From an uncultured Acidimicrobiaceae bacterium (GTDB lineage Bacteria > Actinomycetota > Acidimicrobiia > Acidimicrobiales > Bog-793): a DNA stretch of 37,317 nucleotides. Location of the stretch: assembly GCA_903845085.1 (NCBI GenBank), contig CAIMWD010000100.1, positions 1-37,317 on the forward strand. The letters run 5' to 3'. The translations under genes and the position numbers were made by a program. Shown here piece after piece: positions 1 through 37,317 of this stretch. A model generated the notes under the pieces. It was given only the letters and a program-made list of their open reading frames with translations. It was not told the DNA's origin and did no database searches. The stretch's first letter is position 1, and every line of letters begins with the position of its first letter.

Positions 1-1
1 A

Positions 2-465
<464 letters not shown>

Positions 466-492
466 CAGCACCGTCTTACACAGTTACAGAGC

Positions 493-525
493 GAGGCCCC
501 GGTCGATCGACCGGGGCCTCGTTTT
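493..525 (+). terminator. Rho-independent terminator after glnK
   Basis: A perfect inverted repeat GAGGCCCCGGTCG/CGACCGGGGCCTC (493-520) with almost no loop is followed by GTTTT. It lies 28 bp after the glnK stop and ends the amt-glnK transcript. Confidence 0.9.
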
Positions 526-641
526 ATCTTTCGCAGGTGTTCCTATGTGATGGCGCGCGGAGGAGAGTTGAATGACCGATACCTCGCTCGAGGCCGCATC
601 CTGTTCTACGCTCGCCACGAACAAAAGAGAGTGAGAAGACG

Positions 642-1268
642 ATGTCACCGGAGATGACGCCGCACCGACTTGAGGCCTTTAGCGGTGGCGTCCTCGCCGT
701 CATCATCACCATCATGGCCTTTGATCTGCGTACCCCAGTGACCGCAGACCTTCACGGCCTATCTGCAAGGGTACCTGCGCTCTTGATCTATCTACTGAGC
801 TTCTCGGTGGTTGGGATCTACTGGAATAATCACCATCATCTCCTGCGCGCAACGCAACAGATCAGCAGCGGCGTGATGATGGCGAACCTCCATCTGCTCC
901 TCTGGCTCTCCCTCGTCCCCTTCGCGACCTCATGGATCGGCGCGGATCACAACCGCTCGGTGCCTGCGGCGACCTACGGCGTGGTAACGACCGGCGCTGC
1001 GATCTCCTATTTTCTCCTCACGCGCATGATCCTCCGTGCAAATCCAAAGGACGTCGCGCTGCGCGCCGCTGTGGGCAAAGACGTGAAGGGGACCGCCTCG
1101 CTGGTGATCTCGGCGCTTGGCATCGCCCTCGCGGCGATCAGTCCCTACCTCGCCTATGGTGCCTACGCCACGGTGACCGTGATGTGGCTCGTTCCCGATC
1201 GCCGGCTTTCGCAGACCAAGATGAAGGCAACAGCTGAAGAGGGTCTCAAGGAGTCGCTCGGCGACTAG
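642..1268 (+). CDS. TMEM175/DUF1211 family membrane protein (putative K+ channel)
   Basis: A 208-residue integral membrane protein. The N-terminus RLEAFSGGVLAVIITIMAFDL matches helix 1 of the TMEM175 family, bacterial homologues of the lysosomal potassium channel, which use a six-helix protomer. Later family signatures are WNNHHHLLRATQQI and NLHLLLWLSLVPFATSWIG. The family motif is usually RxxxFSD; here the Asp is Gly (FSG), which may alter gating or just be a clade variant. The start has a purine-rich stretch (AGAGAGTGAGAAG) just upstream; a second ATG four codons later is possible. It follows the glnK terminator and so has its own promoter. The fold is secure; ion specificity is inferred from the family. 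Confidence 0.85.
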   Translation: MSPEMTPHRLEAFSGGVLAVIITIMAFDLRTPVTADLHGLSARVPALLIYLLSFSVVGIYWNNHHHLLRATQQISSGVMMANLHLLLWLSLVPFATSWIGADHNRSVPAATYGVVTTGAAISYFLLTRMILRANPKDVALRAAVGKDVKGTASLVISALGIALAAISPYLAYGAYATVTVMWLVPDRRLSQTKMKATAEEGLKESLGD

Positions 1269-1370
1269 CGGTACCCTCCCTATTGGTCGCAGGGCCCGGA
1301 GCTGGTTAGTTCAGAGATCCTGCCAGAGCGCGATTGAAGTGGTTGGCAATTAATCGAGTGCGCATGTCGC

Positions 1371-3470
1371 TCAATCGGCGTGGATCGCGTGGAAGATGCG
1401 CTCCGGGGTAAGGGGGAGCTCGCGGATGCGCCTTCCCGTTGCCTGAAAGAGTGCGTTTGCAATGGCCGGTGCGGTAGGGGGAGTGGTGAGTTCACCAATT
1501 CCCTTCACGTTGGCGTCGCTAACGCCCACGCTGCCCTCGACGAGCACCGTCTGCATCTGAGGAGTGTCGCGGACCGAGGGCAGTTTGTACTCGCCGAGGT
1601 TTGCCGCCCAAACATGACCATCGTGCTCATCGAGGTCCTCGAGATGGGCGTATCCAAGGCCCATGGTGGTGCCACCGTCGATCTGCATCTGGTGTGCGAG
1701 CGGATTGATAACTGCGGCGACATCGACACCGCTCGTGATCTTGAGCACGCGCATCTCTCCGGTCTCTGGGTCGACCGCGACCTGCGCCAACTGCACACAG
1801 TAAGAGCCAACGAGCGGGACATCGGTCGCGCGCACCTCGAGGAGGAGCTCCTCATCATCGCGAGCGCGGTTGTGCCAGGCCTTCGCCGCGATGTCCGCGG
1901 CGAGTGCGAAGGTCGCAGTTGTACGTGAACCACCGACCCCCATGTCGATGGGAAGGTTGCTCGTCGCGACGTGACGGATCTCCACCTGTTCGGGACGCAT
2001 GCCAAGCGCCTCCGACATGATCTCGCGAAAGGCAGTGTGACTCCCACCGCCGACCTCAACGACACCGACCTCGACACAGACACCGCCGCTCGCAGTGGGA
2101 ACGAGACGGAGACTTGTTGGCACGTACGGCGTCGATCGGCTGTAGATGCCCATGCCAACGCCTGAGAGCCAACCCTCGGGAACAGGAAGCGGAGCGAAGG
2201 CGGCGACGGCGGCGTCGAGTACCTCGACCCCTCGGTGTTCGACCCAATGTGCGCCCTGAGCGTCATCCTCCCCGGTCGCCAAGAGGTTGTTACGGCGAAA
2301 GAGGATGGGATCGATTCCTGCTCTGGTCGCGAGTTCATCGAGCGCGCTCTCCAGAGCGAAGATGCTCTGTGCCTCACCGGGCGCACGCATGAAACCGCGG
2401 TGCACCGTGTTGGTGTACACGCGTCGATAGGCAGAGGCAAAACTCTCGGTGCGATAGGAGGGGAACTCCATCGCTGAGCGAACGCCATCGGCTGCCGGAG
2501 TGCATCCGCCATAGGCACCGCTGTTCATCGTGATATCGGCGAAGAGCGCACGGATCATCCCCAGCTCGTCACATCCCATCCGCACGCGGATCTCTGCTGG
2601 GTGTCGCGGGTTTCCCGCGATGAGATCCTCGCCATAACGGAGTACGAGCTTGACTGGATGACCGGTGAGACGAGAGAGCTCCACAACGAGTGGCGCCTCT
2701 CCCGGTGCTCCCTTGCCTCCGAAATCTCCCCCGATCTCAATGGGTTGGACATCGAAGACCTCAGGGGCGAGGCGAAGCGAGCCCCCCAGCATGGTGCGCA
2801 GGCGGTTGGTTGCCTTATGGGTAAACCAGAGGCGCACCCACTCATTGGAGTGATAGTCCGCGATGCAGGCCTGTGGCTCCAGGTAGCCCTGATGCACTCC
2901 CTGCGTGCGGTAGGTCTCATCGATCTGAAAGGCGCACTCAGCGAGGATCGCCTCCACCTGCGCCCGGTCGCCGTGTTCACGGGTGGCGATGAGGTTCACG
3001 TCAGCCCCCTCCGCAATGACGGCTCCGTCGTAACTCCATGGAGCCGCATGGATCGCCGTTGCATCAAGAGCCGTCGCAGCGGCGATGGTGACCATCGCGG
3101 GAAGCTCCTCATAATCGACGGTGACGAGCGCCGCGCCGGCTTCAGCGATCTGACGCGAGGTGGCAACGACTGCAGCGATGCGCTCGCCGAGAAAGCGAAC
3201 ACGGTCATCCGCGAGAAGGGGGATGTCTTCGAGAGCGCGGCCACAGGGGTGGTCGGCAACGTCCGCGGCAACGTAGACACCGATGACGCCGGGAAGAGCG
3301 CGAGCCTCCTCAGTTGTTACTCGCACAATTCGTGCATGCACCGAAGTCGATCGCACAAGCGCAGCGAAGTAAAGCTCAAGACGTCCAGCGAGTTCAGGAT
3401 CAGCTCCAGAGAGGTCAGCGACGTACCGCTGTGCTCCCGTTGCCTTTGCACGTGCATCTAGTCGGCTCAC
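1371..3470 (-). CDS. Xanthine dehydrogenase/aldehyde oxidase family molybdopterin-binding subunit
   Basis: A 699-residue large subunit of a molybdenum hydroxylase. It has an a/b hammerhead domain (about 10-125) followed by two molybdopterin-cofactor domains. Visible motifs are HQGYLEP (193-199), GGDFGGKG (247-254), MRAPGE (361-366, closer to PaoC/YagR-type aldehyde oxidases than to the CO dehydrogenase CoxL loop), VGGSRTTATFA, and KGIGE near the C-terminus. Glu660 in KGIGE is the expected catalytic base. It starts with GTG just after a GGGGGAG. Such enzymes normally need an FAD subunit and a 2Fe-2S subunit, and neither is nearby; the gene sits alone behind dcd. The substrate cannot be deduced. 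The N-terminus is complete, with the usual RLDARAKATGAQRYVAD opening. Confidence 0.9.
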   Translation of the reverse strand: MSRLDARAKATGAQRYVADLSGADPELAGRLELYFAALVRSTSVHARIVRVTTEEARALPGVIGVYVAADVADHPCGRALEDIPLLADDRVRFLGERIAAVVATSRQIAEAGAALVTVDYEELPAMVTIAAATALDATAIHAAPWSYDGAVIAEGADVNLIATREHGDRAQVEAILAECAFQIDETYRTQGVHQGYLEPQACIADYHSNEWVRLWFTHKATNRLRTMLGGSLRLAPEVFDVQPIEIGGDFGGKGAPGEAPLVVELSRLTGHPVKLVLRYGEDLIAGNPRHPAEIRVRMGCDELGMIRALFADITMNSGAYGGCTPAADGVRSAMEFPSYRTESFASAYRRVYTNTVHRGFMRAPGEAQSIFALESALDELATRAGIDPILFRRNNLLATGEDDAQGAHWVEHRGVEVLDAAVAAFAPLPVPEGWLSGVGMGIYSRSTPYVPTSLRLVPTASGGVCVEVGVVEVGGGSHTAFREIMSEALGMRPEQVEIRHVATSNLPIDMGVGGSRTTATFALAADIAAKAWHNRARDDEELLLEVRATDVPLVGSYCVQLAQVAVDPETGEMRVLKITSGVDVAAVINPLAHQMQIDGGTTMGLGYAHLEDLDEHDGHVWAANLGEYKLPSVRDTPQMQTVLVEGSVGVSDANVKGIGELTTPPTAPAIANALFQATGRRIRELPLTPERIFHAIHAD

Positions 3471-3502
3471 GTCTCCCCCTTTTACTCACAGTGAGCGCGG
3501 TG

Positions 3503-4066
3503 TTACTTGAAGTTCTCGAAGTATCTACTCGGTGTAGGTCCCCGCTGACCCTGATATTTCGAACCCAGCGCAGAGGATCCGTAAGGGATTTCGGCAGGGG
3601 TAGTCATACGAAGGAAGCTGATCTGTCCGATCTTCATCCCGGGATAGAGGGTGATCGGAAGGTTCGCAACATTAGAGAGCTCAAGGGTGAGGTAGCCATT
3701 AAACCCAGGGTCAACAAACCCTGCCGTTGTGTGAATGAGCAGGCCAAGTCGTCCAAGGCTCGACTTCCCCTCCAAGCGTCCGACCAGATCATTGGGAAGC
3801 CCCACGCGCTCCAAGGTTGCACCAAGGACAAACTCTCCCGGGTGGAGGATGAGCGCATCATCCTCATAGGTCTCGACCAGTTCCGTCAGCTCCTCTTGAT
3901 CCTCTTTGACGTCGATGACACGCTGGCTGTGATTGCGAAAGACACGAAAATAACGATCCACATGGAGGTCGACGGAGGAGGGCTGAACACAGGAGTCGTC
4001 GAAGGGTTCAATGATGATCCGCTTTGCGGCGATCTCCTCTCTTATGGTGCGGTCGGAGAGAATCAT
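3503..4066 (-). CDS. dcd: dCTP deaminase, probable bifunctional dCTP deaminase/dUTPase
   Basis: A 187-residue protein making dUMP or dUTP from dCTP in the cytosol for dTMP synthesis. It opens [12 protein letters not shown] and has the substrate loop [15 protein letters not shown] (about 96-110), [22 protein letters not shown] (112-133) and the C-terminal [14 protein letters not shown]. Glu129 is the catalytic deaminase residue. The TAGFVDPG form with Ala115, unlike the AHRIDPG of monofunctional enterobacterial enzymes, matches the mycobacterial DCD-DUT type that also hydrolyses the triphosphate. No Shine-Dalgarno is seen; a TAGGGT box lies 10 nt before the ATG, suggesting a leaderless mRNA. 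It is followed after 32 bp by the molybdenum hydroxylase gene. Confidence 0.95.
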
Positions 4067-4076
4067 GATGGTCTAG

Positions 4077-4082
4077 ACCCTA
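4077..4082 (-). promoter_or_regulatory. Putative -10 box of leaderless dcd
   Basis: TAGGGT on the minus strand, 10 nt upstream of the dcd ATG, with no Shine-Dalgarno between. It is one of eleven such boxes in the window; the longest spacing and so the weakest case. Confidence 0.4.
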
Positions 4083-4173
4083 CCGTTTGGGGCCCGAACG
4101 GGCGAACCTATTGACTGATCTGCGCATCGGATGAGCGGATGTCAACGTGCTCACCAACCGTGGGAGTCAGGTA

Positions 4174-4560
4174 TTACTCCGGAAGAGCGAGACCGGCACG
4201 ACGCAAAAGGTTTGGAAGGTCACTACCGACGGAGGGGCGACGTTCCGCGACGTGGTCACTGTGATCTTCGCGGATCGTTGCCTGAAGGGCAAAGAGCTGC
4301 TCTATGACGCCAGAGATCTGGTCGTAGGAGCGCCGGAGATAGGCGATCGGTTCGACCGGTCCCTCGCCGGGAACATCGATGCAGATAATCTGCGCATTTG
4401 CGCCTGCCGCGACGTGACGCACGAGGAGGTCGTGACGTTGTGATCGATCGCGAAGGAGAAGAAAACGCATGAGCCAGCCGGCAGGTACCTCACTCGTTCC
4501 CTCCCCCATCGCCTCGGCGATCCCGGGGATCGAGAGAAGATCGATGTCAAGCTGATCCAT
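4174..4560 (-). CDS. Hypothetical protein
   Basis: A 128-residue soluble protein that I do not recognise. The middle has a hydrophobic strand (NAQIICIDVP) and a helical stretch (YLRRSYDQISGVIEQLFALQATI); no catalytic motif or membrane segment stands out. It starts 18 bp after the stop of the coiled-coil protein gene upstream on the same strand, so the two are likely co-transcribed. The ribosome binding site is weak (GAGGCC well upstream of the ATG), so the start is uncertain. The reading frame is full-length and uses codons like its neighbours, which argues that it is real. Confidence 0.55.
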   Translation of the reverse strand: MDQLDIDLLSIPGIAEAMGEGTSEVPAGWLMRFLLLRDRSQRHDLLVRHVAAGANAQIICIDVPGEGPVEPIAYLRRSYDQISGVIEQLFALQATIREDHSDHVAERRPSVGSDLPNLLRRAGLALPE

Positions 4561-4578
4561 CTGTTCGACAAGCCGGCC

Positions 4579-5244
4579 TCAGCTAGAGAGATGTGCAGGA
4601 GTGCGATCGTGGGGAGGAAGATGAAGTGAGGCCTCGACAGATCCAAGGACGGAGAAACAGCAGGCATCGAAGGCGGCGGCAATAGCCTGCACTGCGCCAT
4701 CAAGGGCCATCTCCATCCCGAGAAGTCGATCTAACTTGCCGACAGCGGTCGCAAGTTCATCGAGGAGGCGTAGGTACCACTCTGCGGTACCGAGTTTGAA
4801 GCGTGTCCACGCCTGACGTGAATTTGCGTTGGACTGTCGTTGATAGTGCGGTCCTACCGGCCAGGTAACCGACCACGTCATCTCACCAGTCTCGCCATCT
4901 CGCGAGGGGGCGCCATCGATATGGATAAATGCGCCCTCCGCTCGAGCTTCGTTGATCTCCTCCGCGTCCAACGCATCAGGGTCAGCAACTAGGGAGAGCG
5001 TTGCGGATGTCGTGGATCGCTGAGCAACGGGGACGCTGGCCGGTGTCGTGTTGGCCAGCTCGGAGCGCTCGGCCTGGTCGACCGCGTTGTACCGAGTCGC
5101 AATCTTTTCGAGAATGGAGCGCTCCTCCTCAAGTCCAACGATCTCATCGGTGAGTCGCTCCGCCTCGCGAACGAGATCATCGAGCGCGTGACGTCGCTGT
5201 TCGACCTCGAGTGCGAGTCTTCGTATGAGATTGGAAACCTTCAT
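4579..5244 (-). CDS. Hypothetical coiled-coil protein
   Basis: A 221-residue protein of unknown function. Residues 1-60 are a strong heptad-type coiled coil (LALEVEQRRHALDDLVREAERL, written here over two turns, then VGLEEERSILEKIATRYN). A variable Ser/Thr/Ala linker follows, then a mixed domain (about 95-205) with TWSVTWPVGPHYQRQS and AEWYLRLLDELATAVGKLDRLL. The chosen ATG has a GGAG six bases upstream; the frame stays open further upstream but that extension is Arg-rich and unconvincing. It is followed immediately by another hypothetical gene. The coiled coil suggests a scaffold or oligomeric protein, but no function can be assigned. Confidence 0.6.
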   Translation of the reverse strand: MKVSNLIRRLALEVEQRRHALDDLVREAERLTDEIVGLEEERSILEKIATRYNAVDQAERSELANTTPASVPVAQRSTTSATLSLVADPDALDAEEINEARAEGAFIHIDGAPSRDGETGEMTWSVTWPVGPHYQRQSNANSRQAWTRFKLGTAEWYLRLLDELATAVGKLDRLLGMEMALDGAVQAIAAAFDACCFSVLGSVEASLHLPPHDRTPAHLSS

Positions 5245-5458
5245 CTTCGCTCCTACGCCGCCGTGGGCTCTTCGACACTGCGGTGATTTTCGTGGTTGTC
5301 GTACCGTCGTTTTGCGCCAGCGCCCCATTTCGATGGGAGAGGCAAATTGATCGATTTTCTGACCCCTACAGGTCAGTGGAGGAAGTGTGTCGCTCCTCCA
5401 GCACTCAAGGAGCTCGGTCAGTTATGGCGCCGGGTGGCCCCTCTCCAACCGTGAGGGA

Positions 5459-5788
5459 CTACCAGCGTGAGCGAACTCCATTCAACCGAAGTAGATAATC
5501 CCTTGTCGCGGGAGAGGGGGAGGGAAAGGTGATGCCAACCCGTGCCGAGCCATGGAGATCATCAGCGATGATGCTCCGAGTCTCGCCCTTTAATTCGAGC
5601 GAGACCACAACGGGACCGCTGAGGTCCTCATCAGGTTCAAGGTCAAAGAGCTCGAGGCCGGCGCCTAGTGGTGAGATGTCAATGATGCGACAGCATCGCC
5701 AGCGGTCGTTCTCGCCTCCCTCAAGCCGAAAGAAGGCGAACCACTCTGCGGGCAGCCGGGGAACCGCTCGTCTCAGCGGATGCGACAT
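5459..5788 (-). CDS. PilZ domain protein (putative c-di-GMP receptor)
   Basis: A 109-residue protein that is essentially one PilZ domain. The two c-di-GMP-binding elements are present and properly spaced: RxxxR at Arg7-Arg11 (RAVPR) and DxSxxG at Asp37-Gly42 (DISPLG). It is therefore likely to bind the second messenger and pass the signal to a partner, since no output domain is fused. The start is set by a very strong ribosome binding site (GGAGAGGAGAGGAG) ending six bases before the ATG at 5788; an in-frame ATG 11 codons upstream lacks one. It is monocistronic in appearance, with about 210 bp and no gene between it and the coiled-coil gene downstream. Confidence 0.82.
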   Translation of the reverse strand: MSHPLRRAVPRLPAEWFAFFRLEGGENDRWRCCRIIDISPLGAGLELFDLEPDEDLSGPVVVSLELKGETRSIIADDLHGSARVGITFPSPSPATRDYLLRLNGVRSRW

Positions 5789-5821
5789 GTTCGGCTCCTC
5801 TCCTCTCCTTCGCCACGCCAA

Positions 5822-6104
5822 AGCGGTGTGACACCGTCACGCCACCTGCCTGTGCAGCAGCGACGTGTATGTAGTAACGGCAGATTGGGCGGAAACTTGA
5901 GGGGTGCATCCTGCGCTCTCTTCCGGAGCGATCTCACGCGACGAAAATATGTTGCCGCTCGATAGCAGGGGTATCGCTTCGGTATCGCGCCTCCTCTTTC
6001 GGAGGTCGTTCGTTCATCTTTCGTGGGCAAGAATTCACTCTTTGGTTCTGTCGTAGTCGTTATCTCGCGGATCTAACGTCAGGTCATGTAGCGATCATCG
6101 TCAT
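5822..6104. promoter_or_regulatory. Intergenic region between PilZ gene and iron ABC operon, with tandem repeat
   Basis: 283 bp without a convincing gene, between divergently transcribed genes, so it should carry both promoters. It contains a direct repeat GGTATCGC at 5970-5977 and 5981-5988, offset by 11 bp (one helical turn), a plausible regulator site. No recognisable Fur/IdeR box was found by eye. GTCATATGAC, a 10-bp palindrome, spans the ATG at 6105. Confidence 0.35.
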
Positions 6105-7247
6105 ATGACAATCACCCAAGAAACCCAAACCCCAGAGGGCCCCCGCGCGGGGCGACGCCGCAACGGCGCACGGAGGATGAAGCTGGCCATGGCGGCGCTG
6201 AGCGCGTCAGGTGTGGCCGGCCTCACGCTCACCGCAGCCGGTGCCTCGACGAAGAGCTCCCATGCGGTCGTTCCGCTCGTGCTGTACTCCGCCCAGGGCT
6301 ATGACTCCGCGATGGCCAAGGCATTTACCGCGGCCACCGGGATCCCCGTCAACCTCGACGACGACTCGACCGGCCCGCTGCTCACCAAGATCCAGACGGA
6401 GAAGAACAACCCACAGTGGAACCTCCTCTGGGTCGATGGCACGACAGCCTTCGCGGGTCTTGACACCGCTGGTCTGCTCGCGAAGAACCTGACGACCAGT
6501 AACTCAGTGCACCTCAACTCCCTGGGACTTAATGCCTCCGCAACTGACGGCTCATGGATCCCTACCGGCGTGACGATGATGGGTGCGGTTCTCTACAACA
6601 AGACGAAGATTGCGACGCCCCCGAAGACCTACAGCGCGCTGCTCTCCACGAAATGGAGGGGTCAGCTCGGTATGAATGACCCCACACAGTCGGGCCCGAC
6701 CTTCCCGCTCATCGCTGGCGTCATGAATGAGTTGGGCGCAACCGCAAAGGGCTGTGCCTCGACCGCCTGTGCGATCCGAGATGGAGAGCACTTCTTCGCC
6801 ACCTTGAAGACCGACACTGGTCTTGTGATCCACCCGACTAACCGTCCGACTATCGCAGCCATTACCTCTGGCCAGATCAACATGGGCCTCGTGCAGAGCT
6901 CCGCCGCTGCAGGTGCGGCGATCGGTACCTCAAATTTGGGAGTTGCCTATCTGAGCCCGGCAACGCTTCTGCCGAGCGCGATTGGAGTTGACGCAAAGGC
7001 GAGCAAGGTCGTGCGTGCGGAGGCAGAGAGGTTCATCAACTTCGTACTCTCACCCGCTGGGCAGCACGTGATGCAGACCGGTGACCCCACCGGTGACTCG
7101 CTTTACTACCCCGTCGTCAAGGGCACGAACCCGCTGCCGGCGCTCCCCTCGATCGCTCACGTGAATACGCAGGCGATCGACCCCTACGTCTGGGGTCCGC
7201 AGGAGACCAAGATCAACAACTGGTTTACCGCGAACATCACGCAGTAA
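6105..7247 (+). CDS. ABC transporter substrate-binding protein, iron(III)-type
   Basis: A 380-residue extracellular solute-binding protein. The N-terminus has a positively charged region (RRRNGARRMK) and a hydrophobic core (LAMAALSASGVAGLTLTAA) ending near ASTKS, a signal peptide with no clear lipobox. The mature protein begins VVPLVLYSAQGYDSAMAKAF and has VNLDDDSTGPLLTKIQTEK, the pattern of the FbpA/Fe(III) class (also thiamine and aminoethylphosphonate binders). The C-terminus AERFINFVLSPAGQHVM followed by SLYYPVVKG resembles FbpA tails with paired tyrosines. Permease and ATPase genes follow. No Shine-Dalgarno precedes the ATG. Ferric iron is the best guess from family resemblance and the permease type, not proven. 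Confidence 0.8.
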   Translation: MTITQETQTPEGPRAGRRRNGARRMKLAMAALSASGVAGLTLTAAGASTKSSHAVVPLVLYSAQGYDSAMAKAFTAATGIPVNLDDDSTGPLLTKIQTEKNNPQWNLLWVDGTTAFAGLDTAGLLAKNLTTSNSVHLNSLGLNASATDGSWIPTGVTMMGAVLYNKTKIATPPKTYSALLSTKWRGQLGMNDPTQSGPTFPLIAGVMNELGATAKGCASTACAIRDGEHFFATLKTDTGLVIHPTNRPTIAAITSGQINMGLVQSSAAAGAAIGTSNLGVAYLSPATLLPSAIGVDAKASKVVRAEAERFINFVLSPAGQHVMQTGDPTGDSLYYPVVKGTNPLPALPSIAHVNTQAIDPYVWGPQETKINNWFTANITQ

Positions 7248-7253
7248 CGAGAT

Positions 7254-7290
7254 GTGCTCCCCCGCGCGGATGGCAGTCGCGAGGGAGCAC
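7254..7290 (+). terminator. Hairpin after substrate-binding protein gene
   Basis: An inverted repeat GTGCTCCC/GGGAGCAC (outer arms, extending inward with one mismatch) starts 6 bp after the stop codon. There is no T tract, so it is more likely a partial terminator or mRNA 3'-end stabiliser inside the operon. Confidence 0.5.
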
Positions 7291-7350
7291 TCGTCATCGG
7301 ATGCTCCACCTGTTGGCGCCGATGACGAAGGGTCTGTAGTTCCGTACTGC

Positions 7351-7384
7351 GATAGCCCGCCGGGAGTAGTCCCGGTGGGCTATC
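7351..7384 (+). terminator. Second intercistronic hairpin before the permease gene
   Basis: A 15-bp stem (GATAGCCCGCCGGGA / TCCCGGTGGGCTATC, one G-U pair) with a GTAG loop, 38 bp upstream of the permease start. It lacks a T tract. With the preceding hairpin it should lower permease expression relative to the binding protein. Confidence 0.55.
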
Positions 7385-7421
7385 GATCACCCTCGGCAGC
7401 TGTGTGTAGGAGTTCCGTTCG

Positions 7422-9176
7422 TTGACTATCTCTGGTGTAGTGAGTCCGACGGTCACGCGGCGAAAGCTGCGTGACTCGCTTGCAATTTTGAACAGATTCT
7501 CCAAACCCACTGCGTGGATCTTGGTCGCAATAGTGATCTTGCTCCCCTGTCTCTGCTTCTTAGTCCTCGCCGTCTCCCCTCGGCTGTTTGATCAGGGACC
7601 ACAGTGGTTTACGCTCTCCGCCTTCCAATCGGTCGCAAATGGTGCAATGGGCGCGGGCCTCCTCAACTCCATCTGGGTTGCCTCCGCAGCCGCTGGATTC
7701 GGCCTCCTCGTTGGTTTTCCCCTTGCGTGGCTTGCACGCCGCACCGATCTCCGTGGGCATCGATGGGTCACCGGATCGATGTGGTTGGTCTTTCTGCTTC
7801 CCTCGTGGCTTCCCAGTCTCGGCTGGGAGCGTCTCGTGGAACCCGATGGAGTTATGTATCGGATGGGCCTGCATCTTCCCTTCGTGACCAGCGCGATCAT
7901 GGGTCCCTTCGGCGTGGTGCTGCTTCTGGGCCTGCGCTGCGTCCCATTTACCTTCCTCACGACAACGGCTGCGCTCTCGGGACTGGGGCAGGAGTTCGAG
8001 GACGCTGCGCGTGTCCATGGCGCCGGTCGGATGGAGGCGTTTCGCCTCGTCGCCCCAATACTCGCCCCTGCGATCTGGTCGGCGCTCGCAATCGGCTTTG
8101 CCGAGTCGGTCAGTGACTTTGGTGTCGCCTCGACGCTCGCCTACACCTCCCACTTCCCCCTTGCAACCTTCTCGCTCTACCAGGCGATCGGAAACTTCCC
8201 ACCGGAGTTTTCCGTTGCCGCCGCCGCGGCGTGGCTCCTGATCGCCTCCGTCGTTATCCCCCTTGTCCTACAGGCGAAGGCGCTTCGCGGTCGCTCCTAC
8301 GCCGTGCTCTCCGGGCGAACCCGACCGGTGACGCGGCGCTCGCTCGGCCGCAGGGGGCAGCTGTTCGGTATCAGCTTTGTCGGGCTGTTTTACTTTGTCG
8401 CGCTCGGCATCCCCGCCATCGGCGCGGTGAGTGGATCGCTGCTCGGTGATTATGGCGCCAACTTCCAGATATCCTTCGCGAACTATCGCGCGGTATTTGC
8501 CAACTCCCAGCTCTTTGCGCCGCTTGAGCGTTCGATCATCTACGCCCTCATAACGGCCACGATTACGCTCGTGGGCGGCTTTATCGCCGCGCGTATGTTG
8601 GCAAAGTCAAAGACCAAGGCAACGCGATTTCTCGATCTGCTCCTCCTCGGTGCAGTTGCGCTTCCCGGAATTGTCTTTGCCGCGGGCTACATCTTCGCCT
8701 ACAACCTGCCCATCTTCTCCAAGCTCGGTATCGATATCTATGGCACGACGACGTTGCTGTTGATCGCCTATATCGCCACCAGCCTTCCGACGAACGCACG
8801 GATCTTGGTCGGTTCGGTCGCCCAGCTCCAGGCCTCGTTGCACGATGCGGCGAGGGCGCACGGCGCGGGAGCGTTGCGCTCGTGGTTTCAGGGTGTACTT
8901 CCGACGATCTCACGTCCACTGCTGATGGCCTGGCTGTTGACCTTCTGTGGGATCTTCCTCGAGCTTCCAATCTCGCAGCTGCTCTACGCGCCGGGTTCGC
9001 CACCGGTAGCGATCACCGTGCAGAGCAATCTTGGCAACTATCACTTCGGCGTCGGTATGGCCCAGGCCGTCGTCGCCGTTGTGATCGCCTTCTGCGTGGT
9101 GGGTCTCGTCTTTGGCGTCTATCGCCTTCTTGCACCCGCGGGATGGCGTCGTATCGGAGGAGCAACGCATGGGTGA
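7422..9176 (+). CDS. ABC transporter permease, fused double domain (FbpB type)
   Basis: A 584-residue membrane permease with two BPD_transp_1 domains in tandem (about 70-290 and 350-570), the arrangement of FbpB/SfuB iron and related permeases. Each half has the EAA loop that contacts the ATPase: EFEDAARVHGAGRMEAFRLVAPIL in the first (given here as a long loop near residues 190-213) and SLHDAARAHGAGALRSWFQG in the second (around 470-490). About 12 hydrophobic segments are visible. The start is TTG, supported by a GGAG about 10 bases upstream. The stop overlaps the ATPase start by 8 bp (ATGGGTGA), so translation is coupled. It carries the substrate delivered by the upstream binding protein across the membrane. 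Confidence 0.88.
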   Translation: MTISGVVSPTVTRRKLRDSLAILNRFSKPTAWILVAIVILLPCLCFLVLAVSPRLFDQGPQWFTLSAFQSVANGAMGAGLLNSIWVASAAAGFGLLVGFPLAWLARRTDLRGHRWVTGSMWLVFLLPSWLPSLGWERLVEPDGVMYRMGLHLPFVTSAIMGPFGVVLLLGLRCVPFTFLTTTAALSGLGQEFEDAARVHGAGRMEAFRLVAPILAPAIWSALAIGFAESVSDFGVASTLAYTSHFPLATFSLYQAIGNFPPEFSVAAAAAWLLIASVVIPLVLQAKALRGRSYAVLSGRTRPVTRRSLGRRGQLFGISFVGLFYFVALGIPAIGAVSGSLLGDYGANFQISFANYRAVFANSQLFAPLERSIIYALITATITLVGGFIAARMLAKSKTKATRFLDLLLLGAVALPGIVFAAGYIFAYNLPIFSKLGIDIYGTTTLLLIAYIATSLPTNARILVGSVAQLQASLHDAARAHGAGALRSWFQGVLPTISRPLLMAWLLTFCGIFLELPISQLLYAPGSPPVAITVQSNLGNYHFGVGMAQAVVAVVIAFCVVGLVFGVYRLLAPAGWRRIGGATHG

Positions 9177-10350
9177 GCGCGTCGTACTTGAGCGGCTAAC
9201 AAAGATCTATGCCGGTGGGAGCCGTGCGCTCGACGAGGTCTCGATCGTGATCGAGCCGGGTACCTTCCTCGTGCTGCTCGGACCCTCGGGATCGGGAAAG
9301 ACCACGCTGTTACGTAGCGTTGCCGGGATCGAACGCGCTACCTCTGGCACTATCACGATCGGCGAGTTGATGGTCGCGGGTGACCATCTCCACCTTCCTC
9401 CCGAGCGCCGTGATCTCTCGATGGTCTTTCAGGACTATGCGCTCTGGCCACACCTCGTGGCGCGCGACAACGTTGCCTTCGCACTTCGCCGTCGCAACAT
9501 CCGTGGAGAGCGAGCTCGTGAACTTGCCTCATCGATGCTGGAGCGCGTCGGACTTGGACACCTCGGTGAGCGCTACCCCAACGAACTCTCCGGTGGTGAA
9601 CAGCAGCGCGTTGCGCTCGCGCGTGCGCTGGTCGCAGATACCGGTCTGGTGCTCTGTGATGAGCCACTTTCGAACCTCGATGCAGATCTGCGAGAGCGGA
9701 TGCGACTCGAGATCGCCTCCTTAGTCCGCGAGGCGGGGGCAACTGCGATCTACATCACCCACGATCAGGCGGAGGCCTTCGCACTTGCGGACGTTGTCGG
9801 TGTCTTAGAGCATGGACAGCTGGTCCAGATCGCTCCCCCGGAGCAGATCTACTCCTCGCCGGTCTCACCCTTTGTGGCTCGCTTTACCGGCCTCGCGGGT
9901 GAACTCGCCGTTGCAGTGGTGAGCGACCATAGCGATGGAGTCGCGACGGTCGCTCCTGAGGGTCTTCCATCGGCGACGCGCCTCATCTGCCAGAGGCGGA
10001 GAGGGAGCGCGGGGCTACGGCGGGGAACGTTGATGATCCGCGCCGCCGCACTGCATCTTGTCGGCGCCGAGGATCCCATGGGCCAGCTCCAGGGTCAGAT
10101 AAGTGACGTCGCCTTTCGCGGGCGTGGGTATGAGCATGCGGTGACGCTGGTTAATGGAGTACAGCTCTCGGGCATCTTCTCTGCGACGCGCGGCCGCCGC
10201 GGGGATCGCGTGGGCCTTCGAGTAGATCCAAATGGTGCACATCTCTTTGGCGACGCGGCGAACAGTGCGAACGACGAGGAGATCCCCTTCGATCTCTCGA
10301 CGGGCGACGCGATCGAGATCGATATCTCAAAGGAGTTCACCACACTGTGA
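9169..10350 (+). CDS. ABC transporter ATP-binding protein (FbpC/PotA-like)
   Basis: A 393-residue ATPase that powers the adjacent permease. It has Walker A GPSGSGKTT (about 39-47), a Q-loop (MVFQDYALWPHL), the signature LSGGEQQR, Walker B VLCDEPLSNLD and the H-loop ITHDQAEA. The C-terminal third is a TOBE-type regulatory domain, as in FbpC, PotA and CysA. The ATG overlaps the permease stop and is preceded by a clear GGAGG; a further in-frame ATG upstream lies inside the permease gene and has no such site. Its position in the operon fixes its role. The next operon gene starts 103 bp later, with a short coupled micro-ORF in between. Confidence 0.93.
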   Translation: MGERVVLERLTKIYAGGSRALDEVSIVIEPGTFLVLLGPSGSGKTTLLRSVAGIERATSGTITIGELMVAGDHLHLPPERRDLSMVFQDYALWPHLVARDNVAFALRRRNIRGERARELASSMLERVGLGHLGERYPNELSGGEQQRVALARALVADTGLVLCDEPLSNLDADLRERMRLEIASLVREAGATAIYITHDQAEAFALADVVGVLEHGQLVQIAPPEQIYSSPVSPFVARFTGLAGELAVAVVSDHSDGVATVAPEGLPSATRLICQRRRGSAGLRRGTLMIRAAALHLVGAEDPMGQLQGQISDVAFRGRGYEHAVTLVNGVQLSGIFSATRGRRGDRVGLRVDPNGAHLFGDAANSANDEEIPFDLSTGDAIEIDISKEFTTL

Positions 10351-10409
10351 AAACCCATCGGTCACCGCAGATGCGGTTACAACTGTTGTCACGAGAGAGA
10401 GGAAGGCAT

Positions 10410-10457
10410 ATGCAAAGAGAGAACCACCGCAGGCGGATGGGGGAGGAACGAGCGTGA
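10410..10457 (+). CDS. 15-codon micro-ORF coupled to the COG4280-like gene
   Basis: ATG at 10410 is preceded by a strong ribosome binding site (GAGAGGAAGG, 4-5 nt spacing) and encodes MQRENHRRRMGEERA, five of 15 residues Arg. Its TGA stop overlaps the GTG start of the next gene (GTGA). It looks like a leader peptide that controls downstream translation by coupling or ribosome pausing, rather than a functional protein. It could also be fortuitous. Confidence 0.35.
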   Translation: MQRENHRRRMGEERA

Positions 10458-11233
10458 CGACCTCAGCTGTAGTTCTGGTACTCGCGGTATTTGGTGCCTC
10501 GGCGGTGGAGATGGTGGAGGCCCTGACGATCGTTGTCGCCTCCGGCACCTCGCGTGGCTGGCGTAGTGCACTCGAGGGTGCGGGAGTCGCCGTCGTTGTG
10601 CTCGCCGCAATTGTCGGCGCAGTCGGTGTCCCGCTTGTTCATCTGGTGCCGATCAACGCGCTCCGTGTTGTGGTCGGATCAATCCTTCTGGTGCTCGGTC
10701 TCAACTGGCTACGCAAGGCAATCCTCCGCTCGAGTGGACACATTGCGATCCACGATGAGGACCTCATCTACAAGAAGACGGTTGCCTCGCTCAGCGCCGG
10801 AGTCGACCCTGGGGCACGTCGCCGCGAACAGCGCGATGCCGTCGGCTTTGCCGTCGCCTTCAAGGGGGTCTTCCTCGAGGGAACAGAGGTCGTGCTGATC
10901 GTCTTGAGTCTCGGTTCGAGCGACCACCGAATGCTGCTCGCCTCACTCAGCGCCGGTGTAGCCATCGTGTTGGTCACGATCGTGGGCATCATTGTGTCGC
11001 GTCAGCTCTCTGAGGTACCCGAGAATGCGATGAAGATGACCGTCGGCATCATGCTGTCGAGCTTTGGCATCTTCTGGGCCGGCGAGGGTGCGAAGGTGAG
11101 CTGGCCCGGTTCGGACCTGTTCATCCTCGCCCTCATCGGCATCTTCGGGGCGGTCGCTGCGGCAGGCATCGCGCTGATGCGGACACGCTTCCCAGCGCCA
11201 CAGCCCACTCTCGTCGCGGCGGAGGTGTCATGA
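10454..11233 (+). CDS. COG4280-like multi-spanning membrane protein, possible metal transport partner
   Basis: A 259-residue membrane protein with six or seven hydrophobic segments. It resembles uncharacterised COG4280 proteins. The two halves each carry an ExxE motif in a helix: VEMVEALTIV (Glu19, Glu22) and LEGTEVVLIV (Glu142, Glu145). This is an internal pseudo-repeat, reminiscent of the glutamate motifs in Ftr1 iron permeases and GDT1-type cation transporters. A charged cytosolic linker (about 90-130) joins the halves. The GTG start has GGGAGG eight bases upstream and is overlapped by a micro-ORF. Its stop overlaps the next gene (ATGA). The operon position after the iron ABC genes suggests a role in metal uptake; that role is inference. 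Confidence 0.72.
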   Translation: MTTSAVVLVLAVFGASAVEMVEALTIVVASGTSRGWRSALEGAGVAVVVLAAIVGAVGVPLVHLVPINALRVVVGSILLVLGLNWLRKAILRSSGHIAIHDEDLIYKKTVASLSAGVDPGARRREQRDAVGFAVAFKGVFLEGTEVVLIVLSLGSSDHRMLLASLSAGVAIVLVTIVGIIVSRQLSEVPENAMKMTVGIMLSSFGIFWAGEGAKVSWPGSDLFILALIGIFGAVAAAGIALMRTRFPAPQPTLVAAEVS

Positions 11234-11442
11234 ACCTCATTGTGCGATGGACCAAGGCCTTTGGCCTCTTTTGGTGGGACTTCCTTGTTGGCGATACCCC
11301 AGAGCTCTTTGTCGGGATGTTGGTCGTCGTCGGCATCGCCTTCGTCACCCATAACCACCGTGCACTCGCGGTCACGTTGGTTCCTCTCTCTGCGATCTGC
11401 GTGCTCTTGGCGAGCACCGTGCGCGGTCGCAAACGTAGTTAG
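11230..11442 (+). CDS. Small membrane protein next to the COG4280-like gene
   Basis: A 70-residue protein with an N-terminal amphipathic, Trp/Phe-rich part (WTKAFGLFWWDFLVGDTPELF) and two hydrophobic segments (about 25-42 and 46-62), ending in a basic RGRKRS tail. The ATG overlaps the preceding stop (ATGA) and has a GGAGG ribosome binding site, so it is translated together with the COG4280-like protein and may be a subunit or accessory of it. A hairpin follows six bases after the stop. I know of no assigned function; similar small FWxDFxVGD proteins accompany COG4280 genes as far as I recall. Confidence 0.65.
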   Translation: MNLIVRWTKAFGLFWWDFLVGDTPELFVGMLVVVGIAFVTHNHRALAVTLVPLSAICVLLASTVRGRKRS

Positions 11443-11447
11443 GCCAG

Positions 11448-11482
11448 CACGGGGGAGTGCATCTCTGGCGCGCTCCCCCGTG
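11448..11482 (+). terminator. Hairpin ending the iron ABC/COG4280 operon
   Basis: Perfect 10-bp arms CACGGGGGAG / CTCCCCCGTG with a 15-nt loop start 6 bp after the stop of the small membrane protein gene. No T tract follows, so termination may be incomplete. Confidence 0.6.
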
Positions 11483-11595
11483 ACGGCACCGGTTGTACGG
11501 CCTAACCTTCGAGTATTCCCTCCTCTGAGACCAATCCTGCACGCTCGCGTACCGGTTACGGCGAGCTCTTTCACCTTCCCGGCTTCAACGGGCTG

Positions 11596-12843
11596 ATGCT
11601 GACCTCGCTCTTTGGTCGGATGTCTGCGCAGATGTTCTCGGTGCTCATCGTGCTCTTCGTCTTGGGAACGGGGCACTCCTCCGCGCTCTCTGGTCTCGTG
11701 CTGTTGGTTGGTCAGATCCCTGGGATTCTGGTGAGTCCAATCGCCGGGGCCCTCTTGGAGCGCAGCGGAAAGGTGATGCTGATGCGCTTTGATTTTCTTA
11801 TCGCGGCGATCTCGATGGGACTGATCAGCGCGCTCTCTATCGCTCACCTTCTCTCAACTCCCGCGCTCCTTGGCATTGTGGCGGTGGGTTCGCTGACTCA
11901 GCCACTGAGTCGTGTCGGAGGGCGTTCGCTCTTTCCCATCCTCGTTCCCCGCGAGCTGTGGGACCGATCGAACGCGCTTGACAGCGGGACCTTCGTCATC
12001 TCGAGCGTGCTGGGACCGGGCATCGCGGGGATCGCGGTCTCGTTGGTCGGCCCCCGTTGGTCACTCGTCGTTCCAGCGATACTCTCCCTGCTCGCGGCGA
12101 TCGCGCTGATCTGGGTACACGTTGCGCCGAATGGAGCGACCTACGAAAGGGGAGTCCTCGCTGATGCGTGGGCGGGGATTCAGTACGTCATGCATAACCG
12201 CGTTCTTGCGATGTTGGCAGGGACGATGACGATCTATAACACTGCAGCTGGATCGCTCGCGGTTGCGATACCTATCCTTGTACTTCATCGCCTCCATGGA
12301 GGTTCGCGGAGCGTCGGACTCTTCTTTGCCGTGATGGGACTCTCGGGATTTGTCGCCGGGATGGTGATGGGGCGCGTCGGAACGGAGCGCCGCGAGCGCA
12401 TCGTGCTCGCTCTGGGCTGTGCGATGAGCTCCGCCGGCTTTGTGATTCTGGCGCTCAGCCACGTCGCAGTCGTGAGTGCGATCGGTATCGCGATCTGTGG
12501 CATCGCAAATGGTCCACTTGTCGTCGCGATGTTTTCCCTCCGCCAGCGCGCCACCGATCCCGCCTGGTTTGGACGAGCCTTTGCCGTCTCGATGAACGTC
12601 AATTTTGCGGGGTATCCCATCGGCGCAGCGATCGCTGGCGCGCTGCTCACGCACTCGATCAGTGTGGCCTTCTTTGTTGCCGCCGGCTTTGCGCTACTGG
12701 GCGGGATCTGGCCAGCGGTCCTGCCGGCACACCTCTATGAGCCAGTAGAGACCGAGGTGGTCCGTCCACTCGCGGTCGAATCCGAGCCGGCGAACTGGCG
12801 ACGGTCTTCGGGGAACCGTTCCCCGAGTGAATCCGGTAGCTAG
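11596..12843 (+). CDS. MFS transporter (start uncertain)
   Basis: A 415-residue major facilitator transporter with about 12 helices. It is of the enterobactin-exporter-like MFS_3 type: GRSLFPILVPRELWDRSNALDSGTFVISSVLGPGIAG is the familiar loop and helix after TM4 (stated here as positions about 110-146). The ATG at 11596 has no ribosome binding site. The same frame is open back to 11506 and encodes GYGELFHLPGFNGLM just before it, which is the typical N-terminal lead-in of these transporters, yet no ATG, GTG or TTG exists in that stretch. Either a rare start (ATT at 11515) is used, the protein starts at 11596, or a small mutation removed the start. The substrate is unknown. Confidence 0.8.
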   Translation: MLTSLFGRMSAQMFSVLIVLFVLGTGHSSALSGLVLLVGQIPGILVSPIAGALLERSGKVMLMRFDFLIAAISMGLISALSIAHLLSTPALLGIVAVGSLTQPLSRVGGRSLFPILVPRELWDRSNALDSGTFVISSVLGPGIAGIAVSLVGPRWSLVVPAILSLLAAIALIWVHVAPNGATYERGVLADAWAGIQYVMHNRVLAMLAGTMTIYNTAAGSLAVAIPILVLHRLHGGSRSVGLFFAVMGLSGFVAGMVMGRVGTERRERIVLALGCAMSSAGFVILALSHVAVVSAIGIAICGIANGPLVVAMFSLRQRATDPAWFGRAFAVSMNVNFAGYPIGAAIAGALLTHSISVAFFVAAGFALLGGIWPAVLPAHLYEPVETEVVRPLAVESEPANWRRSSGNRSPSESGS

Positions 12844-13052
12844 CGGCGTGGCCGATCGCGACCGTCATGTGCGGGTCCTGCCCAGGTACGACCAGAGAAG
12901 CGCCAGATCATTCCCCGCTCACACCAGAGTGACCGTGTCCGTGCTCTCACACTCTCACCTTTGACCAGCGTGCCCACTGCGGCCACGATCACTGCGAGGG
13001 TCACCTCGTCGGGCGCTAGCGCCCCATGAGGCCGCTCCGCTGGCTCGATCAC
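12840..13052 (-). CDS. Acyl-CoA carboxylase epsilon-like small subunit
   Basis: A 70-residue protein whose start overlaps the stop of the carboxylase beta gene (ATGA), so it is translationally coupled to it. The pattern is that of actinobacterial AccE/PccE epsilon subunits: a short variable N-terminus, G-x-LAPDEVTLAVIVAAVGTLVKG (an EELAALVAVL-like helix, about 10-32), then a basic tail with Trp residues (SLWCERGMIWRFSGRTW). In mycobacteria and Streptomyces such subunits bind the beta hexamer and are needed for full activity. Sequence similarity in this family is always low, so position and pattern carry the call. Overlaps the MFS gene end by 4 bp on the opposite strand. Confidence 0.6.
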   Translation of the reverse strand: MIEPAERPHGALAPDEVTLAVIVAAVGTLVKGESVRARTRSLWCERGMIWRFSGRTWAGPAHDGRDRPRR

Positions 13053-14620
13053 AGCGGAATGTTGCCGTGCTTGCGGCGGGGGAGATCTTCACGCTTGGTA
13101 ATGAGCAGTTCCAAGCTTGCGGCGAGTAGCTTTCTCGTCTCCGCCGGATCGATCACATCATCGATGTATCCTCGCTCTGCCGCGACATAGGGGCTGGTGA
13201 AACGCTCTGCATACTCGGCGATCAGTTCAGCCTTTCGAGCGATTGGATCCTCAGCGGCGGCAAGTTCGCGGCGGTGCACGATCTCGACGGCGCCCTGTGG
13301 CCCCATGACGGCGAGCTCCGCGGTCGGCCATGCGAAGGAGAGGTCTGATCCAATCGACTTGGAGTCCATCACGAGATAGGCGCCACCATAGGCCTTGCGG
13401 GTGATGACCTGAATGCGCGGGACGGTGGCCTCGCAGTAGGAGTAGAGCAACTTGGCACCGTGGCGGATGATTCCGCCATACTCCTGGTCGGTGCCGGGCA
13501 TGAAGCCGGGGACATCGACGAAGGTAATCAACGGAATATTGAACGCATCGCAGGTGCGCACAAAGCGACCCGCCTTCTCCGAGGAATCGATGTCAAGCAC
13601 GCCCGCGAGAACCTGCGGTTGATTTGCGACGATGCCGACGACTCGGCCAGCGATACGGGCAAAACCACAGGTGATGTTTGCTGCGAAGAAGGGGAAGTAC
13701 TCGAGGTATTCACCATCGTCCACGACCTCGGTAATGAGACGCTTAACGTCGTAGGGCTGGTTCGAATGTTCCGGAACAAGATCACGGAGCGCCTCCGTGA
13801 GTCGATCGGCAGGGTCACCCACCGCGGCGGCGGGTGGCTCCTCCAAGTTGTTGGAGGGGAGGAACGAGAGGAGGTAGCGCACCTCGTCGAGGCAGCTCCT
13901 CTCGTCGGGGGCCACGAAGGCGGCAACACCAGATCGTGTGGCATGGGTCATTGCGCCACCGAGCTGTTCAGCGCTGACCTCCTCGCCGGTCACGGTCTTG
14001 ATGACATCGGGGCCGGTGATGAACATGTGGCTCGTCCCCTGCACCATAAAGATGAAGTCCGTCAGCGCGGGCGAGTAAACGGCACCTCCGGCGGAGGGGC
14101 CCATGATGATCGAGATCTGTGGGATCACACCCGAGGCGCGGGCGTTGCGATGGAAGATGCCGCCGAATCCAGAGAGCGCACTGACGCCCTCCTGGATGCG
14201 CGCACCGCCACCGTCGCTGATACCAATGATTGGGACTCCCATGCGGAGCGCCATCTCCTGGATTTTGTGGATTTTGGCGGCGTGAGCCTCGCCGAGCGAG
14301 CCACCAAAGACGGTGAAGTCCTGGGCGTAGATACAGACCCTTCGTCCATCGATCGTGCCAAAGCCCGTAACGACGCCATCGGTTGGCGGGCGGTTCTCGT
14401 CGAGACCAACGCCGTAGGCGTGGTGGCGAACTAGGGCATCCAGTTCGGTGAATGTGCCGTCATCGAGGAGGTAGTCGATCCGCTCGCGGGCGAGCAACTT
14501 TCCCTTCGCACGCTGTGCCTCAACTGCACGATCTGTTCCCGCCTGCTGTGCCTGTGCTCTGCGCTCATACAGCTGTGCCAGCCGTGCGGACATCTCAGAG
14601 GGGGGTAGGTTCTCGGCCAT
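13049..14620 (-). CDS. Acyl-CoA carboxylase beta subunit (carboxyltransferase; propionyl/acetyl-CoA)
   Basis: A 523-residue carboxyltransferase of the AccD5/PccB family, which moves CO2 from biotin to acetyl- or propionyl-CoA. It has both crotonase-like halves. The N-terminal half has DGVVTGFGTIDGRRV, FGGSLGEAHAAKI and an oxyanion-hole region (GDGGGARIQEG form: SDGGGARIQEG). The C-terminal half has FVDVPGFMPGTDQEYGGIIRHGAKLLY and YGGAYLVMDSK. No biotin carboxylase is nearby; that subunit must be encoded elsewhere. The start chosen is the ATG at 14620, where TAGCCT sits 7 nt upstream and no Shine-Dalgarno exists. An earlier in-frame start at 14737 would run into recR. The epsilon-like gene is coupled downstream. 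Confidence 0.94.
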   Translation of the reverse strand: MAENLPPSEMSARLAQLYERRAQAQQAGTDRAVEAQRAKGKLLARERIDYLLDDGTFTELDALVRHHAYGVGLDENRPPTDGVVTGFGTIDGRRVCIYAQDFTVFGGSLGEAHAAKIHKIQEMALRMGVPIIGISDGGGARIQEGVSALSGFGGIFHRNARASGVIPQISIIMGPSAGGAVYSPALTDFIFMVQGTSHMFITGPDVIKTVTGEEVSAEQLGGAMTHATRSGVAAFVAPDERSCLDEVRYLLSFLPSNNLEEPPAAAVGDPADRLTEALRDLVPEHSNQPYDVKRLITEVVDDGEYLEYFPFFAANITCGFARIAGRVVGIVANQPQVLAGVLDIDSSEKAGRFVRTCDAFNIPLITFVDVPGFMPGTDQEYGGIIRHGAKLLYSYCEATVPRIQVITRKAYGGAYLVMDSKSIGSDLSFAWPTAELAVMGPQGAVEIVHRRELAAAEDPIARKAELIAEYAERFTSPYVAAERGYIDDVIDPAETRKLLAASLELLITKREDLPRRKHGNIPL

Positions 14621-14627
14621 TCCAGCA

Positions 14628-14633
14628 AGGCTA
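14628..14633 (-). promoter_or_regulatory. Putative -10 box of leaderless carboxylase beta gene
   Basis: TAGCCT on the minus strand, 7 nt before the ATG at 14620. It supports that start and a promoter in the recR-carboxylase gap. Confidence 0.5.
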
Positions 14634-14696
14634 ATGGCGCGCGCGGCTCCCCTTTGGAACTTCGCGCTGTTGGCGCGACCGCAACGGATTCGCTGC

Positions 14697-15302
14697 TTAG
14701 GCCTCGACCTCGCGCCGTCCCTCGAGGGCCCGACCAAGGGTGAGCTCGTCGGCGTATTCGAGGTCGCCGCCGACGGGAAGTCCGCTGGCGATCCGAGTCA
14801 CGGAGAGACCGAGTGGTTTGAGCTGGCGCGCGAGCCACATCGCGGTATGGTCGCCCTCAAGATTCGGATTCGTACACAAGATGACCTCGGTCACCTCCTC
14901 GGCGTCGATGCGTGCGAGAAGCTCACGGAACCGCAGCTTCTCTGGTGTGACGCCCTCGATCGGATTCAATGCTCCACCGAGCACGTGATAACGGCCAGTG
15001 AACTCATGGGTGCGCTCGACCGCGACAATGTCTCGAGGGTCTTCGACGATGCAGATCTTGGTTGTATCGCGTTTGGGATCCGAACAGATGGCGCATTCGG
15101 GGTTCATCGAGATGTTGAAGCAGCGTTCGCACAGGACTGTTCGCTCCTTTACCTCGATGATCGCCGCGGCAAGGCGGAGCGCGTCCTCCTTCGCAACCTT
15201 CAAGAGATGAAAGGTGATCCTTGCTGCCGATTTTGGTCCAACGCCGGGGAGTCGGCCGAGTTCATCGACCAGATCTTGGATCGGTCCCTCATAGAGCGCC
15301 AT
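14697..15302 (-). CDS. recR: Recombination mediator RecR
   Basis: A 201-residue protein acting with RecF and RecO to load RecA at single-strand gaps. It has the helix-hairpin-helix region ([20 protein letters not shown], about 15-34), a four-cysteine zinc finger at Cys58, Cys61, Cys70 and Cys73 (CERC...CAIC) and a Toprim domain starting [12 protein letters not shown]. The length is normal. The ATG lies inside the end of ybaB (14-bp overlap) with a GGAG four bases upstream. The order dnaX-ybaB-recR is the standard bacterial cluster. Confidence 0.97.
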
Positions 15303-15669
15303 GGGGCTCCTCGCCGCTCAGTCCTCCGAAGAGGCCGCCCATGGCCTCAGCGACCACGCCGCCCATCGACTGCATCCGAATTGTCTTCAGCTGATTGGTT
15401 GCATCGCGCAGCGCCACAACAAGGAGGTCCTCAAGGAGCGTCGGGTCAGCGGGATCAAGGAGTGAGGGATCGATGTGCACACGCTGGAACAGGTACTCGC
15501 CGGTTACCTCGATCGTTACTTGACCTGCCGCAGCACTGCCCGTGACGCGTCGCGCGTTGGTGTCGGACTCCGCTCGCTGAAGCTGCGATTGGAGCTGGCT
15601 CATCGCACCGAGGAGTCCGCCGAGATCATTGTTTTCGCCAAGTGACGGCGGAAGATCAGGTGTGCTCAT
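15289..15669 (-). CDS. ybaB: YbaB/EbfC family nucleoid-associated protein
   Basis: A 126-residue member of the YbaB/EbfC DNA-binding family, which forms dimers that bind and bend DNA. The core is [35 protein letters not shown] (about 22-56), followed by [29 protein letters not shown], matching the family's V-x-IDPSLL and LEDL-x-AAxNDA patterns. N- and C-terminal tails are Gly/Leu-rich. The ATG shares a base with the dnaX stop and has AGGAG eight bases upstream. It sits between dnaX and recR as in most bacteria. Confidence 0.95.
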
Positions 15670-17675
15670 CAGGAGATCTCCTCTGCTCCAGGGAAGGCTG
15701 CACGAAGTCGGTCCTCAGCCCAGGCGATCGTCGAGGAGGAGAGCGCGGCGTCCTGCTCCTTTGTGAGAGGGGTGCCGACCTCATCTTCGTCGAGTATCTC
15801 TGGTGGTGGTTCCGAGAGTGATGTGGAGGTTTCGTTTAGTTCGTGCCGCGCCGTCGTACGCACGGAGGTGGGTTGCTGAATCGATCCCTCGAGCAATGGA
15901 GCCACTCCCGGGTGGCTGACGACGAGCACGAGTGTGATGGGCCGATCGAGATGAGCCCGTAGTGCAGCCTCAATATCACCACGGAGTGGCTCCGCGTGGC
16001 GTAGGTGTGCCTCGTTGGGAAGTCCCGCGGTGAGGGTGTCGGTCTCGTATGCAACGAGTCGCGCAGCCTGATAGATCGCGCGTGCCTTTGGTCGAAGTCC
16101 AGGAAGGATCTGACTCTCCCACTGCTGGGTGAGATCGGTGAGAGAGGGAATCTCTCCGGAGACAGTTCGTACGATCGGAGCAGCGGCCTCTGCTGCCGGC
16201 CCCTGGCCGCGTCCGCCGGCCACAGGAGCTGATGTTGCTCGCCCTGCGGAGGCTGGCCCTCTAGCGGCTGGCCCAGGAGCGGCTGGCCCAGCTGGCGAGG
16301 GAGTTGTACCTGCCTGTCGGCGAAATGCGCCAAGCGAGGGACGCGCACTCGTTGTTGCTTCGGTAGACGATCCCTCCGCCTCAGGCGCCGAAGGTGCCAC
16401 CTCGCTCAATGGCGCTGGGGTCGCGGGGAGACCAGCGGTCGATGGACGTGGTCGCGGTGCAGCTGCTTCTGGTGCAACCACAGAAGAGACCGCAGCAGGT
16501 GGAGTTGCTGTCAGCGAGGGGGTGGATTGGCCGCTCGTGGGAGGGCCGGAGGCGATCGATCGCTCGAGACGTTCTATCCGCTCCAAGAGTGCCTCAGCGT
16601 GCGTCTCCGCCTCCGGGTGGGTGGCGCGGATCAATGCGACCTCGAGGGTGATCCGAGGCTCGGGTGCATCGCGCATCGCAACGAGTGAGGTGCCGAGGAT
16701 CTCCATAGTCCGGACGATGCGCGCGGTGCCAAGCGCACGCACGCCGGCTACCTCATCCTCGTGGAGCGGTGTCGAAGTTGTCGCGTGGAATTGCGCGAGA
16801 AATCCCGCACGGAGTCGCTCAATGAGGTCGACACCGAGCTGCTGTGGTTCATGGCCCGCACTCATCGCCTCGTTAATGGCGAGGAGGAGCTCGCTGGTCT
16901 CATCGCTCGCGATCGCACCCACGATCTTGGTAACCGCCTCGCTCGAATCATCAAAGATCCCCGCTGCGGCCACTTGATCGAGCACGCTCAGCGCATCGCG
17001 CGCGCTCCCGCGCGCGCGACGGACGGCACTTTCGAGTGCTCCCTCGGGGAGATCGAGTCCTGCCTCCTTCGCCACCTCTGCAAGGAGGTCATCGAGTGCA
17101 CTCTCGTTGAGGAGATGGAATTCAAAGTGCTGCGTCCGACTTCGAATTGTAGGGAGGACCTTCTGAGGATCGGTCGTCGCGAGAACGAAGACCACGTTTG
17201 CGGGTGGCTCCTCGAGTGTCTTTAAGAGCGCGTTTGAGGCCGCGGTAGTGAGCATGTGAACCTCGTCCACGATGTAGACCTTCCAGCGTCCTGGCGTCGC
17301 GAGAGAGGAGCGGGCGACTAGGTCGCGCATCGCATCGACACCGTTGTTGGAGGCAGCGTCGAGCTCATGGACATCGAAGGAGGAACCATTGGTAATTGAT
17401 ATGCAGGAGGCGCAGATCCCACAGGGTTCACCATCGTGAGGATCAGCACAGTCAAGTGCCTTTGCGAGAATTCGTGCAGTGGAGGTCTTCCCCGTGCCCC
17501 TCGGTCCGCTGAAGAGATAGGCATGCGCGACGCGCTCATCACGCACCGCATTGCGTAGCGCGAGGGCAACGTGCTCCTGGCCGCGCACCTCAGAGAAGCG
17601 CTGGGGACGAAACCGGCGATAGAGCGACTGGTAGGGAGACTCCGACACGCTCACTTGGGGATACTCGCTGGTCAC
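15669..17675 (-). CDS. dnaX: DNA polymerase III subunits gamma/tau
   Basis: The 668-residue clamp-loader ATPase. It has Walker A GPRGTGKTS (57-65), zinc cysteines around 76-91 (CADPHDGEPCGICASC), Walker B with VDEVH (137-141), and the sensor loop TIRSRTQ (SRT instead of the common SRC). A long Pro/Ala-rich linker (about 380-530) precedes a tau-like C-terminal domain starting near ITDLTQQW-type sequence (LTDLTQQWESQILPGL). The start is set at the GTG at 17675: TAGGCT lies exactly 7 nt upstream and there is no Shine-Dalgarno. A GTG 12 codons earlier is open but has less support. The SRP RNA gene lies upstream on the same strand. Confidence 0.96.
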   Translation of the reverse strand: MTSEYPQVSVSESPYQSLYRRFRPQRFSEVRGQEHVALALRNAVRDERVAHAYLFSGPRGTGKTSTARILAKALDCADPHDGEPCGICASCISITNGSSFDVHELDAASNNGVDAMRDLVARSSLATPGRWKVYIVDEVHMLTTAASNALLKTLEEPPANVVFVLATTDPQKVLPTIRSRTQHFEFHLLNESALDDLLAEVAKEAGLDLPEGALESAVRRARGSARDALSVLDQVAAAGIFDDSSEAVTKIVGAIASDETSELLLAINEAMSAGHEPQQLGVDLIERLRAGFLAQFHATTSTPLHEDEVAGVRALGTARIVRTMEILGTSLVAMRDAPEPRITLEVALIRATHPEAETHAEALLERIERLERSIASGPPTSGQSTPSLTATPPAAVSSVVAPEAAAPRPRPSTAGLPATPAPLSEVAPSAPEAEGSSTEATTSARPSLGAFRRQAGTTPSPAGPAAPGPAARGPASAGRATSAPVAGGRGQGPAAEAAAPIVRTVSGEIPSLTDLTQQWESQILPGLRPKARAIYQAARLVAYETDTLTAGLPNEAHLRHAEPLRGDIEAALRAHLDRPITLVLVVSHPGVAPLLEGSIQQPTSVRTTARHELNETSTSLSEPPPEILDEDEVGTPLTKEQDAALSSSTIAWAEDRLRAAFPGAEEIS

Positions 17676-17682
17676 CCGAAGC

Positions 17683-17688
17683 AGCCTA
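17683..17688 (-). promoter_or_regulatory. Putative -10 box of leaderless dnaX
   Basis: TAGGCT on the minus strand, 7 nt before the GTG at 17675. It would give dnaX its own promoter downstream of the SRP RNA gene. Confidence 0.45.
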
Positions 17689-17765
17689 ATGGTCGCTGGT
17701 GTCAGCGTCACCGGAGTCGCGCGGAGGGGAGCAGCTTTGGGTGACGGTCAACGGGATGCGCGCAT

Positions 17766-17887
17766 CTGCGTGTGCAGAAACCAGGTCCCCTGCGGCACAC
17801 ACAGCGATCCGCTGAGAGCTGCTGCCTTCCGACCCTGACTCGGTTCACGGGACTGCGTTGCGCAGAACCCGGTTCCTGCACACGCAC
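17766..17887 (-). ncRNA. ffs: Signal recognition particle RNA (4.5S type)
   Basis: On the minus strand the conserved domain IV motif GTCAGGGTCGGAAGGCAGCAGC-like sequence is present (GGAA tetraloop flanked by the asymmetric loop and AGCAGC; near 17819-17840). The ends pair: GCGTGTGCAG at the 5' side with CTGCACACGC at the 3' side (17768-17885), followed inward by GAACC/GGTTT. The length is about 120 nt, the small bacterial form without Alu domain. The location directly upstream of dnaX is the same as for scr in Bacillus. The exact ends are estimated from the closing stem. Confidence 0.88.
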
Positions 17888-17923
17888 ATGCAAGCCATTA
17901 CAGGGTAGCGTCTATATCTCCAA

Positions 17924-18011
17924 GGATGCGTGCGAGAGCGGCCGAATCGGCACGATTGGAAATCGTGTGAAGGGAAACCTTCCGTGGGTTCAAATCCCAC
18001 CGCATCCGCCA
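17924..18011 (+). tRNA. tRNA-Ser (anticodon GGA)
   Basis: A class II tRNA with long variable arm. The acceptor stem GGATGCG/CGCATCC pairs perfectly; the anticodon stem CACGA/TCGTG closes loop TTGGAAA with anticodon GGA at 17958-17960. The T arm contains GTGGG-TTCAAAT-CCCAC, and CCA is encoded (18009-18011). It is transcribed divergently from the SRP RNA gene. Confidence 0.97.
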
Positions 18012-18033
18012 ATTGACCTGACCCGTTGCACTG

Positions 18034-18062
18034 CAAGGGGTTTCTACGCAAGCGACCCCTTG
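18034..18062. terminator. Hairpin between tRNA-Ser(GGA) and the RskA-domain remnant
   Basis: Perfect 8-bp arms CAAGGGGT / ACCCCTTG with a 13-nt loop, starting 22 bp after the tRNA. The left arm is followed by TTTCT on the plus strand. It covers the stop codon of the remnant on the minus strand. It may end the tRNA transcript. Confidence 0.45.
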
Positions 18063-18350
18063 AGAAGTACTGAATTCGTCGGGAGAGTGGTTCCACCGGA
18101 GGGTTCGATCGTCACGAGGACCTTACGCATCGTCGGGTCCAAGTGGAAGGTGTGAACCTGTGAGGGGTTATCTCCGAGCACACCGAGTGAGACAACGGTT
18201 GAACCCCGTACGACGGTCCAAAGCTGGTACGTCTGCGAGCTCGGTAGCGTGTGCAAGTTCGAGGTAATCCAATAGGCCGCACCGGTTGGATCAACTGCGA
18301 CCGTTGCGTCGAGGAGGCCACTGTTTGATCTCAATGAGACCAATTGGTGC
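18044..18350 (-). pseudogene. C-terminal remnant of an anti-sigma factor (RskA domain)
   Basis: The frame encodes the extracytoplasmic RskA domain found at the C-terminus of anti-sigma-K type proteins: LVSLRSNSGLLDATVAVDP, AAYWITSNLHTLPSSQTYQLWTV, VVSLGVLGD and VLVTIEPSGGTTLPTNSVLLKGSL. The cytoplasmic zinc-binding anti-sigma domain and the transmembrane helix that should precede it are absent. The frame stays open to an ATG at 18469, but that extension is antisense to a ferritin-like coding remnant, so it is not genuine. The gene is therefore 5'-truncated, with the break at about 18340-18370. No sigma factor gene lies nearby. It is probably non-functional. Confidence 0.7.
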
Positions 18351-18365
18351 GGATGTGCGAGCACC

Positions 18366-18860
18366 GAGGCCGCCGCTGCACCGAGCGCGAACGGTGTCGT
18401 AAAGGCATTCGCAAAGGAGACACTCGCGCAGCACAAGCAGCATGAGGCGGCATTTGCCTCGGCGATCAAAAGACTTCACGGGCGAGCGCAGCGCCGTCCG
18501 GATCCTGTATTGCTCAAGGTCGTCGATGCAGCGAAGCCGTCACTTACCTCCCCTGCCGCAGTGGTAGCGCTCGCCCTCGAGCTCGAGGATGGTGCCGCCC
18601 AGACGTACGTTGCGACAACGGGATCACTCAGCAGCAGTTTCTCACGCAGCGTGACCGCGAGCATCATGGGAGTCGAAGCACAGCATGTAGCTGTGTTGCG
18701 CGCGGTACAGGCATTGCTCGCCGCGGGTGATGAATCCCTCATTGCGCTACCTCCAACGCCATTGACTGCGCTTCCTAGTGCAGCAGGAAGCGTCGGGTTT
18801 CCCCTTGCGTTCTATCCAACTTCGGGCGCTCGCCCACGCACAGAAGGAGCTGTTCGATGA
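18366..18860 (+). pseudogene. 5'-truncated ferritin-like domain gene
   Basis: The frame is open from 18276 and encodes, from about 18390, a ferritin-like (Ferritin_2/DUF4439-type) sequence: VVKAFAKETLAQHKQHEAAF, then AVVALALELEDGAAQTYVATTG and MGVEAQHVAVLRAVQALLAAG. These align with helices 2-4 of the intact paralogue just downstream (ATFVETAMTQHRDHSAAW, ALTLEEIAAATYLEA, VEMQHIAILNFVLS). The Tat signal and helix 1 are missing, and no ATG or GTG exists in the stretch; a TTG at 18510 would delete helix 2 as well. The break coincides with the break in the opposite-strand RskA remnant. Probably the relic of a tandem ferritin-like pair. Confidence 0.7.
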
Positions 18861-18916
18861 AGAGAATTAAGAAAGATGAAGGCTAAATCGCGATAAGCGA
18901 GTCCGAGCTCTCACTG

Positions 18917-19696
18917 ATGACGCGCGATCTAGAGGAGGCACACCAGGAGTCTTTTCCCAAGATGCACACGTCACTTGAAGGGTGGGTAGGTCATGCTGAT
19001 GAGTTGGATGATTTAGATGAGATCGATGAGGGTCTCTCGCGCCGTTCGTTCCTGACAAGAACAGGACTTCTCGCCGCTGGGGGATTACTGGTGAGTGCTG
19101 GGGGAGTCGCGGGAGCCTCGACGTTTACCGGCCGTGGCGGCTCGAGCGTCTCTCAGCGACTCATCGCCCCGCTCACGTCAGTACCACTTGATGTCCGGGT
19201 TGCTGCACTCGCGGCAAGCCTTGAGAACCTTGCCGTATCCACCTACAGCTCGGCGCTCGCCGCGGCGACAGCGGGGAAGCTCGGCACAGTGCCTTCTGCT
19301 GTGGCGACCTTTGTCGAGACAGCGATGACCCAGCACCGAGATCACAGCGCGGCGTGGAATGCGGTTATCTCCAGTGCCGGCTATCGCCCGATCACTGCGC
19401 CGAACGCTCCGCTCGGGAAAGTTGTCGCGAGCGCGTTTGCAAAGGTCACCAATGTTGCCGGGGTTGCCTCGCTTGCGTTGACTCTCGAGGAGATCGCTGC
19501 TGCGACCTACCTTGAGGCGATTGGCGTGGTCTCTGCACACCAAGCGATCGAGACCGCAGCGACAATTCAGCCGGTGGAGATGCAACACATCGCGATCCTC
19601 AATTTTGTGCTCAGCCGCTATCCGGCTCCGGAGGCATTCGCAAGTATGAAGGGAGCAGCGACGCTCTCGGACGGCCCATCGATAGGTCATCGATAG
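18917..19696 (+). CDS. Tat-exported ferritin-like domain protein
   Basis: A 259-residue protein. An acidic N-terminal extension (DELDDLDEIDEGL) precedes a textbook twin-arginine motif SRRSFLTRTG (about 42-51) and the hydrophobic stretch LLAAGGLLVSAGGVAGA. The exported part is an all-helical ferritin-like domain with carboxylate/His motifs: LAASLENLAVSTYSSAL (helix 1), MTQHRDHSAAW (helix 2), LTLEEIAAATYLEA (helix 3) and VEMQHIAILNFVL (helix 4). These supply Glu and His ligands for a di-iron-like site. It would be folded, perhaps metal-loaded, in the cytoplasm and exported. A truncated paralogue precedes it and a strong terminator follows. The function is unknown; iron binding is inferred from the fold. 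Confidence 0.85.
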   Translation: MTRDLEEAHQESFPKMHTSLEGWVGHADELDDLDEIDEGLSRRSFLTRTGLLAAGGLLVSAGGVAGASTFTGRGGSSVSQRLIAPLTSVPLDVRVAALAASLENLAVSTYSSALAAATAGKLGTVPSAVATFVETAMTQHRDHSAAWNAVISSAGYRPITAPNAPLGKVVASAFAKVTNVAGVASLALTLEEIAAATYLEAIGVVSAHQAIETAATIQPVEMQHIAILNFVLSRYPAPEAFASMKGAATLSDGPSIGHR

Positions 19697-19708
19697 GTCG
19701 AAGATCCT

Positions 19709-19753
19709 GTGCCCTCAGGTCATAGTCTCTATGACCTGAGGGCACGTTGTTTT
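19709..19753 (+). terminator. Rho-independent terminator after the ferritin-like gene
   Basis: Perfect 17-bp arms GTGCCCTCAGGTCATAG / CTATGACCTGAGGGCAC with a TCT loop, followed by GTTGTTTT. It is the strongest terminator in the window and starts 12 bp after the stop. Confidence 0.93.
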
Positions 19754-19966
19754 GGGTTACTTCGTGAACCGCAATTCGATCGCTTGAGCTCGCCTACTAG
19801 TGTCGAGCAGAGGAATATGCGATGACACCAGCGGGAAGGTCACGAGGCGCCGTGAATTTGTTCTCCCTCGGCGCGATTCATTTTCATTCCAATTATGAGT
19901 TTGATTCTCATGCGGCGGTATCTGCCAACGTCCGAGCTCTCATTTCTGGAGAGAGGAGACTTTGGA

Positions 19967-20446
19967 ATGACGTTGAGTGACGACGCGGCGATGCAGATTG
20001 CGCTTGAAGAGGCGCGCCGTGCCCCTGAACATAGAGATGTGCCAATCGGGGCTGTGCTGCTGCTTGACGGAGAGGTCCTCGCGCAGGCCCATAATGAACG
20101 CGAGCTCACGGGAGATCCAACCGCGCATGCAGAGGTCCTCGCGCTTCGCCGTGGCGCACGCAGACTTGGCAGCTGGCGGCTCGGCAACGCGACGTTGGTG
20201 GTGACACTGGAGCCATGCGCAATGTGTGCCGGAGCACTTGTGCATGCGAGGGTCGCGCGCGTTCTCTTTGCCACACCTGATCCGAAGGCCGGGGCATTGG
20301 GCTCGCTTTATCACCTCGGTTCAGATCCGCGGCTCAACCATGAGTTTGTGGTCGACCAAGGGGTTCGCGCGCAGGAGAGCGCCGAGCTTCTGCGCTCCTT
20401 CTTCCGTGAACGTCGGCGCGCTACGCCGGTTGCTGACGCTCCCTAA
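19967..20446 (+). CDS. tadA: tRNA-specific adenosine deaminase TadA
   Basis: A 159-residue zinc deaminase converting A34 to inosine in tRNA-Arg(ACG). The zinc and catalytic motifs are intact: HAE at 54-56 (His ligand, Glu proton shuttle) and PCAMC at 83-87 (two Cys ligands). The downstream GALVHARVARVLFATPDPKAGALGS is characteristic of TadA rather than cytidine or guanine deaminases. The ATG at 19967 is preceded by GAGAGGAG at good spacing; an earlier in-frame ATG at 19895 adds an unconserved leader without such a site. It belongs to the tRNA-Ser/tadA/SRP RNA/dnaX neighbourhood seen in many Gram-positive genomes. Confidence 0.95.
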   Translation: MTLSDDAAMQIALEEARRAPEHRDVPIGAVLLLDGEVLAQAHNERELTGDPTAHAEVLALRRGARRLGSWRLGNATLVVTLEPCAMCAGALVHARVARVLFATPDPKAGALGSLYHLGSDPRLNHEFVVDQGVRAQESAELLRSFFRERRRATPVADAP

Positions 20447-20480
20447 GGTCGTCGTGCTTAAGGGTTGAGTGCGATTGGAC

Positions 20481-21140
20481 TCAGGTCGCAGCGTTTGTCA
20501 CGCGGAGTAGGTCACTAAAGACAACGATGTTGGATTCGTAGTGGCCAGTCGTGCGGTCAAAGGCACCACCGCAGGTAACCAGGTTGAGCGACCGAGTCCC
20601 CTGCGGTCCATAGACGAGCGCGTCGGGAAAGTTTGTCTTCGAATATTCCACGACCCGGGTTACACGAAAGTAGGTAGTGACCCCATCCTTTAGGCGCACC
20701 GAGATGATCGCACCGGGGAGCAGCGTTTTCAGCGAGAAGAACACCCCCGGTCCGCGGTAGGAATCCACGTGTCCGAGGATGACCGATGACCCCAGTTGGC
20801 CTGGTGTGGGTCCGTAACGGAACCACCCGGCAGAGGTGACGTTATTGGGGACCATTACCTCATGGTCTGGTTGAAGTCCGAGAAGCACAATATTGGTAGA
20901 GACCGAGAGCGCGCTGATCGAAAGGTGAACCGGAGGCGAAGCGACGAGCGGAGTCGTCACATTTGGTAGCGCGTCGTGACCTCGAGGTGCCTCGTGGAGT
21001 ATCAGCGACGCGGTTGGAACCTTCGCCGATGTTCGAACGGCGAGGGTTCCAAACACGACACCAAGTGCGACGACCGCACAGGCCCAGTAAAGCCACTCGC
21101 GCCGCGAATGCGGATGCGCTCGTGCGTGCACTCGGGTCAA
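20481..21140 (-). CDS. Class F-like sortase
   Basis: A 219-residue membrane-anchored transpeptidase with an N-terminal transmembrane helix (about 16-35) and an extracellular sortase fold. The catalytic His is in SSVILGHVDSYRG (His124) and the Cys in LNLVTCGGAFDRTTGHY (Cys190), the TLxTC-type motif; Arg196 is near but its catalytic role is not certain. VHLSISALSVSTNIVLLGL and AGWFRYGPTPGQLGSSVILGH are typical of actinobacterial class E/F sortases. The start is TTG at 21140 or GTG at 21131; neither has a good ribosome binding site. It lies 16 bp after a Ser/Thr-rich protein with a sorting-signal-like C-terminus, its probable substrate. Confidence 0.85.
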   Translation of the reverse strand: MTRVHARAHPHSRREWLYWACAVVALGVVFGTLAVRTSAKVPTASLILHEAPRGHDALPNVTTPLVASPPVHLSISALSVSTNIVLLGLQPDHEVMVPNNVTSAGWFRYGPTPGQLGSSVILGHVDSYRGPGVFFSLKTLLPGAIISVRLKDGVTTYFRVTRVVEYSKTNFPDALVYGPQGTRSLNLVTCGGAFDRTTGHYESNIVVFSDLLRVTNAAT

Positions 21141-21156
21141 ACGACGCTGGCGCTAG

Positions 21157-21378
21157 TCATCGACGGAGTCGCGCACGGCGTGCGAGAAGGGTAAAGGTCA
21201 CCGCGAGGACCAGTGCACCAAGCGTAAGTGGAAGAAGCGGCGGTCGTGACCCTGCAGTTCCACCAAAACCAGTACCCGGCGCGCCGATGGGGATAACTGG
21301 GGCGGTGGTTGGCGTCGCCGCTCCTGTCGATGTCCCTGTCGACGTTCCCGTGGTGGCGCCGGGAACCGTGGTGGTCAC
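21157..21378 (-). CDS. Ser/Thr/Gly-rich surface protein with sorting-signal-like C-terminus (5' end unclear)
   Basis: The 73 residues from a GTG at 21378 are Thr/Ser/Gly-rich (TTGTSTGTSTGAATPT), followed by APGTGFGGTAG, a hydrophobic segment (LLPLTLGALVLAVTFTLLA) and a basic tail RRARLRR. This is the layout of a cell-wall sorting signal (motif, helix, positive tail), and PGTGFGG resembles the PxTGxGG-type motifs of some actinobacterial sortase substrates. The sortase gene follows directly. The low-complexity frame continues upstream to 21489 without any start codon, and no signal peptide is found, so the gene may be 5'-truncated or frameshifted next to the tRNA-Ser gene. A GTG start is the only one available. 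Confidence 0.5.
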   Translation of the reverse strand: MTTTVPGATTGTSTGTSTGAATPTTAPVIPIGAPGTGFGGTAGSRPPLLPLTLGALVLAVTFTLLARRARLRR

Positions 21379-21545
21379 ACCTGTGCCAGAACTGGGTCCG
21401 GCGACGCTGCCAGTGCTACTGGTCCCTCCTGCACTCGCCGCGAGGGTCGAGGTTGTCGCAACGGTATCGACAGAGGCGGATGCGGCGAATCACGCACTGT
21501 TTCACGCCTCCGGAGGGTCGCGCGCCATCCACTAATGTCGTGGAC

Positions 21546-21635
21546 GGATGAGTGCGAGAGTGGACGAATCGGACGGTCTCGAAAACCGTTGAGGTCGCAA
21601 GGCTTCCGTGGGTTCGAATCCCACCTCATCCGCCA
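21546..21635 (+). tRNA. tRNA-Ser (anticodon CGA)
   Basis: A class II tRNA. The acceptor stem GGATGAG/CTCATCC is perfect; the anticodon stem ACGGT/ACCGT closes loop CTCGAAA with anticodon CGA at 21580-21582. There is a long variable arm, a T arm GTGGG-TTCGAAT-CCCAC and encoded CCA (21633-21635). Much of it is identical to the tRNA-Ser(GGA) 3.6 kb upstream. Confidence 0.97.
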
Positions 21636-21647
21636 CCCGGGGGCGGT

Positions 21648-22040
21648 TCAGCGGCTCTTGGCGCTATTTACCGCGATGGCGGCGCTCACGAGCGCACGTA
21701 GCGCAGCCGCATCGACCACCTCTCCCTCGCGGAGGTCGATCGCGCGACGAACCTTGCCCTCGAGGCTGGAGGTGAAAAGCCCTACTGGATCGGCGAGCGC
21801 AGCTCCCTTTGCAAAGGTCAATTTAACGGCGCTCTTGTAGACCTCGCCGGTGCAAAGGATCCCGTGAGCGGACCAGACGGGAACATTCCACTTCCACTCC
21901 TCGACGATCTCTGGATCGACGCCCAAGATGATCTCACGAACCTGCGCAAGCATGGGACCCCGCCAGTCGTCATATTCGGCGATCCGCTGATCTATCCGCT
22001 CGCTGGGTGAATCGCCTTCGTTGCCGGTATTCGCCCGCAT
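21648..22040 (-). CDS. DUF1801 domain protein
   Basis: A 130-residue protein of the DUF1801 (YdhG-like) family. Matching elements are ERIDQRIAEYDDWRGPMLAQVREIIL, VDPEIVEEWKWNVPVWSAHGILCTG and VKLTFAKGAALADPVGLF, then a basic helix (GKVRRAIDLREGE). The family has a small alpha/beta fold related to frataxin-like domains and no established biochemical role. The ATG has a GGAG ten bases upstream and lies 3 bp after the cupin stop, making it the last gene of the pyrE operon. Confidence 0.8.
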   Translation of the reverse strand: MRANTGNEGDSPSERIDQRIAEYDDWRGPMLAQVREIILGVDPEIVEEWKWNVPVWSAHGILCTGEVYKSAVKLTFAKGAALADPVGLFTSSLEGKVRRAIDLREGEVVDAAALRALVSAAIAVNSAKSR

Positions 22041-22043
22041 CGC

Positions 22044-22475
22044 TCATGCGCTCCGAAGGGAAAGCGCGGAGTCAGCACGAGCGAGATAGTCAGCCTCATC
22101 GAGGTGCTCCGCCCAACTTGATTCCGGGAGATCACCCTCAATCACGGCCTCGGTAATAGAGAGATGTGTCATTAAATTATTGGGTGTTGCACCGTGGAAG
22201 TGCCACTCCTGAGGCGGGGTTACCACCCGATCTCCTGGATGAATCTCGATTGTCTGGCCCTGGCGCGTTCCTACGAGACCGATGCCTTCAAGCACGAAGA
22301 GGGTCTGTCCCAGCCCATGACAGTGCCAGGCGGTGCGCGCTCCGGGAGCAAATTGCACGCGGTTTACCCGGACTCGACTCGGCACCTCGCCATGCGCCAC
22401 GACGTCAAGATAGACGGCGCCGACAAACATCTCGGCGCTGCCATGGACGGTTGCCCCTCGTTCTGCGATCTCCAT
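22044..22475 (-). CDS. Cupin-domain protein, (R)-mandelonitrile lyase/quercetinase-like
   Basis: A 143-residue single-domain cupin. The metal-binding motif 1 is RTAWHCHGLGQTLFVLEG (two His and Gln, about 47-64) and motif 2 is PPQEWHFHGATPNNLMTH, with further His residues. This pattern, with VNRVQFAPGARTAWH, is shared with manganese-binding hydroxynitrile lyase-type cupins and many uncharacterised actinobacterial proteins often annotated as cupins. The ATG has GGGGAG upstream and starts 9 bp after the MBL-fold gene. The substrate is unknown. Confidence 0.85.
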   Translation of the reverse strand: MEIAERGATVHGSAEMFVGAVYLDVVAHGEVPSRVRVNRVQFAPGARTAWHCHGLGQTLFVLEGIGLVGTRQGQTIEIHPGDRVVTPPQEWHFHGATPNNLMTHLSITEAVIEGDLPESSWAEHLDEADYLARADSALSLRSA

Positions 22476-22484
22476 GCGCTCCCC

Positions 22485-23426
22485 CTAGGTGGCCTTCGGT
22501 GGACGGTCCCTCGTCTCGATCCAGCGCCGAAGTCCCGCTGCATTTGAGTGGATTCCGTTTAGTGTCTCAATGCGCGCGCGCTGCTCCGCATCGACCGTCT
22601 CATTCTGCTGCGCGAAGCGCTCCGTGAGCGCTTCGGCGATGTCGCGACCCTCGCTCCATGCGCGCTCGGCGACACCTACCCAATCGCGGAGACGCTCCTC
22701 CGCATCATCGAGCAGCTGTTCTGGAGTCTCTGGGATAAGGCCGTAATGAGTGAGTGCGATACCCACCGGCAAGAGTTCACGGAAGCGGCGCATCGAGTCG
22801 ATGGCAAGGTCAAAATCAAAGTCTGCTGGAGGAGTAGCTGGGCGCAAGACACCGCCGTCGGGAAGTTGGACACCGAGGGCGTCACCGGCAAAGAGGAGGC
22901 CACTCGCCTCATCTAAATAGGCGAGGTGGTGTTTCGCATGGCCGGGTGAGTTGATCGCCCGCACCCGGTGGCCCCCAACGTCGACGAGGTCGCCATCACC
23001 CAGCACAACGACGCGGGCGGCATCGGTCGGATCGAGGCGTCCATAGAGCGAGTCGAGAAGATCGCCGTAGACACGTGAGGCAGAGTCGATGAGTCGACTC
23101 GGATCGATGAGGTGCCGCGCACCGAGCTCGTGGACGTAAACGGTGGCCTTTGGAAAGGCACGCGCCATATCGCCGACGCCGCCGGCATGGTCAAGGTGGA
23201 TATGAGTGACGGCGACGCCGGCGAGGTCATCGGGGCCGATTCCAAGTCCATGGAGCGCGCGGGTGAGCGTCTCGACCGAGGACTGTGATCCAGTCTCGAT
23301 TAAAAGTGGTGCGGTGCCAGTGATGAGATAGCCGGCGGTCGCCTTCGTCCAGCCACCGAGCAACGTATCGATCTCGAGCACTCCCGGTGCGACCTCGGTG
23401 ACCAACGGCGCGACGTGTTCAGCCAT
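22485..23426 (-). CDS. MBL-fold metallo-hydrolase
   Basis: A 313-residue metallo-beta-lactamase-fold enzyme. It has the zinc motif HIHLDHAGG (His75, His77, Asp79, His80), a further His in INSPGHAKHHLAYLD (about 168-182), Asp in LLFAGDALG, and His in ALTHYGLIP near 230. A C-terminal helical region follows (about 240-313), as in the YtnP-like and glyoxalase-II-like hydrolases. The start has GGAG six bases upstream and lies 9 bp after pyrE. The substrate is not evident; lactonase, thioesterase or other hydrolytic roles are possible. Confidence 0.9.
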   Translation of the reverse strand: MAEHVAPLVTEVAPGVLEIDTLLGGWTKATAGYLITGTAPLLIETGSQSSVETLTRALHGLGIGPDDLAGVAVTHIHLDHAGGVGDMARAFPKATVYVHELGARHLIDPSRLIDSASRVYGDLLDSLYGRLDPTDAARVVVLGDGDLVDVGGHRVRAINSPGHAKHHLAYLDEASGLLFAGDALGVQLPDGGVLRPATPPADFDFDLAIDSMRRFRELLPVGIALTHYGLIPETPEQLLDDAEERLRDWVGVAERAWSEGRDIAEALTERFAQQNETVDAEQRARIETLNGIHSNAAGLRRWIETRDRPPKAT

Positions 23427-23435
23427 CGATCGCTC

Positions 23436-24017
23436 CTAGGCGATCGGGTCGATCGCAAGATCGAGGTAGCTAAAGAGGGGAAGGTAGATGATCTCTCGTG
23501 CGGCAAACTCACGCGTCGCCTGATCGCCCCGATCGAGAAGAGTGCAGGCCGCCACGATGTTGACGCCGGCGAGGTCAAGAACATCCGCAGCATCAAGCGC
23601 CGAGCGTCCGGTAGAGACGGTGTCCTCGAAGAGGATCACCGGCGTGCCGGCGCCGATCTCTGCTCCCTCGATCCGACGCTTTGCGCCATGTGCCTTCTCT
23701 GCCTTGCGGACGGAGAACCATCCCGTCGGGGCAAGCAGGGCCACGGCGTGCGCAACCGGGTCTGCACCCATCGTCATGCCACCGATGGCAGAGAAGGTCA
23801 ATCCTGCGCCATCAATGACCTCGAGTACGGCATGTGCGGCGAGTGCGAGATCTTCACCGCGTGCAACCGCCCGACGCATGTCGACATAGTCGTGGCTCAT
23901 GCCACCCGATGAGAGACGAAATGGCTCCTCGCTACGGGTGTAACCGCGGGATCGAATCACCTCAAGTAGCTCGGAACGGCGAGGCTCTGAGAGCGAGGCG
24001 GTGATCGGTGCACTCAT
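23436..24017 (-). CDS. pyrE: Orotate phosphoribosyltransferase
   Basis: A 193-residue enzyme making orotidine monophosphate from orotate and PRPP in de novo pyrimidine synthesis. The PRPP-binding loop is VILFEDTVSTGRSALDA (EDTVSTGRSA at 131-140). The catalytic Lys loop is RKAEKAHGAKRRIEG (about 104-118). GLTFSAIGGMTMGADPVAHAVAL is typical of OPRTs. There is no Shine-Dalgarno; TACACT lies 9 nt before the ATG, suggesting a leaderless transcript. It heads a four-gene operon (MBL-fold hydrolase, cupin, DUF1801) that gives no further pyrimidine gene. Confidence 0.95.
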   Translation of the reverse strand: MSAPITASLSEPRRSELLEVIRSRGYTRSEEPFRLSSGGMSHDYVDMRRAVARGEDLALAAHAVLEVIDGAGLTFSAIGGMTMGADPVAHAVALLAPTGWFSVRKAEKAHGAKRRIEGAEIGAGTPVILFEDTVSTGRSALDAADVLDLAGVNIVAACTLLDRGDQATREFAAREIIYLPLFSYLDLAIDPIA

Positions 24018-24026
24018 GGTGCTTCG

Positions 24027-24032
24027 AGTGTA
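24027..24032 (-). promoter_or_regulatory. Putative -10 box of leaderless pyrE
   Basis: TACACT on the minus strand, 9 nt before the pyrE ATG, with no ribosome binding site between. Confidence 0.45.
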
Positions 24033-24076
24033 GGTGCCGCGGAGGCGAATTGTTGCCTCCCGCCGTTCGAGTTCGC

Positions 24077-24817
24077 TCAGTGGTAGCGGTCGTTAAATCG
24101 ATAGCCGACACCGCGGATCGTGATGATATGGGTCGGGGTATCAGGATCGGTCTCGATCTTCGCGCGGAGTCGTCCGACGAGCGTTGCGATGATCCGCGGA
24201 TCTCCCTCATAGGAGTAACCCCAGACATTGTCGATGAGCTCCTCTCGGGTCACGACGCGACCCGCATGATCCATCAATTCCCGCAGTAGCTGAAACTCAC
24301 GGAGCGGAATCTCGATCCGCTCACCGCGGACGAAGAGCTCGTGTCGCGCGCTGTCGAGCACGAGATCGCCAATCTGCAAGACATCGGTAGAGGGAGCTGT
24401 TCGCGGCGTTTGATTCGCCTCGAGCTGACTCTGGCGTCGGCGCAACACGGCGTTGATGCGGGCGGCGAGCTCTCGGATCCGGTAGGGCTTTGCGACGTAG
24501 CCATCTGCGCCGAGCTCAATGCCGAGAACGACATCGACCTCATCGCTGCGCGCGCTCACCATGATGATGGGCGTGCGAACGCCATTTGCCCGCAGCTGTC
24601 GGCAGATCTCAAGTCCGGAGAGTCCAGGCAGCATGATGTCCAAAAGGATGATGTCAGGATTGATTCGCGCGATTGTGGGCATCGCTTCACGACCATCGTT
24701 GACCGCGGTAATGGAGAAACCCTCACGTTCAAGGCCAAGGGTGATGGCGAGAAGGTGTGATTCGTCGTCCTCGACGAGCACGACCTTGGGTGTCGAAGTG
24801 CGATGCGGAGGTGCCAC
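24077..24817 (-). CDS. OmpR-family response regulator (orphan)
   Basis: A two-domain regulator, 246 residues from the GTG at 24817. The receiver (about 10-125) has the acidic pocket VEDDE, the phosphoacceptor Asp60 in ILLDIMLPG and Lys110 in YVAKPYR. A linker leads to a winged-helix DNA-binding domain (about 150-243) with PLREFQLLRELMDHAGRVVTREELIDNVWG and the recognition region GDPRIIATLVGRLRAKIE. GTG at 24817 is chosen because GGGAGG lies about 10 bases upstream and it gives a normal family length; the frame is open much further but that part is not regulator-like. No sensor kinase is adjacent. It is divergent from the VIT1-like transporter. Confidence 0.9.
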   Translation of the reverse strand: MAPPHRTSTPKVVLVEDDESHLLAITLGLEREGFSITAVNDGREAMPTIARINPDIILLDIMLPGLSGLEICRQLRANGVRTPIIMVSARSDEVDVVLGIELGADGYVAKPYRIRELAARINAVLRRRQSQLEANQTPRTAPSTDVLQIGDLVLDSARHELFVRGERIEIPLREFQLLRELMDHAGRVVTREELIDNVWGYSYEGDPRIIATLVGRLRAKIETDPDTPTHIITIRGVGYRFNDRYH

Positions 24818-25014
24818 CCGTTGCACTCCCTCCCACTGCACACCTGCGTCGGTGTTGGTCACCTCCTCATCCTCTGACCCCCGGGTGACACCTCGGCATT
24901 GAGATGGTGAACTTCCCATGACCTCGGGGAGAATTCTTGGGATCGAAATGAGGATTCCCTCGTCGTAGCGCGATAAAACTCTCCACGACGAGCCTCGCGC
25001 AAGGGGAACGCCGC

Positions 25015-25020
25015 TAACGT
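25015..25020 (+). promoter_or_regulatory. Putative -10 box of leaderless VIT1-like gene
   Basis: TAACGT, 7 nt before the ATG at 25028. It lies in the 210-bp divergent region shared with the response regulator gene. Confidence 0.45.
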
Positions 25021-25027
25021 GAGATAG

Positions 25028-25801
25028 ATGACGGCGAAGCCAATACTTGCGCGTATCCGCGAGCAGCTCATCTCGGCCCCGAGTGACAACGATCGGGAAA
25101 ATGGTGTCTATCACAGCCATCGCGACGTGAGCGACGGGTCACTTCGCGCAGCGATATTTGGGTTCAATGATGGTCTTGTCTCTAATGTTTCATTGGTACT
25201 TGGGACGCTTGGAGCACATTCGAGTGGTGGCGTCATCCGACTCGCTGGTCTCGCCGGGCTCTTTGGTGGATCCTTCTCCATGGCGGCCGGTGAGTACATC
25301 TCCATGAGTGGCCAGCGCGAGGTCTTTGAGCGTGAACTTGCGCTCGAGCGCACCGAACTTGAGGTAAATCCAGAGAATGAGCTACGCGAGCTCATCGCGA
25401 TCTATATCAAGCACGGCATCTCCGAGGAGGTCTCGACGCAACTCGCGCAGGAGATCATGGCCGATCCGAAGCTCGCACTCGCCGCCCATGCGCGTGAGGA
25501 ACTTGGAATTTCACCCGACAAGATGGGCTCACCGATGAATGCGGCGGTGAGTTCGTTTCTCACCTTTGCCCTCGGCGCGTTCATTCCGCTCATTCCCTTC
25601 CTCGGAGGCTCCGGTGCGACACGTGCGGCGATATTTGCGATCGCATTGACCGCCTTCGCTGCGATGTTGGCGGGAGGGGGACTCTCCTACTTCACGCTCC
25701 GGTCCAAGCTGTACTCCGCAGTGCGATCATTGGTGATCTGTGGCGCAGCGGGTGGCGTTACCTACGGAATCGGCTCTCTCGTGGGCGGTGTGGCACACTA
25801 A
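25028..25801 (+). CDS. VIT1/CCC1 family iron/manganese transporter
   Basis: A 257-residue membrane protein of the VIT1/CCC1 family, which moves Fe2+ or Mn2+ out of the cytosol. TM1 is RAAIFGFNDGLVSNVSLVLG, with the family NDGLVS motif. TM2 leads into SMAAGEYISMSGQREVFERELALERTELE, the start of the cytosolic metal-binding helices rich in Glu (about 95-145). Three C-terminal helices follow (FLTFALGAFIPLIPFLGG, AAIFAIALTAFAAMLAGG and SLVICGAAGGVTYGIGSLVGG). No Shine-Dalgarno; TAACGT 7 nt upstream suggests a leaderless mRNA. It is divergent from an orphan response regulator. Export of iron or manganese is a family inference; the metal is not determined. Confidence 0.9.
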   Translation: MTAKPILARIREQLISAPSDNDRENGVYHSHRDVSDGSLRAAIFGFNDGLVSNVSLVLGTLGAHSSGGVIRLAGLAGLFGGSFSMAAGEYISMSGQREVFERELALERTELEVNPENELRELIAIYIKHGISEEVSTQLAQEIMADPKLALAAHAREELGISPDKMGSPMNAAVSSFLTFALGAFIPLIPFLGGSGATRAAIFAIALTAFAAMLAGGGLSYFTLRSKLYSAVRSLVICGAAGGVTYGIGSLVGGVAH

Positions 25802-25806
25802 GTGAG

Positions 25807-26319
25807 ATGACCTCACCGGTGCGCAGCATCATCCTGGTGCGTCATGCGCACGCAGGCGACCGTTCCACGGCGACGGGGCCCGATTATCTCCGAACGCTCT
25901 CCGAACGCGGCGAATTACAGGCGGCACAGATCGCCGAGGTGCTTACGCCCGCCGAGCCCGAGTACATCCTCTCCAGCCGAGCGGTGAGATGCATTTCGAC
26001 GATGGATCCGCTTGCTCGTGCGGTGAAGCGTGAGATCACGGAGGTGGACTCGCTCTTTGAGGGGTCGGATCCGCGTGATGCCTGGGCCGCCATCGAAAAT
26101 ATTGTGGCGGCGAGTTCGGGAACCATCATCGCCTGCAGCCATGGCGACGTCATCCCCGGGATCATCGAGCTGCTCATGGAGCGCGGTCTTGAGCTCGAGT
26201 CCCCTCCCAAGATTAAAAAGGGCTCGATGACCTTTCTCGGCCTTGAGGGTACCGAGGTCCGATCACTCTTCGTGCTCCGTCCGACAGATGGTCTTGTCAG
26301 CACTCCGGAGGATGAATGA
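25807..26319 (+). CDS. Histidine phosphatase family protein (SixA-like)
   Basis: A 170-residue single-domain phosphatase. The catalytic RHAHAGD motif places the nucleophilic His13, and the second His lies in CSHGDVIPGIIELL (about 112). LSSRAVRCISTMDPLARAVKREI holds the second conserved Arg. Length and the RHAxA motif favour SixA-type phosphohistidine or small-molecule phosphatases. It starts 5 bp after the VIT1-like gene and its stop overlaps the next start (ATGA), so the three plus-strand genes are probably an operon. The physiological substrate is unknown. Confidence 0.88.
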   Translation: MTSPVRSIILVRHAHAGDRSTATGPDYLRTLSERGELQAAQIAEVLTPAEPEYILSSRAVRCISTMDPLARAVKREITEVDSLFEGSDPRDAWAAIENIVAASSGTIIACSHGDVIPGIIELLMERGLELESPPKIKKGSMTFLGLEGTEVRSLFVLRPTDGLVSTPEDE

Positions 26320-26990
26320 GCGAATCGGGCACCTTGGTTCTTGTCGGCGGTGGCGAGTGGCTGGGTGACGCGGCGATCGATCGCGAGATCGTCGCGCTTG
26401 GCGGTAACGAGGTGCACGTCCTGCCCACCGCCGCCGCCTATGAGCAGCCCGGGATGGCGATCGATACGGCTCGTCTTCGATACGAGCAGCTTGGAGCGAC
26501 GGTGATTCCAGTGATGGTGCTGAACCGTCGCGACGCCGAGAGCGAGGATATTGCTCGGATGGTCGCCTCGGCGCAGACGCTCTACCTCTCAGGTGGCTCA
26601 CCACTTCACCTCCGCGTCACGTTAAAAGACTCCGCAGTACTTGATGCGCTGCGTCGGGCCTTTGCTGGGGGAGCGACCGTGGTCGGCTCCTCTGCAGGAG
26701 CGATGGCGCTGACAGATCCAATGGTCGATCCTCGCGGAGGTGCCTTCACGACCGGGCTTGGCCTGGTAACGGGCATGTGTGTCGTACCTCACAGCGATGG
26801 ATCTCCATCTCCGCGGCTCGATCGCACGCTGTCACTGGCGACCGATGGCACCACGGTGGTCACGATCCCCGAGGAGACGGGGCTCATCTTTGCGCCAAGT
26901 CGCGGGTGGTACACGGTGGGACCCGGGCGAGTTCGCGTCTTTCGTGGTGGTACCGAGGCCGACCTCGCGGTGCTCGCTACTCCGTCGTAG
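26316..26990 (+). CDS. Peptidase S51 family protein (cyanophycinase/dipeptidase E-like)
   Basis: A 224-residue protein of the class I glutamine amidotransferase-like, serine peptidase S51 fold. The nucleophile elbow GSSAGAM (124-130) puts Ser126 at the catalytic position. LYLSGGSPLHLRVTL (89-103) and the N-terminal VLVGGGEWL are family features. Cyanophycinases release beta-Asp-Arg dipeptides; related enzymes act on Asp-containing dipeptides. No cyanophycin synthetase is nearby, so peptidase of unknown specificity is the safer statement. Its ATG overlaps the phosphatase stop by 4 bp. Confidence 0.82.
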   Translation: MSESGTLVLVGGGEWLGDAAIDREIVALGGNEVHVLPTAAAYEQPGMAIDTARLRYEQLGATVIPVMVLNRRDAESEDIARMVASAQTLYLSGGSPLHLRVTLKDSAVLDALRRAFAGGATVVGSSAGAMALTDPMVDPRGGAFTTGLGLVTGMCVVPHSDGSPSPRLDRTLSLATDGTTVVTIPEETGLIFAPSRGWYTVGPGRVRVFRGGTEADLAVLATPS

Positions 26991-27153
26991 GCGATAGCGC
27001 AGGGCACCACATCTCGCCATTTGAGCCGGAGATATCTCGTCGTTCGATAGAGCCAAGATCGCAGCTCCCATCGCCACAAGTGGCCCTACCTGGTCGATGG
27101 CCGAGCGAGGCAGACCGCGCCTCACTCGGCAAGAGGCCGAAAGATCCTGAGCT

Positions 27154-27708
27154 TCAGTCGGCCTCGGTGATGGTGACGGAGAGCATCTTTACGGTCTCGG
27201 TGGTGCGTCCAGCGGGAGTGCCGACCGCCTCCAGTGCAGCGATGACCTCAAGACCACTGACCGCCTTACCAAAGAGTGCGTAGAGCGGTGGCAATTGGGC
27301 ACCGGAGGGGCCGGAGATGATGAAGAACTGGCTGCCGTTGGTGTTGGGTCCGGCATTTGCCATCGCGAGTGAGCCGATCTCGTACCGCCCCGGCTTTGGC
27401 AGCTCGTCCTCAAAGCGGTAACCGGGACCGCCGGTGCCGGTACCTGTGGGATCGCCGCCCTGGACGACAAAGCCCGGGATGATCCGATGGAAGACCACGT
27501 CGTCATAGAAGTGATAGCGCGAGAGAAAGACGAAGTTATTGACCGTTGTCGGTGCGCTGGCCGCGTCAAGAGCAAAGACGATGGTGCCCTTGTTCGTCTC
27601 CATTGTTGCGGTGTAGCGCTTGGCTGGGTCGATGACCATGGGCGGCAGCTCGCGAAAGCTCTGGGTCTTGGGTGAGGATCCGTCGGTCGCAGGTGGGTCG
27701 AGAGGCAT
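27154..27708 (-). CDS. Peptidyl-prolyl cis-trans isomerase, cyclophilin type (cytoplasmic)
   Basis: A 184-residue cyclophilin without signal peptide. The core is NNFVFLSRYHFYDDVVFHRIIPGFVVQGGDP (active-site Phe-His-Arg; about 56-86), then GSLAMANAGPNTNGSQFFI and YALFGKAVSGLEVI. It accelerates proline isomerisation during folding. The start is uncertain: the ATG at 27708 lacks a clear ribosome binding site, and an ATG at 27639 (MVIDPAKRY) would remove a Pro/Ser-rich leader. A second, membrane-anchored cyclophilin gene lies 66 bp upstream on the same strand. Confidence 0.93.
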   Translation of the reverse strand: MPLDPPATDGSSPKTQSFRELPPMVIDPAKRYTATMETNKGTIVFALDAASAPTTVNNFVFLSRYHFYDDVVFHRIIPGFVVQGGDPTGTGTGGPGYRFEDELPKPGRYEIGSLAMANAGPNTNGSQFFIISGPSGAQLPPLYALFGKAVSGLEVIAALEAVGTPAGRTTETVKMLSVTITEAD

Positions 27709-27774
27709 CGGGAGGGCTCGCTTTCAGGTGAGGAGAGATGGGCTCGGTACTTGGTAGAGCAGCGTTTGGCGGCG

Positions 27775-28635
27775 CTAGTGCACCACGATAGAGACGATGT
27801 GGTGCGTCACCGTCGGTGGGACACCGTTGGCGGCGCTGTTGGAGTTTCCATCTTTGGCGATCTGCTGTACAACGCTCATGCCGGAGGTCACCTGCCCAAA
27901 GAGGGTGTAGTTCGCGGGTAGCTGCTCACCGGCGGTGCCCGTCACGATGAAGAACTGGCTTCCGTTGGAGGAGGGGGCACCGGAGTTCGCCATGGCAATC
28001 GATCCAAGTGGGTAACAGTTACCCTTCGCAGTGCAGGCGGAGTTTGGCGTGTTGCCGGTCCACGCGTAGCCGGGACCCCCGCTGCCGGTTCCCGTGGGGT
28101 CGCCGCCCTGATCCATAAAGCCGGGGATGACGCGATGAAAGATCGTCGAGTCATAGAAGTGATTTCGCGCAAGAAAGATGAAGTTATTGACAGCGAGCGT
28201 CGAGCTCTGCGTGTCAAACGAGATAACGAAGCTACCTACATCGGTGGTCACTGTTGCGGAGTAACTCCCGCTAGAGGTGATGCACATGGGCGGTGCCGTG
28301 GTGAAGTTGATGTATCGCGCAGAGGTGCCGCCCGCGGGTGGGCAGACCGGCTTTGTTGCGGTGCTAATCGTCTTGAGGCCACCAGCGACGGCCACCGTGG
28401 AGGTCGTGGAGGAGGATGGAAGCGTCGTCGTGCTCGCGATCGTCGTTGTCGAGGAGGCGCTGGGCTTCTTGGTTGTCGAGGAGGAGAGGAGAACGACGAG
28501 CAGGATCACGATGCCGACCACAACGAGCCCAGAGATTCCACGCTTCGCGGAGCGGACTCGTCGAGTGTGGCGCTGCTCCTGCTCGACCTTGACTTGGCGC
28601 ATGGCGCGCTGACGCGCTCGTTTGTCACTTGGCAT
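27775..28635 (-). CDS. Membrane-anchored cyclophilin-type peptidyl-prolyl isomerase
   Basis: A 286-residue protein with a basic cytoplasmic N-terminus (MPSDKRARQRAMRQVKVEQE), one transmembrane helix (GLVVVGIVILLVVLLSSS, about 36-53), a Ser/Thr-rich linker and an extracytoplasmic cyclophilin domain (NNFIFLARNHFYDSTIFHRVIPGFMDQGGDP; GSIAMANSG). Several Cys residues in the linker and domain (CPPAGG, CITSS, NSACTAKGNCYP) could form disulphides outside the cell. The ATG at 28635 is chosen because homologues begin with MPxDKRARQR and TAGTTT lies 8 nt upstream; a 14-codon longer form exists. It probably assists folding of secreted proteins. Confidence 0.92.
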   Translation of the reverse strand: MPSDKRARQRAMRQVKVEQEQRHTRRVRSAKRGISGLVVVGIVILLVVLLSSSTTKKPSASSTTTIASTTTLPSSSTTSTVAVAGGLKTISTATKPVCPPAGGTSARYINFTTAPPMCITSSGSYSATVTTDVGSFVISFDTQSSTLAVNNFIFLARNHFYDSTIFHRVIPGFMDQGGDPTGTGSGGPGYAWTGNTPNSACTAKGNCYPLGSIAMANSGAPSSNGSQFFIVTGTAGEQLPANYTLFGQVTSGMSVVQQIAKDGNSNSAANGVPPTVTHHIVSIVVH

Positions 28636-28643
28636 AGGAAGAA

Positions 28644-28649
28644 AAACTA
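28644..28649 (-). promoter_or_regulatory. Putative -10 box of leaderless membrane cyclophilin gene
   Basis: TAGTTT on the minus strand, 8 nt before the ATG at 28635; the intervening TTCTTCCT is pyrimidine-rich and cannot serve as a Shine-Dalgarno. Confidence 0.5.
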
Positions 28650-28834
28650 ACGGGTTTTCTCTCGCCCTGCCGTCCATCTCATTCGGTGCGAGACATCGCT
28701 GCTGGTCAACTCAGGCCTGTCCGGTGATATCCCCACTGGCGTTGGGGTGGTCGTGATCTTCCACCGAGCTCCGGCGAACATTGCTCTCCGAGGTGAGGTT
28801 GCCTCCCCAGAGCCCACGCCACAGAGGACCTCGC

Positions 28835-29803
28835 TCAGGTGGTGGAGATCGGCCAGCGGAGGTAGTGGTTGGGATCGATCTCCGTCTCGCCCTCGAATCG
28901 ATAGGCGACGAGGGGTGTCACCTCGAGAGATCCACTGAAATCGACACAGGCCGTATAGGTGGTCCAGTCCTCGCGTTCCTCCGGGTACCAGCGCCGCCAA
29001 TAGTGGCCATAGACCACGGGAACGGTGTCGGAGTAGTGAAAGGACCGATCGACCTCGCGGGTGGGAATCGCACTGATATCTGGGTAGGGCGTTCCTGCCG
29101 CAGTCAACTCGCCGACAATCGCGAGGTCGCTCAACTTCGCGCCGGTGGGGTGCCACCAGCGGACGCGTGCCTCGCTCCGTGCAAATTCACCCTTGTCGAG
29201 AAAGGGTGGAAGTCCGTAGGCAGCAAGCGAGATCTCGGGTCCCTTGGTGAGCGTCTCGACTGCGTCATAGAGCGTGCCACCCTTGCGACCCGCCTCCAAG
29301 AAGAAAGCATTGGTCTGTCCCTCATGATGACGAATTGCAGCACGCACAACGGCGAGCGAAGGATCGTGCCAGCAGGCGTGGACGACGCGAAGTCCCTCAA
29401 GTTCGAGAAAGAGAGGAAGCGAGCGGAACCATCTGCGCCACTCGACGCGCTCCGGTTTGGCGAGCTGGTCCAAAAAGGCACGATGTTGCTTACGGTTCTT
29501 CTTGGAGTGCTTGCGCAGGAAATTATCGGAGCCATCTGGGTCGTCGATCGACCAGAGGATCGCGTTTAACTCATGATTGCCCATCACAATCCGAGCTGAT
29601 CCAGCTTCGACCATGGCACGAACAGTTTCGAGGACGAGCCGCTGCTCTGGGCCACGATCGACAAGGTCGCCGACGAAGACCGCGGTGCGCGTCTCGTGGC
29701 GGAAACATCCGTGGTCATCTGGTCGGTAACCGAGCGAGACGAGGAGTTGGTGAAGTCGTGTGCCCTCACCATGCACATCGCCGATGATGTCGTACTGCGC
29801 CAT
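28835..29803 (-). CDS. Metallophosphoesterase (calcineurin-like, PPP-type)
   Basis: A 322-residue phosphoesterase. The metal motifs are in order: IIGDVHG (about 6-12), VFVGDLVDRGP (about 43-53) and MGNHELNAI (about 74-82), followed by the distal His in VVHACWHDP and VYGHYWRRW. The arrangement matches PrpE/ApaH-like bacterial PPP phosphatases, which cleave phosphoproteins or dinucleoside polyphosphates. The ATG at 29803 is preceded by CATACT six bases upstream and no ribosome binding site; the frame upstream is open but unrelated. No neighbour indicates the substrate. Confidence 0.9.
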   Translation of the reverse strand: MAQYDIIGDVHGEGTRLHQLLVSLGYRPDDHGCFRHETRTAVFVGDLVDRGPEQRLVLETVRAMVEAGSARIVMGNHELNAILWSIDDPDGSDNFLRKHSKKNRKQHRAFLDQLAKPERVEWRRWFRSLPLFLELEGLRVVHACWHDPSLAVVRAAIRHHEGQTNAFFLEAGRKGGTLYDAVETLTKGPEISLAAYGLPPFLDKGEFARSEARVRWWHPTGAKLSDLAIVGELTAAGTPYPDISAIPTREVDRSFHYSDTVPVVYGHYWRRWYPEEREDWTTYTACVDFSGSLEVTPLVAYRFEGETEIDPNHYLRWPISTT

Positions 29804-29932
29804 GCCACGAGTATGACCGATCGATGTGGCACATTTATGACGTGACGGTGTACTCCAGCCGAGTCGGTCGCACCATCGAAGATCTATCTGATCGTGGCCG
29901 ATGACCGTGTCCTCTCTACAACACGGGGCCCG

Positions 29933-29938
29933 TACGAT
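29933..29938 (+). promoter_or_regulatory. Putative -10 box of leaderless enoyl-CoA hydratase family gene
   Basis: TACGAT, 6 nt before the ATG at 29945. It favours this ATG over an in-frame GTG at 29894. Confidence 0.45.
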
Positions 29939-29944
29939 TGGTCC

Positions 29945-30802
29945 ATGAGAGCACTGCGTACCTACCTTCCAAGGCGACCAGCGGAGGAGCGGGCCCATGC
30001 GCCTCGAAAGTCGGTGGAGATCTCGACTCCGGTGCGCACGATCCGTCACCGTGATGGTGTTGTGGAGCTGCAACTCGCTGACGGCGCCCGGCGCAACGTG
30101 CTTGGCCGGTCGACGATCTCTGCGATTGAGGCGGCGGTGTCAGAGCCACCACGCGACACACGCGTCATTGTTATTACCGCTGAGGCGCCCGATTTCTGTG
30201 CCGGCTATGACCTCCGTGAGGCTGCTGCAGGGGATGCAGAGTCACTGATCGCGCACGAGTCGAACTTCGCGGCATTGCGCCATTCAGCTGTTCCTGTCAT
30301 CGCCGTGCTGGATGGCAATGTGATCGGCGGTGGCCTCGAACTTGCGCTCGCCGCCGATGTTCGTCTTGCCTCTCCAGAGATGCGGATGTCGATTCCAGCG
30401 AATCGTCTCGGTCTTGTCTACTCACTTCCGGGCGTGCGGCTCCTCGTCGCAGAGCTCGGCGAGTCGATGACGCGGGCGATGTTGCTCGCAGGAAAGGTGC
30501 TCGATGCCAGCGAGGCACATCAGGCGGGCTTCGTCTCAGAGATCGTCGAGCGCGATCAGCTCGCGGCGAGAGCGCTCGAGCTCGCAGCGACGATGGCTGC
30601 ATGGTCGCCCGAAGCCACCGCAGGTAACCGACGCGTGCTCGACATCGCCGTCGGACGTATCGAAGATGATGCGGCTGCGCTGCGCCGAGCGAGCTTTCGC
30701 CCGGGCGGGAGCCTCGAGGGTTCGATCCGCCGATTCGCCGTCACCAGGCCCACGCGCTTCGCGGCGCTTCGTCGACGGCTTCACCTTGTACGTCGCTCCT
30801 AA
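29945..30802 (+). CDS. Enoyl-CoA hydratase/isomerase family protein
   Basis: A 285-residue crotonase-fold protein. The oxyanion-hole elements are APDFCAGYDLREAAAG (first CoA-binding turn) and VLDGNVIGGGLELALAADVRLAS (Gly-rich turn and helix). RMSIPANRLGLVYSLPGVRLLVAELG carries the position where hydratases have their second catalytic Glu, but here the sequence is Leu/Val/Tyr, so the chemistry may be isomerase-, hydrolase- or decarboxylase-like. About 30 basic residues precede the domain. Start chosen by the TACGAT box. It is transcribed toward lysC but no metabolic link is evident. Confidence 0.85.
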   Translation: MRALRTYLPRRPAEERAHAPRKSVEISTPVRTIRHRDGVVELQLADGARRNVLGRSTISAIEAAVSEPPRDTRVIVITAEAPDFCAGYDLREAAAGDAESLIAHESNFAALRHSAVPVIAVLDGNVIGGGLELALAADVRLASPEMRMSIPANRLGLVYSLPGVRLLVAELGESMTRAMLLAGKVLDASEAHQAGFVSEIVERDQLAARALELAATMAAWSPEATAGNRRVLDIAVGRIEDDAAALRRASFRPGGSLEGSIRRFAVTRPTRFAALRRRLHLVRRS

Positions 30803-30837
30803 CGGGTAGCTGATGCGACCGAGGGCCCTCCGGGTGA

Positions 30838-30858
30838 GCGACCAACTAGTTTGGTCGC
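30838..30858. promoter_or_regulatory. Palindrome overlapping the lysC -10 region
   Basis: Arms GCGACCAA (30838-30845) and TTGGTCGC (30851-30858) flank CTAGT. The TAGTTT -10 box (30847-30852) lies inside and the lysC GTG follows directly at 30859. If the mRNA is leaderless, the palindrome is not transcribed and would act as an operator. A second palindrome GAGGGCCCTC (30821-30830) sits near the -35 position. Confidence 0.5.
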
Positions 30859-32076
30859 GTGGCTCTCGTAGTGCAGAAATTTGGTGGCAGCTCCGTCGCT
30901 GATGCGGAACGTATCCGCGCGGTCGCCGATCGTGTCGCACGTTCTCGTCGAGCGGGCGATGAGGTTGTTGTCGTTGTCAGCGCCATGGGGAAGACCACTG
31001 ATGGACTTATCCGCCTCGCCGATGATGTCTCCTCGGTACAGCCCGGTCGTGAGATCGACATGCTCCTTACCTCAGGTGAGCGAATATCGATGGCGCTTGT
31101 CTGCATGGCGCTCGCAGAGCTAGGGGTGGAGGCCGAATCCTTCACCGGCTCGCAGGCAGGCATCTTGACCGACACTGATCACACAAAGGCAAAAATCCTT
31201 GAAATTACGCCGCGCCGCCTGCAAGAGGCGCTTGCCCGCGGCGTCGTCCCCGTCGTTGCGGGGTTCCAAGGTGTCTCGACGACCAATGACATCACCACGC
31301 TTGGTCGAGGGGGTTCGGACACCACCGCGGTCGCCCTCGCTGCCGCTCTGTGCGCCGACCGTTGTGAGATCTACACGGACGTGTCGGGAGTGTTCAGCAC
31401 GGATCCTCGGATCGTGCGAGAGGCGCGGCGTCTGGATTCGGTCTCTTTCGAGGAGATGATGGAGATCGCCGCGACTGGCGGGAAGGTGCTCGCACTGCGC
31501 TCTGTGGAGTTTGCGCGCAATCACCATGTACCGCTCTACGTCTGTTCGAGCTTTACCTGGGAGCCTGGCACCTGGGTTACAGAGGAGGATCCATCGATGG
31601 AACAGCCTGTTGTCTCCGCCGTGACCTGTGTCGCATCGCAGGGAAAAGTCACCATCCTTGGTGTACCCGATCAGCCGGGTGTTGCTGCGAAACTTTTCCG
31701 CGCGCTCGCCGACGAGCTCGTCAACGTCGACACCATCGTGCAGAACACCTCAACCGAGGGGTTGACCGACATCTCCTTTACCGTGAGCCACTCCGAGATT
31801 GAGATCTCCCGCGCGGCTGCGGAGCGTCTGGCGCCTCAGATCGGCGCCTCGTCGGTCGTGATCGATGATGAGATCGCGCAGGTCTCCATCATCGGCGGTG
31901 GAATGAAGACTCACCCGGGAGTCACTGCGCAGATGTTTGAGGCGCTTGCTGCAGATGAGATCAATATCGAACTGATCTCGACCTCACCGATCCGCATCTC
32001 CTGTGTCGTGCGGGCCGATCAGGCGGAACGCGCGGTGCAGGTGCTCCATCACGCCTTCTCCCTTGAGCGCGGGTAG
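30859..32076 (+). CDS. lysC: Aspartate kinase
   Basis: A 405-residue aspartokinase catalysing the first step of Lys/Met/Thr and diaminopimelate synthesis. The N-terminal kinase domain begins [16 protein letters not shown] (7-13 KFGGSSV) and includes [16 protein letters not shown] and [15 protein letters not shown]. Two ACT regulatory domains follow (about 265-405; [20 protein letters not shown] and [22 protein letters not shown]). It starts with GTG, has no Shine-Dalgarno and has TAGTTT 6 nt upstream. An internal ATG at 31597 with a strong ribosome binding site can make the beta subunit, as in Corynebacterium and Bacillus. asd follows after 70 bp. Confidence 0.97.
31597..32076 (+). other. Internal translation start for aspartokinase beta subunit
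   Basis: ATG at 31597 ([10 protein letters not shown]) is in frame within lysC and preceded by AGAGGAGG (31581-31588) with 8-nt spacing, the best ribosome binding site in the gene. It would yield a 159-residue product of just the two ACT domains, the size of known beta subunits in the alpha2-beta2 aspartokinases. The full-length start, in contrast, looks leaderless, so the two products may be translated by different mechanisms. Confidence 0.6.
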
Positions 32077-32125
32077 CACAGGCGTCGGCACCCCTTTTGG
32101 AGGCTCGCCACAGAGGTGAAAGTGG

Positions 32126-33178
<1,053 letters not shown>

Positions 33179-33251
33179 GGGGTATCTGCCCCGCTCCTTC
33201 GCCGTGTCGTTAGTGAGTGCGTTACCAAATTAGTCCTACGGAGCAAAGCGA

Positions 33252-34700
<1,449 letters not shown>

Positions 34701-34752
34701 TTATTGCCGATCCCCCTGTCGCCGAGGCCGAGACCGGTGCTAGTAACAAGAG

Positions 34753-35085
34753 ATGAGTTCTTCGCGTGTCTTCGAGATCCGTTCCTACACCGCGGCACCC
34801 GGCAGGCTCGAGGAGCTGAAGGAGCGTTTCGCCACGCGCACTGTCGGTCTCTTCGAACGTCACGGGATGGAGGTGCTGGCCTTCTTCGAACCGATCGAGG
34901 AGGCGGATGTGCTCGTCTATCTGCTCGGTTTCGAGAGTGAGGCCGGCGCAGAACGCGCGTGGGAGGGGTTCTTCGCCGATCCGGAGTGGGCAGAGGTCAA
35001 GCGTTCGACGGAGAGCAACGGCCCACTTGTCGCCTCAATGGATAACCGCCGCTACCGACCGAGTTCGTTCTCTCCGTTGCAGTAA
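34753..35085 (+). CDS. NIPSNAP family protein
   Basis: A 110-residue alpha/beta ferredoxin-like fold protein. VFEIRSYTAAPGRLEELKERFATRTVGLFERHGMEVLAFF (about 6-45) and the terminal ASMDNRRYRPSSFSPLQ match the NIPSNAP pattern (EIRxYxxxPGxxxE...F, and the WxxLF...E motif region here as LLGFESEAGAERAWEGFFADPEW). Bacterial members are of unknown function, sometimes linked to small-molecule metabolism. ATG with AAGAG directly upstream. It stands alone, divergent from proS, and is followed by a hairpin. Confidence 0.88.
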   Translation: MSSSRVFEIRSYTAAPGRLEELKERFATRTVGLFERHGMEVLAFFEPIEEADVLVYLLGFESEAGAERAWEGFFADPEWAEVKRSTESNGPLVASMDNRRYRPSSFSPLQ

Positions 35086-35089
35086 CCGA

Positions 35090-35113
35090 AGGCTCACAAC
35101 TCATCGTGAGCCT
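35090..35113. terminator. Hairpin between convergent NIPSNAP and PAC2 genes
   Basis: Perfect 8-bp arms AGGCTCAC / GTGAGCCT with an 8-nt loop, starting 5 bp after the NIPSNAP stop and 35 bp from the PAC2 stop. No T tract; may act in both directions. Confidence 0.45.
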
Positions 35114-35147
35114 CCATGGATCCGCGCCAATGGTTACGCAGGTGGTC

Positions 35148-36011
35148 TCAGTCGCCTGAGTGATTTCGAAGGTATCGCTGCAGCTCGTCGGCGATCTGAT
35201 CGCCGGTCGGCAGGATGTGTTCGTCGACCTCGGCGGGGGTAACTCGTCGAATGCGATCTTCCAGCTGGCGCACCATCGCAGTGTGCTCCTCGGACTGGGC
35301 GATGAGCCGATCGACCTCTCGGTTCGTCGACTCCGCGCCCTCTTCGAGTGACTCTGTATTTATCGCGAGACCAGAGACCGAGCTCAGCGCCTGCAAGAGC
35401 GCGATGGAGGCAGCGGGGTAGGGAGTTGTCGCTACGTAGTGGGGCACCCGTGCAATGAGGCTGATGGAGGGGATTCCTGCCAGATCAGCGGTAGAGCCAA
35501 TCACATCGATCATCCGTGCAGGACGATCTCGCGTCCCTGATCGGTAACCAACCTCGGCCGACAACTCCTGGGAGGATGCGGTCGCAACGATCGGAACGGG
35601 ACGTGTGTGTGGCGTCGGTGCAGGCGCGGCACCAAGACCCACGATGAGTTTTGTTCCCATCTCGACCGCGAGTTCGATGACCTCAGCGGAGAAGCTCTTC
35701 CAGCGAAAGTCTGGTTCGGGTCCGACGAGAAGGGCCATGCCGTTGCCCTCTTCGTCGCTGCCCACCCGAAGGCGAGGACCTGGCCAGTAGACGCGCGAAC
35801 GCAGACCATCGCGGGTGATCGTCCGCGGACGGCGCGCTCGGAGGTCGATGAGGTCGTCGGTGTCAAAGACGATGTGCGTCCGCGTGTCGAACTGGTCGAG
35901 GAGGCAGGTGAGTGCCGTCGCCGCAGTGAATCCGGGATCGATCCATCCCTCGAGGCCGACGATGAGAATCGGCTCGTCGGGTGCGATTGCCTCTCGTCGA
36001 AGAAAGCTCAT
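35148..36011 (-). CDS. PAC2 family protein
   Basis: A 287-residue protein of the PAC2 (proteasome assembly chaperone 2) superfamily common in actinobacteria. Matching parts are PILIVGLEGWIDPGFTAATALTCLLDQF (15-42), FDTDDLIDLRARRP (the D-DLxDxRxxRP family motif, about 49-62), a Ser/Gly core LIVGLGAAPAPTPHTRPVPIVATAS and ISLIARVPHYVATTPYPAASIALLQAL. The C-terminus is a charged helix pair (about 215-285) that looks coiled-coil. The bacterial role is unknown. TAGCGT 6 nt before the ATG suggests a leaderless mRNA. Confidence 0.9.
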   Translation of the reverse strand: MSFLRREAIAPDEPILIVGLEGWIDPGFTAATALTCLLDQFDTRTHIVFDTDDLIDLRARRPRTITRDGLRSRVYWPGPRLRVGSDEEGNGMALLVGPEPDFRWKSFSAEVIELAVEMGTKLIVGLGAAPAPTPHTRPVPIVATASSQELSAEVGYRSGTRDRPARMIDVIGSTADLAGIPSISLIARVPHYVATTPYPAASIALLQALSSVSGLAINTESLEEGAESTNREVDRLIAQSEEHTAMVRQLEDRIRRVTPAEVDEHILPTGDQIADELQRYLRNHSGD

Positions 36012-36017
36012 ATCTGA

Positions 36018-36023
36018 ACGCTA
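36018..36023 (-). promoter_or_regulatory. Putative -10 box of leaderless PAC2 gene
   Basis: TAGCGT on the minus strand, 6 nt before the ATG at 36011, with no ribosome binding site. Confidence 0.45.
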
Positions 36024-36074
36024 ATGGTTTCCTCGGTAAGACGAAACCGCAGCACTGATCAGCCGCGGTATCCC

Positions 36075-36947
36075 CTAGCCAAGAAGTGGATTTGCGAGGT
36101 AGGGGGAGCGGAGCCCTACCTCACCTCGTGTCATTGCGGCACCCGCGATGGCGATGGTCGCGTGCACCTCGGTGGCGACCTCGATCGCCCACCGTTGCTC
36201 GGGGCCGACCCAGCCCGCCTCGGCTGGCGCGAGATCGGTAAAACCCGCCAGCGCCGCCGCGAGGAGGCCTCTCGCGATGACCTCGTCGGTGGCGCACAGC
36301 GTCGTGATCCTCCCACGATGCATCAGGAGGTAGCCACCATCGTCGTCGACAACCAGCGTTGCCCCAATCTTGATCCAGAAGGCGAGATCCTCCGCGCGAC
36401 GGCAGTGGCGCACCTGCTCGTCGATCGCGCAGAGCATCTCGAGATCGTTGCTGCTTCCACTGCGCAGCGCTCGCCGCAGAGTATGGCGAGTGCCAGCGTC
36501 AGCGCTCTTTCCTGTGAGGGAGATGGTGGGGTGGAGCGTAAAGCCGGCCTTGACATAGGAGTGAAGCGCGCGGGGATCGCGCGAGGACCAGATCCGTTGG
36601 GAGCGACTTTGCGCTGCATGCGTGAGAGCATTTGCCAGCAGGAGGCCACCGATTCCTCTGTCTTGGTGTGTGGGCGCGACGCCGAGACGACTCAGCACAA
36701 ACTCGTCGCAACGTTGAAGTGATTGCGAGAGACCCACGATCTCGTCGCCATCAATGACGACAAAGGAACCGTCGGGGTCGGTCAAGACAAGATGCGCAAA
36801 TCGCGCAAGATCTGCGAGGCGCTCCTCCTCGGTACGCTCACTCTCGGGCACAGCGCCCTCGGAGCGCATGGGTGAGAACGCGGCACGCCAGATGCGATCG
36901 ACCTCGTCAAGATCATCGAGGAGCATCGGTCGGAGTTCAAGAGCCAT
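36075..36947 (-). CDS. GNAT family N-acetyltransferase
   Basis: A 290-residue protein with an N-terminal GNAT domain (about 1-150): ELRPMLLDDLDEVDRIWRAAF, a beta-strand FVVIDGDEIVGLSQSLQ, and the acetyl-CoA-binding turn LGVAPTHQDRGIGGLLLANALTHA (the Q/RxxGxG/A motif as QDRGIG). A second half (about 165-290; DDDGGYLLMHRGRITTLCATDEVIARGLLAAAL) looks like a degenerate second GNAT-like domain. The substrate is unknown. No Shine-Dalgarno; TAGAAA lies six bases before the ATG, close to but not matching the TANNNT rule. About 60 bp separate it from the PAC2 gene downstream. Confidence 0.87.
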   Translation of the reverse strand: MALELRPMLLDDLDEVDRIWRAAFSPMRSEGAVPESERTEEERLADLARFAHLVLTDPDGSFVVIDGDEIVGLSQSLQRCDEFVLSRLGVAPTHQDRGIGGLLLANALTHAAQSRSQRIWSSRDPRALHSYVKAGFTLHPTISLTGKSADAGTRHTLRRALRSGSSNDLEMLCAIDEQVRHCRRAEDLAFWIKIGATLVVDDDGGYLLMHRGRITTLCATDEVIARGLLAAALAGFTDLAPAEAGWVGPEQRWAIEVATEVHATIAIAGAAMTRGEVGLRSPYLANPLLG

Positions 36948-37029
36948 GTGACGTTTCTAGTAGATGAACGAGGAGATCTCATCGATGGATCATGGGGATA
37001 ACCCCCTATCTCTTTTTGGGGGCGCCCAC

Positions 37030-37035
37030 TACGCT
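37030..37035 (+). promoter_or_regulatory. Putative -10 box of the terminal membrane protein gene
   Basis: TACGCT, 5 nt before the ATG at 37041; no Shine-Dalgarno. Confidence 0.35.
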
Positions 37036-37040
37036 TTGCC

Positions 37041-37317
37041 CATGCCAGAGAGCGAATCCAGCGGGACCGTACCTGTCGCTTCGACCGAGAGTGGGCAGAA
37101 TTCACTCTTCACCTATCACCCTCATGGCCGCACCAAGGCCATCCTTGAGGGGGCCATCAAGCCGGTAAAGGTGATCGACAGCTATCCACGAGGTTCCCGG
37201 ATGGCATCCTTTAACAAGGTGCTAGGAGTAAAGATCACCAATGCAGTTGGCACGATGGCCTGCGCCTATGTGTTCACGGTGATCGCGTTGGTCTCGCTGC
37301 CCTCGGCTCTGAAATCT
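37041..37317 (+). CDS. N-terminal part of a membrane protein, truncated by window end
   Basis: The first 92 codons of a protein that runs off the window. A hydrophilic N-terminus (MPESESSGTVPVASTESGQN) leads to FNKVLGVKITNAVGTMACAYVFTVIALVSLPSAL, in which the end is a transmembrane helix (about 72-90). The FNxxLxVKITNxVGTMxCAYxF pattern is one I know from small uncharacterised bacterial and phage-encoded membrane proteins; no function is assigned. Start supported by TACGCT 5 nt upstream. Confidence 0.7.

Follow-up and report, generated by a model that had tools for sequence, protein, structure and literature searches.

Ftr1 proteins follow a seven-helix plan, which is also predicted for the 259-residue membrane protein described here, and the glutamates of the RExxE motifs in Ftr1/EfeU are thought to bind the metal cation in transport. 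Among ABC importers, AfuABC was predicted to be iron-binding until its ligand was found, and it carries sugar phosphates (PMC4546632), which provides a precedent for an iron-annotated system with another substrate. The ChrB that has been studied regulates in response to chromate, and its residues R180, R187, and H229 were needed for chromate induction (PMC3817168). The COG4280 family, to which the 259-residue protein is assigned below, spans several phyla; no experimental function was found for it as far as the literature was searched, and no paper found in that search named COG4280 or PF16955.

The window, i.e., the whole stretch of 37,317 nucleotides that was analyzed, originates from an uncultured Acidimicrobiaceae bacterium. 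Five + strand genes follow one another in it and encode a binding protein, a fused permease, an ATPase, and membrane proteins of 259 and 70 residues (Table 1). The binding protein/permease/ATPase set noticed in an earlier sequence-only reading of this DNA is thus real (6105–10350). Downstream, an EntS-like MFS transporter is encoded at 11596–12843; of 80 loci, the one in the nearest relative (L003) alone shows it in that position. Rfam gave only a small SRP RNA (− strand) and a tRNA (+ strand) for the window, at 17776–18008.

Table 1. Features of the locus, with positions in the window
Feature	Position	Strand	Basis
ABC solute-binding protein with an FbpA/AfuA/AEP-type fold; three of the four iron ligands of FbpA replaced	6105..7247	+	
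Fused double ABC permease, 584 aa	7422..9176	+	PF00528 in two stretches; PhnU2/PotC/CysT-like
ABC ATPase with TOBE domain	9169..10350	+	PF00005 and PF08402; PhnT2/UgpC/PotA-like
COG4280/OFeT_1 membrane protein, 259 aa, 3+3+1 predicted helices	10454..11233	+	PF16955 score, model, COG4280-named plasmid homologues
E19-x-x-E22 codons, first half-repeat, helix 1	10508..10519	+	Invariant in 104/104 and 13/13
E142-x-x-E145 codons, second half-repeat, helix 4	10877..10888	+	Invariant in 104/104 and 13/13
70-aa two-helix membrane partner, FWWDFLVGDTPE motif	11230..11442	+	80/80 loci, conserved motif, counterparts, one fusion

The COG4280 protein and its small partner

The gene for the large membrane protein starts with GTG at 10454, is preceded by a GGAGG-type site, and runs for 259 codons to the stop at 11231–11233. 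A longer alternative frame opens at 10232; GTG 10454 was taken as the start because homologues begin near it and because of the GGAGG-type site. With PF16955 (OFeT_1), the protein scored 30.4 bits, above the Pfam cut-off of 26.9, and the same family matched 45 of its 51 homologues (E ≤ 0.01). A six-frame search of the genome with PF16955 scored a single stretch (19.3 bits). Rhizobial plasmid homologues, which are 45–48% identical, are annotated as COG4280 domain-containing; this bears out the COG4280 identity that had been proposed, and by homology the protein is a COG4280 member. No solved relative was retrieved by sequence search, no meaningful match by PDB fold search, and no match in the viral collection.

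The protein contains the motifs VEMVEALTIV (E19/E22) and LEGTEVVLIV (E142/E145). Comparison of the profile of residues 1–118 with that of residues 119–245 paired E19 with E142 and E22 with E145 (P 6.5e-6 for 81 sequences; P 5.4e-7 for 104 more diverse ones). The two halves form a true internal repeat with an ExxE in each, as had been read from the letters. All four glutamates are unchanged in 104/104 actinobacterial sequences, at identities down to about 44%, and they are also present in 13/13 aligned plasmid homologues (Alphaproteobacteria; Firmicutes, represented by Alicyclobacillus). The single-chain AlphaFold2 model (pLDDT 87, pTM 0.74) has three long helices, a short loop helix, three more helices, and then a seventh. 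The ExxE pairs lie within predicted helices 3–34 and 129–156, and hydropathy concurs with the model for helices 1 and 4.

For the comparison with Ftr1, the profile of the protein was aligned with a 30-sequence Ftr1 profile, and a single-sequence comparison was also run. The profile alignment was collinear over residues 10–202 (P 3.8e-4, hhalign probability 36%) and set both ExxE pairs on both RExxE pairs, which agrees with the Ftr1 resemblance pointed out earlier, the Arg aside: it is replaced by V18 and L141. Taken alone, this comparison is weak. Pfam FTR1 (PF03239) matched neither the protein nor its homologues, and the sole FTR1 match in the genome of the window was a separate Ftr1 on another contig. 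Judged by its anatomy, the 259-residue protein would work like Ftr1, yet it is not an Ftr1 member.

The 70-residue ORF starts at 11230 and overlaps the large gene by four bases (ATGA), in line with the translational coupling that had been suggested. Its gene is found downstream of the large one in each of the 80 first-set loci, and the two genes often overlap by four bases there as well. The conserved motif of the partner is F-W-x-D-F-L-x-G-D-T-P-E, and no convincing Pfam family match was obtained for it. Counterparts occur in Rhizobium, Thioclava, Bradyrhizobium, Cereibacter, Alicyclobacillus, and others (three phyla in total), and an acidic (G/D)D motif is common to most of them. Once only (L061), the large and small proteins are fused in one reading frame, on a metagenome contig in which an assembly error could imitate a fusion. 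Next to the COG4280 members of Actinobacteria that diverge most (families f25 and f51), no partner was found. The 70-residue protein belongs to the COG4280 unit.

The ABC importer

The fold neighbors of the binding protein were FbpA, AfuA (sugar phosphate), and binders of AEP, thiamine, PLP, and Mg-citrate, with FbpA/HitA as the nearest solved relatives. Profile alignment puts G65/D111/S266/A267 at the positions of the FbpA ligands H9/E57/Y195/Y196. Across 28 sequences of the binding-protein subfamily, G65, D111, and A267 do not vary, S266 is almost invariant, and the conserved residues are Ser/Thr-rich. Against the NCBIfam equivalog for AEP importers (PhnS2), 40.8 bits were obtained, the cut-off being 392.75. 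A search for an IdeR/DtxR-like box found none. Judged by its residues, the importer does not look iron-specific.

The ABC set could still be a ferric Fbp-type importer and the COG4280 protein a second, ferrous/ferric permease of the same iron regulon. Such iron uptake would agree with the FbpA/HitA relatives, with the name ferrous iron permease carried by PF16955, and with the presence of one relative in Acidithrix ferrooxidans (L047). It appears unlikely, given that invariant Gly/Ala and near-invariant Ser stand in place of Fe ligands, that fold neighbors bind the varied compounds listed above (AfuABC being the precedent; PMC4546632), that the IdeR-like box was not found, and that the genome has its own Ftr1. 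Moreover, no ferroxidase or EfeO/EfeB was seen among the neighbors read, the ABC operon is not beside COG4280 in over half of the loci, and the other neighbors indicate metal/chromate stress, not iron acquisition. The term "iron-type" given to the ABC set in the sequence-only reading is thus not supported. Calling COG4280 and the ABC operon an iron system would be premature, as the importer does not look like an iron importer and is often missing.

Genomic linkage and other neighbors

ABC adjacency was counted in the 75 loci having enough upstream sequence. The ABC operon lies directly before COG4280 in 34 of them and not in the other 41, where the upstream genes are unrelated, e.g., the his operon. 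Whether the ABC operon is there (L023, L027, L016) or not (L026, L042, L069, L081), the flanking his genes are the same. The interval between his and COG4280 is a clean presence/absence site for the ABC operon. Along the COG4280 tree, loci switch between having and lacking the adjacent operon at least 14 times, and well supported branches force at least six of these switches, so the linkage is old or recurrent, not fixed.

Across the phylum sample (296 genomes), the binding protein was found in 3 genomes and COG4280 in 19, the 3 being within the 19; in all three, the ABC operon adjoins COG4280, once in divergent order (L103, another family). Within the family of the window (35 genomes), the binding protein is present in 20 genomes and COG4280 in 31, and many of the ABC operons are three-gene units on their own. 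Obligate dependence of the ABC operon on COG4280 was rejected, since stand-alone operons are common in this family. In 72,556 plasmids, the binding protein had a single relative (E 5e-18); it is encoded on a plasmid of Mesorhizobium, with a COG4280 gene about 5 kb away. The Mesorhizobium binding-protein gene (L282 6790–7793) appears in the annotation as two pieces that overlap, apparently because of a frameshift. From the cross-phylum Mesorhizobium case, the divergent L103, and the adjacency counts, it follows that the link between the ABC operon and COG4280 is real and crosses phyla, and that the two modules are separable. Regarding the proposed survey for Fbp-type neighbors, a non-random ABC link was confirmed, but the operon was missing or elsewhere in over half of the loci.

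The same counts bear on whether COG4280 is an accessory subunit of the importer, e.g., an energizing or substrate-channeling part. The single operon in 34/75 loci, the divergent operon in L103, and the Mesorhizobium relative would suit such a role. It is nevertheless very unlikely, because the majority of loci, and many genomes, have COG4280 and its partner without the ABC operon, and stand-alone three-gene ABC operons exist.

In the family of the window, a ChrB_N (PF20229) gene of one class adjoins COG4280 or a stand-alone ABC operon in 8/9 cases. Elsewhere, such a gene is located between COG4280 and the ABC operon in L103 and directly upstream in L111. ChrB_N genes were also found near COG4280 on plasmids of Roseibium, Cereibacter, Mesorhizobium (two), Bosea, Arthrobacter, and Frigidibacter, and were absent from the genome of the window and from the flanks of the 80 nearest COG4280 relatives. 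These ChrB_N proteins are about 180–200 aa long, so chromate sensing is not to be assumed. In family f25 (L213–L217), ChrB_N genes have a PQQ dehydrogenase gene (L213) and clusters resembling pqqBCDE as neighbors, an arrangement that suggests several targets for the regulator family. Lanthanide/PQQ uptake was considered and dropped, as methanol/ethanol-type PQQ dehydrogenase was found in 0/35 genomes of the window's own family.

Plasmid neighborhoods of COG4280 are often heavy-metal islands, and the alphaproteobacterial homologues are situated in heavy-metal/chromate islands together with a metal-sensing repressor, CDF, P-type ATPase, CusA/CzcA, ChrB, ChrA, ZntB, and copper genes. The link to metal transport anticipated earlier is thus present, but it points to metal/chromate stress rather than iron acquisition. 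With this link, and with conserved glutamates inside predicted membrane helices 1 and 4, the metal-permease part of the sequence-only reading survives. The COG4280 protein probably moves a metal ion.

The islands are also what would be expected of a GDT1/LysE-type exporter or cation/proton antiporter that removes toxic or surplus metal, with a ChrB_N regulator in some hosts. The plasmid homologues are named TMEM165/GDT1 family by NCBI, and the GDT1 profile (PF01169) matched 21/51 homologues. The 259-residue protein itself scored 14.3 bits (cut-off 27) and lacks ExGD(K/R), the direction of transport is not readable from sequence, and the companion in Acidimicrobiia is an importer. We regard export as possible but doubtful; being a directional version of the permease reading favored below, it overlaps with that reading in probability. 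An outward-working, Ftr1-like two-subunit transporter of a trivalent metal such as Cr3+ or Fe3+, controlled in several phyla by regulators of the ChrB_N type, would be a long shot; if true, it would remove, e.g., the product of chromate reduction.

Further recurring plasmid neighbors were PAP2, DedA, and MprF, of which PAP2 and DedA could indicate envelope lipids rather than metals. On an Arthrobacter plasmid (L276 5820–9035), genes for PEP phosphomutase, phosphonopyruvate decarboxylase, and alcohol dehydrogenase directly follow COG4280 and its partner. A module for envelope phospholipid/undecaprenyl-phosphate or organophosphate, with the cation as a counter-ion, would accommodate the PAP2 phosphatase, DedA/VTT, and MprF neighbors, the phosphonate-type genes after the pair in Arthrobacter, and the Ser/Thr-rich conserved residues of the binding protein. 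Such genes are neither beside the gene in the window nor constant in Acidimicrobiia, and the module is considered improbable.

Proposed permease and comparison with known systems

We favor, as rather probable, the reading that COG4280 and its partner, encoded by the coupled genes, form a cation permease with two subunits and four key glutamates that serves in metal homeostasis or stress. The large subunit would consist of two three-helix repeats and a seventh helix, and the first helix of each repeat would carry its ExxE pair to the center. The four glutamates may together provide the binding site for a hard metal cation in transit, in the manner of the Ftr1/EfeU RExxE. The small subunit would adjoin the large one and be needed for folding, gating, or substrate delivery. 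This permease unit would work without the ABC importer, which, where present, may be a separate co-selected module, probably for a related ligand other than free Fe3+, such as a metal chelate or an oxyanion/organophosphate. The fixed small partner, the four invariant buried glutamates, and the recurrent ABC and ChrB_N links make the function of COG4280 testable, and the recurrent link to an FbpA-fold ABC set warns against annotating such sets as iron importers.

Of the known systems, PF16955 (OFeT_1)/COG4280 is the closest: the protein is above the cut-off, has COG4280-named plasmid homologues, and carries ExxE in each half, and nothing tested separates it from this family, whose function is a name. 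With Ftr1/EfeU (PF03239), it shares a weak collinear alignment and two acidic motifs in equivalent helices, but it lacks the motif Arg, has an added coupled small subunit, and has no EfeO/EfeB or ferroxidase seen near its gene. GDT1/TMEM165 (PF01169) is likewise a two-repeat membrane cation transporter with paired Glu, and its profile weakly matches part of the COG4280 family, the difference being the ExGD(K/R) motif. The ABC importer of the window is without the FbpA iron ligands and far under the AEP equivalog cut-offs, but shares with FbpABC/AfuABC/AEP-type importers the binding-protein fold, the fused permease, and the TOBE ATPase.
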